Positions 1 through 64,000 of a stretch of 64,000 nucleotides of DNA are shown here, piece by piece. The notes beneath the pieces were generated by a model, which worked only from the letters and a program-made list of their open reading frames with translations, ran no database searches and was not told the DNA's origin. The stretch's first letter is position 1. The number at the start of each line of letters is the position of its first letter. A program made the translations under genes and the position numbers. Source of the stretch: Beverwykella pulmonaria. Taxonomy: Eukaryota; Ascomycota; Dothideomycetes; Pleosporales; Melanommataceae. The stretch spans positions 1,796,263-1,860,262 of the forward strand of contig BCHH01000003.1 of the NCBI GenBank assembly GCA_001599595.1, read 5' to 3'.

Positions 1-941
1 CCTTGGTGCTTGTATTTAAAGGATAAGTGCCGTGTGGAAACCACTTTTTGTATATATCCTGCGGTTTGGGGGGCACTGTTGAGTAGAGAGTGGATGGGAG
101 AAGAGGTGAGGTGAGGAGAGGTGGACAGATGAATAGGGGCTTAATGGTGAAAAGAGTCTTTCAATATTCAAAGTGCGTAGTATGCCTGATTGTAATTGCG
201 TGTGATTGCGAGTTCAGTAAAAGTGCGCTTAGCTACATATGAGCGCTCAAGTCCTGATGGTGCATGCCCACATACATCCCTATACAGAGGGTTCGAGATT
301 TCTAAAACAAAATCGGCATCTGTTCACACTCGTACATAGCTGCATAGCTGCGAACATTCTGTGCTGGTGAGTGGGTCGTTGGTATTGGCTTCGAGGGGCA
401 CTGGGATATATTCAATCAAAGCTGGAGTGTTGTATTGTCCAAAGCCTACATGGTTCCGCTGGAGAGTACACATCATTCTAGCAGTCCTCACAAAATCGCT
501 GCTTGTTGGATCGTGGATGGGCTGTGAGCCGCTATTCTACGTCTAGTGTTGTTCATGTTGATTTTTGGAACATATCATCAATGTAGGACTATTTCCAACC
601 GTAGATTTGTCTACTCTTTCGCCCTGTTCGACATCGGTATAGCCAACCCAAGACACCCAGGATTGGTATGGGGACAATCAAAATGTAGGAAAAGTATTGG
701 GGACTAGACGCTACTAGCACACTTGGTGATGTAGATATTATAGTGTTCATGTTTACAAAGTAACAGAGTCAAGGACAAGCTGGGTGTTCAAGAGTCGTAG
801 TATAATTTCTCTAATAACCCTAAAGCGCTACAAACAGCAAACAAGTAAGTAGTCGGTCCGGACTGCCATGTCTATCATGTCATGTCCAGAATTTACCTCA
901 TCGGTCTCGTGTCATAATCCATCCTTCCGTTGCAATTTTTT
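1..941. other. Intergenic, downstream of eIF3d
   Basis: No gene is supported here. Only short open frames without recognisable content occur. The stretch lies 3' of the minus-strand eIF3d gene and is AT-rich in its second half. Confidence 0.6.
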
Positions 942-2807
942 TTACTCCTCGCCCTCTTCTTCGGCGATCTGGCTCTCCTCGGCTTCCTCCTCAAAAGTGT
1001 GTTCCGGTACAGCGTAGAGACGGAGAACAGACTTGTTCGGGTCCTTCACGAGCACGTACTTGCCTTCCTCCATCTTGAGACACATGTCGACAATGGTGCG
1101 CACGATGGCCCATCCGTTGTTGAGATTCAGTGCCATTTGGTTAGCGAAGTCGCGGGGTTTGTTTGTAAGGACCCCAAGGATGACGTGGTCGTTGTTGTTC
1201 TTGGGGTTTGTTCGAGAGACAAATCTAATGTATATTAGTTAAGATATCTCGGCAAGTCTCTCAAAAAATGGTGGTAACCTACCCAAGCTTCATGGTATCA
1301 GCCTTAGCGAGAATGCTCTGTACTGCCCATCGTGCCAGCTTGCAGCTGTTGTTCTTCATCTCAGTCGCAAGAACGGCGCCTCTTTGGCTCGCCAACTTCG
1401 TCCGCCAGTCTAGTGCACCGCCGCTTCCTTGTGCCTTGTTATCGAACTCGTTTAGAGCCTTGATCGTCATATACTGGTCTTCTCCGTTGATGTTGTTCTT
1501 AACCACGGCATCAAGCTCTGTCCGCACAATCAAATGTAATGGCTGCTCATCCTTCTCTAGTGAGAGATCAAAACGGCGGTACCTGTAGGCTTTTGAGGCA
1601 GGTGGGTCGGTTTCGACTTCCTCGTTATAGAACGGATGCTCGTGGGTCATGTCGACCTTGGAAGTCTGTGACTCGGATACGACTTGGAGCGGGAAGATGT
1701 TGTTGATGTGGGTAGCCTCCAGCATGAGCGCACCAGGGCTATTCATGGCATCTTTGTTGCCCTCTGAGATCTCTAATGGAGCATCTGTTGCGTTCTCGTT
1801 CACGGTAACCATGTCCAGATTCGACCCATCTCGCTTGTCAATGAAGACCTTGTTGCCTCTCCGAGAAATGACAAGATCCCAAGAGTACACTGACTTGGTG
1901 GCGCACATCAGCATGGACAGGATGTTGTCTGTAGCAAAGATAGTGGCCTCATCCTTCTCAGCAAGCTCTTGTATAATCGGATCGCTCGAGGTAGTGACGT
2001 TGTAGGCTGCACGCTCAAGGACATTGAGTTTTCGCTCGGAGGTTTTGGCACCAGGCTGCTTGTCGTAACTCCGGTCATAGTAATACAAGAAGCCGTAGCT
2101 GTCGAGGTCCTCGCCATCGCCGGTATCAAGGTTGAGCTTGCTAAGGCGAGAGAAGTCGATCTCCTCCACGACGGTCCAGTCAGGCTTGACCTGAACGGAC
2201 GCATCGCGGTTCCGCTGTGGCTTGTCGTCTCTCCACCCGAACCGTCGTCCACCTCGTCCACCTCGTCCGCCACGGTTATCGTACTGCTGTCCTCCGCGAC
2301 CGCCGACACGTTGGAAGGTGCCTCGCCCGCCGCGTTGCTGTGGTCCACCCCGCTGTCCTCGTCCGCGAAACACGGTGCCGCCTCCCCTTCCAAATCCGCG
2401 GCCCCTGGCTGAAGTTCGGCTGTTGTCTACGACAGAGAATGTGGCCTCTTCTTCGGCGGCTGCAATGGCGAACGGGTTCGTCTGCTGGTTTGCACCGTAC
2501 ACTTGTTGATCTGTGGGGTAATCGTTAGTTGATTTCTTTGGAAAATGAAGAGGAAGCCGCATGACGCGGTACAAGGACCGGAAATTGAGAAATCCTCACC
2601 CCTATAGTTGCGGTTGCCGTACTGTTGGCGTCCTCCCCTCTCGCGATCCTTTCCTTCTGTCCAGTCGGCCATGCGCCCCAGTTTGTCGGCCTTCGAGTAT
2701 GCTGCATACGGGACGCCCTCGAGCATGGTCTCGGTCGAGACCGGCGGTCCCCAGCCATCATTGCTGGGCAATGCGGACACGAGATCCAGGAGGGATGCGG
2801 GAGCCAT
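942..2807 (-). CDS. Eukaryotic translation initiation factor 3 subunit D
   Basis: This subunit of the cytoplasmic eIF3 complex helps recruit mRNA to the 40S ribosome and can bind the cap. I read three exons: 2600-2807, 1283-2510 and 942-1224, giving 572 residues, the usual family length. Introns 2511-2599 and 1225-1282 have GTGAGG..CAG and GTAGGT..TAG ends and keep frame. The N terminus has the family pattern NDGWGPP, then [17 protein letters not shown]. An Arg/Gly-rich (RGG) linker lies at about residues 100-170. The C terminus is acidic ([16 protein letters not shown]). The start at 2807 is chosen because [20 protein letters not shown] is the conserved beginning. The gene looks intact and is divergent from the next gene. 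Family identification rests on recognised conserved segments, not on a search. Confidence 0.93.
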
Positions 2808-3157
2808 GGTATCTGCTTGTCAGTGGGTGCTGGGTTTTTGTCGCGAGGCATGCGATTTGGTGCGCGCGCCAAAATTGGGAACTCTTGGCACGCTAGGAGC
2901 ATCATCAAGCCGATCCGAGAGGTGGGATGTGGAAGTCACGACTAGTTCATTCCTTCACCTCACCTAATGTTCCACTGGATCTTGGATCGCTGACCGACTC
3001 ACACTACCTTGAGGCCTATATAAGTGCAAGACCATGGCCTGTTATCAATGCTTAACGTACCTTCGAGTTGGCAACCACCTCACTTACAGTACCACTTCAA
3101 CCGGGCCTGAGTTTCTTTTGGAGGATACTCTAATTCTATAATCCGCATATCTGCAGC
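2808..3157. promoter_or_regulatory. Bidirectional promoter region with a TATA-like box
   Basis: This 350-bp gap separates the eIF3d start (minus) from the start at 3158 (plus). A TATATAAG-like box lies near 3017-3024, about 135 bp before the plus-strand ATG, so it could drive that gene. The boundaries are inferred. Confidence 0.4.
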
Positions 3158-4423
3158 ATGGATGAAATCTTAGTTCATATATCCGCGCCTGCCACCCGAC
3201 AGAATGATCACTTGTACCGCTCTTTAGCCGATGCATATGTCAACTTCGAGCCGTACGAACAGAGCTCTGTTGAGGTGCCTGAGAACAAAAATGATCGAGG
3301 AATTGCTGATACAACGAAGCTGAACGCTACCCCAATACCGACTCTTGGTGGATCTATCCATGCCCAGGTCGACTTGCCCGTGTCAAACGCGAGTGGAGAT
3401 GCCTATGGCAGTTTCCCCTCTCAAATATCCTCCGAGAATTGCGTTAACAGCCTCAATCGCTCAAATGTTCAACACTCCTTTGGGCAGTCGGCGGAGTTTG
3501 ATCCGCTCCCCCCTACGAACAGGCTTGAACAGCTGGAACGCATTCAAGTAAATTTGAGAAAGCAGAAGGATCCGAGGTTGGCTGCACTGTGTGAACAGCG
3601 TTCCAGTCTTAGATCATCTAATTTTGCTGGCGATTTGGACACAAGATTTATTGAAGATTCACAATTGGCCGCTCAAGCTATAGAGAGTCAGCTTTACGAG
3701 AATGAATCATCGACTTCAGAGGACACTTCGGAAGACGAATCGACTGGAGAGGCTGGTGCTCGTTCTCTTTGCCCTGTAAACCCTATCGAGCTACTGCCGA
3801 CGTCTCAAACATTGGTAACATCGCATAGGGCCAACGAAGAGCCTGGTAGCAGCACCGAACTGGCGTTTACTCTGCGCAATGTCCGAACGGCCACCGATGG
3901 CACCCAAGACAGCTTGAGCAATCTGAACACCCCTTCTGGATCACTTGACTTCAGTAAAGTCCCGTTCGAGGTCTTTCCTCCGGCTCCTAAGATTTCTATC
4001 AACACTCCTGGTTCACTTCCGTCGCAGATTACAGCACATCTCAAAACAATACAAATGCAGAATTCGAAGCGTTTCAAGCCCTCAAAGACCTTCCGAAATT
4101 TAGATGCCGACGAACGCGGTTACTGGCTAGTTGAGAGTGCAAACTGGCCCCAGAAGATTCAATATGAATTTTGGTTATCTCTTTGCGAACATGTTCGTTG
4201 CGGTAGGTTTGGCTGGGGGGTAACGTTATTTCGGGACACACCGAACAATCAAACCACGGTGTCACGGGCGACACATGAGCTTGGATCTGTTCGTCTTTAT
4301 TGCTGGGGGGAGATTGTGGAGCACATTTGGCTGTCGCTATGGATTTGCAGCAGAGGGAAGATCGCAGGATCGGGATCAAGATGGTTTGATGCTGGGGACA
4401 GCGTCGTGATTCGGGTCCCATAG
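3158..4423 (+). CDS. Conserved fungal protein of unknown function
   Basis: An intronless frame of 421 residues. The first 300 residues are Ser/Asn/Glu-rich and probably disordered, including an acidic run around residues 185-200 (SSTSEDTSEDESTGE). The last 110 residues are the ordered part, with patterns such as NLDADERGYW, ANWPQKIQYEFW, GRFGWGVTLFRD, LGSVRLYCWGE and HIWLSLW. I recognise this C-terminal block as one that recurs in hypothetical proteins of filamentous ascomycetes, but I know of no assigned function. It contains several conserved Trp and Cys residues and no membrane segment. A TATA-like box lies about 135 bp upstream. The N-terminal start is the first ATG of the frame and is not independently supported. 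Confidence 0.75.
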   Translation: MDEILVHISAPATRQNDHLYRSLADAYVNFEPYEQSSVEVPENKNDRGIADTTKLNATPIPTLGGSIHAQVDLPVSNASGDAYGSFPSQISSENCVNSLNRSNVQHSFGQSAEFDPLPPTNRLEQLERIQVNLRKQKDPRLAALCEQRSSLRSSNFAGDLDTRFIEDSQLAAQAIESQLYENESSTSEDTSEDESTGEAGARSLCPVNPIELLPTSQTLVTSHRANEEPGSSTELAFTLRNVRTATDGTQDSLSNLNTPSGSLDFSKVPFEVFPPAPKISINTPGSLPSQITAHLKTIQMQNSKRFKPSKTFRNLDADERGYWLVESANWPQKIQYEFWLSLCEHVRCGRFGWGVTLFRDTPNNQTTVSRATHELGSVRLYCWGEIVEHIWLSLWICSRGKIAGSGSRWFDAGDSVVIRVP

Positions 4424-4878
4424 GAACAGGGCATTGTATCGTATTACAAATGAAAGCTCATTTTCTTTGGAACTATCAATCTGGAGTTTGGACGAAGTAG
4501 ATGTACACTGAGATAGAATTGTTCTGTTCCAAGAGACCAACTTTGGAAACCCGACAGCTATTATTACATTTACTTACCCGGACATTGGACAGAAGACGGA
4601 AGACAACATTGCGAATTGAGAATTGCTTCCCTCTTTGCTCACAGATTCGATCTTGGAGAATAGGTGTCTTGAAACGTGCAGATCTTTGACATTGTTGCCC
4701 AAAATAGATGAAGCCCGGGCGGCGCGGCGGCTTTGGTGAAACGACACTTTTGCCAAGCCAATGTATTCAGCACTCGCGAAAGGGACAACGCGTTTGTCTC
4801 ACCTCTCGAGCAAGTGCTCATTACCTTCACTATCCTTCTTACCTGCCATGTGAGCGCTTGTCCCGATAACCAAACACA
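4424..4878. other. Intergenic
   Basis: This spans the 3' end of the unknown gene and the promoter of the phosphodiesterase gene. Short overlapping frames have no recognisable content. Nothing else is seen. Confidence 0.5.
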
Positions 4879-7100
4879 ATGTCCACCGTTTCGAACGACG
4901 ACGCCAGCAGAGCAGCCGGTTCAGACTGGCCCAGCGCAGATGAACGCACCCTCTACGACCACCCAACCGACGACGACGAACGATACGATGACGGGAGACC
5001 GTCTGCAGAGCTATTAGAAGGGGACCATGATATTCTAGAATCGGAGGATGAGAGAGAGCGGCTCCTGACTACGAAACAAGAGGGGATTTCGGGGCTATTC
5101 AGCAAGAAGGAGGGCGTGAGGATTGGGAGACCGGAAGGAAAGAAGCCCAGAAGCGGCAAACGAAAAGAACGGAAGAGAGGCCAGAATGAGGAATCGAGTG
5201 AGCTCATGTACGAAATAGAAGAAGGGGTTGGTGTATCGAATTCGAGTCTGTCGAGGGGCTCGTCCGAGTCCGACCAACAGCGGTTGTTTGCGACAGCATC
5301 TCATAGGAAGGTATGCTCAAGCCTTTGGACTGCATTCTACAAGATTTAACGCGTGGTAACAGTCAAGACGGTCGCGCATGTGGCGGCGCATCACTATATA
5401 TCTTTCCATTACCGTCCTCTTCCTTGTCCTCTTGTTTGGGGCGTATCGACTTTCTAAGCCAGCTCGCCCGGTGGCTGTCGCGACGATGGTGTCGAACGGA
5501 ACCTCACTTTTCGCTCCTACCACTATATTGATATCGCTTGACGGGTTCCGGGCCGATTTTCTATTCCGCGGCCTCACTCCCACCCTGAACAAGTTCATCC
5601 AGGACGGCATTTCTCCCCAATATATGCTGCCAAGCTTCCCGAGCGTAACATTCCCGAATCACTATACAATGGCTACTGGGCTATATCCTGAGGCACATGG
5701 CATAGTGGGGAACAAGTTTTGGGATCCGTCTCTGAAGAAAGATTTCTATTACACCGACCCGGAGAAGAGTCTACAGCCTCATTGGTGGGCCGGGGAGCCT
5801 CTCTGGGTGACGGCAGAGAGACAGAACGTTCGCGCTGCAATCCATATGTGGCCCGGTTCAGAGGCGCATATCAGCCATATCGAGCCTACTTATGTGGACA
5901 GGTACAACGGCACAGAGGTGCTGGATAAGAAGGTTGACCGCATTATGGGTCTGCTCGACATGCCGGGTCCTATGGACCCTGCGGCCAAAGCGGACCAGCC
6001 ACGGCCTCAGCTTATAGCCGCCTATGTTCCCAACGTAGATGGCGATGGACATACTTACGGCCCCAATAGCACCGAGATCCGACAAACCATAAGAAGTGCG
6101 GATACTATGCTTGGCTCCATCCTTGACGGGCTGCGAGAACGCAACTTGACCGGAATTGTAAACGTGGTAGTTGTTTCTGACCACGGTATGGCCACTACAG
6201 ATGTCACAAGGCTCATCCAGTTGGAAGATTTGATCGATCCGAATGAGCTGGAGCACATTGATGGCTGGCCGCTGTACGGACTGAGGCCCAAAAAGCCCGA
6301 GGATCTTGGCCGTCTACACAAGCAGCTAGTCGAGAAAGCCAAGACAAATCCGAATATTGAAGTCTATCTCCGCGACGTGGATATGCCCGAGCGGTATCAC
6401 TTCTCGAAGAATGAACGCATAGCTCCCCTCTGGATCGTCCCGAAGACTGGTTGGGCTATTGTGGACAAGAGTGAATTTGATGTCGTAGAGGGGAAAAAGA
6501 AGGGCGAAGTCTATCACCCACGAGGTCTCCATGGCTACGACCACGAGCATCCGCTTATGAGGGCCATCTTTGTGGCTAGAGGTCCAGCGTTTCCTCATAC
6601 GCCGAACAGCCGCATGGAACCCTTCCGTAAGTGCCCAAGCTCTACCGCGCTGGCTTTATCACTAACATGATGGAATAGAAAACATCGAGCTCTACAACAT
6701 AATCTGCGACTCAATCGGCGTTATTCCAGTGCCCAACAACGGCACCCTCCGCCTCCCTCTCAAACCCGTCGGTCTACACACAGACCCCGAGACGCCACTA
6801 AACGAAATCCCCGCCGATCCTGTGCAAACGTCAAGCTTCCTAGGCGCGACCACGATGACCTCGTTCTCCGGTTTGACGGCATCTGCATCAGGGCTCGAAG
6901 ACGCTCTATCCTCGGTCCACTTCTCATCAAGCCAGTACAGCACACCGGCCACTACGCCGACATCAAGTGTTCCGCCGGCAGCGTCGACTACGACGGAGTC
7001 GTGGTGGGAGTGGCTGACACATAAAGGAGAGAATGTGGAGAACTGGGTGGATGATTTCTTGCATAAACACGTTCCTAATAGTACGGAGAAAGGAAGTTAG
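4879..7100 (+). CDS. Type I phosphodiesterase/nucleotide pyrophosphatase (NPP family), type II membrane protein
   Basis: Exons 4879-5310, 5363-6626 and 6679-7100 give 705 residues. The first ~150 residues are a charged cytosolic tail, followed by a Trp-Arg-Arg stop and one membrane helix at about 153-171. The ectodomain then has the alkaline-phosphatase-fold signature: LISLDGFRADFL with the metal Asp near 204, and SFPSVTFPNHYTMATGLYPE, whose Thr near 240 is the expected nucleophile. VPNVDGDGHTYGP, VVVSDHGM and GLHGYDHEH carry the other metal ligands. The family cleaves nucleotide phosphodiester or pyrophosphate bonds outside the cytosol. In fungi such proteins act in the secretory or vacuolar lumen or at the cell surface. 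The exon 1-exon 2 join is phase 0 and puts the helix in frame. Several NxS/T sites fit a glycosylated lumenal domain. No defect is seen. Confidence 0.92.
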
Positions 7101-7722
7101 GTGGGATGGAGAGTGTGTTGTAGAGATGGTTGGGGATGGGCGTTTGGGACGGCATTGTTATTAGATTAGTTTGGGTTTGTGAATGTGATACCCTTTCGTT
7201 CTACTTGAGCGCATAAAATCCTTGTATAACTTTCCTGCGTGTTTGTGTAGGATGGAGAAGCGCATGTGCTAGCAGCAATCTTGGAGTGACGCAGGTTGCC
7301 ACTGCATGGCTGACTCGTGAATGGCGGCATCTCGTGACAAGTGGAAGCGTCCAGATGTCTAGGCTCGTGCCTGGCAAGAAGGGCTCGGAATTTCTAGGCC
7401 GAGGTCCAGTGCCACGGTCTGTGAACGTCGGCCAACGTCAACGACTCCCCATTAACGCCCCCTTCGCTCTGCAAACCCACAACCCTCTCTTATCACACTC
7501 GAGACACCCCTCCCCACTTGCGCGTATTTTGATTCTTCTTCGGCGGTGTTCTGGGTCGAGTTTGCGCATATCTTTGTTTACAAATCCAGCCGGCGAACCC
7601 CGCAAACTCGGAGCACGCCAGCCTCTTTTCACGTCGGCGCCATCCAAAACCGTGCCCCATCCATCGCAACCCTCACACACGCTCCCTGATGACGGCGCGG
7701 TGAGTCTGCAACACTGGGAGAG
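7101..7722. other. Intergenic and Pex13 promoter
   Basis: A 622-bp gap. A 218-residue open frame from 7286 crosses into the Pex13 gene but has no recognisable content, so it is left out. The part before 7723 is presumed promoter and 5' leader. Confidence 0.5.
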
Positions 7723-9144
7723 ATGGCTTCACCATCACCGCCAAAGCCGTGGGAGACGAGTGGAGGTGCAACCAGCGCCTCGGTCGGTCAGTAGCCGGAG
7801 ATTCTCGGCGCAACGAATGCGAAGACTCACTGCTTCATATAGGACTCACTGGATCAAGCTCAAGCAACAACACGATGACTACGTCGAATCCTCCTCCACT
7901 GCCCGAATTACCCAGTGCGCTCAGCTCCGCCGCCAACCGTAACGCCTCCAACTACTCGACCATGAACGCTAATCGGTACGCATCTCCTTACGGTGGCGGC
8001 ATGGGTGCGTACTCTTCTCCATACGCTCGGATGGGCGGCATGGGAGGTATGGGCGGTATGTACGGCGGAGGTTACGGTGGCATGGGCGGAATGGGTATGG
8101 GCGGGATGTATGGGGGCATGGGAGGTATGGGAGGCATGTATGGGGGGATGGGGATGCCGGGCGATCCAAACAACCCACAAAGCCTTACACAGTCGTTCAG
8201 CCAGAGCACACAAACAACCTTCCAGTTGATCGAGGGCATTGTCGGAGCATTTGGCGGGTTTGCGCAGATGCTGGAGAGCACCTATATGGCCACGCATTCC
8301 TCCTTCTTTGGTAAGTCTGTCAATCGATATGCGAAGGCTCAGTGCTGACTCGATGCGCATAGCTATGGTATCGGTTGCAGAGCAGTTTGGCAACCTCCGA
8401 CAAACACTGGGCTCAGTCCTCGGCATATTTACAATAATGCGGTGGATACGAACAGCCATTGCGAAACTCACAGGACGACCTCTACCAGCGTCGTCGAAGG
8501 AGTTGACACCTGCGAGTTTTGCCGCCTTCACGGGACGCCCTATCGATGGCGCGCCAGCCGTGCCAAAGCCCTCTAAGAAGCCGTTCATCATGTTCATGCT
8601 AGCCGTTTTCGGTCTCCCATATCTCATGGGCAAGATGATCAAAGCCCTGGCGCGATCCCAGGAAGCAGAAATGAAACGAAGAATGGAAGCGGATCCGCAA
8701 GCATTTGGCGAGCCACTAGACCCGAATAAGCTCGAGTTCTGCCGGTTGCTCTACGACTTTACCCCAGACACCAACATGAGCGCCGTGCAAGGCCTCGATC
8801 TTGCAGTTAAGAAAGGTGACATGGTGGCTGTCCTCAGCAAGACGGATCCAATGGGAAACGCCTCAGATTGGTGGCGGTGCCGCGCTCGAGACGGACGAAT
8901 GGGATATCTGCCAGGTGTTTACCTCGAGGTAATCCAGCGCAAACAACAAGCCCAAATTACAAGTGGAAGCCAAGCCGGCAGTCCAACAGGCAGCAGGCTT
9001 CAGACGATGACAAACAGCAGCATGCCCGGAAGCAGAACCGCAACAATGACGGAGACCAAGGTGTTGGAAAAGGCTCCAAAGGTGGAAGGAAAGGCGGGTG
9101 ATATGGGCGTGGAAAGCTTCCAGAAGGGGGCATTTTATACATGA
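7723..9144 (+). CDS. PEX13: Peroxin 13, peroxisomal import docking protein
   Basis: Pex13 is a peroxisomal membrane protein of the docking complex that receives Pex5 and Pex7 with their cargo. I read exons 7723-7786, 7843-8310 and 8363-9144 (437 residues). The start at 7723 was chosen because ATG there gives MASPSPPKPWE, the usual fungal Pex13 beginning. A 56-bp intron (GTCAGT..TAG) then bypasses a stop and joins in phase 1. A Gly/Met/Tyr-rich repeat of MGG, MYGG type follows at about residues 75-125. Two hydrophobic stretches are near 190-205 and 250-268. The C-terminal SH3 domain, about 302-370, has LEFCRLLYDFTPD, DWWRCRARDGRMGYLPGVYL. The tail is basic and Ser-rich. The first donor is slightly atypical, so exon 1 is the least certain part. 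Confidence 0.92.
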
Positions 9145-9722
9145 TGAGCGAGCTTATTCTTACCGACAATTTCTTTGATTCATCTGTGGCATATTATCCA
9201 CCTTACCTAGGTACGGTCCGGTTTCTTTTGGGATGGACTATGGGAGGTGAGGGTTTCAGTGTATAATGTAGGATTGGGAAAAGCTTCTAGTATTGGCGCT
9301 TAGATGAAGGTTGTTTGCGTAGACATGCAAATGTTATGGGACTGTTATTCGCACGCTTCGAAACCTCCTCCAGATTGCAAGGCATCTACGGATGGAAGCA
9401 AGCCACCCTCATCACGTGTCAGCTCGGGAGCCTGGAGCTTCCGACTGCAAGGAGCTTGCTGTGACCCTCACCAACAAACCGAAATTATCCTCGCAAACAG
9501 CTCCGGATGTGACACCTGCCAAACCTACTGGCCTGTTTTATTCTTACTAACAATAATCCTACAAAAGCATTCATAGGCGTGTTCCTTCCTCCACTGCAAA
9601 CGCCACCGTTGCCTTCATACTGCTGCCCCGCTGTAGTCTAAACGACTTGTCAACGTGCCCGCCATATTTACCACCCGCTGCTAATTTGCGCACGACTAAC
9701 GACTTCGAGGTGTGCTGTTAAG
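9145..9722. other. Intergenic
   Basis: Holds the 3' end of Pex13 and the promoter of the E2 gene. A 90-residue frame at 9304-9576 lacks any family resemblance and is omitted. Confidence 0.5.
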
Positions 9723-10351
9723 ATGTTTGCGTCCAAAAGGCTCTCCAAGGTATGCTGCGCCGAGGTCTCAACTTTCACGGCTGTAGACTGACAATGGCAT
9801 ACAGGAACTGTCCAAGGTATAGCGAACCGCCAGGACAAGGCTAAGGACAATACTAAATCAAAATAGCTGCACGACAAGCTTCCGCCCGGCATCACCCTCA
9901 TCCAAGCAGACGACTTCAAAGAATGGCTCATGGACATTCGAGTCATCGACTCAAACCCATTGTACGAGAACGAAGTCTATAGACTGAAGTTTGTGTTCAG
10001 CCAGTCCTATCCCATCGAGGTATTCCTCCCTCCCTTCTCTTTCCTATCTTCTACCTCGTCCGGGCGTTGACTCCCCTCCTCCAGGCCCCAGAAGTCGTGT
10101 TCGTGAGAGACGACGACCACCCCATCCCATGGCACCCGCACGTCTATTCCAACGGCATCATCTGCCTCGACCTCCTCGACCGCCAGGGCTGGAGCCCCGT
10201 ACACAATGTTGAGAGCGTTTGCGTCAGTCTGCAGAGCATGCTGACGAGCAACACGAAGAAGGAGCGGCCGCCGGGCGACGAGAACTTCGTCAAGTACAAT
10301 AAGCAGAGGCCCAAAGACATCAATTTTGTATTTCACGATAACCAGGTGTAG
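9723..10351 (+). CDS. Ubiquitin-conjugating enzyme E2, UBE2W-like
   Basis: Four exons, 9723-9749, 9805-9816, 9867-10019 and 10085-10351, give 152 residues, a minimal E2 core. Exon 2 is only 12 bases (ELSK). It is needed to make the N-terminal helix KRLSKELSKLHDKLPPG, which fits the E2 fold. The active-site region is HPHVYSNGIICLDLL with catalytic Cys near residue 91. The WSPVHNVESVCVSLQSML and KKERPPGDENF segments and the His-Asp-containing C terminus (FVFHDN) match the UBE2W branch better than other E2s. UBE2W-type enzymes attach ubiquitin to the N-terminal amine of disordered proteins. Whether this fungal protein does so is inference. Introns are 55, 50 and 65 bases, all phase 0. Confidence 0.88.
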
Positions 10352-10953
10352 CCCGATGGCGTGGCTCAAAGAAACGACTGCGACGGGGGCTTTCTGAGAC
10401 TTGGAGTGAGAAAGCATTGGGTTCACTGGTGTCACGGTTATGCATGGTATGGGACATGGCGTTGACTTACGGCTGTTTGAACAATGAGCATTGCAATGAG
10501 TCTCAGGGCAAGGGATTGCTTTAGACGTGCTATGGAACTTATTTTACTTTACCGTTACAGGTACTCTTGTGCCGAACTACTTCAACAGTCCATAACTGAT
10601 GCCTGTCAATGCTAGCTCGTTTCTGCGTGGATATCAGGATACCTAAGCCAGAACTCGCACTGTCAAAACTGTACCCTACCCAACACCAAAGTTCAGAGAA
10701 GAAACTACAACGGGTGCCACCTGTCTGGATCAGAAAATCTGAGAGCGGTTTTCCAGCCCTCGGCAATCGATAACGCCTAAACGGAACAACAATTCGCCAG
10801 TGCCAAGATCTCTACTAGCGCGAGAAGCTGGAATTTTCCTGACCGTGCGCAAACGCAAACGCAAAAAGTAGTTGACCGCCGCCTTCTTCTTCTTCTCAAC
10901 TCTATCCTCTCCACTCCACTCCCTCTCCTACCACCTACACACCTATCCTCATA
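10352..10953. other. Intergenic and Hsp70 promoter
   Basis: Nothing coding is seen. The last 150 bases are pyrimidine-rich on the plus strand (cttcttcttct, ctctcc), a common feature before highly expressed fungal genes. This is presumed promoter and leader of the Ssb gene. Confidence 0.5.
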
Positions 10954-13063
10954 ATGAGCGACGAAGTCTACGAGGGTGCCATTGGCATCGATCTTGGTGC
11001 GCCTCTCCGCCAACTGTGCGCCTTCATAGTTTGCTAATATCCCCCACCAGGCACCACCTACTCCTGCGTCGCCAACTACGAGGGTACCAATGTCGAAATC
11101 AGTATGCAAGCCCTTGCCAGAACGATTGAGATGGTTTTCATCTAATTTTGTGTCCTACAGTCGCCAACGAGCAGGGTAGCTTCACCACACCGTCTTTCGT
11201 GTCCTTCACAAGCGAGGAGCGTCTGATCGGTGAGGCCGCGAAGAACCAGGCTGCTATGAACCCGGAGAACACCGTCTTCGATGTCAAGTACGAGCACTCT
11301 GTGTCTTGTTGCGAGAATCTGATGCTAATGTGCCTAGGCGATTGATTGGCCGACGATTCGAGGATGAGACCGTCACCAAGGATATCAAGTCATGGCCGTT
11401 CAAGGTCATCGACCAGGGTGGAAACCCCATGGTTGAAGTCCAGTACTTGGGCGAGGCCAAGGTTTTCTCGCCCCAGGAAATCTCTGCCATGGTCCTCGGC
11501 AAGGTACGCTTGGTGTAACATCGCGAAAAGTCCTCAGCTGACAAGAACATAGATGAAAGAGGTCGCTGAGGTCAAGCTCGGCATGAAGGTCGAGAAGGCC
11601 GTCATCACCGTCCCTGCCTACTTCAACGACAACCAGCGACAAGCCACCAAGGATGCTGGTGCCATTGCTGGCCTCAACGTCCTCCGCATTATCAACGAGC
11701 CCACGGCCGCCGCTATCGCCTATGGTCTCGGATCCGGAAAGTCCGAAAAGGAGCGGAATGTTCTCATCTACGACTTGGGTGGTGGCACTTTCGATGTGTC
11801 CCTGCTGCACATTCAGGGAGGTGTCTTCACCGTGAAGGCCACCGCTGGTGACACCCACTTGGGTGGTCAAGATTTCGATACCAATCTGCTTGATCACTTC
11901 AAGAAGGAGTTCACCAAGAAGACGAAGAAGGATCTCTCAGGCGATGCCCGAGCCCTCCGTCGTCTCCGGACCGCTTGCGAGCGTGCTAAGCGAACGCTTT
12001 CCAACGCTACGCAAACCACTGTTGAGATCGATTCGCTCTTCGATGGTGAGGATTTCAACTCCAACATCACCCGTGCTCGTTTCGAGGACTTGAACGCCAA
12101 GGCTTTCAACGGCACTCTCCAGCCCGTTGAGCAGGTGTTGAAGGATGCCAACATCTCAAAGGACAAGGTTGATGAGATCGTGCTTGTTGGTGGTTCTACC
12201 CGTATTCCTAGGATACAAAAGCTCCTTAGCGACTGCTTCAACGGCAAGAAGCTCGAGAAGAGCATCAACCCCGATGAGGCTGTTGCCTATGGCGCTGCCG
12301 TCCAGGCTGGTATTCTCTCGGGCAAGGCCACTTCTGCCGACACTGCGGATCTGCTACTTCTCGATGTCGTTCCCCTCTCTCTCGGTGTCGCCATGGAGGG
12401 CAACATCTTTGCCCCTGTCGTCTCGCGTGGTCAGACTGTTCCTACGATCAAGAAGCGAACATTCACGACTGTTGCCGACAATCAGCAGACCGTGCAGTTC
12501 CCCGTGTTCCAGGGTGAGCGTGTCAACTGCGAGGATAACACCTCCCTAGGTGAATTCACTCTGGCTCCTATTCCGCCCATGAAGGCTGGTGATGCTGTTC
12601 TCGAAGTTGTCTTCGAGGTCGATGTCAACGGTATCCTCAAGGTCACTGCTACCGAGAAGACCTCCGGTCGCAGCGCCAACATCACCATTTCCAACTCGGT
12701 TGGTAAGCTCTCGTCCACTGAGATTGAGAATATGATTAGCGGTATGTCATTCGTTATCTCCCGCTCTATTGACTTTGCACTAACATAGTACTAGATGCCG
12801 CCAAGTTCAAGACCAGCGATGAGGCATTCAGCAAGAAGTTTGAGTCGAGGCAGCAGCTCGAGTCCTACATCTCCCGCGTTGAGGAGATGGTTTCCGACCC
12901 CACTACTGCTATTAGGCTGAAGCGCGGCCAGAAGGAGAAGATTGAATCTGCTCTCAGTGATGCCATGGCCCAGCTCGAGATCGAGGACGCCCCGGCCGAC
13001 GACCTGAAGAAGAAGGAGCTGGCTCTCAAGAGAATCGTCACCAAGGCTTTCGCTACCCGCTAG
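10954..13063 (+). CDS. SSB1: Ribosome-associated Hsp70 chaperone, Ssb type
   Basis: Six exons, 10954-10996, 11051-11101, 11161-11287, 11338-11503, 11553-12741 and 12795-13063, give 614 residues, almost exactly the length of yeast Ssb (613). The nucleotide-binding domain has [25 protein letters not shown] and [13 protein letters not shown]. The substrate domain starts near residue 390 ([16 protein letters not shown]). The protein ends in TKAFATR without the EEVD tail of Ssa-type Hsp70s and without an ER or mitochondrial signal, which places it in the cytosol. Ssb binds nascent chains at the ribosome exit with the RAC co-chaperones. Small introns crowded at the 5' end are usual for fungal Hsp70 genes. 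The gene looks intact. Assignment to Ssb rather than Ssa rests on the length, the C terminus and the [11 protein letters not shown] start. Confidence 0.96.
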
Positions 13064-13908
13064 ATGGTACACTAATGTGGTGCTGGGTGGGTGGGATGAT
13101 TGTGGGCGCAGAATGCAGTACACACTTGCTGCGAACCGCAACTTTCCCTTTCGCGGCTTTTTTGATAGACCTTGGTTCTTTTTGATTTCGTCTATTTTCT
13201 AATCTTCCGGCATGGGGAATGGCTCTTGCAAAGGATGGAAAAGTATTGTGTCTCTGGTACTTTATGCCCCTGATACCTGACTGACGTGACGGCCGCTCGT
13301 CTGCATATGTCTTGCAGCCCCCGGACCCTCTTTGGTCTGGGTAATGGAGTTCTTTGTATCGATTTTCTTGCGTATGTAAACAAATCGATGGGAACGTAAG
13401 GACTAGTGGATGCGGATCTGATGAGGAACGAGATAAAATTGAAACAATTCGAGTCTATGTCTTATCGGCCTCTTTGGCACTGTTCATCTTCTGTGATCAT
13501 AAGTCCAAGGAAACGACGTCATCTCAACTTACCACCTCTCTAAGGGCATAGCTCCTGTCAGGCATAACTCTGTCTAGCACGACCAGCAAGGCAGCATAGG
13601 TTAATACAATGCTTCTGACATCTGGCTAAAATTGACTAGTTGACTTAAGGCATCACAATGGAGAGAGCTATTGCATGCTGATGAGACTCCAAGGCATGTC
13701 GGTTTAATTACAACTGTTCCGTGCAAACACTCCCATGTTATACTCTGGAGCAAGTACATTACACCCCCCTCCCCCTGCCTAATGAATGCATTACCACACA
13801 GAAGATGAGCATCAATCCTCTTGGCCTCTGCTTGAAATTTTTGTCATCGAAAGATCCACTCGGTAATGCTATAACCTTTCGAGACATTGCAGCGCCCTAT
13901 CTAATGTT
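13064..13908. other. Intergenic between convergent genes
   Basis: 845 bp between the Hsp70 3' end and the MFS pump 3' end. Only short frames without content are present. No RNA gene or repeat is recognised. Confidence 0.5.
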
Positions 13909-16102
13909 TCAAACACTGCCTCCCTTCCACTCCTCCTCACTACTCTCCTTATTCTTCTCGTTCTCCAATCTCACAATCCTAACATTATTCTTCATCTCCT
14001 TATCTGTACTCTTGGTCAACAATGCGGCTACAATCGCACAAACGCCGAACCCCAGCGCGCTCAAATAAACCGTCTTATACGCCTGCACATACGCCAGCTT
14101 GACCGCTAGCTGCGCCGCGGCCGTGACCTCGGCCGTGATCCCCGGTACGGTTTTATAAGCTGCTGCGGTATTAAGGGCTGCAGCTTTGAGCAGAGCGGAT
14201 GTGTTGGAGAAGTTGGGCGCCAACCGCAAGACTTCGCCTGGCAGGTGCGAGTTGAAGGTGTTATTGATGATGGCTGTGTATATTGCGGTTGCAATGGAGC
14301 CGCCTATGAGTCGAAATGTACCTGCGAGGCCGACGGCGCAACCACTGTTTTTTCGTCAGCGCATTTTCTTCCCTTGCTCCACTCCTCTCACGTTCTCTGA
14401 ACTTACATGTCGTCTTTGAATTCCCTGCCCAGGCCCAAGCTAATCATAGCAAAACTCAGCAACTGCGGCAACGCAACCGAAATTCCTAGGAATACGATAG
14501 TGACAATAGCTTGCGTGCGGTCTTCAAGCCCGATGGAAGCCAGAGAGCCAATGAGTGCGCACTCCATAGTCATGAGGAAGACGAGCTGCCAACGCTCGTG
14601 TCCAATTCTCGGACATACAAAAGCGAGGAGAAAACCAGAGGTAATGGAGGCCAGAGGAATAAGCTCAGCGTACAGGCCGCGGATAATTGGGTCTGGGCCC
14701 GTGAAGAAGAGCTGGCTCTGGCGAGGCCAGGTTACGTTCATGGAGTCTAGATACTATCAATTCACCGTTCGAAAAGCTGAAAAGAGGAAATGGAGAAGAG
14801 CGTGAGATGCACTTACAATACAACATCCCTCCCACAAAGCACACTACATAGACCATCGTAACCTCCCTCCACTTTCTGAACAACCGTGGCGGCATAATCG
14901 GCTGCGGCAGGTCAACGTACACCTCGTAAAACCCCAGCGCTACGAGACACAGACTCCCGATCACAATCGGGGCAATGACTTGAGCAGACACCCAAGCATA
15001 TTGCCGACCACCGTAGTTGATTCCAAGAAGGAATAATACACAACCTGCCATGAATAACACGAGCCCGATGTAGTCAATCTCTTTGATCAGCTGCATTTTT
15101 GTCTTCCCTGCGGGGAGTTAGCATAAAGGAAGATAAAGAAGGCGAAGGAGAGGTTGGACACGTACCATCTCTCTTGTGCTTGGTATCAAAAGTAGGTGGA
15201 AAATATGTGAAAACCAGAACCAGGGCGAAGAATCCGTGGAAGGCACACACTGTACACGCACCAGTCAGCTTCATCCCTCACACATACACAGTATACATGC
15301 GGATGGATAGGATAGACACTCACTGTACCAATACGCGCCCCTCCACCCAATACTCGTCTTCGCAATAAACGAATACCCTACAATCGGCCCCAACTGCGCA
15401 ACAATCCCCAGGAAGTCCAGGATTCCTATCAATCTCATCAGCATATCCTCTCTCCACGTCTCATACCAGAAGTAGGGATCGACATACCAACAGCCCACAT
15501 GCGATACTTATTCGGCACAATTTCCTGACATACTGCATATCCCATTTCCTGGAACCCGGAGCCGAGGCCGAAAAGCACGCCCGAAACAATCATTTGATTG
15601 ATACTCTTCCCCGTTGCGCCGACGATGGTCCCGATGAAGGAGATGAAGGCGCCGGTGATGAGGAAGTAGCGTCTCCCGAAAATATCTGAAAGCCGGCCGC
15701 TTATGGAGATAACGAAAGACGCGCAAAGTGTCTACAATATCTCAGCTACGCCCCTCCAAGAGTTCGCATACATACCCAAGACACGGTAATCCAGGTGTAG
15801 TTCGGATCCGGCCCCAGATCCGCATTGATGTAACTCAGCGTCGTAGACGGAATGAGCAGCGTGAGCACATATGCATTGTATTGCGATGCTATAGCCTATC
15901 GCTTATCAGTATAATCCTAATACACGATTAAGCAAAGGAACAGAGCAAAGAATACCAGAAAAGCCAAACAAGTCTGCAGATTCATCCTAGGTTCCATCTC
16001 CGTAGGTTCATAACCCTGTTCCTCGCCGATATCCTCTCTCTGCTCCGCTCGAGAAGACTCCTTCTCCTCTAAAGTATTGGCTTCGTTGGTTAATGAAGTC
16101 AT
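13909..16102 (-). CDS. MFS transporter, fungal trichothecene efflux pump (TRI12-like) family
   Basis: Eight exons, 15956-16102, 15776-15895, 15488-15731, 15324-15425, 15166-15249, 14817-15107, 14407-14746 and 13909-14344, join without frame loss to 587 residues, the normal size of this DHA14-type family. The N terminus is acidic and cytosolic (MTSLTNEANTLEEKESS). Family patterns include TWITVSW, GRLSDIFGRRYFLITGAF (the loop between helices 2 and 3), GSGFQEMGYAVCQEIVPNKYR, GIGWRGAYW-like GWRGAYWY and the late YKTVYLSALGFGVCAIVAALL helix followed by a basic tail. About 14 membrane segments are expected. The family exports toxins, siderophores or drugs by proton antiport, but the substrate cannot be read from the sequence. 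No biosynthetic cluster lies beside it, so a link to a metabolite is unsupported. Confidence 0.9.
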
Positions 16103-17180
16103 CAGGTCTTAATAACTGGGCTGAAGAAAGACTAATGTTAAGGATAGAGGAAACAAAGTGTTCTAACCCCTGATGATCACGACACCCGACCTGCAGCGAG
16201 CCTTATATACATACCTCGCCTCCGCATATCACCACCCAAAATTGAATTTCCTATTTCCTGATCCGGGTAATGTCAGACGCGCTCCTCATCTCGGTGATAG
16301 CTACGAGTGGGGGGCCCCAGACTCGGAGCCTCCGACCAAGTAGTCGGATTTGAGAATCTGGGGAAGCGTGTGCCGGAATAAGCCCAAATAGTAAGTAACA
16401 TCTGGGGAAAGTGGGTGCGGGACAGGCTTGGACTGGGAATGTGGGGATCGGAAGTTGTTTTCCTGATCCGCTGCAATATGAGCTTGTGTGCAAGTGTACT
16501 TAAAAGCAGTGAAGATCTGCTTGGAAGGATGTACGTTCGGCATGCCACGGATATGGATATGGATATGTTCTGTAACCTTGAATAGTTCCTTGCATGCTGT
16601 ATTTCATAGATATAAAACCATAGAGATGATCGCCCAGTCAGACAAGCATCAAACATGGCCGTAGGGAACCCACGACACTTAAGCACCTCGCACAAACAGT
16701 GTCTCCAAACAGCACCTTTGAACCTCTTCAATGATGGCCAAGACTCAAAAACTGAAATTGTTGGCAAGGTTGTCAAACTACTTGCGTAGTGCAGGATGAT
16801 GTTTAGGAGGATGCACAGGAAGATGATTTTCCGAAGACCAAGCGCCTCTTAAGTGCATACCCTAGATGTCAGCCTCGCGCGCCTGAATCAACTTGTGCTA
16901 TCAAATGCAGTCCCTCTCCAAGGATTTATCGAAGTGGAATGAAGAGGTAAATGAGGATAAGGGGATCTCAAACGGAAAAAGCGGGACGTATTTTTAAAAA
17001 AAAAGGGTAAGCCTTTATTTCGTTGACCACCCTTTAGAGCTGCTATTTAACATAATCTAGGAAACTAAAACTCGTTAAGGGTAGTATTCATTATACTCGT
17101 AGCAAAGGAGTGTTCAAGGCGCCTAATCACTCCGGGTGCTATTAAATAAACCCAGCAATAGTCACCCAAAAATTCGCCCA
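16103..17180. other. Intergenic, AT-rich, no gene supported
   Basis: The MFS promoter (minus) occupies the left part. A 167-residue minus frame at 16273-16776 has no recognisable domain. From about 16900 the sequence is AT-rich with homopolymer runs and grades into the ankyrin relic. Confidence 0.5.
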
Positions 17181-17189
17181 TGTAGACCA

Positions 17190-18300
17190 AACCATCCCCT
17201 TCTTCTTCAACGCCTCCCCAAAAGCTCTACAACCTCACCATATTTCTTCGCCTGTGCGAGATCAAGCGGCGTTTTCCTCCGCTGATGCTGCGGATGAATA
17301 GCCGCTGCGGACGAGGAACTCGCTAACAAGAACAGTACTTCCCGCAGCCGCAGCTTCATGAAGGGGGTAAGAGTCTGCCCGATCCTCAGCATTGATATCA
17401 GCGCCAAAATCCGCGAGCGGGCCAATAATGTCAATGATGCCCTCAATGGAAGAGTTGGCTAGGACATGCAAGACCGTTCGACCTGCAAGGTCCTTGTATT
17501 TTATGTCCTCGGAGGTTGGGGTTTGCACCGTGTGCTATAAGCATAGGAATGTGGAGTCCAATGATGCGGTACTGATACACGCATCCGGGGAAGAGGGTCA
17601 AACGAGTGTACATTGGCTGGTCGTCAATGTTGGCGCCCGCTTTCAGGAGCAGTCGCATGAGGAAGACCTGCTAGAAGTACAACGTATAGTGCAACGGGTG
17701 GAAATACGCTTTTTGAGCCGTCGCGGCATTTCGAGGACTATCGATCCGAGCCCCTTTGCTAATGAGTAATTTAGCTAGAAGAATATTGCCGTGCCTGGCT
17801 GTTATGTTTAGGTATGTGCAATCGCTCTTATCTGTTGTGTCAATTCGTCCTCCATTGTCGAGGAGTATCTTCACAATCTCCTCAACCTCTGGTAATATGA
17901 TGCAGTTGCTCATCACCTATATGAGCGTCTTTACTGGGTTCGTGAGATAGGAATTCTTGCCTTTGAAGCCAGCATTCAAGAGGATATCAATAGCAGCATT
18001 GTACTTTGGGGGCTGGAATGGATCACAAAGATTGGACCAAGGCGGCTCTTCAATGAGCAGATCATAGTATTCATATCCCAGATATTTTGGGAGTGGAAGG
18101 TCGTCCTTTTGAGGATGGGGTGGGAATTTGGTCGTCTAGATGGGTTGTTATAGGGCAGAAATGGAGGAGGTCCCAATAGATCCAGTGTTGAGAATGGCAT
18201 ACGAAGAGGAGAGTATCGGTTATCCAAGGGGTCGAAGAATAAGGATGGTCCTCCACCAAGTGGAGCATACGGCCCACCCATGGGGTTGAAGGGTGAAAAT
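17190..18300 (-). pseudogene. Decayed ankyrin-repeat gene
   Basis: Reading the minus strand from about 18280 down, ankyrin-like units appear in more than one frame: AAIDILLNAGFKGKNSYL, EEIVKILLDNGGRIDTTD, GNILLAKLLISKGARIDSP, MRLLLKAGANIDDQP, GRTVLHVLA and GADINAEDRADSYPLHEAA. The last part ends with KTPLDLAQAKKYGEVVELLGRR and a stop at 17207. At least two in-frame TAG codons (just before the codons at 17911 and 17670) and frameshifts near 18110, 17530 and 17330 break it. Both TAG codons could have been CAG before a C-to-T change. The N-terminal part (HLVEDHPYSSTPWITDTLLF and following) is not recognised. It could be a multi-exon gene instead, but the breaks do not coincide with good splice sites. 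Confidence 0.6.
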
Positions 18301-19660
18301 GGCCTTCCAGGAACTGGAGACTATCGCCGAATGATCCAATTTTCCTGGTGCAGAGGCACTTCGAGCAATTGCATCCGGGTACTGATTAACTATTTCTGTG
18401 ATTTCCCGTGCTTCTAAAAGATTTGTCTAAACGTGGTCGAATATTATAAGGATACGGCTTTTTGTAGGGGAAAATGATACGGGGATGAGGCCGAACGCGG
18501 CTGAAAGGAGGCATTTTTGAGTGGCTGGATTCAATCTGACCACATTTGGGGTTTCAATAAAGTCTGTTAATCCTACATGGGAATGGTGGAGATGCGGTAA
18601 GGTCTTGAATGTGAAAAAGAGGGGTAGACTTGAATGCTGTAATAGTTTTTAAGACCGAAAAACTCGTGACTTGGGAGGTAGAAGCCGTTATTCGTACTAC
18701 TACTAATACTGCAGCAATATATGCCCAGCACAGGGTGCGTCGTTCACCTCTAGTAACCTATGGTAAGCGAGGGACTTATAGAAGTTTTAGGAGTAGTCGT
18801 TGGGATATGGAACTAGAACTAAAGATGTGCAGGGAGCTTGAGATCAGACCAAGCTAGTATACCAGGGGTGGTGTAATAGAAGGAGGAATTAGAAAAGCAT
18901 AGGAAGGCTTAGAAGACGAGATATATTTGCACGGGTTTTGAGTTGACTGTTAGGTGCTCACAACCAATCGGAGAGTCGCTCATCTTAGCTCCGAGATCCT
19001 GATACTTAACCTCACAGTCTTCCTTCTTCCCATCTTTTTATCTTCCATCACGGGCATCATCATGAAAGCGCGTTGCTAGTTTTCCAAGTAATTGCTATTG
19101 TCACATTTCTGACGTTGAGCGAGCTCACCTACTGCACGTTCTAACTACCGAGGAGAGCCCTGGAGTGCCACGCGGATATAGGCAGTGGATGAGAGGATTG
19201 ACTTCGCTCTACTAGACCCTACCGTATCTGCCAGCAGGGCTTTTACACCCTTCTAAAGATTCTCCTGGCAGGGTCCTGTTATTTCCTCGGATGTGAGAAC
19301 ATGTAGTACTTCTATTTAGCCTGTACTGCAACCGGGCAGACGTCACCGAACCTCGAATGATACTCCGCACCAGCGCGTAATTGCGGGGAATTTAGAACCT
19401 TCTACACATTATTTTTACCATCACTCTTCGTTAAAAATGACACTAGACATCTAGTAAACTTTGCTACCCCTCCTCGGAAGAATTGTAGTCTGGAAACCGT
19501 CAACGGCGCCGACGATCATGGCTTCTATCCGGTGTAGTATCGGTAGATTAATTGCCCGCATATCTTTCTCTCGGTGTTCTGGAACAACTTCATATAAGAT
19601 GTAGGTTCTCTCGACCGCGTACCTGGATACGCGTCTGCTCGTTCCCTCCCTCGACATCCA
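18301..19660. other. Intergenic, AT-rich, no gene supported
   Basis: 1.36 kb without a supported gene, tRNA or repeat. The last 300 bases are presumed promoter of the GH31 gene. Confidence 0.5.
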
Positions 19661-21808
19661 ATGATGAAGGGCGTGCGACTTTTGCTGGGTCTGGGTGCTC
19701 TGATCCCCATCATCATTTGCGAGTACAAGATCAGTCTTACCACCTCATCTGGCCTTCTTATATCAGAAGGCGACCGCATAGTCGTAAACAACTCTGCTAT
19801 CCTTGCTGGGAATCAGAACACAACTGTCAGCGCTCTCAAGAATAGCACACAAGGCCTTAGCTACAACTTCATTACCCCAACAATCGCAAAAGTCACGCTC
19901 AACACCTCATCCCCCTTCCTCGGAGCCCGTTTTGCCACAGCCGCAGACTCGCACTTTTTCGGCGTGTGGGAGTACCCTTTCAACTACCAAATCAGCAACT
20001 CAAACATCACCTTCGACCTCAAAGGCGTAGGCAACAATGTCGGACTCAACTGGGCCAACGCGCGTGCCCCCTTCTTCCTCACCTCGGCCGGATATGGCGT
20101 CTACACCGACACGCTGAAAATGGGCTCGTACAACTTTTCCGTCCCCGGCTCGGCACAATTCATCTTCAACAGCAGCAGTCTGGTCTACTACATCATTCTC
20201 CCTAAAGCTAAAAACGACTTTAAGTCTATAATAGAACAATACACATCCCTCTCCGCGCGAGCCGAAATGCCGCCATCATCCGGCTTTGGCCCAACCTTCT
20301 GGTCCGACGACTTCACACAAGACTTCCACGGGTCTGTCTCTAATGCGCAGGAGAACATTCAAGACGTAGTCAACCATCTCTACTACGCCCAGATCCGGGC
20401 TACATCTACGTTCGCGGACCGTCCGTACGGCAGCGGGAATCGATCTTGGGGTAACTTCGACTTCGACCCGAAATTTTACCCGGATCCGGCTGGTTTCATA
20501 AAAAATCTGACAGACTGGGGCTTCGACTTCCAAGTTTGGATTGCGAACCGCGCGCAAGCCGGCACAACACTACGCAATGCGAGTGAAGCGAATGCCTGGC
20601 TCTTTCCAGACGACCACCCCGTGGGTGGGTTGGGCGAAGCGCTCAACCTTTCCATTCCATCCGCGTACTCCTATTTCGAAAAGAAACTAGAGTATTTCGC
20701 CTCGGTAGGCGTAAAAGGGTATAAAATCGACCGCGGCGAGGAAGGCGAGATGCCTGACTATGTGCAGAACGAGCAAATGTCTCTCTTCCTGCAACTAGCC
20801 TACGATTCCATGGTGCAGAAATGGGGGCCCTCCAATTTTTACACATTTGCGAGGAGTGTGGTTGATAGGAGTCGTGCGAGGACTGCAGTGTGGAACGGGG
20901 ATTCGCACGCTAACTTCACTGGCTTGGCATACTCCATCGCCAGTGGGATTCGTGCTGGCCTTGTGAGTTTCCCGATTTGGGGTTCGGATACAGGGGGCTA
21001 TACGCGTGAGGGTGTGCTTACGCCCACGGAGGAAGTCTGGGCGCGATGGATGTGGTTTTCCGCCTTCTCCCCTGTGTACGAACTCATGCTCGGCACAAAC
21101 CACACGCCCTGGTACGCACCGTACACGCAGCAAACTGTCGAGGTGCTAAAGACGACGTCCAACTTACACGCGGATCTCACGCCGTATATCAAATCGTACG
21201 CTTACGCTGCTAGTAAAACAGGCGTGCCGATTATCCGCGCACTGTTCCTCGAAACGCCGATTGATGAGGGTTCGTGGGAGGTCCCGGATGAGTATTTCTT
21301 TGGAGGAGAGTTTTTGATTGCGCCTATCGTGACCGCTGGTGGCCACCGCTCTGTCTATTTTCCAACAGGCCACTCGAAGACGTATCTAGAGTACTTCTCC
21401 AAGAACGCGACATACGCAGCGGGGACTACGGCGAATATATCCGCAGGTCTAGACTCTATGCCTGTATACGTACCTCAAGGCGCTATCATTCCGCGGGGCG
21501 ATATATACCAGGGGAATGCGAAGTGGATTGAGGACTGGCAGCCTTTCTTGAGGATCGAGCTTTTTCCTAGCTTTGAGGTTAAGGAGAGTCGGTTTTCGTA
21601 TTTTGACGGGGAAGGCGCGAAGGGCAGGGTAGTGGAGATTGTACTGACGACGGATAGAGAAACGGGAACTGTGAGGGTGGAGTATGGGGATTTGGGGGTT
21701 GAGGGTGCGGTGGTGTGGTATTTGAAGGGCGTGGAGGGGGGAAGAGAGGTTAATTTGAATAGAGGAGGTGGGTTCACGGAATTGAGGGGCGTGGAGTGCT
21801 TGTTCTGA
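19661..21808 (+). CDS. Secreted glycoside hydrolase family 31 (alpha-glucosidase/alpha-xylosidase-like)
   Basis: An intronless frame of 715 residues. The first ~20 residues (MKGVRLLLGLGALIPIIIC) form a signal peptide. The catalytic barrel has FGPTFWSDDFTQDF, GFDFQVWIANRAQ, then GVKGYKIDRGEEGE with the expected nucleophile Asp near 357, and TAVWNGDSHANFTGL with the acid/base Asp near 414. FPIWGSDTGGY and RWMWFSAFSPVYELMLG follow, then beta-domains. Many NxS/T sites fit secretion. GH31 enzymes retain configuration and release alpha-linked glucose, xylose or related sugars. The RGEEGE after the nucleophile is not the usual maltase sequence (DMNE), so starch or maltose should not be assumed as substrate. 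Two adjacent ATG codons begin the frame. No break is seen. Confidence 0.88.
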   Translation: MMKGVRLLLGLGALIPIIICEYKISLTTSSGLLISEGDRIVVNNSAILAGNQNTTVSALKNSTQGLSYNFITPTIAKVTLNTSSPFLGARFATAADSHFFGVWEYPFNYQISNSNITFDLKGVGNNVGLNWANARAPFFLTSAGYGVYTDTLKMGSYNFSVPGSAQFIFNSSSLVYYIILPKAKNDFKSIIEQYTSLSARAEMPPSSGFGPTFWSDDFTQDFHGSVSNAQENIQDVVNHLYYAQIRATSTFADRPYGSGNRSWGNFDFDPKFYPDPAGFIKNLTDWGFDFQVWIANRAQAGTTLRNASEANAWLFPDDHPVGGLGEALNLSIPSAYSYFEKKLEYFASVGVKGYKIDRGEEGEMPDYVQNEQMSLFLQLAYDSMVQKWGPSNFYTFARSVVDRSRARTAVWNGDSHANFTGLAYSIASGIRAGLVSFPIWGSDTGGYTREGVLTPTEEVWARWMWFSAFSPVYELMLGTNHTPWYAPYTQQTVEVLKTTSNLHADLTPYIKSYAYAASKTGVPIIRALFLETPIDEGSWEVPDEYFFGGEFLIAPIVTAGGHRSVYFPTGHSKTYLEYFSKNATYAAGTTANISAGLDSMPVYVPQGAIIPRGDIYQGNAKWIEDWQPFLRIELFPSFEVKESRFSYFDGEGAKGRVVEIVLTTDRETGTVRVEYGDLGVEGAVVWYLKGVEGGREVNLNRGGGFTELRGVECLF

Positions 21809-21923
21809 AGGTATGGCGTGGGGAAGATCTAACATGTATCTGAAAGGGAAAGCTAGGGAGTTGTATCAAATTAGTTTGAGTAAAAGTTATTACATTTAAC
21901 CACCTCAAACCTCATAACCACCA

Positions 21924-24255
21924 TCACACCCCAAACCTCGCCCCCTCAATCGCACATCCTACCAACCCCTCTCCCCTGATAACCCCCGTTGTCGCAATCA
22001 CAATCCGACTCCCCCTACCTTCACCACCTACGTCCCTCAGCTTCTCCCCTACAAACCTCAGCGCCGAAATCTCCGCCCTCGTCACGCCGCCCAAGAAAAA
22101 CACCACCACCGTCTTCCCACCATCCCCATGACTCCCGTTCAGCATGCTCCTCGCCTTAACTGCCCTCTCCTCCCCAGTCTGCGTCTCATCGAAGGTTGCA
22201 CCGCGAATATATTTACTCGCGTCATCGAAGATGCGCAAGCCCTGTGCGAGGGGGTTTGTCTGCGCCGACGCTTGCGGGTTGGAGAGGGGTTTTATGAGGT
22301 TTGCCAGCGTTTGTTTCTGGATGATGGACTGGATGATGCGGATTGAGAGCGGGGCGTAGCCGCTGAAGACGTAGGAGATGTCGTTTGGATCGGCTTCATT
22401 TACTTCGTCGTCCCAGAGCCGGAGACTCTTCCGCAGCGGGGTGTAATTTGTGACCGAGCCGGGTTTCGCGGCGGGTGTGGTGCCGAGAGTGGTTCCGCCG
22501 CGGGGTTGGAGGAGCCCCATTTTCTCGAGAGAAGAGAGCGTTAGTAAGTGTTGGGGCCCGTAGGCTTGGACTATAGCGCGCTTAAAAGTCTCGAGGTCTT
22601 TGGGGCGGATGCCGGCGTTTGTAGTACTTTCAAGACAGAGGAGCCGCAGGATGGTGGGAAGAGGAATGTCCCGTGAGATTAGCTCATGGATAGTGTCGTG
22701 TTGGGTAGTCGGGTCGGCGCCAGACATGATGTTTTGCTGGACTTCGAGGGAGCGAGTGAAGACATCCGTACGGGTGTGTTTGATTATCTCTTCGGCAAGG
22801 GAGGTGTGTAGTTTCAAGCTAGCTTGCTCGGCTTGGTAGCCGGGCAATTTGGCGACGAAGTCGCGGAGCTCGGCGGTGGTTTTTGCGGCGAGCTGGTTGC
22901 GCTCCGTGCTGCTTTGGAGGCGGCGCGCTGCTTTGTTGAGGAGGTTGCCTACGATGGCGAAGTTGGAGTCACCAAGTGTGGAGTAGAGAGTGTCTTTTGG
23001 ATCGATGAGTACTTTGTTTTTCAAGCTGGTTGAGGCAGAGCCAGTTTGCCCGGGTTGCGGCACTGCTCCGCCGACAACGGAGGAGTCGACTTCTGTTTGG
23101 TTTGCAGTAATTTTGAAGACTTCATCGATGAGGCCTTCGTAGGTTAGTTGGGTGAGGAGGACGGTTGGAAAGTCGACCTCTCGGTCAATGATAATGAGGC
23201 TGTCGATGGTCGAGCTGGGTGTGAGTCCCAGGAATGATGGGCTAGAGTTGTTGGTGCTTTCTCCGGCAGTGATCTCGGTGCGCATGCGGATCAGAAGGTC
23301 GGCGAGGCGCTTAGCATTGTCGCCTTTGCCGATGATACGGGGGAACAGGCCGTACTTCTGTTGCTGTAGCATGAGAGCTTTCGCGGAGAGATAGATAGAT
23401 GTTGGGTCCTTGCGCTTCAAAAAGTCAGTATGAGGACATTTGTAAATCCAATACCTACCAAGTACACATCCTTAACCGCATCTCCTAGCTCCAACGATAA
23501 GACGTCATCAGCAAGCGGAATGAAATACAACGGCCACTCGCTCACGCTCGCCTCACCAAGCACGCCAGCCTCTTCGAGGAGCTGATCTGATACCATGGTA
23601 CGTCGAGGCACCCAGAAGATGGAGAATTCGTGCTCGATCTGGCTGTCACGTCGTATACGTTTGATTTGATCTGGAGGTGTATGTTAGCACGTACTAACGG
23701 AGCTCCTATATCGAGAAGTAAAAGGATATCCCTCTAGAACACTTTGCACTTTGCACTCTGTGCTTAGTGATTCGTGTTTCGTGCTTGAAGATTATGTATT
23801 CATTGTTGGGATCAAGACTGACCAGGCAGAGTGAGAGCTGTCTACCTAGCCTCATTGAAGATCCCCAGGCATGTCATAAGACCAGAATCTTGCCTAACCC
23901 CCACATCGAACAGATAAAATTGATACATACCAGCAACAGCCATTACTGTCTTTGCCTTCTCCCCTCTCACCAGAAACACTACATTCCTCTGGCTTCCGTC
24001 GACATTGTCATTTTCCAAGAAGAACGGCTTGTCCACACCGTACTCTTGCAGAGTGGAGAACTTGACAAGCAGGTTCAGTAACCCTGCGAGGGCTCTCTCA
24101 AGAACAAGATTCTTTTTCCCTCGGATCTGTAAGGAGAGTTAGTGGAAGTAATACAATGTAGGCGCATGCTACCTTACACCTTCAAGCAGGAGAAGCAAGT
24201 CTCGGCGCGCCTTTTCGGAAATGTCGGACGCGTTGAAAGGTTTTATCGGCGCCAT
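21924..24255 (-). CDS. VPS33: Vacuolar sorting protein Vps33 (Sec1/Munc18 family)
   Basis: Four exons, 24178-24255, 23931-24126, 23459-23670 and 21924-23414, give 658 residues, close to other Vps33 proteins. The Sec1-like pattern includes LRGKKNLVLE-type IRGKKNLVLERALAGLLNLL at the N terminus, FSIFWVPRRT, PLADDVLSLE, DPTSIYLSAKAL, GKGDNAKRLADLLIRM, LIIIDREVDFPTVLLTQLTYEGLIDE and the C-terminal VVVFFLGGVTRAEISALRF. Vps33 binds SNARE bundles in the HOPS and CORVET tethering complexes and drives fusion at late endosomes and the vacuole. All joins keep frame. The low-complexity insert near residues 235-260 (VVGGAVPQPGQTGSAS) is a usual variable loop. Its neighbour Vta1 acts in the same trafficking route, but they are separate genes on the same strand. 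Confidence 0.94.
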
Positions 24256-24742
24256 GCTGTCTATCGCACAGTCAGGGTATATGGAGAGTATTGGCTGGGG
24301 ACGGAGGCATGATAATGTGAATGGCGTTGTGGATCACAGCGCGCGAAGTTGATAGTAACTGATGTTGCGGGTGGGCACGTGCGCCGCTAGTCAAGATATC
24401 ACTTGGCGGCTTGTATATATGGTTCCTTTTTTTGAACTACAAGTTCCTCCGACCGAAAAGAACTACAGAGAGAGAGATGTACACAGTAAAGGCACTCCTA
24501 CCAGATATAACAGAGCTTAGTCGGACAAACTTGACCCATGTGCCTTCTGCCCGAATCTGCTTCACACTCCTGCTGTTTTCCTCGGACGTGGGAACATACA
24601 GTATTATGATCACTTATTTCAATAGGTAGACATTATGGAAGATTCTATGTGCTATCTCAGGGGTATAACAGCTAGTCCTCGTCCAACTGAAAAAAATAAT
24701 CAAACACATAATATCATATCATACAGCACGCAAAATGTTCCT
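24256..24742. other. Intergenic
   Basis: 487 bp between the Vps33 start and the Vta1 stop. It contains the Vps33 promoter. The two short plus-strand frames have no content. Confidence 0.5.
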
Positions 24743-26164
24743 CTAACTCGCGCCCAGCGCCTTCAACGCTATCCTCAACTCTTTGACGGCAGTATTCACA
24801 TCGTCAAAGTTCAGTGCCGAGATGGCCCACTTTGAGTGCTTTTGGGCTTCCATCACCGAGGCTTCGTCCGAGTTGTATTGCTGCTGGCGCAAGGGCTGTG
24901 ATGGAGGTGCATACTGCTGAGGCGGCGGTTGATGGTGAATGGGCTGCGGCGGTTGTTGCGGAGGATGCTGATAATGCCGCTGAGAAGGCTCTGGGCCAGG
25001 TTGGAAGACCTGAGGCTGCTGGTGAGGCGGCGGCGATGTGAATTGTGGTTGTTGCGGCTGGAACATGGGTTGAGCGGGCGGCGGCTGGTGTGGAGGTTGC
25101 TGGGCTGCTGGAGGCGAGGCCGGGTTTTGATAGTAGTTCTGAGGATCTGGGGCCTGGGGTGCTTGGGGGTTCTGGGTCTGATACGGACTCGTCATTGGCT
25201 CATCGTCTAACGAAGGAGCAGTAGGTAAGCCTGGAGCCGCGTGGTCGGCAGTAAAGGTGGGGACGTCTACCCGGGGGAAGTACCCGCCGCCGACAGAAGC
25301 AACGGAGCCATGGCGGGATGTATCAGGCTGCGATATGGGCGAGACATCTCGATGCAACGGAAAATCATGAGAGGATGGGTGCTGTGCGTATCCGGTGGGC
25401 GCGGACGGGAGATGCGGAGGAGGTGAGACTCTTGACGCGGAGAAGGCTGGAGACGGCAATGCAGAGGTGTTGGGCGCAGACTCGACGTAAGGCTGGAACA
25501 TGTTGTGCACCGGCGGCTGCGGAGCACCCTGGTTAATGCTCTGGACTTCGGGGTCATTCGGGTCGAGGGGAGGCGGCGAAGCCGCCTGTTCGGGCGCCTC
25601 TTTGACTGGGTTGGAGAGATTGGGGTCTTCGCCGGCCTTGCAGGCTTTGACGATGCGCAATGCATGGTACTTTGCGTACTTATTCTTCGCGTCGATCTCT
25701 GGCTCGGGGTCCTTCTTCCATATGGAGAGCAAGTCGAAGAAGGTCGAGGCGGCGAGGAAGGTATCGGCAGTGTTTTGCGTGACTTTGTTCGCGCTCATTT
25801 CTCGGTCTCCCTTGGCGAATGTCTGCAGAGCAAACTGCTCGCAATATGCGTACGCTGCCACCTCGTCCAACAGAGCATCTTCGGTGGGGTATTCGGCCTT
25901 GGTCCGCTCCAGCGTTTCCATAAGATCGGTGGTGTAGAGCGTGCATTCTTGGTCCGAGAGGTGCAGGCCCTGCGCTATGATCTTGTTCACAATGTAGAAT
26001 CGCACTGGCGCTCGTTAGCACTGCTTGCCATGCAAGGCGGAGGACGGTGGTGCCGACGTACGCCAGTAGGTGATGATGGGCTTATGCTTCTCCAGCTGGG
26101 CGGCGCGCTTGACGAAGGGCGCGATTTTGGCATCGCGCAGCTTTGCAGGCAGAGTAGCCGCCAT
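24743..26164 (-). CDS. VTA1: Vta1/LIP5, ESCRT cofactor of Vps4
   Basis: Two exons, 26062-26164 and 24743-26004, give 454 residues. The N-terminal ~160 residues form the paired MIT-like domain (PAKLRDAKIAPFVKRAAQLE, then RFYIVNKIIAQG, QECTLYTTDLMETLE, FFDLLSIWKKDPEPEIDAKNKYAKYHALRI split over helices). A long Pro/Gln-rich disordered linker follows. The last ~40 residues (SVMEAQKHSKWAISALNFDD and on) are the C-terminal VSL helix pair that binds Vps4. Vta1 stimulates the Vps4 ATPase, which disassembles ESCRT-III on endosomes. The acceptor at 26005 joins in phase 1. The linker is longer than in yeast, which is normal for filamentous fungi. Confidence 0.93.
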
Positions 26165-26516
26165 GCTGGATGCTGGACAGAGAGGAAGACGCAGGTCGAG
26201 GTCGAGGTGGTGGCGGTGGTGGTGGTGGAGCTCAGCTCGCACACGCAAGAAACTGCCTTGGTGGGCTGCAGCGAGCGCCTTAGCGCGGCGAATCCCTGCC
26301 TGTTCCTGCACCCCGCCTTGGCCTTGGCGCGCTAATAGCTACATTGCAGCAAGAGCTTCACTCCCGATGCCACCTGGCATTTATCACACCACGATGTGAG
26401 ACTCCCGACTATATATCCCCCGAAGCCAGGCTGACCCTTTCCACCCCAATTCTCCTCCCCCACTCCCGTTTCCCCCAACACAGCACCACCCCACGTTGTT
26501 ATTCTTCATTTGCAGA

Positions 26517-28160
26517 ATGGTGCGAACTGCAGCTCTGGTCGCCGCTGCCGCGGTGGCACTCAACGTCCGCGCCGAGGGCCTATACTCCAAGAACTCGGCT
26601 GTCCTCCAGATTACCGGCGTAGACTATGACAGACAGATTGCAAAGTCAAACTACACATCAGTACGTTGTCGAGTTCGCGTTGTCGAGTCCATGCTGACCT
26701 GTGCTAGATTGTCGAGTAAGGCCCTGCCCATGCCATTCATCTCTATCCCCTGTTAACATTTCCAAAGATTCTACGCACCATGGTGCGGGCACTGCAAAAA
26801 TCTCAAACCCGCCTACGAGTCCGCCGCCAAGTCCCTCGCCGGAATCGCCAAAGTGGCAGCCGTGAACTGCGACGACGAGATGAACAAGCCGTTCTGCGGC
26901 CAGATGGGTGTCCAGGGTTTCCCGACTCTCAAGATCGTTCGACCTGGTAAGAAGCCAGGCAAGCCCACCGTCGAAGACTACCAGGGCCAGCGAGACGCCA
27001 AGTCTATTGTCGAGGCCGTCAAAGACAAGATCCCAAATACGGTGAAGAGGGTGACAGACAAGAACTTGGATGAGTGGCTCCAGTCAGCTGGCGACGGCGC
27101 GAAGGCCATCTTGTTCAGCGAGAAGGGCCTGGTCAGCGCAACCATGAAGACGTTGGCTGTAGACTTTGCCGGCTTGATACCCATGGCCCAGATTCGAAAC
27201 AAGGAAGCGGACGCGGTAAAGAAGTTTGGCATCAAGCAGTTTCCAACCCTGATTCTTCTTCCCGCCGGCTCACAGGATCCAATTGTATACGAGGGCGAGA
27301 TGAAGAAAGAGCCCATGGTCGAATTCCTCTCGCAAGTCGCACCTCCGAACCCAGACTGCCCGCCCGCAAAGGCCAAGAGTACGAAGGGGAAGAAGGATGC
27401 GAAGAAGGACACCAAGAAGGACGCTAAGAAGGACGCCAAGAAGGAGTCAAAATCCTCTTCCAAGTTCTCCAAGGCTTCGGCCTCGCAAAAGTCCTCAGAG
27501 GCGTCCTCTGCAGCGGCTTCAGCTGCCGATGAAACCGTGGAGGAGTCTATCAAGGCAACCGAGTCTCCGGCTGCAAATTTGAAAGACGATGATACAGCGG
27601 AGCCAATCATCCTTCCCCCGGTGGAGAAGCCGAAGCCGACAATCAAGGTCTTGGCCGATTCATCCGAATTACAGGCTACCTGCTTAAACGAGAAGGGCAA
27701 GACGTGCATCCTCGCCATTCTTCCCACGGACGAGTCCTCCGAGGCCGCAAAATCCGTGCTATCTTCCCTCGCTTCCATTCACCAGAAACATGATGCACGA
27801 GGAACCTCCCTTTTCCCCTTCTTCGGCGTGTCCGCATCGAACCCTCTGGCCTCATCGATTCTCACCGGCCTGAATCTGGGAAAGGATGATGAAGTCCACG
27901 TCATCGCTACCAACGGGAAGCGTGCATGGTGGAAGAAGTACTCCGGCAAGGGCTTTGGTCAGACTGAGGTCGAGACATGGGTCGATACCCTTCGAATGGG
28001 AGAAGGAAAGAAGGAGAAGCTGCCCGACAACCTCTTGGCTGCGGCAGAAAAGGTGGAAGCCAAGAAGGAGAAGAAGGCGGATCATGAAAACATCAAAATT
28101 GAGGTGTTGGAGGAGATCGTCGATGAGCCAGACGCGCCTCGCGAGCACGTAGAGCTCTAG
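26517..28160 (+). CDS. Protein disulfide isomerase-like ER protein with one CGHC site
   Basis: Exons 26517-26660, 26708-26715 and 26768-28160 give 514 residues. The middle exon is only 8 bases but is required: it supplies Ile-Val and part of Glu in [21 protein letters not shown], the catalytic thioredoxin site (Cys 57 and 60). A signal peptide covers about residues 1-19 (TAALVAAAAVALNVRA). A second thioredoxin-fold segment at about 120-235 (KKFGIKQFPTLILLP) has no CxxC. A Lys/Asp/Ala repeat linker lies around 245-275, followed by a Ser/Ala-rich stretch and a third folded part. The protein ends in HVEL, a plausible variant of the HDEL retrieval signal, so ER lumen residence is inferred. The layout resembles fungal P5/Mpd1-type enzymes that form or shuffle disulfides. 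Confidence 0.9.
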
Positions 28161-28256
28161 GTGGACAGTACATGACGCTCGCGATATTACTTGATCATGT
28201 CTATACCCTCAAAATTAAGTGTACAACATATTTCTAGCAGACCGTAAGCGGGATCA
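28161..28256. other. 3' flank of the PDI gene
   Basis: Short spacer before the solo LTR. Presumed 3' untranslated region and terminator of the PDI gene. Confidence 0.4.
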
Positions 28257-28469
28257 TGTGAGGGATACTACTGTTTCCCGGCGGGCCTCCTGCGGAGGCC
28301 CTTCGGACGCTTATCGGGCCGTGCGCCTGCGTGTCACGTGACACATCACACATATAGTTTCTCCGAATCCTCTGAGTATCCTCAAGGATTCGTCTCGACT
28401 CTGATGAATCAAGCCTGTTTATCCCTGATCCATCTGTTCGTTCTGTTCCCTGCCATTGCTAGCCTCACA
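28257..28469. mobile_element. Solo LTR with 5-bp target duplication
   Basis: A 213-bp unit begins TGTGAGG and ends CCTCACA, a perfect 7-bp inverted terminus of the TG..CA type. The bases on both sides are GATCA (28252-28256 and 28470-28474), a 5-bp target duplication. It holds a GGCCTCC/GGAGGCC hairpin (near 28286-28300) and a TCACGTGA palindrome. A partial relative with the same gag-tatcctcaaggattc core lies near 55045-55350. No internal retrotransposon sequence is present, so it is a solo LTR left by recombination. The superfamily is not determinable. Confidence 0.85.
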
Positions 28470-28474
28470 GATCA

Positions 28475-29596
28475 CTACTTCGTTGCTTTAGCAACCATTG
28501 GAGATGTGCTTTCGCCCGAAGTCTAATGGCAACTTTCCGACTCTTTCCATGCGCCCTCCAATCGTTCCCTTCTCTTTTTGCCGAAATCTCTGTTCATGCC
28601 AAAATCTCTGTTCATTGTGTCCCAAACTAACCCCCCAAGTTTCACCTGATTCAAACGTGTTTTCGACTCGCATCACTTTACTGTGCCGCACACCTGCATT
28701 TGGGGGCGCAGCTGCGCATGCCTATCATAGAACCCTCTACTTACGGCCTCACAGCGCTTATGGGCAGATCGTTATAACCGCCTGCGTTAGGGATGCATTT
28801 TGGAAACGTATAGGTTGTTTCAAAGCTCTCTTCTAGCAACATTGAATAGGTGCCGTGGGTCCCATCGTGTATGTTGGCGGCTACTATTGAACAGATCATG
28901 TGCTGCTTTTCTGTTGCTCATTGTCTTATTTATGGCCTAGATTTCGAGGAAATAAGATAAATTCGTATATTTCCTCCTGACTATGCTGGCGGGATCTAAG
29001 GGTACAATGAACGGTTCACAATACCGACGCAAGACGGAAATGCATTACTCTAAGCTTGGCTTACTTTGCTCTACGGACATTGAATTGGTCGCAGCGCGTG
29101 GTAAAGTTTCACGCTCCCAACCGCCATGTCTACCCGTATCATGCTAGCGACCGGGTATTGAGACAGAATCAGAGGATCAGAACTTAACCAGAGGCGCTTT
29201 CACCCAATGACCGTTAGCTGAAAGCATACAATACCAGGGTTAGTTCGTTTTACGATAAGCTCATCACAAGTCTCGCTTCTCTATTGGACGAGCATTGTAC
29301 GGATCCATTGACTATCAATTCACAGCGTTTACGATCCCGCATCACTGGCTACCTTTAAAACACCGAGCACTGTTTCAAGAATTAGAGTGTCGGCATCTAA
29401 GTCTAATATGGTAATTTTTGAGATTTGTGGAATGAGAGACGGAGCATAAATCAAGCAATCATCCTTGCCCAAAGGCTAGTTTTCATCAATTCCTCGAAGA
29501 CACAGGGCAGTCACACACGATACTCACAACTTTTTTTTTTTTACCTAAACACTCCTTTGTCTACGCTCAATACTCTCAATTCTACTGCCTTGCAAT
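28475..29596. other. Intergenic, AT-rich
   Basis: About 1.1 kb without a supported gene. The frame at 28498-28836 has no content. The end is the promoter of the dynamin-like gene, including a T-run near 29531-29542. Confidence 0.5.
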
Positions 29597-32177
29597 ATGG
29601 CCATGGCAACGCATGCTTCCGAACCGGATTCGCTGGAGCAGCTGCAGTCTGCCGAGCAGGTCGCACTGCTAGACGCCATTGACAACCTCCGTCATCAAGG
29701 AGTTAGAGACTACGACATAAGCCTTCCTCAGCTGATTGTCTGTGGCGATCAGTCATCCGGAAAGAGTTCGGTCCTTGAAGGTCTCACACGACTACGTTTT
29801 CCTACGAAGGACATATTATGCACGACGTTTGCGACCGAGCTCGTCCTTCGAAAAAGCACTGGAGTTAATATAGTGTGTACTATCAATCCCGCTAAAGATC
29901 GAAATCCTGTCCAACAGCGAGAGCTTTTAAAGTTTCGGCGCACATTTTCCTCCCGTGAAGACTTTTCGTTTCAGTCTCTTATTGATGAAGCAAAAGAGCG
30001 TATGAGTTTCGGCGTAGAACTCAAAGACGCTACTTTCTTTGAGGATGTGTTGCGGATCAAGTACACTGGCCCGGACGTACCTTCGTTGACTATTGTGGAC
30101 TTGCCTGGCCTCGTTCAATTCCAGATAACAGGTGGAGGTGCGGAAAAAGTTCGCAGTCTGGTTAAGAGCTACATGAGGGATTCGAAGTCCATCATCCTAG
30201 CTGTGGTTTCCGCCAGTAATGATTGGGAAAATCAAGTGGTACTTAAATATGTTCAAGAGCTCGATCCCAACTCAACTCGGACCCTAGGGATCATCACCAA
30301 ACCGGATATGCTGCACGCAGGTTCCGAAAGTGAGGCAGAATTTGCGGAGCTGGCGAAGAATCAGAAAATTCGCCTCCATCTCGGTTGGCATGTGGTCAAA
30401 AATCGAAGTTTCAGCACCAGCGAACAGTCCGCTACGGAGCGTGATGAGTCGGAGAGGGTCTTTTTCACAGCTGGTATCTGGAGATCTCTCAATAGATCTG
30501 ATGTTGGAATTGATTCCCTCCGGACTAAGCTGTCGAAATACCTACTACGACATATTCGTGCAGAGCTTCCCTCACTTATCACCGCAGTCCAGGATGCCAT
30601 CATTTCCACTACTTTCAGCTTAAAAGCACTCGGCAACGCAAGGGAGACTATAGAACAACAACGCACATACTTGATAGTGAAGGCCGAGACATTCCAAAGC
30701 TTCACTCGCGACGCAATTCATGGTACTTATCGTGACCCAATCTTTGACGACTACAACGCACGTCTGCGTACCAAGATCCAGAACCTCAACATCGCATTCG
30801 CACATGCCATGTATCGCAAAGGCCATACCTGGGAGATCACAGATGGCGAATACCACTCTTCTGAAATGGGCTTTGGCTCGCTCACATCTAATGCAGTCCA
30901 GACTTACGATGCCTGCATTGCGGTTCCTAGTCATGTTAGTCGGGCGGTTTTTCTCTCAGATCATATAGGAAGCCACGTACAAAGCAGCCGCCCGGCGGGA
31001 CTACCATCACTCGTCAATTCATGGGCCATAGGACGAGTCTTTCGGGAGCAGTCCTACCCATGGAGAGGCATCGCTACCGGACATCTGAGTGAAGTGTTTC
31101 AAGCAGTGAGAGACTATGTTGAATTGGTCTTGAATCCTCTTATGGACACTCGAACCTTCATTCTACTTCAAAAGCAGATTATCGAACCACAACTAGAAAT
31201 GAGAAGGGAAGCCTTGGAGGCTAAGCTGAACGAGTTGCTCAAGCCTTATGAGAACCAAGATTTAATAATTTATGATCCGAGCTTCCACCTCGAGCTTAAA
31301 GAGATTAGGGCCAGACGACATCCTAAACGCCAATCCACAGCCCCCGGAAACCCCCTCACACCAAAAAGTTCCCCAGAAGAACACCTTTTGATTGAGTCTA
31401 TGGACGACTTCACAAATTGTGAGATACTAGATCTCATGCAAACATATTACAAGGTCAGTTCCTGCGCTAAAGCATTGTTATCTCATTTGCACTGCGCACT
31501 GGCTAACACGAGTATAGAGAGCGATTGCAGTGTTCATCAGTAATGTCACCGTTCTGGCAGTAGAGCTCTGTCTTGTGATGAAGCTCGAAAACATATTTGC
31601 ACCATCTTTCGTCTCCCAAATGACCAAGGAGGAGATCGAACAGATCGCTTCAGAGTCCGAGGAGACATGCAGTGAACGTGCAGCCCTGCAGCAGAAGCTC
31701 GACGATCTGAGAGAATCGAAGCGAGTTCTGGACTTTCAAGCCTGCGATACTAGAACTAGTAAGTTTTCACCTCGGGTTTGTTCATCGACTAGAGTTAAAA
31801 CAGTAGTGAAGCCGTATACACCCCCCCTACAGTGAGCAAAACTAGCATCCAGACCCCGAAGCCACGAGAGTCTCAACCTTGGACTCCTTCCCAACCAGAT
31901 CCACATAGCGATTTCGATAGCCAGTGTAAGCCGCTTCTTCCTGTTTCAATAAGTAAAGAAGAAACCTAAGCTGACATCGCTCCTAGTCGCAATCAATGGG
32001 CTCCCCATCACCCCACCACCCACGGGTCCAAAATCTCGATCGTCCAAGGTATGGGAAGCATCTGCGACGCCGACTAAGGCTACATCGTTCCTCAGAGCTT
32101 CACACTCACCCCTTGGATCTTTCCCATCGGCCGTAGCCGCCCCATTTGCTGATGTTGAGGATGACGGTGGACTCTAG
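29597..32177 (+). CDS. Dynamin-family GTPase (Mx-like)
   Basis: Exons 29597-31453, 31518-31758, 31833-31925 and 31987-32177 give 793 residues. The GTPase domain has the P-loop GDQSSGKSSVLEGL (residues 50-63), a switch region with FATELVLR, the G3 motif VDLPGLV near 170 and the G4 motif TKPD near 236. A middle/stalk domain follows. The C-terminal effector part is RAIAVFISNVTVLAVELCLV, then LENIFAPSFVSQMTKEEIEQIASES, typical of the GED. The last ~95 residues are Pro/Ser-rich. There is no pleckstrin domain or membrane anchor. Filamentous fungi carry many such Mx-like dynamins of unknown role beside Dnm1 and Vps1. A membrane-remodelling function is inferred from the family only. Exon joins are in phases 0, 1 and 1. 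Confidence 0.9.
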
Positions 32178-32722
32178 ACAAAGCCCAGCTATTTGTGTGT
32201 TTATTAATGCTTCTTGTTTCGCAGTACGTGTTGGATGCTATGTTTTGGGCGGAGTTGTGGGGCTTATCGTACAGGACGGTGATGTTGTTTTGGTACGTGT
32301 GTTCGCGTATTTTCTAGTCTTAGGTAGATTTCTTTATCTACAATGATATTACCACAATACCTTTTGAAAGTGATGTTCGTCAACTTTTTCACAGTTTGCT
32401 CAATGCTTGGAAAGGAGCGTTAACATAAACATCGTTCAAAAATCCCTTTATAGTGCATGTGCAGTATGCGTAGATATTTGAATATAATTAGTAAAGTGAA
32501 CAGTAGTATTAAACCAAGGTATATAACTAGGAACGAGTGGAAGGATAACGTTATGCTGTTACGCTACGCCATCCAATCGCCGTGACAAAAAGGAAATGCT
32601 ATATGGAATGATGCGCCCATGCTATGCCGACTTTTTTCCAAGTCATCCCAATGTGTCCAATGCCCAGTGATCCATTACCAACCCAATCATTACCAACACG
32701 CGTATTACCCAACCCTCTCATC
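32178..32722. other. Convergent 3' spacer
   Basis: 545 bp between the ends of the dynamin-like and PhoD-like genes, AT-rich. No feature is recognised. Confidence 0.5.
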
Positions 32723-35700
32723 CTACTTCCAAATTTTCCACTTCGCTGTCTTCTTCGGAGGCACGAAAGAACTAACACTACTTGCCCTCTCATCCCCTGA
32801 ATAACTCCTATCGTCCCTATTTCTCCTCGCTCCACCCTTCCCAAGATCACTCTCGCTCATTGCACTCACACTAATATCATCATCTGCATACCTTCCGTTC
32901 CCCAAATACCTCGCGCCGACCCCCGCACTCGGCACCGGAACCACACCGCCCGCTGCTCCGCCCCCATTATTCCGCGCAGAAAAGTACCCGCCTGTATCAT
33001 TCCGCGCCTCCACCGTGCCGCGCGAGTAAGGGGAATTAGGCCCCGTGCCGACGATTGCCGGGTGTGGTGGATAGCTATCGCGCTTCGAGCGAGTGGTTGA
33101 AGTGGTGTGCGTCGCGATGTGTGCGTCACGCTCGAAGTGCGCATCGCGATGTTGGTTCAGGATGCCGCCCATGGAGCGGCGCTGCACTTTGGGGTCTGGA
33201 TCTGAGGGGGTGGGGAGCTGCGATTTGTGGGACGAGTTGTAGGTTGGTTGACGCGTGGAGGCTGAGCGGGTGGGGTTTGCAGTGGATGTAGTTGGAGCGG
33301 GTACTGGGGCGGACGAATGCCTTTGGTTTTGAGTGTGTGAGAGGGCGCGGGAGGCAGGTGTGTCGATGCTTTGTCTGTGGTTTTGAGACATAGGAGGGAC
33401 GCCGCGCGTGTCTGTCACAGGAGGAGGATTAACATAACCGGCAGAGACGGAATTTCTCTTATTGCGAGATATGCCGGGGATAAGGATGCGTGGGCCAACG
33501 CGGTACCTCCGTTTTGCGCGCTCTTCCTCGTCCTCTGAGTCTGGGGCTTCGCTCCCGCTCTCGCTCACATCGCTGCCCGAGTGCGAGTACCCGTCGTCAC
33601 CGACGGTTTTCTTTTTGCCGAAGACGCTGAATATGCCTCCTGACTTTCGGCGCGGTTTCTCCACAACGCCGGCCTCGGGGGTTATGTAGTCGAGAGCGGG
33701 CACAAGCAAGCGGTAGGGTGTTGTGATACCTGCGGGGTCCTTTTGTGAGACTTCGAGGTTAAGACAGATATCCAGTCCGCCTTGCAAGTTGATGTAATCG
33801 CCTCCTTGTTTCATGCCCTTCTTCCCCATAATGCTCGCCCGACGATGGAAAGTGCTCGGTCGATCTGAGAGCGCGAACGAATTACGGTTCTGTGGTGGAG
33901 GCATGCTTTGTGCTGACCCTGGCGGGTGAACACTGTCGACAGACGCCCGGCGACGGAATAGAGAAGTAAGAGAATTACGGCGAGAACGAGGACGTTCCTC
34001 ACGATCGGGAGAGAATGAGGATTGAGGTACCTCGGCAGCAGCATAGGCGGGGTTATTGTAGTATGCTACAGGCGGTCCGCTTGCACGATCTCTCCCTCTG
34101 TTACCAGTTCCACTCATTCGGCGTACCATCTTTCCAGGAGCGTAATCTGAGAAAGTTCGCGTGAGAGGAGGACCGTCTGCACCTGGCGAAGCGGGTGGTG
34201 AGGGGGTTGATGGCGGCGTGGTCCCGGGTTTGTACTCTCGCAGGCTACACCAGTTCCGGCGCGGGAGAAGATGCAAATTATTTCTTTTCTTGCCATCCGA
34301 ATCATGTGTGAAAATTGGAATCATGTTCTCGTCAGTGTAAGGGTCGAGATGATGTATCTTGTTGCGCTTGTTAAGAATATCTGCCATCATCTCAGGGGGC
34401 GGGGTGTTGACGATCGCGGAGCTGACAACGTTGGGCATATATCGGTGATCTTTATCCTTGGGAATGTTGAGTTTCTTGTTGGAAAAGAATTGCCCAATGG
34501 CTGCGAGATGCACGTCGCCTCCTAATATCGTTACGCGGACAGATTTAGTAGATGCAATGTGTTGCAATTCGCGCACAAACCAATTCCGTTCATCTTTGTG
34601 GTGTTTGGCAGTCCAGTGGTCGTCGAGATCATCGAGAATTTCAACTCCACCGTCGAACTTGTTGACAAAGTTTCCTAAAAGTCCAGCCCGACCAAGCGCT
34701 TTGATCGGGTCCATAAGTCTACTCGTGAGAATGTTCTCCAAGAAGTTCAACCTGGGGTAGGCGATTGGTACGCCCAAAAGCACAAGTAAGTGCTTGGTCT
34801 CTCCCTTGATAATATCCTTCTCAAGGCGATCAAAGATGACATCGTAGGAGTCTTCAGTCAGAATTTCGTCGCGTTGGCGTTCAGTGCGACAGTCAAGGCC
34901 GAGGAACGCAACTTGGCGTCCAAGCTGCATAAACACACTACGAGATTGCTCCCTGATATATGGACCTGGATGGGCACCGAGAACCCACGATGGCTCAGTC
35001 TTCTCGGATTCGGCAGCAACAGATTGGTGCTGGAAGAGCAAGTAGTATTTGAAAGCAACTGCGCCTAGGCCGGTGAAAACGGGAGTGGACATGAAGTGGT
35101 GAGGGTATGATCCGAAGCCCTAAAAAAGGTTAGTATACAGGGTTTAGCATTGAGGAAGTACTATACTTACATCGATAATGTCGTGGTCATCCCAGATGTT
35201 GATCATAGGTATCTGTGAGGCAGCCATTCCAAACATGCCTTGGGAAAACCACATGGAATAGCGATCGAGGTAGAACTGCTCCAGCTCATTTTGGAGTTCT
35301 GAGGAGAAGCTAGCGTTGTGTTTCTGGAGTGGGTTCTTGCTTTCCGTCCATTGCTTGAAGAGTGTTGTCTCGCGCATCACAGCATCGTTGTAGATCTGGT
35401 CGCCTCCGCCAATCATGACATGGAATGGTCGAGTCTGGTGGTTGTTCAGGACATCGCGCCACATCGGGTCAGGCCCGCAAAAATCCTTCGAGTTGACGCT
35501 CAGCGAGAATCCGTTACAGCTGTGGAACATCATGTTCATCGTCTCGCCCTTTGCAGGTACCCAGAAGCCGACGGCGGGGCCGCGGTTTATTCGGTATGCA
35601 ATGCGCGCTTGGCTCGTTCCAAGCTCAACCTCAAGATTGAAGCGCCAAAACGTAACTCCTCGCTCGGCATGGAGTCGAACACCGGGAATCTCACGCATCT

Positions 35701-37930
35701 TTCCAATCTTCTCCCCGTCCTTTTTTTGAATGCGTGAAGTCTTGTGGCCGTTATGAGTGGGAGTGATTCGGGTCGCTTGAAACAAGCCACTATCATCCTC
35801 AACTCGTGACAAGTCTTCATTCTCGGCAATTTCGTCGATCGGTTTGACATATAGAGTCTTCCCGGAGCGCGACACCTTGATTTGACCTTCGATGGGGTCC
35901 ACATAAGCTGGATTGAAGTCATCCGCATCAACCTCGGCTGGAGGAGGTGGGAGTAAATCCATTGGCTGTTTGAACATTCGCAATACAGGCGGCCTTTGGT
36001 ACGATGACTGGTCATCTACTGTCACGATCATAACGCTTCCACGCCAGATCTCTAGTTCTTTTCCTATCTTGTTCTTATCTCTGCGCAAACCTGTGTAGCG
36101 TAGAAGCGGGCCGCACTTTAGATATAGAGGAGGATTGAAAGATGTTTGACCGGCTGGCTCATCCGCAAAGCCATCGTAAGCAGACTCGGCTTGAACACCT
36201 GACCGCCGGCGCCGCGAAGCCTGGCTTTCTTCCCACCATGTTTTCTTCGCGGTACTATTAGAACGTTCTAGAGCATCTAGATCGAGGTCCTCAGCGAGGA
36301 GTGCTCCAACTGGGGACGCTCTCCATTCCTCGAGCATTGGTGGCGCAATGTATCTCCGATCAGGCTCTTGGTGTGAGAACACGTCGGGGAGAGATTGGTG
36401 GGGGAGTGATTCTTGAGGTGCTTGGGGCTGAGGTTCTGGGTGTGGCGGCACGAAGCCTACGGCTCGTCGTGTTGCCGAATTGGCAGTTGGTGGGTCGTAT
36501 GGCTGTGGTTGAAGATGATCAAACCCTCTGGTGCCCTGATTTTGGCCGAGGCGTTGCTGTTCCATCTCTTTCTGTGCTGCCAAGATGCCTCGACTGTCTC
36601 TGCTTCTTGCTGTGTTGTTCGCGGGATCATTGGGAGTTGGCGGAAGATCCTTGGACAGTTTTTTGCTGTCATAACGACTGACGTTGTCGCCTGGCGATCT
36701 CGAAGCGTGAGGGGCATCATCAACTCCATACAAGCCTAATCCCGTGGGAACTGAAACTGGAACCGATTTAGGAACTGGTTTCCTGTTGATCCGCTGGGCA
36801 TTCTGCTCAGTCGCATTCATGGCTCGCGCAGCTCCTGTTCTATCGCGGAAACTACCAGTGCCTCGGGCAACAACCACAGGCTCCTTGCCTTTTACGCTTG
36901 GAATACGGGTGGGTGTCCCATCGGTGCGAGAAAGTCTATTGTGTTGGCGTTGAGAACCGGACGAGAGTCGCTGGTCTTTGGACTGGGATTGCGCTCGCTG
37001 TGGTACAGGTGCCGTCGGATCCCAAGGTTCACTGATGTCGTAGACGACCCCGTCATCTGACCCATCAATCTCACCTAGCTCAGGTGATTTGGGGGTTGAT
37101 CTCGCCTGTACAGGCATAGATGCATGGCGCCTGGTGTTTGTGCTCGCTGCGCGGTTCGGAGCGTTGCCATTTCGGTCTGCGCTCGACACAGGTCCTGACG
37201 CAATTCGCTGTTGCTTTGCCGCCTCCCGCGCCCGACGAGCACGTCTTTCAGCCTCGTCCTTCTCCTGTGCTGCTAGTTCCATCTCCAAAAGTCGGGCTCG
37301 TTTCTCCTCTTTGCTTATGTCATCCAATTTTCCTTCTAGCTTCTGTAGTGGCGACCGCTCGGGAACAGAAGGTCGTCGATGTGCATCATATCGAACGCTG
37401 TCCAAGGCCCCTGATAAGGGCTGTATAGGTGCATATGGGGGAGAACGCAGCTCTTGCAGTCTGGTTGGGGCGGTTTGAATGCTTGGCTGCTGTCTGCTTG
37501 CATTTAGCTGGATTGGGGGGTCGCGAGATCGGCCCGAGTAGGTTCGTTGAGGACCGTGAGAGCGGGAGCTACCCTTGGGGGCATATGGGTCTCTGTACGC
37601 GGTTGGAGGAGGCCCTCGAGGGACATCAGGGGCGGCGGGCATCAAGTCAACTGCTTCGCCAGGTGGAGGAGGTATTTGTTGGCTCTGTCGCCTCCGGTGG
37701 GAGGAGGCTCGGGACACTCCATTGGCAGCAGGCGCGGTCGCCACTGGACGCGCAGAATTACTCGATATTACATTAGACGATACTTGTGTCTGGGTCGGTG
37801 CAGGCGTGGGCTGCGAGTCGATCGGGCGGCGGTAGGAGGCTCGCTTTTGCGCATAGCTATCGGGTGGCGGCTGCTGGGGAGGGTTGGCGGCGCGCGAGGA
37901 GTAGGAACCGCTATTTCTGCGATTCTCCAT
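32723..37930 (-). CDS. Large PhoD-like metallophosphatase domain protein
   Basis: Two exons, 35171-37930 and 32723-35119, joined in phase 0, give 1718 residues. The first ~600 residues are low-complexity (Pro, Ser, Arg, Gln) with an Arg/Glu-rich coiled-coil stretch near 210-245. The phosphatase core spans roughly 640-1200. It contains MIGGGDQIYND and NIWDDHDIIDGFGSYPHHF for metal binding, then LLVLLGVPIAYPRLNFLE, HKDERNWFVRELQHI and VTILGGDVHLAAIG with a metal His. The intron at 35120-35170 lies inside the WDDHDIID motif. A long Ser/Arg/Pro-rich tail ends in KWKIWK. I recognise this as the fungal PhoD_2-type protein. No signal peptide or membrane helix is seen, so a cytosolic or peripheral membrane location is inferred. 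The substrate is unknown. Confidence 0.88.
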
Positions 37931-39052
37931 GCTGCGACGGGCGCGTGTGGCCTGGAGAGCTCAGGCGTCGTGCGCTGTCGAGATACAAGAGATGGCCACA
38001 CTTAAGCGGCAAGTAAACGAGGGCGTCGCAATTTGGTAAACTAGGCAGGTGACACTGCTCACCCACTGGCGCTTAGATTTGGGACGGAATATACATGAGA
38101 TTGGAGTAGCTACCTAAGAATAGTACTACGAGGAATATCGTGAGCTGTGCGGAGGTGCTGCGGAGGTGGAGAGATGTGTGCGCTCGGGACAATTGCGGGA
38201 TCTAAGAAGGCAAGAGGACAGCGTACGGCAGCTGCGCAAATGCAGAAGAGAACGATCTATGTACAGATGAGAAAAAATTAGAGGAGGATGAGCGGCTCGA
38301 GGGGGGGGAGCAGTCTTGCGGCTGATATGGCCGCGATGCGCTGTCCCAACTGTCATAAAGTTGGAGGTTGGGTTGACCAGCCTCCCGCCCCCAATTCGTT
38401 GATGGCTTCTGGATGGCTTTCTGTCTGCCTACGCGATCGCGGTAAGAGACCAAATTGGTCAAGAGAGCCCTATATATAATTGCGTTGTATTCCAAGAGAC
38501 GCTCGCACCAGGATCCAATATGCGCTGGCTCAAATGGTGGAGTGAGTGTTTCGCAGAGGCAAAATGTCGGCACACCGCCTTCCCCTTTGGGCGACGCATT
38601 CTGCCGTACGGCCTTCCCTGTACGGCCTAGGCGGCCTCAATAAGATCTGGCCTTGGGACATTCACGCCAAACCACCAGCAACGCAGAGCGTCTCATCCAC
38701 CTTCCAACCACATTGCCGCCGCTTTCTCTCCACGAAGCAGCTGGTCTCGCCTTCGCGCATCCACATCTATATCTGCATCGGCCTTTACGGTGCCCCATGC
38801 GCCCAATCCCATTATTACCCGACTTCTCGTAATCCTCCGCCTCCCTTGAGCCACGACGCTCCGCCCGCTGTACACTCCCGTCGCCGTGTCCTCTAAAGCC
38901 GCCCTCCCTCGTTCAGCCGTCCTTGACCCCTACACCTGAACCTCAACCTCAACCTCGAATTCACTCGTTCACTCCTTCGCATCGGTCCCTATTCGCCCTC
39001 CTCCTTGCGCATACAATACTCGAACTAAGGGCTACCACCCTCATCAGCTGCC
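37931..39052. promoter_or_regulatory. Divergent promoter region between the PhoD-like gene and Kex2
   Basis: About 1.1 kb between two gene starts that point away from each other. The Kex2-proximal 200 bp is pyrimidine-rich on the plus strand, with repeated cctcaacctcaacc. Small frames in it (for example 38202-38573 minus) have no content. Confidence 0.5.
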
Positions 39053-41581
39053 ATGCGCATCACCCTCTGGGGCCTGCTCTCGGCGGCGACGTTGGCTGCC
39101 GCTCATCTCCCCGCCCGGAACTACACTACACACGATTACTATGCCATCCATCTTGCGCCCTCAGAATCTCCGGCGAGCATGGCGGCGCTCCTGGGTCTGA
39201 CGTACGAAGGGGAAATGGGCTCCCTTGAAAATCACCATGTGTTCAAAGCCCCGAAACACGACAATGACATTGTGGACGATGCTGTACAAGAGTTGAAGAG
39301 ACGGCGGCGGAAGCGGGAAGCCAGTCCAGGACCTCATCCTCTCGACAGCATTCGCTTCACCCAGAAACAGAAGATCAAGCCCCGGCACTGGAAACGAAAT
39401 ATCATACCCGAAAGGGACGTTGCCCGAGCCGCTCCTCCTCTCGACGCTGCCGTCATGGCCCAGCAGGCGATCGCGCGGGAACTGCAGATCAAGGACCCCA
39501 TCTTTGGGGAGCAATGGCACATCTTCAACACAAAGACGCCTGGGAACGACATCAACGTCACTGATGTATGGCGACAGGGAATCACCGGCAAGAATGTCAC
39601 CTCGTGTATTGTCGATGATGGATTGGACATGGATAGCGAGGATCTCAAGGACAACTTCTTTGCCGAGGGTTCTTATGACTTCAATGACCACGTCGACTTG
39701 CCAAAGCCGAAGCTGTCCGACGACAGACATGGCACGCGCTGTGCTGGAGAGGTTGCTGCCGGAAGAAACAATGCCTGTGGCGTTGGTATCGCGTACGACT
39801 CGAGGATTTCTGGTGTCCGCATCCTCTCCGGCGACATCACCGACATGGACGAATCGCTTGCCATCAACTACGAGCTCCAAAAGAACGATATTTACTCTTG
39901 CTCATGGGGGCCTCCTGACGATGGACAGACAATGCAAGCGCCTGGTCTGCTCATCGAGACGGGTATGGTCACCGCAGTCCAGAAGGGTCGCGGTGGCAAA
40001 GGCTCCATCTACGTTTTCGCCGCAGGCAATGGGGCTATGAATGAAGACAACTGCAACTTTGACGGATACACTAACAGCATTTACAGCATCACCGTTGGAG
40101 CCATCGATAAGAACAACCTGCACCCATACTACTCCGAAGCTTGCTCCGCGCAGCTTGTGGTGACCTATAGCAGCGGCAGTGGCGACGCCATTCACACCAC
40201 CGACGTTGGAGCGAACAAGTGCACCAAAGAACATGGAGGCACCTCCGCTGCCGGCCCCATCGGTGTCGGCACTTATGCTCTCGTCCTCCAAGCTCGTCCA
40301 GAGTTGACGTGGCGTGATGTCCAGTGGCTTACTGTCATGACCGCAGTTCCTTTTGATCAGCCCAGCGATTGGACCAAGACCACGATTGGACGAATGTTTA
40401 GCCATCAATTCGGTTATGGCAAGCTTGATGCCTGGGCTATTGTCGAGGCGGCCAAGACTTGGAAATTAGTCAAACCTCAGGCCTGGTTCTACTCTCCCTG
40501 GATGCACGTCAAGAAGGCGATTCCCCAAGGTGACCAAGGTCTTGCCAGCATATTCGAAGTCACCCCGGAAATGCTCAAGGAAGCCAACTTGGAGCGCGTC
40601 GAGCATATCACGTTGACGATGAACATCGAACACCAGCGTCGCGGAGATCTAAGCGTTGAACTGGTCAGCCCCGACGGTATGACAAGCCATCTTTCCACCA
40701 CCCGGAAAAACGACGAAGCCCCGGAAGGTTACAAAGACTGGACATTTATGAGCGTGGCCCACTGGGGTGAAAAGGGGATTGGAAAATGGACCGTCATTGT
40801 CAAGGACACTGTGGAAAACGACAAGACCGGCACTTTTACAGACTGGAAACTACGCTTGTGGGGCGAGTGCATTGATGCGTCAAAGCAAAAACCTCGACCT
40901 TTGCCCACGGCCAACGATGATGCCGATCACGATGTCATTGACGACCACCCGGCGCATACAACATCTATCGTTGTTCCTTCACCAATTGCAAAGCCGACTG
41001 CCGTCCCCACAGACCTCCCAGACCGTCCGGTGAATTCAAAGCCTAGCGTCGTGGCACCCGTCCCAGTCCCTTCGACTACTGCCGCCTTCGAAACACCCAT
41101 CTCCGCATCGCCCACGGCCTCAGCGACCTCTGTGCCAGAAAGCTTCCTGCCATCTCCCTTCCCTACATTTGGCGTATCTAAACGCACTCAAATATGGATC
41201 TATGGAAGCTTAGCACTGATTCTTGCTTTCTGTATCAGTCTAGCTGTCTACCTCTATCTTGCGCGACGGAAGAAGCTGCGATCCAGCCGCGATGATTACG
41301 AGTTCGAGGTCCTAGATGATATGGAGGAGGATGACGGCGGTGCGCGAACGGGCATGTTGAATGGGGCTGCGGCTAGAGTGCAGGGACGGAGAGCGAGGAG
41401 GGGTGGCGAGCTTTATGATGCATTTGCCGGGGAGAGCGACGAGGATCTTTTGAGCGAGAGTGAGGGCGAGGATGGTCCGTACAGAGATCAAGAAGAGAGG
41501 GAGTATGACGAAAAGGCAGCTTTGGCTGGAGGAAGCGACGGAGGGAGCAGCGGGAGTGGCTCGAATGAGAGGAAGCCGTAG
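39053..41581 (+). CDS. KEX2: Kexin, Golgi proprotein-processing protease
   Basis: An intronless frame of 842 residues. A signal peptide (about 1-18) is followed by a propeptide with basic cleavage sites: RRRRKR near 83-88 and HWKR near 112-115. The subtilisin domain has CIVDDGLDM (Asp 188), SDDRHGTRCAGE (His 226), FAAGNGAMN (oxyanion Asn 326) and EHGGTSAAGP (Ser 398). The P domain runs from about 465 to 610 and ends near KLRLWGEC. A Ser/Thr/Pro-rich stalk follows, then one membrane helix at about 713-737 and an acidic tail with YEFEVLDD and DLLSESEGED, which fit Golgi retrieval signals. Kex2 cleaves secreted precursors after Lys-Arg or Arg-Arg in the trans-Golgi. All catalytic residues are present. 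Confidence 0.97.
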   Translation: MRITLWGLLSAATLAAAHLPARNYTTHDYYAIHLAPSESPASMAALLGLTYEGEMGSLENHHVFKAPKHDNDIVDDAVQELKRRRRKREASPGPHPLDSIRFTQKQKIKPRHWKRNIIPERDVARAAPPLDAAVMAQQAIARELQIKDPIFGEQWHIFNTKTPGNDINVTDVWRQGITGKNVTSCIVDDGLDMDSEDLKDNFFAEGSYDFNDHVDLPKPKLSDDRHGTRCAGEVAAGRNNACGVGIAYDSRISGVRILSGDITDMDESLAINYELQKNDIYSCSWGPPDDGQTMQAPGLLIETGMVTAVQKGRGGKGSIYVFAAGNGAMNEDNCNFDGYTNSIYSITVGAIDKNNLHPYYSEACSAQLVVTYSSGSGDAIHTTDVGANKCTKEHGGTSAAGPIGVGTYALVLQARPELTWRDVQWLTVMTAVPFDQPSDWTKTTIGRMFSHQFGYGKLDAWAIVEAAKTWKLVKPQAWFYSPWMHVKKAIPQGDQGLASIFEVTPEMLKEANLERVEHITLTMNIEHQRRGDLSVELVSPDGMTSHLSTTRKNDEAPEGYKDWTFMSVAHWGEKGIGKWTVIVKDTVENDKTGTFTDWKLRLWGECIDASKQKPRPLPTANDDADHDVIDDHPAHTTSIVVPSPIAKPTAVPTDLPDRPVNSKPSVVAPVPVPSTTAAFETPISASPTASATSVPESFLPSPFPTFGVSKRTQIWIYGSLALILAFCISLAVYLYLARRKKLRSSRDDYEFEVLDDMEEDDGGARTGMLNGAAARVQGRRARRGGELYDAFAGESDEDLLSESEGEDGPYRDQEEREYDEKAALAGGSDGGSSGSGSNERKP

Positions 41582-41864
41582 TTGATGACTGTATTTGCAA
41601 TCGGCGTAGTATCGATATCATTGGGTGGCGTTCTTTTAAAGGTTCTATAAATGCATTTTGGGTTCCAAACCATACCTCGATTATATTAGAATGATAGATG
41701 TATTGATGTGTAAAGGGTTGCACCTGCGTCTTCCTATATGTTGGACGTGTTCCTGGCGATAGTCACGTTCGGTCACCGCCCTCGGCAGAATTTCAAAAAA
41801 AGTTATCCCACCAAAAGTTCGTCTCGTCCACCACCATTTATTCCAGAACACTTCTCTACCCACA

Positions 41865-43094
41865 ATGTCCGAAGAAACCACACAGTCGCTTCTCCAATTC
41901 ACGGGCCACCGCCATCTCGTCTCGCGTCTGCTCCTCTCCACGCTCACAGGCCGCCCCATCCGCATATCCCAAATCCGCTCTTCATCGCCCACACACCCAG
42001 GCCTTGCGCCGCACGAAATTTCCTTTATTCGGCTCCTCGACTCCATAACCAATGGCTCGAGCATACAATTCTCGATGACGGGTACCACGCTCGTCTACCG
42101 CCCTGGGCTCATCACCGGCTCCGCAGACGGACTAGGCGCAACGGGCGGCGTGATAAAACATGAATTAGGTCGCGACTGTGCAAGACGAGGCGTGAGCTGG
42201 TGGATACTAGGGCTGTGCGTTCTCGCGCCGTTTTCCAAGAGCGGAGTCAATGTACTGTTTGAAGGCGAGGGATGCGTAACGGGCGCGGTACATGGGAAGG
42301 GCGGCGTGGATGTCAGTGTGGACACGGTGCGCACTGCTCTCCTGCCCATCTACAAGAACTTTGGCATCGAGCGGAATATTGAGCTCCGGGTCCTGAAACG
42401 TAGCTGTTCGCCTGCAGCGGGGAAGAGCGCGGGCGGAGAAGTCCAGGTCGTGTTCAACCACCAAGTTCGATTACCGCAGACACTGCACCTGCTCAACCCA
42501 GGAAGAGTCAAGAAGATCAGAGGCGTGGCGTACGCAGTCGGGGTCTCGGGCTCGAATAACGCAAGAGTTATCGAGACGGCCCGAGGGATCCTGAATAAAT
42601 TCGTGCCCGACACGTATATCTTCTCCGACGTCTCCTCGGCACCGCTTATATCCACACACGAAAAAACCAATCCAGGCGGTAAGACGAAGGGAGCAGTAGG
42701 CTTTGGTCTCTCTCTCGTGGCCGAAACAAATACCTATTGTATATACTCGGCCGATGTCGCATCTCCGCCTCAAGGCGGCACGCCTCCCGAAGATATCGGG
42801 AAGCAATGCGCGTACCAGCTTCTTGAGGTCATATCACAAGGGGGGTGCATGGAGAGCACGGCGGCGCCGACAGCGCTCATGCTCATGGCGATGGGAACCG
42901 AGGATGTCGGGAGGCTGGCACTCGGGAAGGACATACTGGGCAGTGAGGAGGTGATCCAACTCGGGAGGGATTCGAAGGTGTTTGGAGGAAGCGGATGGGG
43001 CTTCCGAGATCAGACAGGGGAATCGAGTAGAGGCGAGATCGTAGTCAGCGTTGTTGGGAGGGGAGTAGGCAACGTCGGGCGGAAAATTGCTTAG
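41865..43094 (+). CDS. RCL1: Rcl1, RNA 3'-terminal phosphate cyclase-like protein of 18S rRNA processing
   Basis: An intronless frame of 409 residues, longer than yeast Rcl1 (367) mainly through loops. The family pattern is FTGHRHLVSRLLLSTLTGRP at the start, GLAPHEISFIRLLDSITNGS, TLVYRPGLITGS, GRDCARRGVSWWILGLCVLAPF and near the end GGCMESTAAPTALMLMAMG. The true cyclases have a catalytic His in the C-terminal motif. Here, as in Rcl1, the matching region has no such His (GGCMES), which separates it from RtcA. Rcl1 binds Bms1 in the small-subunit processome and is needed for cleavage at A0-A2 in the nucleolus. The start is the first ATG after a short AT-rich leader. Confidence 0.93.
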   Translation: MSEETTQSLLQFTGHRHLVSRLLLSTLTGRPIRISQIRSSSPTHPGLAPHEISFIRLLDSITNGSSIQFSMTGTTLVYRPGLITGSADGLGATGGVIKHELGRDCARRGVSWWILGLCVLAPFSKSGVNVLFEGEGCVTGAVHGKGGVDVSVDTVRTALLPIYKNFGIERNIELRVLKRSCSPAAGKSAGGEVQVVFNHQVRLPQTLHLLNPGRVKKIRGVAYAVGVSGSNNARVIETARGILNKFVPDTYIFSDVSSAPLISTHEKTNPGGKTKGAVGFGLSLVAETNTYCIYSADVASPPQGGTPPEDIGKQCAYQLLEVISQGGCMESTAAPTALMLMAMGTEDVGRLALGKDILGSEEVIQLGRDSKVFGGSGWGFRDQTGESSRGEIVVSVVGRGVGNVGRKIA

Positions 43095-43596
43095 ACGTTT
43101 CATGTGAATGCTGGGTCGGTGCGAGGCGTTTGTGATTAACACTTGGGAAAAAGTTGGTCTTGTAGCACAATGATACCCCCATAGACACAGAGCTGTGGAT
43201 GCTTGGAATTCCGCCATTAGCTTTCGTGCTCGAAGTTTTGCAAGGCGGAAGGGGTCTCGGGGTAGAGGGAAACCAAGAACAAGGAATCATAGCATTACCA
43301 AGGTTTCGAGCACGGAATCAACGAGAAATCGGACCTAAAAGCTGGAAACACCGGGGAATGAACAGCACAAGATTGCTGCAATACGTGAATGTACGTACCC
43401 GTGACATGGCGTGCACTCGGCCAATTCGAGCTGTTCCCCGCCCTACGTCTGTGCACGCACGCGTCCAACCTCGCGGAGCTCCAGCCCCGAAGCCTTTCAC
43501 TCCTCATTTCGCCCAGACCTGCTCACCCCACCTTCCAATCCCTCAAGCGATATGTGGGGAAGCAATTGCTAATCGTATCTTACTTCCGCGCTCACA
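43095..43596. other. Intergenic
   Basis: 502 bp between Rcl1 and the RTC4-domain gene, same strand. Small frames have no content. The 3' half is presumed promoter. Confidence 0.5.
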
Positions 43597-45370
43597 ATGC
43601 CGCCCGTACAGCTTCCCAAGACCAGTTTCAGACTGCTGCGGACCATAGCCGGGCAAGAGCATGCGCGCCCCGACGACCATGTGGACTGGGTTGCCCAGAG
43701 ACATAGGAGGGCTCAGGGCGAAGAGGAAGAGTTTGAGGTGGAGCAGGCGAGAGCGGAGGATTCAGAGAAGATGCACACGGAGAGCGTGGACCCAATCTAT
43801 GCGGAGCCTATATCGTCCGACGATGAAGCACCTGCGCCCGAGTCGCCCATATCTCCTCCTCCGCCTCCGCCTCCACCTCCACCGCCTGTCGCCTCAGCGA
43901 AAGCTTCGAGATCGGAAATGCTAGATATGTCGAGGCCGGCTGCGAAGCGAAAATCAGGCCGGAAGATACAGGTTCCTAAGAAGGGGAATTTTAGCAAGGC
44001 CCAGGAGGAGAAGAGGAAGAGGAAGGCTCTTGGCAGTGAGGATGAGGAGAAAGAGAATGTGGATTCAGAGTCGAGTGGACAGGCTGAGGTAGGCAAGGGA
44101 ATGCAGGAAGAAGAGAGCGATGGACCCAAGTGGGCGCAGAGTTTCGAGTATTCGATGCCACCGAGGCGGAGGCGGGATGCACCTACCCCCAATAGACATG
44201 CACTTCCTCCCACAAGCAAATATGGGAATAAAAAGGACCTCGGTCCAGGGATGTCGAGAGGTGGGCTGGACTGGAGATGTGTACTTGAATGCGAGAACCG
44301 CGCGCTGACTTTGAGCAGGGAATGCTGCGTCCTCTAAGCCTACCACCTTCGGAAAGCCAAAGACCTTCAGCAGGAAGGACAAGCCGCCGGATCCCGAATA
44401 CGTTGACGACTTCGACGACTCAGATCTTGACTTGCTTGAGTTGGATCTTCTGGAGCCCAAAAACGAACCAGCAGATGAGCCCGAACCTCCACCCGCGAAA
44501 CGCAAGAAGCCAAATCTCATGGAACTCGCAAACTCCATGAAAGACCAGACATGCACATCCTCCCATCTGTCCTGCTCGCAAAACGCCTCACTCCCGAATC
44601 TCGGCCCTCACACCTCGGGAAATAGCACCCCGCTTTCGTCCCTCCCTTCCGCGCATCACCCGGAGACCCTCCAAAACCTCGAACAATATTTCGCCGAGCT
44701 CCCCGCCGAAACCGACATCGTCGACAAATGTCCCATGTGCGAAGAACCCGTAGATCTCGAACACTACGCCGCATTCTGGGCAGGCAAAAAGAAGACCGTC
44801 CTCCACCAAACGGCATACTGCAAAGAACACAAAAAGCGGAAAGCACTACAGGAGTACACGGAAAAGGGATACCCGCAAATCGACTGGGCCGCCTTCCCGG
44901 ACAAGATCGCACAATACCACCCCCAACTAACCGCCGTCCTCTGCAACACCCGCCCCTCCCACTACCGCGCTCTCCACGCCCAGCGTCTCGCAGATCGGGA
45001 CTCGCGCACAGTCCGCAAACTCCTCGATTCAGACGCCATCTTCGAGTGCACCACCGGCTACTACGGTTCGCGCGGGAAACGCGCCATGATGGAAGCTGTC
45101 ACGAGCCAACTCGGACATGTTATTAGAAAGTGTGTGAAGAGGGATCCGGTGGTGGCATTCAATGGGTTTGCGAATTTCGTGCAGGCAGTGCTAGTCCCAG
45201 AGTTGACGGTTTGGTTGGTCATGGATGAGTTGGACGTTAGTGAGATGAAGGCGAGGGAGGTTGTAGAGGAGAGTGGGGCGCTGGGTGAGGTGGTTAATGA
45301 AGAGGTAGAGGATTGGGTTGGGGTGGTGGAAAGTGAGAGTGAGGAGGAGGAAGCAGATGATGGGGAGTGA
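43597..45370 (+). CDS. RTC4-like domain protein
   Basis: Two exons, 43597-44260 and 44319-45370, joined in phase 1, give 571 residues. The N-terminal half is disordered and charged, with an 11-residue proline run near 87-97, basic clusters (KRKSGRK, RKRK) that could be nuclear signals, and acidic patches (DDFDDSDLDLLELD). The C-terminal half has a CPMCEEPVD pair of cysteines, YCKEHKKRKAL, YPQIDWAAFPDKI and CTTGYYGSRGKRAMMEAV, which I recognise as the RTC4-like domain. In yeast, Rtc4 was found through its effect on telomere capping mutants. The molecular role is not known, and transfer of that role is inference. The tail is acidic. Confidence 0.85.
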
Positions 45371-48300
45371 AGAATGCGGGTGTGCCGTTATGGACACGGG
45401 ACCTCAAGGCTCTTTTTGGATCGAAGAGAACAGGAACTCTCTTTGAATCGATATTGTTATATGGCGTATCTGCGTGGCATGGTAGGGATGAGCATATGCT
45501 GGGCGGCATTTTTAGACCCCTGCCGACCTTTTGGTCGCAGCGTCGTGCACCACTACATATCCTACATACACTTCTCTGGCAAGATCATTTTCTAGCTTCA
45601 TAGTGAAGTTGTCTATGTTTCACTGTGTTTTCCAGTATGTTTATTTGTATCATTGGCTTTGCTCCTTCACCCTTTATCTCATCCTTTTGTCCTTCATCTG
45701 TTATCGAATGAACGCAGCTTCTCTTCCACACACAAAAGTCTCTCTTTAACCAAAGAAGGAGGGCGAACCACTTATGGAGTGCTGCCTTTTCCCAAAACAG
45801 ATGCACTATAATCATATATAAAGTGGGCGCTAGGAGCCAGCTAACATTTATCGAACTTGTCATCTATAGAGTAGCGACTCTGTGTTTTCCGAAAACCCAG
45901 ACCATGGATCGGTATGCCCTCCACTAGTATCTTTCCAAATCGACATGTGAAAAGTATTATGGAGGATAGTTCCAGTCGGGAGCCCCCTGAAATGCTAACG
46001 TGATGAGTGGTATGCGATGCCCCCTGGGTATCTTCTCAAAACCAATATATAGATAGCGCATAGAGCGGAGGTGACTTCCGGCCAGGAGCCGTACGAAAAG
46101 CAACAACGAAGCAGAACGTGGTGCACCGGCTAGGTGTCTTCTGAGAGGACAAGGAGATAGAGTACAGGGGGTGAAGACTTGGTTGAGGGCATACTGAAAA
46201 GCCCCGTTTGAAGAAGGTATGGCATGCGACTGGAAGCATGTGCTTTCTTTCAAAGCCAGAGAGAGGGAGTACATGGAGTGTGTTCTAGCCTGGACTGTGC
46301 TGGATTGAGAGTATGAAGACAATATGGCATGGCGGCTGTCCGTCTTCTGAAATTGACAAAGAATCACGAAATGGAGTGGACTTGTGGGAGTCTCTAAAAA
46401 GAGGCGAGAGAACTTTGTATGGGGTTGTGTCTCTGTTCTCCTAGAAGACGTCATGAGTAGAGCTAATGATGCGGCAAAAAATAGGCCGAGACCATGACTA
46501 TGCGTTATCAGCTAGCTGGCCACAAAAATATCCTTTCAATATACAATACTGTAGGTATATTTAGTGGGAGTTTCTAAACCTATGAGTATGGAGAGGAATC
46601 AAGCTGTGTCTCTCTTCTGCTCAAAAAGAACAGCGTCCGAAAACATGATGGAGCCGAGCTGGCTGTGCGACGAGAAACAACAAAACGATCAGCGTATAGA
46701 TTCCTAGCTAGCTGTTTTCTAAAAGTATCACTGCTCAGCAACATTAATTATCCCCCAGCTTAAATCATTAAAAAAAAAATACGCATGAAACGGTAGGCTA
46801 AAATCGCGCCCTTTGTTGATTAAAAAATGCTCCAGACCATGACTCGATGATTGAAACTGGTAGCCTGCCAGAAGCACTTCAAGATTCGACCTATAGAGTG
46901 GAATGTTCCGGAACCCGTGACTTTTTGGACGTGGAGTAGAGTCTTGCGATGGCTTTGTGCTTCTCCTCTGTTTGAAAATCAAGACTACAAACACAGATAG
47001 AGTAGATTTAGTGGTGCTGCAAGAAAATCTACTGGAAAAAGCGTTTAGAGTAGCGGCTCTGATTCTTGAACAGTGGGGATCAGGAAAGTATGGAGTGGAA
47101 TGTTAGATCTTAGATTCTTGTAAAGCGTCGGAAGTCGATGAAAGGAGAAGAGCTGTGGATCTGGCAGCTCCTCTTAATGCAGAGTTTTGCGACGCATAGA
47201 GTGTGCCGAATAGCGTTCCTCCTATAATCTTTAGGACGTCGCCAAAAAGTATTCCTCAATCCGCGAAGGGTGAATTTCTCCTACAATTCCCCTGCACTAC
47301 GCGAGGGTGTGGCGCGCTAGCTTGGGCAGGTATGTAAATCTTTTCGCGAGTTCCTGGGTTTCTACGCTACAGATTATGTCTTATACACACAAGGCTTTGA
47401 AAGAAGCTATTCTATGGTTCAATTAGTAGCAAGACTAAAACTTCATCAACTTCGCCGTATGAGGGAGACCCGGAGGCTCTTAAAGGGCAATCATAGCAGA
47501 GCTATGCGGGACACTCGGTTCTGTCTTGTAGTCTAGCCAAGAGATTCGACTTTTATTTCCCATAGAGTGTGCCCCCAGGACTCGCTAGAAGATCGAAAAG
47601 TGAAGACTGTGGAGAAGCGATGTTAAGTTCGAGATGTTACCTAAAAGACTCCTGAGCATCTTACATATGATAGACAAAGGTGTTCCTCTCCTTATTCTCT
47701 CATGCGCGATCTATCGAATACCGTGCTTTATTCTCATACAAAAGTATCTTAGGTACGCAAGACTTATTGATTTTTAAATACAGCTTGTTTCCTACATGCA
47801 ACCTGTTTTCTACATCGGAAATCCACAACAACTTAGCCTGGACGTTTAATGGAGTGGATTGTGGAGCTTGGCCTTCTGCGAATACTAGTCAAAATACTGT
47901 ATGGAGTGGAGACGAGAATATTCATAGGTGAAATCAAGCGAGAGATATAGTGACAGTGGTGATGCTGTGGGAATTATACTTGGCAATGTTTCTCCTTCCT
48001 CTATTGTGTGTCCCTAGTTAATCTACCTTCAGAAGCCACCACCTTCCTCTTCTTAACACACAAATTTCTTTGAGAGCAGAAATCCGATGTCTGAAGACAT
48101 ATAGAGAGACGGACTCTAAGAGTGTGATGTTCCGAAACTTGTGGAGTGACTCGGTAGGTAGAGACTGTCTAACACTGCGCTGTGCTAAGTTAAACAGAAG
48201 TTGCGCACGATTCGTGCAAATTTTCAACGGCGGAATTTGATAGAGCGGTGTCTGTGAATTCTCTTTAAATGGCATACCGCGCAATCAAAGCAGTCGTGGA

Positions 48301-49567
48301 TGTGGTCCCGGACTTGATTCAAAGTCATCACTATCGAACAAAAAAGGATATTTGGAAGAACCTAAGAGAAAAACAGCCGCATGTCATTCCCAAATTATAC
48401 CCTTGAGCTACCATTCGAAAAAAACAGTAAGTGGGCATGCACCGTCAAACTTCCTCAGAGTCTGTAGGCTTTTCTCCTTACAAACATCGAGCTTTCTTCT
48501 ATACAGATGTGAGCATTTGACTAGAGCTAAGCTTGAGAGATGCAGAAAATTAGTGTTCATTAAAAGGCACATGAAGGCCCACATGAAGGTGTAAGCCCAG
48601 GACATCATACCGTCACGTGGATAGCCACTGACTAATCAGTCCATCATATATATATCAACTGTACATACATCACACCGAATACACATCTTGATACCCTTTC
48701 CTCCACACTCCTGCTTACAGAAGGTTTTCCTTATGGTGGAATAGAAAAGGTATATTTTCTCAGAATCGTCAATTCTGAAGTCTCTATTTCTAAAACAGCA
48801 GGGTATGGAATTGTGTCTCAATTAAAACAGGGTACTCATTTAAACGTCAATTTCTCCATTGCTGGCCCTTGAGCTGGCCGAATTGGATAAGAGATGATAC
48901 AATGGACTCCTGGCAACAGTTTTGACGATGTATCTAATCCAGTGATGATGGAAGACGAGCCATCTGGTCGAAGATCGAGCCTTTACCATGGCTGTAGAAA
49001 TCTTGACGTTCCACTGAAACTAGGAAGAGAAAAAAACATGAAAACGTGACTTCTGAAAGCTTCACTGTCTCATATCGTGGTTAATCCTCCTCACTATCTT
49101 TCAAGTTCTTTTCTGCTATCCCAACGTGTTGCTGCATAATCGAAGGACCATGCGTACGCAACCAAGTAGAAGAACTTCCAAAAATAAACGGCTCGGCAAT
49201 TAGCCTTTATAAGCCGCTCTCAATAACTGAGTGCATGGAATTGGAATGATGAGTCTCTAAGACTGGTTCTGTCCCCAAAACACATTATGGAACTGTATAT
49301 TTCCGAGGCCTTCAGGAACTCAGCCGGTTAAGATAAAGATGAAGTGTTTTGGACTTGAACGATATGTGCTAGAACATGGTTACGACTACGTACTTCCTAA
49401 AGTCGCTGGTGTAAAGGCAGATGAAGCTGTTATATGCATTTATGTGCGACACTTTGTTGCAAGATTTTGGTGACTGGGCGTGTGTTCAAATAAATGTCTA
49501 TAGGCCGCAATTATGGACTTAAATAGACTTGTTATATCGAAGCTACTTATTATCGCCAATAGTATGC
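45371..49567. other. 4.2-kb gene-free region with degenerate repeats
   Basis: No frame above about 165 residues and none with recognisable content. Short related segments recur: TAGAGTAGCGACTCTG at 45868 and TAGAGTAGCGGCTCTG at 47047; CATAGAGTGTGCC at 47195 and 47562; TATAGAG followed within 40 bp by GTTCCGGAAC or GTTCCGAAAC at 46882 and 48099; and repeated tcttct-nnn-aaa blocks between 46000 and 47000. The spacing is irregular. One MITE copy (48590-48719) lies inside. The type of the degenerate repeats is not identified. Confidence 0.55.
48590..48719 (+). mobile_element. MITE copy 1 (TGTAAG termini, TSD GAAGG)
   Basis: A 130-bp element with termini TGTAAGC and GCTTACA, flanked by GAAGG on both sides (48585-48589 and 48720-48724). 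The inner part (CACTGACTAATCAGTCC, then catatatatatca, then GTACATACATCACA) is nearly the same as in the copies at 53242 and 58183. It has no coding capacity. Termini and 5-bp duplication point to a DNA-transposon derivative. The autonomous parent is not in the window. Confidence 0.9.
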
Positions 49568-50859
49568 TTACAAGCTACTTCTCGCATATTCCTTCCCTTT
49601 AAGCTCCCTCACCCTCGCGAGTGCAGCATCTAGACTCTTCTTTGTATTCTCAAAGTAGATGTGCGAGAATTCGCTGCTCGCTTGTCCACTGATAGTTCTG
49701 GCTTGAATGCCGTGGCTAATCGTGCCGCCCTGAATGTAAGTTAGCTCATCGTCTTTCATACGTTTCAGGAAGAGCACTTGAAAGTGACAACTCACCCTCA
49801 TCAAATGGAAAGCCTTCGCAACTTCCCAGCGATCTTTCCTTGGATCCCAGCCTACAATTCTCGCATACTCATCGACAAGTTCATCCATCGTCGGCATTCC
49901 ACTCTTCGCCTGATTTTCAAGGTCATAGACCTCACCACCCTGATCATCTCTCGCCTTTCCTGGTCCACCAGAGATCCCCACCTTACTCGCACGATTCCAG
50001 TACGGGCCTACTGCATAAACGATATCCATAAGTGGGTGCCCAATGGTCGACAACTCCCAGTCCAGAATTGCAATAACCCTTGGCTCAGTAGGATGCAAAA
50101 TCACATTATCAAACTTGTAGTCGCCGTGCACAATGCTGGTTCGGTCCAAAGGAACGTTTTTCCGGATGTAGTCCACGATTTCGTCGAAGTTGGGATGCGC
50201 ACGGCCGAGCTCCTTGCCGGTTGAGATATCCTTGACTTTAGCTTGCTGGGCTTCAATGCGGGAGAAGGTATTGCAGTGGCGTGTGTAGAATCCGGTTTTC
50301 TTGCCAAAACCTTCTAGGCCGATAGAATCAGGGTCGATGGAGTGTAGCCAGGCGAGAGTCGAGACGAGAGAGAACCAGGCAGAGCGTCGTTCAGTTGGTG
50401 AGAGATCTTTGAGGTCGGGATCGGTTATTATTCTACCTTTTACGAATTCCATGACCTGATCTACAGTCAGTGATCAATCCTGGAGGTGAATATCCCCACA
50501 CGTGATGCAAGCAAAGTGAGACTTACGTAGAACGGCGTCCCAATGACCGAGTCATCCATACACAGACAATAAACCTTGGGTACAGGAAAGCCTTCCACTG
50601 ATCCCAACGCTTTGATAACCCTATACTCTCGATCGACCTGGTGAGCAACCGGCGAGATGATAGTCCCAGAAGGTTTCTTCCTCAGGATGAAGCGGGTATT
50701 GACTGCATCGTCTATGAAGTAGGTCGGATTACTTTGTCCATATCCAATCTTTGTCGATACAATCGGGAGTTTCAGACCTGGAACATGGTCGACGAGATAT
50801 TTCCCAAGCGCGTCATCGTCCAGGTCGTGCCGGGTTTTCGATTTCGTGATTCCAGACAT
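49568..50859 (-). CDS. Phosphotransferase (aminoglycoside phosphotransferase/ACAD10-like kinase fold)
   Basis: Three exons, 50527-50859, 49796-50455 and 49568-49729, give 384 residues. The N-lobe has KIGYGQSNPTYFI, RFILRKKPSG and HQVDREYRVIKAL. The C-lobe has TSIVHGDYKFDNVILHP with the catalytic HGDxxxxN motif, then VIAILDWELSTIGHPLMDI with the metal Asp, the APH-family signature. After exon 2 a 66-base intron (49730-49795, GTGAGT..GCTAAC..CAG) is in frame and stop-free. Removing it joins HLMR to GGTISHGIQARTISGQASS, which matches the family, so I treat it as spliced. Homologues form the kinase half of ACAD10/11-like proteins. The substrate of the fungal single-domain proteins is unknown to me. 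Antibiotic resistance is not implied. Confidence 0.88.
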
Positions 50860-52307
50860 TGTTCTCTTTCAGGTTGATGTACTTCTAGAGATGTAGTTTT
50901 GGAATATCTGCAAACTATATGACTACATGTTGAAGGGTTTGAGATGTAGTTCGGTGTCGGTTCGAGTAAGCTTCATCGAGCTGAAGTTAGCCTCGGCGAT
51001 TTGTTGTGAAAGTATCTTGATCGGGCTAGCGTCTGCGGGGTTCGGGAGTACGACAAGCAGCGTTGAGGCTCTCTGAACATCCGTATTGCGCCGTAGCAAA
51101 GTGCTACTTTGCGCGAATATACCACTGGCATGGGTTGAAGGCTTGAATGTATGGTGCAGGGAATGGGTCTTGTTTTCTTTGTCAGCTGCTTGCTTCGTCA
51201 TCAATCAATGCGGCATATATATGGGTATCCGAACACCACACCCAACGACATCGAATCGAATGAGCACCAACACGAACAAGACGGACCACCCTCGCACACG
51301 AAACTCAACCCAACGAGACCACGAATATTTCATATATCTTTCATCGCTGCTTCTTCTTTCATTTGGTTTGGTAGCTAGATACAACGAAATTGCAAATAGT
51401 CTACTGCCAAACCTCCACGGTGATGAATCTCCCTCCTTCAGTGCATTGCTGCTTCGGACATCGCATGACTGCGAGTCGCCCTCCTACCCCTGTGTGATAC
51501 CCTTATATCACACACACACCTTTCCTCCACTGCAGTATGATTTCGTGAAGGATTACTCTTTAATTTGCAAGGTTGCGTTTGACCTCGTACCGTTCTTTGT
51601 GTTTTGTAGTAGAGAAGTTTAGTTTGCTGGTGGACAATAAGGAACAACAGAGCACCAAGTTATGGTTTCCTTTGCACAGGATTGGGCTAAGTACTGCTCT
51701 GATTGTCCTCTCGCAGATTGCTTTTAGCTTGCTGGAGATGAGGATTTGGGACTAGTTATAGCTTAGCCTGTTACTTCCTTCTAGCTCATTACTTCAGTTA
51801 TACGTCAGACCGACGTCGAGCTTCGCTCGCTGATTAACCTAGGGGTAGGCTCGTTTGGTGTAGCGACAACACTTTGAAGGATGGAAGCTGTGATTAATTG
51901 TAGACTGTAGATATTGATTGACATGAAAAAACAGGAATTGCAGGCTCCTGTCTCCTTGCATGTCTCTAGGCACCCGGGGTGTTGGGTGCAATTGTACTCC
52001 CATCCGTTCAGCCTCATGATGCACGCTCCCTGCGATGTCGCGTCATTAGAGTCCAGCAAGGCTATATTGTTGGACGTCGCCAGCTCTATACATCTAAGGC
52101 ACCCTCCCTAATTTCTTAACCATCTTTTTCTCCTCTCTGAGCTTAGTGTACACATCATGTAGCATCATCATTGGTCGCTAGGTTTGTGATGGATTTACTC
52201 CTTTGAGGATGATGTTTCTATTTTAAAAGTAATATCCAGCATTAAGACAGTGCGAAATCGCAACATGTCGCACATCAACTTATCTCAACTGAATTAGCCC
52301 GTTCAAT
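50860..52307. other. Intergenic, no gene supported
   Basis: 1.45 kb. The 178-residue plus frame at 51086-51622 is Ser/His-rich without family resemblance. No RNA gene or repeat is recognised. Confidence 0.5.
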
Positions 52308-53520
52308 ATGGCAGAAGGAAAACCAGGCAAGTCAGTACCTGTAGGAAATCGAGCCTTTCTAACACTCTACAGTCGCCGATAGCGTGTACTTTTATGCACC
52401 GAACAAAGTCGGTCCCGCCCTCTTCGCCGCCCTCTTCCTGATCTCAGGCATAGTCCACCTCTGGCAATGCATTCGATATAAAGCGTTCAGGATCACTGCA
52501 CTTCATCCAGTTTGTTGCCTCTTGTTCACAGTGGGTTTCGCATTACGAGAATATGGCGCGTTCCACTATTCCAACCTTACCGTCTACATCATAAGCACCA
52601 TTTGCATTTACTGCGCACCGTAAGTCCTCAGCATCCATGCCGAGATCATCGATCAAGGAAACTAATACACCAGTGCAGACCCATCCTCGAGCTGGCCAAT
52701 TATCACGTCCTAGGCCGCATTCTCTACTATGTTCCTTACTTCGCACCCCTCCATCTAGGTCGCACACTTACTACATTCAGTACACTCTCCTTCGTTGTTG
52801 AGATTTTGAACGCACTCGGTGTCGCAAATCTTGCGAATCCAAATCTTTTGCAGTCCTGCCAGGATTTGGGCCATATTCTCATGAAGACTGCGCTGATTGC
52901 TCAAGTGGCTGTCATCTCCGTCTTCATCGTCGTCAGTGCCATCTTCCACCATTGATGTTAGAGAGCGGGCATACGGAACAGAAAGGTGCAGGGACCTCTG
53001 TGGACAATGTACTTCAGCACGGCATTAATCCTGGTGCGCACAATATACCGCATCGTGGAACACTTTAGTGTGTCCCGGGTACTGGCCAACCCGCCGCCGG
53101 ACTGGGATCTAATGAGCCTTTCACCAATCGTCCGCTACGAGTGGTTTTTCTACGTTTTTGAGGCTGCACTAATGCTGGAGAACTCTGTTATTTAGAATGC
53201 CTGGCATCCGCGACGGTACTTGCCTAAATACTACCACGTATTGTAAGCCGAGGACACCATAATGTCACGTGGATATGCCACTGACTAATCAGTCCGTCAT
53301 ATATATATCAGCTGTACATACATCACATACAATACACATCTTGACACCTTTTCCTCCGCCCTCCAGCTTACACGTATACCTTGCGCAAGATGGGAAGACA
53401 GAGCTGCTGGGGCCAGGGTGGAAAGATGATCAGAATTGGATCATGACGTTCTTAGATCCATGCGGGCTGACAGCTATGCTTACTAGGAGTAGTCGGGGGA
53501 AGAAGGAAAAGCCGTTTTAG
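52308..53520 (+). pseudogene. RTA1-like membrane protein gene, inactivated
   Basis: RTA1-family proteins are seven-helix fungal membrane proteins linked to lipid export and drug tolerance. Exon 1 (52308-52326) joins through a GC-AG intron (GCAAGT..CAG, 52327-52372) to VADSVYFYAPNKVGPALFAALF. Exon 2 ends at 52619 and exon 3 starts at 52679 (PPILELANYHVLGRILYYVPYFAP). Then three in-frame stops occur: TGA at 52953 and TAG at 52959 between AIFHH and RAGIRNRKVQGPL, and TAG near 53193 where related proteins have Trp (NSVI-stop-NAWHPRRYLP). All three could arise by C-to-T or G-to-A change. A MITE (53242-53372) splits HVYLAQDG. The C terminus to the stop at 53518 is still recognisable (ELLGPGWKD, FLDPCGL). 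The gene is dead unless read through. Confidence 0.85.
53242..53372 (+). mobile_element. MITE copy 2 inside RTA1 (TSD CGTAT), carries splice sites
   Basis: A 131-bp element with termini TGTAAGC and GCTTACA, flanked by CGTAT (53237-53241 and 53373-53377). It lies in the RTA1 coding sequence between His-Val and Tyr-Leu. Its own terminus gives a GTAAGC donor at 53243, and an internal pyrimidine tract ending CTCCAG gives an acceptor at 53365-53366. Removing 53243-53366 as an intron would keep the reading frame and add only Phe-Leu-His-Val. Confidence 0.92.
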
Positions 53521-55044
53521 GAGACGAATGGATATAAGAATGTACCACTCGTTAGAGCTAATGGTACAGACAGAGTGTAAGCATAATTGCTCGCAGAGGC
53601 CGTCGTTTTCGTGTTGGAAGATTTAGCTTTTATATACCTCTTAAATTTTATGTTCCAAATGAAAAACACCTTTACCGTGACACTTAGCGCCTACAGATAA
53701 CAGTAGACACAGAAGGGCGCAGGTTGCTGCTGACTGCTGCAAAGTGCAGCGAGGTGCGGCAACTCTTAGCAAGCCGCCCCTACATAACCACGCAGAGGCC
53801 TTGAGTCGGCGCACGGCCCTGCCCTCTATGAATATCTTTCGCGCTCTTTAAGAGCTTCATTTCTCTTCACGCAACGACCTAAAAGTTTACTAGAACCGTA
53901 CGTAGTAATTATCTATTTGCTTCTTTGGAGTTGAATTTCCCCTACGCGTAGCTCTCGTGACACCTTCTTAAAGATGAAGCTACGCCGCAACGTGACCATC
54001 CCCGCTTTCTTACGCATATTTCAGTGAAGAGGTACTCTGACACCTCATCTGCACCTATCCTAATAAGTGGTACAACCTAGCCTTTTCCGGCGACAATTTT
54101 TAGTGTAACACAGCCCCCATTTAGCCTACTGGCTCCGTCCGGAGTTACCCCTCTTAAAGCAACTCTCTCAATAAAATAAGACGCATGTTATCTCTTGGAG
54201 ATGCTGCTCGTGGTTTAATCAAGTGTTTAGTCTAGTAATATCGTCCATAAAGGCAATACATCGCCCGGAGGCATTAAGCTGAGTTGTTATCTAACTTCCT
54301 ACCATTCCCAAGCGAGGAGTCAAAGCAGTCGAAATGTAAGTTAGCTCAGATATCTTACTCTCGTCTACTTACTGCCGGCCTTGCAGGTGCCAGGAAATTC
54401 GTCAAATTAAAAGATGTCCCGGCTGCGGTACTCTTGGTGGCGTGCTCTCATCTAACTTTCGAGCATGCCCTCTCAAAGCAAGGACTGCCAGCTGCGGAGG
54501 CACAGTCAGTCGGAACAATTATATTCGAGGCAACCTCTGTCCCCACTGTATGGAGATGAAAAGACAGAGGGAGGCGAGGATGAGGATGGCAAGCCTGAAA
54601 CGTTATTAATAGGCTAGACTATAAATTGGCGGACTGGATATGTCATGGGTTAAACCCTCAGACTTCAGATTTATTCTATTCAAGACTTGGCCTCCTTTCT
54701 ACTTACTTTCCTAGCCATCATGACCCCAACTAGTATGCTGTGATGAATTATCCATAATTCGTGTGTGACGATCATGGTTGGTAGATTGGACAGTCAACGT
54801 ATGCCAGGCCTCAGGGACTAGCGCGCTGGCCGTTACAATGGCCTGGGGCCTCCATCAACAAGGAAAGGATGGTCGCGATGAGCTATCATATATCGTGGCG
54901 AGTAACGCCCGACTGAGCATGCAAAAACCCGTCACGATCAGCTATCGCAGCTACGCTCGAATACTATGGTCTGGGCTCGACGCTTCCAGCGTGCTATTAC
55001 CTGTATATATAAATCGTGGAGTCCCCGCACCGTGATAGCTCCTC
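53521..55044. other. Intergenic, decayed sequence
   Basis: 1.5 kb with stop-rich short frames. A plus-frame segment near 54380-54590 (RCPGCGTLGG, CPHCM) has paired Cys and could be a relic of a transposon protein, but this is not secure. Nothing else is recognised. Confidence 0.4.
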
Positions 55045-55350
55045 ACATGAGGGCCGTTACTACTAAACCTACCAGCTAGCCTATTAACTAAAACAGTTAG
55101 TATCTTTATTATAGTAGACGTGGTCACTAATTCACCCAGGCCTATGCCTTAAGGGGGGGTGCCACGTTCAGAGCTGGTTCCGACGGTCTCGCATGGGAGT
55201 GCAGGACTCTCAACTGAGTTGATAATATACGAACACGAGGGGCTATGTAGGGTATATAGTTTTCTCGACGTTCCTGAGTAATCCTCAAGGATTCATCTCA
55301 ATACAATCGTACACCTACATTCAAGCTTCCTACTTACGAAAACCCTCACA
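55045..55350. mobile_element. Degenerate LTR-like relic
   Basis: It starts near ATGAGGGCCGTTACTACT and ends CCCTCACA. It shares the segment gag-taatcctcaaggattcatctc with the solo LTR at 28257-28469. No clean target duplication remains. Probably a mutated copy of the same LTR family. The left border is uncertain. Confidence 0.4.
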
Positions 55351-55437
55351 TGTATCCTGCGTACAAATAAGCGTCTAGAACATATCGCTACGTGTCGGGA
55401 AAAGAGTGCCTAAAAGTACTATATGCTTGAACTAGAG

Positions 55438-55640
55438 TGTCACGTATATCACGTGTTCTACTATGTCACGTGTATCATGTATGTCACGTGTCTCACATGA
55501 CATACCATATGTCCTATTCTGGCTAGCTCACCCTTCATGGGTATATATAGTCGTCGTGCGAGCAGTCAGCTCTTCACGGCTTTCTCACTCTTTATACACA
55601 CTTTCCATCAGACAGTTGACTTCCGCCTCTACTCGTGACA
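55438..55640. mobile_element. Solo LTR with TSD TAGAG
   Basis: A 203-bp unit begins TGTCACG and ends CGTGACA (7-bp inverted termini), flanked by TAGAG on both sides (55433-55437 and 55641-55645). The first 60 bp repeat CACGT motifs four to five times, and a TATATA box lies in the middle near 55543. No internal element sequence follows, so it is a solo LTR. It belongs to a family different from that at 28257. Confidence 0.85.
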
Positions 55641-56144
55641 TAGAGCCCCATACTAAGATTAATGAGAGGAGATTGGACTAGTTGCACAACATTCGTTTTT
55701 GCAGAAGATCTTAGCGCAAAGCGACCATAATTCTGAAGCTTACGCTTATTACGCCGCTCTACAGTTACACGTAACCATTTCTAGCGCTACAAAGGGCAAG
55801 TAAATCATGGTAACTATCGGTTGACCGACAGCTTCGCATACCAGTCTGCAAGCACGTCTTGCAATACTAGCTGCAAAGGATGGTCTTCTCGGAGTACCGT
55901 CGCTTTTAAGGCTACAACATACTCCGGCAGCTCTACAGAGACTAGCGAATTTCTTAATCATGCTCCCACCCCCACACTATTGTACTGAACGCCAAAAGTG
56001 CAAGTTTGGATTTCAAGAAGTTGGATTTCGAAGAAATTAGATTTCTAGTTTAACTTTGATAATCTGCCTTCACCACCCACATCATGCAGTGTATATAAGA
56101 GACGCTCTGCTATGGAGGTGGGCGGGGAGGAGGCTGCACAGTAT
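55641..56144. other. Intergenic
   Basis: About 500 bp between the solo LTR and the WD40 relic. No feature is supported. Confidence 0.5.
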
Positions 56145-57310
56145 CTATGAAGCTACTTTCATGACCATTACTCTTCCTGAAGTGTACCCAAGACCAACAC
56201 TACTTCTGTAAACGGCAACGCAGTCTGGCTGATACTCAGGAGATAGCCAAAGGATTGGCCCAGTTTGAGTGCACACCCACTGGTCTTTAAAGAATATGGT
56301 GCCTGGAGACTGCAGATGGTGGTTGGCAAGACTGGTAGGGGATAGAGATGGGAGAAAGAAGGATTCTCTATTGGTTTGGAGATGATTACCATCGCCAGAG
56401 AAAGAAAGATTATGAATGACATAGCCGGCATCCAGTGTCTGCAGCAGACCGCCTGATCCGGCGTCCCACAGCTTGACGGTGTTGTCGTGCGATGCTGACA
56501 CCAGCTTCTTGCTGTCTGGCGAGAAGGTCACGGCATTGATGGAATTTGAATGGCCTTTGAGCGTCTGCAACACAGCGCCCGACCTGACGTCCCACAGATT
56601 GACGGTTTTGTTGTTTGATGCCAACGCTAGCGTCTTTGGGAGGAAGATACCGCTTGATCTGACTTTTCTCGACATTGACTACAAGCGTGCCGACAGCCTC
56701 TACATCACATACGTCTTGCTTGAGTGATTTTGACATAACCTGTATACAACATTTGGCTATTTTTTATGTGCTTGCTTCTCGTCCACCCACAGATCAGGAT
56801 CTTCACACCTCTTGTTGTCAAGGAGAAAGTTGTGGAATGATGGGTGATGCAGCTGAAGCGGGTGGCTGTCTGCCTTGGGAATGTCTAGAATCGCATGAAG
56901 ATCTTTGAGTACCTGGTCAATCCTTTGCTTTGCGATACTGAGCAGCTTGTGAAGCGAGCTGGCAGAGAGCTGCGAGAAGAGTATTACAATGCTGCTAAGA
57001 ATGTGCTGTAGCATGCCATTCAGAGCTGCTCGTTCTTCTGTTGAATACTCTGGCTGAATTGGCTTCTTTAGAACGGTGGTGTAGAGGTTATTGAGATGCT
57101 CTTCTGGTGCAGTAGTGGAAGTGCTGCTCTCTAGCAGAGTCCGTACCCTCTCATCCGCAAACAGGCCTTCTTGAATAAACCAACACGCAGTCTCAGCCCA
57201 AATGAACAAACTACCTGCGGTCTCGATTAACTGTCTAACAATTTCATTGCCTAGCCAGCCGGCATCCAGACATTGCTCCCCTCTAATAAGTCGAAAATTG
57301 TGCTCCAGGC
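56145..57310 (-). pseudogene. Truncated NACHT-WD40 (NLR-like) gene relic
   Basis: Reading down from 57310: NFRLIRGEQCLDAGWLGNE, AGSLFIWAETACWFIQEG, APEEHLNNLYTTVLKK, LFSQLSASSLHKLL, LKDLHAILDIPKADSHPLQL and HHPSFHNFLLDNKRCEDPDLWVDEKQAHKK. These are the region after the NACHT ATPase in fungal STAND receptors. A stop near 56757 follows. Then KTVNLWDVRSGAVLQTLKGH and KTVKLWD-type NTVKLWDAGSGGLLQTL are WD40 units, ending in a stop at 56145. The NACHT core with its P-loop and the N-terminal effector domain are absent. A transposase fragment lies at the broken 5' end. Intact relatives act in non-self recognition and programmed cell death. Confidence 0.8.
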
Positions 57311-57411
57311 TTAAGCTTTAGCTATGCCATTTGTGCAGGGTCAATGCACGCCAAAGGTCGATGCACCCTGAACACCAAACCACCTCAAGCTTCAACACCA
57401 CTTACTGCCAA

Positions 57412-57900
57412 TATGGGTCTATCGAGGCTGCGCTTGCAGCTATAGAATCGCTGAGGCCTGGAGAATGTATCAACTCTAGCCTTTATCTATCAGGCCGCGT
57501 CTGGAAGCATTCAGCCTTTATCACCTCATCTCCCTCTGGCTGGACAAACAACGATATAGGCCTTGCGTGGCACAAGCAGGTGTTCGATCGCCGCACTCGA
57601 AAGAAAGCTCGACGGGCGTACCGACTACTTACCCTCGGCCGCCATGGGCCCCATATAATGGATTTTATTAACTACTCTGACCAGAACAAGATCCTCGTAG
57701 CTGTATTCCCACCTCACTCAACACACACGCTGCAGCTGTTCGACGTTTACATGTTCAAGCCTCTCTAGGCTGCCTACTCAGATGAGCTATCAGCTGCCCT
57801 CCACAGGTGCCAGGGCCTATTGTCAGTAGCAAAGAGAGATTTCTTCAGCCTGTTCTATAGGGCCTGGCATACCTCGTTAGACAGTCATTGATTATCAAGG
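57412..57900 (+). pseudogene. Internally deleted Fot1/pogo-type DDE transposase
   Basis: SIEAALAAIESLRPGE at the left is the usual start of fungal Fot1-like transposases. It is followed almost directly by SGWTNNDIGLAWHKQVFD, RAYRLLTLGRHGPHIMDFINY, NKILVAVFPPHSTHTLQLFDV and MFKPL, which belong to the DDE catalytic domain. The DNA-binding part and the first catalytic Asp region are missing, so about half of the protein is deleted. In-frame stops after MFKPL and in the SRL segment could be C-to-T changes. No terminal repeats were identified. It is a dead fragment of a Tc1/mariner-superfamily element. Confidence 0.82.
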
Positions 57901-58182
57901 CTTTAAGGCAACTGGCATATCGCCACTCAACCCAGCGACGCGTGGCTGGCGCTTGAAGTGTCCCCGTTCATACGTAGGATTCGATTGGCCATTTCGCGCG
58001 CGCGTGTGTGTGTGTGTGTGGAGGATAGCCGCGAGCGTCTTCTTCGAGGATCCAGTTAACGAGGAAATTCTCCTGTAGAGGAGTCAATCGCTGTTGGTGT
58101 TGATGGCTGAGCGCGCTGGTTGTATCAACCATCGCGCTTCATCGCCATGGCAGGCGCGCCGCAATCAGCGATGATCGAAGCA
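57901..58182. other. Spacer with a short GT run
   Basis: It holds (CG)3 followed by a (TG)n run at about 57995-58020. No gene is supported. Confidence 0.5.
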
Positions 58183-58314
58183 TGTAAGATGGTGGATCGA
58201 GGAAAGAGGTGTCAAGATGTGTATTGTATGTGATGTATGTACAGCTGATATATATATGACGGACTGATTAGTCAGTGGCATGTCCACGTGACATTATGGT
58301 GTCCTCGGCTTACA
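58183..58314 (-). mobile_element. MITE copy 3, inverted (TSD AAGCA)
   Basis: A 132-bp element in the opposite orientation to copies 1 and 2, with termini TGTAAG and CTTACA and AAGCA on both sides (58178-58182 and 58315-58319). The inner sequence matches copy 2 closely (GACGGACTGATTAGTCAGTG and the tatatatatga tract). Its own target duplication shows an independent insertion. Confidence 0.92.
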
Positions 58315-58689
58315 AAGCAACATTCTGTGAATCTGTCCGCTTGCTCTCCCAAGAGCTTGTCGCTTCCAGTTCCATCACGACACCGAATCGAATAGATTGC
58401 GAAGGTAAAGTCGCCAAATCAATCACGATGCTCAGCTAATAGACATAGTATTTTAAGATCACGCCCTTGATCCGATCTTAGCACTGCAGGCTTTTCCTGC
58501 CTCTCGTGTTCTATCTACTAGCAGCGGAAGAACCTATTTAGTAATCTCTCCCAATTAAATCAAACTCATTAATGCCAGGAATTTCAACGCATGACGCGTC
58601 ATACCACTCCTCCGCGCAGTTCTCGATCATGAGTCTAATTCCATCATCTAGGAGAAAGTTTATAATGTAGTCACCAAAAAACACTAGCA

Positions 58690-59006
58690 ACAGTTATAGA
58701 ACCTTCAACGCCTCCACCGTTAAGCCTTCCACGTACTACCTCGTTTCAGCAGACACCTTACCCATTCAACACGGGCAGCTTTACAGACACATCCGACCTT
58801 AGAAAGAACGTAGATCTGATACTTAAGCACAAAGTGGGGGATAATCTCAAGATCAACTATCCAGACGTTTTCAATACGTTCTTTGGGTAAGTGCCGAGAC
58901 TTCGTAAGATGATAACATCAGTATTACAGGGATGCAAAGATCCAGAACCGCCACTTTTTCATGAAGATGTAAGCTGGGTGGAGTGGCCGGAAACAACTCC
59001 GAGGAC
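58690..59006 (+). pseudogene. Fragment of an unidentified fungal protein
   Basis: A plus frame reads PFNTGSFTDTSDLRKNVDLI then NLKINYPDVFNTFFG up to 58886. After a GTAAGT..TTACAG-like gap, another frame reads DPEPPLFHEDVSWVEWPE. The two parts look like neighbouring pieces of one protein, but the join is out of phase. I have a weak impression of having seen this pattern in fungal hypothetical proteins. The fragment abuts the 3' end of the ankyrin gene. No function is assigned. Confidence 0.3.
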
Positions 59007-59009
59007 ATA

Positions 59010-61211
59010 CTAAAGTTCAACTGCATCAAAGAATACATCCTCTTCCTCTTCAGCATAGCGTGCCTGTGTTTTGACTTGATTACTGAGTCGCGAAAAGGAG
59101 TTCATTACGTCTTCCGCGTCTTTTCGGAGTAGCAGGTGCTGTAGCGCTGTCATACCGTCTTCATCACGCGCATCAACATCGTAGCCCTTGACACCGGCTT
59201 CGAAGAGAAGCTGTATCATATCGTTATCACTCGCCAACGCAGCAAGATGCAGAAGAGTTTTACGATCGTGTCGAACCGTGTCTGTTCGAACGCCATGCTC
59301 AAGCAATATTTGGACAGTCTTGTGTCGATTCAATTTTACTCCTCTGCCCAGGGCAGAACATCCCCAGTGACATTTTCTTTCGGGATCGGCGCCGTGTGAG
59401 AGTAAAATTTTGATTGAATGATATGCATCGGAAAGGCACGCTGAAAGCAGAGGCGTTTCTCCCAATCCATTCGCGTGTTCGGTATCCACTCCTGCATGTA
59501 CAAGTCTCAGCACAATAGGGCTGTGATCATTCATTGTTGCTACATGCATTGGAGTGTTGAGGATAGCGTCGCCAGCAAGCAGGTTCGCCCCAGCGCTTAT
59601 GAGACTCTCCACAACCAAATAATGACCAAGAGCGGCGGCTAAGTGGAGGTGTGTCTTTCCGTCGTTGTCGTGGATATCGGGATTGGCTCCGCATCGTAGA
59701 AGCTGATCTACCAAGGTTACTTGATTTTGGCAAACAGCCCAGTGAAGTGCAGTTCGTCCAAGCGAGTCAGCCTCATCGATCAACGGCCGTGAATGGCGAA
59801 TGAGTTGCTCATTTTCTTGAGTAAGTCCAAGTATAGATTTATGAAGTCTTGGTAGAGGCATTCCCTCCTCTAAGAACGCGGATCCGGAGCAGGAAATCAT
59901 ATTGAGATATTGTTCGACTGCACATAGATGGAATAAGTCTTTGATAACCTCGTTTCCAGGAATGGAGCATTGAATCGAGCTAAAATTCGTCCAGAACTGA
60001 GATATGTCTCCAACACGACCCGAAATGGTCACTGCATACCGATGGGCACCGGTAGACATGAGGAGGTCTGCGGCCTGGGTCTGTCCGTAAGATATAGCAA
60101 GGTTAAGTGCAGTGAATCCGTAAGGTCCAATAATGTCCAAAGGCGACGCTTTACCATCTGATATCAGTTGCCTGATATGGGTACAGTTGCCTGATCGAAT
60201 AGCGACGGCAATCTCGGCGTCGGGAGGTACTACTCTTGGAAAGTAGAGTGTTAAGCTTGGCGAAGGTCCGCCTCGATAAACAAGCCCGAGGGCATACGAA
60301 AGAAGCCATCGGGGAGGATAAAAGACGACGAGTAGCTTTGGCGTAGATTTTTGAAGACAATTTAGTGTGTCACAGCCCGAAAGATGAGTGCTTAGTACGT
60401 CTCCGACCGTTCCGATAGTGATTGCCCCCGTCAAGTGATGCCAGCGCAAGAATCCAAGTCTGACCAGGGCCCGGCGGTGGCAGCGACAAGCGCACTTTCT
60501 TGAGCAGGCATTGGCCTCGTCATGTTTTTGTGGTGAGTTTCTAGAAAATTCATGGACAACATTACCGCTCTGTTCTTCTTCGATCGAAAACTCGTTGGAG
60601 ATTGTGCCTGATGCGGCTCCGAAAATATCTGTCGCAGCCGTGCGGTTGGTATTTTTTTCATCACCCACTTTGTTTGGAGCAGCTATCAAAAGCCCTTTGA
60701 GCTCAGCAATCTCAGCCTGGATTTGTAACTGATTTGAGCTGCTCCGTTGTGTTATTACCAGCACAGAATGGACTAGGCTTGGTGCCAATAGCGTTGTCAC
60801 TTACACAGTAGTCCCAACAAGACTTAAGCAGAGCAGAGCTTTGGTCTCCCGAAGCTGTTCCCGAAGCTGGAGTATTTCATTTCTTCTCTTTAGCCATGCT
60901 AATCTCTGAACTGTGGCCCCGCTGTGTCCGTCTTTCGTGAGTCTGTCTCGAATGAGGCTCTCAATCTGGTCGAGAATGTTCCCACAAGAAGTAAGAAGAT
61001 GTTGTAGAACTGCATCTTCTTCATTCAAACAAGGCGTGACGTTCAGCCGCACTCTTTCCACTACCAAGCGCAAGACTAGGGTTTCGCTCACAAGCCTTCG
61101 GAACTCGGATGGTGCTTCAAGGAGAATTTTTGATTTGGCTATTAAGACGGCGATTCGATCGAAGGCTTGCGCGATTGCAATAAAGCTGGCGATAACGGCG
61201 ACCGGTTCCAT
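59010..61211 (-). CDS. STAND-type N-terminal domain plus ankyrin repeats
   Basis: Two exons, 60805-61211 and 59010-60738, joined in phase 2, give 711 residues. The N-terminal ~140 residues (MEPVAVIASFIAIAQAFDRI, then LRRLVSETLVLRLV-like EFRRLVSETLVLRL, NILDQIESLI) are the alpha-helical domain found at the start of fungal STAND and ankyrin proteins. A Cys-rich stretch (CSRKCACRCHRRAL) and the block GDVLSTHLSGCDTLNCLQ, PPRWLLSYALGLVYRGGPSPSLTLYFPRVVP follow. From about residue 330 to 680 come at least seven ankyrin units, for example GRTALHWAVCQNQVTLVDQLL, GKTHLHLAAALGHYLVVESL and KTLLHLAALASDNDMIQLLF. Such proteins are linked to non-self recognition by context, but the role here is inferred. 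Unlike its neighbours the gene shows no stops. An alternative acceptor three bases upstream would add one Ser. Confidence 0.8.
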
Positions 61212-61447
61212 GCTATAATGTATCGAGGTTGGAGGATATCGGTGAGCTGAAAGTTACGGATCCAGGTTCACCAAAAGATAGAAACGTGTGTAAAATACCT
61301 CATCGCTTATCTTCCACTGAAAATGAGGCGCAGCACGGCAGTCACAGTACGTTAACAAATCAGTGAAGTTTGATGCGAGAGCTGAGGAATGAGGCTGCAA
61401 AAGCAAGTCGTGCAACTACCTACGGATCCCCAGAGCAAGGCCATGGC

Positions 61448-62134
61448 CTAAAAGTTGGCATGGCCCAGCCCAACCCAAGAGCACTCCACGTGTAGAGAAT
61501 ATTCCACATCCTCTTCGCGTTTCGTCTCGCGTTTCTCTGTCCGTGACATTCGCTCATGGACACTGAACTCAGATAAAGGACTCCCTCGAAGAGCTTTGAT
61601 TGAAATTCCTGTCGTGTCTTGAATTTCTTGCGCAAGTGAAATTTTGTCCCCAAGTCGTTTGCCTTCTGAGGAAAAGAATTCGACGGATTTCGGAGCAAGT
61701 AGTTCTTGGAGTGTCTAGCCTCGAGCAAACCATCTGCTGTGCTGGAAGGCCGATGTCCATGTCCGCTGAGAGGAAAGATCGATAGAGCCACCAACCGAAA
61801 CATCGGATAGATATACGTAGCATTGAGTCGCTTCATAGTACCAGCGAAACATGGAGTTGATCGCTTCCGATAGTGCCGCGCTACTTTATTTGTCGACGCA
61901 GCAGGTATCCACCCAGAACCACCGGAGACTGTCTTTTGCAGCTCGCTCACCGCAAAAGGTAAGCTTACGATAACCCGCCTTACTCTTGCATGTACCCTCT
62001 GTCAAGTCTTTAAATGTAACTTCATCCTGATCCACTCCCAATGTGTGTGAAAGAATTGTATACAACGGGATGTTCCTGCCGACATGTTCAACCAGGCTGA
62101 ACTCGCCGTCATCTTCGAGCCGTAAAAAACGCAT
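61448..62134 (-). pseudogene. HET-domain (heterokaryon incompatibility) pseudogene
   Basis: The start at 62134 gives MRFLRLEDDGEFSLVE, the usual first residues of this HET subfamily, then YTILSHTLGVDQDEVTFKDL (related proteins have SHTWG) and LRWFWVDTCCVDK. A TAA at 61886 follows. The same frame continues as SEAINSMFRWYYEATQCYVYLSDV and RWFARG, then TAG at 61715 exactly where relatives have Trp in GWTLQELLAP, then TLQELLAPKSVEFFS and a last TAG at 61448. HET domains trigger cell death when unlike fungal individuals fuse. The Trp-to-TAG change fits G-to-A mutation. The 3' end is arbitrary because decay continues. Confidence 0.82.
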
Positions 62135-62378
62135 GAGGAGATAATCCTCGCTAGTTATGTTATTGGAAGAGACTTCAGGAAACTACGTATAAGTTGAGCG
62201 GCCAAATAACTGCAATTATGCTAGGTAAGGAGGCATTTGAGGAATGAAACCCACATGACAGGGTTGTGGAGAGAATGGTGGAGCAGCGGCAGCAATACCG
62301 GTATAACACCAAAAACCTTTGCATTTGCACTAAGACTAGGGAAATCGCAGGTAATTCTAGGTAAAACCTAGTCAAGGT

Positions 62379-64000
62379 TTACGTCCCCACCACCGTGATC
62401 CAGCATCCAACATTCCTAATCCCCAATCGAAGTGTTCGTAACAGACAAAGATTCTGAGCACTGCGTTCATATTAGCGCCTATACAAACTGGCCTAACACA
62501 GAAGGCAGAGGGACACAACATACAGTCTAAAGCTTCAAGTCCAACATGTTAGTGCTTAGATCAAACAAGTTGCCAAGGGAGGCGAAGAGGCACGACTTAC
62601 ACACTAAAGCGCCAGACCCACCATATCAGCGCCTATACCAAACCAGTCGGCTATAAAGTCGAAGGAAAACCACTTACAACCTAAAGTGCCAGGCCAAACA
62701 TATTAGTATCTATATCAAACTAGCCGGCTACAAAATTCAAAGAAACATCACTTACTCTCTAGAATACCGGACCCAGCATGTCAGCGCATATACTAAGCCA
62801 GCCTGCTAACGAAGGCAGAAGAACGACACTTACAGACTAAATCGCCAGACCCAGCATGTCAGCGCCTATATCAAACCAGCTCGCCACAGAGGGTAGAGTG
62901 AAGCTACTTACAGACTAAAGTGCCAGGCCCATTATGTTAGTATTAATATCAAATAGTTTGCCACAATAGGTCAGGGAGGTCTACTTACACCCTTAAGAGC
63001 CAGACACAGCATATTAGTGCCTGCACAACCTAGTCCGCCACAGAGGGCAAAGGGACGCTACTTACACCCTAAGCTAGCATGTCAGCACTTATATCAAATA
63101 GTTTGCTGCAAGAGATCAGGGAGGACCACTTACACCCTAAAGCGCCAGACCCAGTACATTAGCGCCTGTACCAACCTAGCCTGCTAAAAGTGGCAAAAGG
63201 ACACCACTTACAGGCTGGAGCGCCAGGTTAGCATATTACTGCTTATTGAAACCAGTCCTGCTATAGAAATTATAGGGACACTACTTACTAACTAGAACGC
63301 CAGACCCAGCATGTCAGCACCTACCCTAATAGGCGAAGGGACACCACTTACGGGCTATATCACCAGACCCAACATATCAGTGACTAGACCAACCTAGCCC
63401 GCCATAGAGGGTAATGGGACACCACTTACAAACTAAAGAGCCAGGCCCAGCTTGTTAGTCTCTATATCCAAACAGTCCTCTACAGAACATTAATAGAATA
63501 ACTTACATCCTAAAGTGCCAGATCCAGCAAATCAGCGCTTAGACCAAGGCAGGCGGCCACAGAATCCGAAGAGAGGCCACTTACATACTAAAGCGTTAGA
63601 CCTAGCGTGTTAGTGCATGCAGTACACTAAATAAACTTGCTATGAAAGGTGAAGGGACGTTACTTACACACTAAAGCGCCAGACCCAGCATATCAGTAGC
63701 TGCAGTACACCCAAAAATCCCACTATAGGAGGTGAAGGGACACCACTTACTTGCTAGAACGCCAGAGCCAACATATTAGCATATATACCAGGCCAGTCAA
63801 AGATACACCACTTACTTTCTAAAGAGCCAGACCCAGAATATCAGCACCTATATCAGATAGTGTGCCATATAAGGCATAGGGGCACTACTCACACCCTAAA
63901 CTAGCATGTCAGTGCCTGTATCGAAGTCTTTGCTACGAAAGGGAAGGAAGGACCACTTACACCCTAAAACACCAGACTCATCATATCAGTGTCTACATTG
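62379..64000 (-). CDS. Partial gene of single-codon exons (20 exons of 3 nt plus terminal exon)
   Basis: Predicted from splice signals only. In transcription order the 3-nt exons are GGT 63961, GGT 63893, AAA 63816, CAA 63751, TGT 63668, TAT 63585, GAT 63507, TTT 63430, CCC 63352, TTA 63289; then CCT 63212, GGT 63134, GGT 63066, GGT 62989, TCT 62912, TCT 62834, AGA 62756, GTT 62678, TGT 62601, ACT 62524 (lowest coordinate of each). The terminal exon 62379-62453 begins Asn-Leu-Cys-Leu-Leu-Arg and ends TAA. Phase 0 gives Gly/Ser/Pro-rich residues with two microexon Cys and no stop. A phase-2 reading is also open and would end ~8 bases later (SRWWGRKP), so the phase is supported by codon pattern, not proven. 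Introns are 60-80 nt. The 5' exons, start codon and any signal peptide lie beyond the window. Every exon is 3 nt, so skipping any subset keeps frame. Function unknown. Confidence 0.6.
62454..64000 (-). repeat. Tandem array of intron-like units, period about 77 bp
   Basis: Twenty complete units and one partial unit run to the window edge. Minus-strand unit: donor GTAAGT (18 of 20; one GTGAGT, one GTATGT), GGTGTCCCTTCGCC-like stretch, a GGCNGGCTGGTTTGRTATAGG-like middle, branch site RCTRAY (GCTGAC, GCTGAT, ACTAAC, GCTAAT), TGCTGGGTCTGGCGC, TTTAG or another AG acceptor, then three variable bases. Intron lengths from right to left are 65, 74, 62, 80, 80, 75, 74, 75, 60, 74, 75, 65, 74, 74, 75, 75, 75, 74, 74 and 70. 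Units differ from each other at many internal positions, so the array is not freshly homogenised, yet splice signals persist. It could be read as an ordinary minisatellite, but that does not explain the constant 3-base gap. Confidence 0.92.

Follow-up and report, generated by a model that had tools for sequence, protein, structure and literature searches.

The micro-exon genes (MEGs) of Schistosoma are a superfamily for secreted proteins with a conserved signal peptide but little else in the way of conserved motifs, and have short exons of 3–81 bp (PMC10526429). The bicycle genes of aphids are fast-evolving putative effectors with about 17 exons on average, including many small internal exons, and aphid megacycle has more than 100 microexons (PMC9168663). 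A 3-nt exon of Drosophila homothorax can be spliced (PMC7392893), and the lipS gene of the fungus Dactylellina is annotated with two exons of this length (PMC5639578). Filamentous fungi also contain introner-like elements and stwintrons, spliceosomal introns that resemble one another in sequence and multiply (PMC9860276, PMC8469720); for all of these systems we draw on excerpts of the cited reports. Among the matches listed for broad queries of the open-access literature, outside which subscription papers and preprints largely fall, we found no description of a run of one-codon exons.

We characterized such a run in the window, by which we mean the whole 64,000-nucleotide stretch of DNA that was analysed. 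The run belongs to a complete minus-strand gene at 64125-62416 on the window's scale, which extends 125 bases past the window's end and consists of a 29-codon exon 1, 21 introns, 20 exons of 3 nt and a terminal exon with a TAG stop codon. All 21 introns are in phase 0 and are 60–80 nt long. Conceptual splicing gives a frame that is open for 63 residues (MNAKILLVGFFAAIAAAAPTPDNGIKERA-GGKQCYDFPLPGGGSSRVCT-CSESLSVTNTSIGD), starting with a leader from exon 1 (MNAKILLVGFFAAIAAAAPTPDNGIKERA) that, judged by eye, resembles a signal peptide, and a TATATAAA motif is present upstream of the ATG. The features of the gene are the following, placed by the parse except where another basis is named.

64125-64039 (L009:4125-4039), minus strand: exon 1, 87 nt, ATG to GCT, signal-peptide-like, outside the window (in-frame parse)
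64038-63964, minus strand: intron 1, straddling the window end
62461..64000, minus strand: tandem array, introns 2-21 whole and the 3′ part of intron 1 (GT...CTRAY...AG, 60–80 nt each)
63961..63963, minus strand: exon 2, GGT (Gly), between AG and GTAAGT
63893..63895, minus strand: exon 3, GGT (Gly)
63816..63818, minus strand: exon 4, AAA (Lys)
63751..63753, minus strand: exon 5, CAA (Gln)
63668..63670, minus strand: exon 6, TGT (Cys), also matched in a further pattern listing
63585..63587, minus strand: exon 7, TAT (Tyr)
63507..63509, minus strand: exon 8, GAT (Asp)
63430..63432, minus strand: exon 9, TTT (Phe)
63352..63354, minus strand: exon 10, CCC (Pro)
63289..63291, minus strand: exon 11, TTA (Leu)
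63212..63214, minus strand: exon 12, CCT (Pro)
63134..63136, minus strand: exon 13, GGT (Gly)
63066..63068, minus strand: exon 14, GGT (Gly)
62989..62991, minus strand: exon 15, GGT (Gly)
62912..62914, minus strand: exon 16, TCT (Ser)
62834..62836, minus strand: exon 17, TCT (Ser)
62756..62758, minus strand: exon 18, AGA (Arg)
62678..62680, minus strand: exon 19, GTT (Val)
62601..62603, minus strand: exon 20, TGT (Cys), also matched in a further pattern listing
62524..62526, minus strand: exon 21, ACT (Thr)
62416..62460, minus strand: terminal exon, coding part, 14 codons and TAG (45 nt), in frame with exon 1

A sequence-only reading of the window had described 20 consecutive minus-strand units with exactly 3 nt from each AG to the next donor, and our re-parse recovered all of them, together with the 18 GTAAGT donors that it had counted among the 20 within the window (the other two are GTGAGT and GTATGT). 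Its placement of the branch site, about 20–30 bases before the AG, holds for 17 of the 21 introns, which have 22 nt between the branch A and the intron end, but not for introns 2, 11 and 13 (13 nt) or intron 21 (11 nt); GT, CTRAY and AG are present in all 21. The feature had been started at 62379, whereas the coding part ends at 62416. It had also been called the 3′ part of a gene in which each exon is one codon. The reading as a gene is supported, but the array makes up nearly the whole gene, with exon 1 only 125 bases beyond the window, and one codon per exon describes the 20 internal exons but not exon 1 (87 nt) or the terminal exon (45 nt coding), both of which are ordinary.

The pattern AG-NNN-GTRNGT occurs 20 times in the array span, whereas 2000 base shuffles of that span gave 0.28 on average. 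When the whole array was used as a query, it matched only itself in the assembly. The upstream neighbour of the gene is a MYND-type protein, 78% identical to one of Melanomma pulvis-pyrius and 62% identical to a Pleomassaria siparia protein, both genera belonging to the Pleosporales, an order to which the fungus therefore probably belongs. Downstream of the array, the minus strand of window 61880-61925 reads WFWVDTCCVDK, followed immediately by a stop in that frame, a sequence which we take to resemble a HET-domain motif.

We found that the design recurs elsewhere in the 45.6-Mb assembly. The pattern GTRAGT-N50..80-YAG-NNN-GTRAGT has 413 matches, compared to 39 for a reversed-pattern control, and 387 of the 413 fall in nine loci; the other 26 are fewer than the control's 39. 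Eight loci look intact, namely the window gene (L009) and seven sisters, with 20–88 one-codon exons each (22–88 in the sisters). The sequence-only reading had implied one such gene, and several are present in the same assembly; its proposal of a spliced gene with one-codon exons is supported by these seven sister genes, by the in-frame leader with its start codon and by the frame that is open to the stop. The genes and two decayed loci are listed below.

Window gene: 20 one-codon exons
L043: 83 one-codon exons
L044: 37 one-codon exons and one 9-nt exon
L045: 88 one-codon exons
L046: 80 one-codon exons
L047: 22 one-codon exons
L049: 44 one-codon exons, and 14 before a 1090-base run of N, with the frame read as two pieces
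L050: 55 one-codon exons
L048, about G000:C11:577500-578320, minus strand: decayed, truncated relic of a shared-leader array gene
L063, about G000:C18:141240-141650, minus strand: decayed, truncated relic of a shared-leader array gene

The known loci of this design therefore number ten (eight genes and two relics), a count that arrays with other donors or far longer introns could have escaped. The relic on C18 surfaced only in a later search with other donors: GTATGT donors gave 20 matches compared to 19 in the control, some of the 20 being in known loci, and this relic was the one new place of the family. A search of the assembly with the 3′ end returned exactly the seven shared-leader loci, while searches with the L046 promoter and leader (three places) and with the L047 leader (two) returned known loci only and partly missed known sisters. 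Neither the 3′-end nor the leader searches recovered the C18 relic, and they are therefore not exhaustive. Two other sequences were seen in the assembly. A short minisatellite at G000:C8:1494523-1494694, whose units carry GTAAGTATGT, matches the pattern searches but is not an exon-intron array, and a stretch present on four contigs (G000:C1:2685744, C4:3172636, C7:151485 and C16:286597), identical in the 80 bases compared, is possibly a transposable element.

The two relics show the birth and death of array genes, and with two loci clearly in that state, the window copy could itself be silent or decaying. However, donor, branch site and acceptor are kept in 21 of its 21 introns, all its internal exons are 3 nt long, its frame is open and the TATATAAA motif precedes its leader, all of which makes decay quite unlikely and favours an intact window gene.

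After conceptual splicing, the window gene and six sisters have an uninterrupted frame from ATG to stop, and both pieces of the gap-split eighth gene are likewise open. Related leaders are common to L043, L044, L045, L046, L047, L049 and L050, and six aligned leaders share M1, L6, M9, A16, P18, L31 and R34. Six of these seven shared-leader genes have their stop at the very start of the terminal exon, L050 having a single extra codon there, and essentially the whole mature part is therefore encoded one codon per exon. Alignment with sister loci was used to set by hand the last acceptor of L044, L045 and L047, and to merge by hand the first intron of L045 and L046, which lie roughly 10 kb apart in opposite orientation (G000:C3:166500-192400). 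Introns across the gene set are 58–80 nt long, except for the two merged first introns of 130 nt. The first introns of L045, L046 and L049 (in L049 by reading) contain an internal AG that directly abuts a donor, as if it marked a zero-length exon or a recursive splice site; removal in one or two steps gives the same message.

The mature parts of the shared-leader genes are very different from each other. That of L043 consists of glycine-rich repeats, those of L045, L046 and L049 are rich in Thr, Leu and Pro and have a cysteine-containing end, L047 has six Cys in 22 residues, and L044 has six Cys in 40 residues, in the order C-C-CC-C-C at array-peptide positions 4, 14, 20, 21, 25 and 37. The L044 and L047 products would thus be cysteine-rich, like many secreted peptides. 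The consensus order of the knottin (inhibitor cystine knot) is also C-C-CC-C-C, and the L044 order fits it, with a first loop of nine residues that is longer than usual; we found no significant match to a knottin family or structure, the best Pfam matches (E 0.021–0.024) being below the cut-off and no solved structure being matched at E<=10. A match of the window product to DUF1505 (E 0.017) is likewise below the cut-off and was not taken as real. None of the eight spliced products had a Pfam match above the curated cut-off, and searches for protein homologues with the window product (1 candidate) and with a family alignment of six products (3989 candidates) gave none at E<=10. Genes of this kind would probably escape standard gene prediction, and more of them may therefore lie hidden in sequenced fungi. 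That the homology searches failed is what one might anticipate were such genes overlooked in every genome, yet the failure is not evidence that they are.

The data supports our reading that the triplets are codons. We found no stop among the 443 one-codon exons of the eight genes, compared to 6.8 expected from within-locus column shuffles, and zero stops were reached in none of 10000 such shuffles; in the intron interiors, 8.1% of triplets are stops. The window gene alone is not significant (0 stops in 20 codons, 0.84 expected, P-value 0.36), and the zero-stop probability per single locus ranges from 0.05 to 0.95. As these probabilities are mostly not small, the strength of the result lies in the sum over loci. 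An in-frame stop is present in 425 of 438 introns and the length is not a multiple of three in 99 of 438, and intron retention would consequently be destructive. The chain finder behind the codon lists rewarded exon lengths in multiples of three; when it was rerun for the exon-length test without that reward, 425 of 430 exons were 3 nt long. Exons of 4–14 nt are not enriched genome-wide (74 compared to 183 in the control). The entropy of exon positions 1 and 2 is 1.88–1.91 bits, compared to 0.00–0.02 bits for the flanking AG and GT, and position 3 is T in 321 of the 443 exons.

These measurements bear on the reading that the units are a non-coding minisatellite with chance intron-like motifs. 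The window copy is indeed detected as a tandem repeat with a period of 78–83 bases, and the antisense strand has stop-free runs of 334 aa in L046 and 275 aa in L050 that exceed those in 50 shuffles. The antisense runs are probably an effect of the 72-base period, the other six spans being free of them, and in the unspliced reading the longest run without a stop is, in six of the eight spans, of a length that the shuffles also reach. A minisatellite would leave unexplained the zero stops in 443 triplets, the in-frame leader and stop of the seven genes that could be followed over their full length, the confinement of variability to two bases plus a wobble position, flanked by an invariant AG and GT, and the position of seven arrays behind related leaders. 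It would also leave unexplained a codon order that is conserved while the introns are only slightly closer in register, and we therefore consider it very improbable compared to an array of coding exons.

The codon order was compared between paralogues. When L046 and L049 are counted back from the stop, 19 of 44 codons are the same, compared to a mean of 4.2 and a maximum of 12 in 20000 shuffles, whereas their introns are hardly more alike in register (identity 0.787) than out of register (0.749, sd 0.074). In the peptide alignment of these two genes, 43 codon pairs agree in 70, 81 and 81% of cases at positions 1–3, respectively. The alignment of L045 with L049 has a z of 6.2, and that of L045 with L046 a z of 4.7, with at least one of 300 shuffles scoring higher (96 compared to 93). 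Unit pairs with an intron identity of 0.75–0.80 generally agree in only 8–9% of their codons. Because the ordered codon match is well above both the shuffles and these general unit pairs, the paralogues have inherited an ordered series of codons.

This conservation also bears on how the exons would be joined. If the one-codon exons of a spliced gene were skipped or included at random, the gene would yield a mixed set of isoforms that differ from each other in single residues. The frame would always be kept, as all introns are in phase 0 and the internal exons are 3 nt save one of 9 nt, and the units are nearly interchangeable: among 435 introns, 397 have GTAAGT donors, 427 have YAG acceptors and 365 have the CTRAY A located 18 nt from the intron end, so that the array genes carry the U2-type consensus at donor, branch site and acceptor. 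However, skipping all the internal exons would leave nothing but a bare leader in the six shared-leader genes whose terminal exon opens with a stop, and the conserved order and identity of the codons are best explained by fixed inclusion. Random skipping is therefore unlikely, and we favour a message in which every one-codon exon is included.

Blocks of units are duplicated within the arrays. Units 55-59 and 60-64 of L043 form a tandem block whose introns are 0.91–0.99 identical; of its five codon pairs, four match exactly and one is synonymous. The introns of L046 units 1-3 and 13-15 are 0.94–0.97 identical and accompany the same three codons, and those of L050 units 9-10 and 16-17 are 0.98–1.00 identical, one of the two codons being unchanged and the other differing at a single base. 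As the duplicated blocks carry both introns and codons, the units multiply together with their codons. Compared to L046 and L049, L045 has one codon fewer after the last cysteine, which fits the gain or loss of one unit. At intron identities of 0.90–0.95, only 31–36% of codons agree, and this could be due to fast codon diversification or to constraint on the introns. That codons have changed far more than introns was not taken as a sign of positive selection, since intron constraint could cause the excess.

Wide differences between codons beside similar introns (31–36% agreement at identity 0.90–0.95) would also be expected if an older, ordinary gene had received an introner-like element at each of its codons, instead of units having multiplied in tandem, and introners are known from Pezizomycotina fungi, according to the excerpted report (PMC9860276). 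Intron constraint may inflate the intron identity, and the codon comparison is therefore not decisive on this question. The block duplications, which carry codons along with introns, argue against insertion. So does the distribution of the family intron tail motif (at most 3 mismatches), which has 201 copies in the genome, 200 of them in array loci, and 1 in the control, although more than half of the array introns are not recognized by the motif and diverged single copies could escape it. All seven genome matches of the window gene's intron motif are in the window array. Consequently, unlike introners, neither intron type was found dispersed in ordinary genes by the tail-motif and window-motif genome searches. 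We know of no mechanism that would insert introns exactly every three bases and always in phase 0. Overall, insertion into an older gene appears improbable, and we prefer the tandem multiplication of intron and codon as one unit.

The introns of the seven shared-leader loci average 63–76% identity within and between loci, and their interiors are conserved well past the splice signals. Such conservation would also be compatible with the introns being the product, the array serving as a host transcript for many small RNAs. Yet an Rfam scan of four loci (L009, L044, L046 and L047) gave no match, and folding of 20 introns in each of the eight loci gave no excess structure compared to shuffles (mean z from −0.08 to +0.78). 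Together with the coding evidence (zero stops, open frames and codon order), these results make intron products highly implausible and again favour the protein-coding reading.

The leader and 3′ end of the window gene differ from those of the seven shared-leader genes, and the family intron profile gave no match to the window gene's introns at E<=10. When the window intron consensus was compared to the seven loci, only 0–2 of 1000 signal-keeping shuffles were as good for five of them, and 41 and 85 of 1000 were as good for L044 and L043, respectively. A common origin of the window gene and its seven sisters is likely by this comparison; an independent origin of the window gene's design would be more remarkable.

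Taking together the observed architecture, open frame, absence of stops, paralogue codon order and duplicated unit blocks, we read the locus as a protein-coding gene for a small secreted protein, whose mature part is encoded by tandemly multiplied units of intron plus codon (probability of roughly 0.85). We infer the transcription of the array genes, their splicing and its order, and the secretion and function of their products. In the window gene, exon 1 would supply the signal-peptide-like leader, and the 20 three-base exons and the terminal exon would supply the rest. The spliceosome would remove the short U2-type introns by intron definition, whereby each strong GTAAGT donor pairs with the nearest branch site and AG. 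The unit of intron plus codon would also be the unit of duplication and recombination. As roughly 69 of the 72 bases per unit (about 96%) are intronic, nearly every exchange would fall in an intron, and exchange would thus add, remove or reorder whole codons while leaving the frame intact; the gain or loss of one unit would change the protein in frame by one residue. The array could then act as a device, by design or accident, that lets a small secreted protein change fast while its frame is kept.

We also propose, tentatively and at slightly less than even odds, that these loci represent a new gene class, where nearly every mature residue has its own exon and homologous introns are recombination spacers for inserting, deleting, reordering and perhaps, through exon skipping, combinatorially varying single residues. 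If transcripts confirm the architecture, it would be an extreme case of gene fragmentation, with up to 88 consecutive one-codon exons and 6–6.6 kb of DNA for 115–123 residues. Dozens of 3-nt exons in succession make heavy demands on any spliceosome. A fungal spliceosome that handles dozens of them consecutively would test models of intron definition, splicing order and fidelity, and a recombination unit of one amino acid would be a possible answer to the rapid change of small secreted proteins.

The internal exons of bicycle genes and megacycle hold several codons, whereas those of the array genes hold one, and we know of no relation between this animal family and the array genes. Almost all of the bicycle and megacycle internal exons are in phase 2 according to the excerpted report (PMC9168663), compared to phase 0 in the array genes. 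Like the MEGs, the array genes place many very short exons behind a signal-peptide-like leader. The MEGs differ in having, in the excerpted description, variable exon sizes and introns of up to 5 kb (PMC10526429), whereas 443 exons of the array genes are exactly one codon long and their introns are 58–80 nt (130 nt in the two merged cases) and alike within the gene set. The general protein search (E<=10) and the Pfam comparison revealed no sequence relation to the MEGs. Homothorax and lipS have one or two 3-nt exons per gene in the excerpts cited above, while the array genes have runs of 20 to 88. Introners, as those excerpts describe them, insert in many genes genome-wide, whereas the array introns are in tandem with one codon between copies, and 200 of 201 tail-motif copies are in array loci. 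We rate the architecture as new in kind, while a cautious reader could call the array genes an extreme variant of the micro-exon genes.
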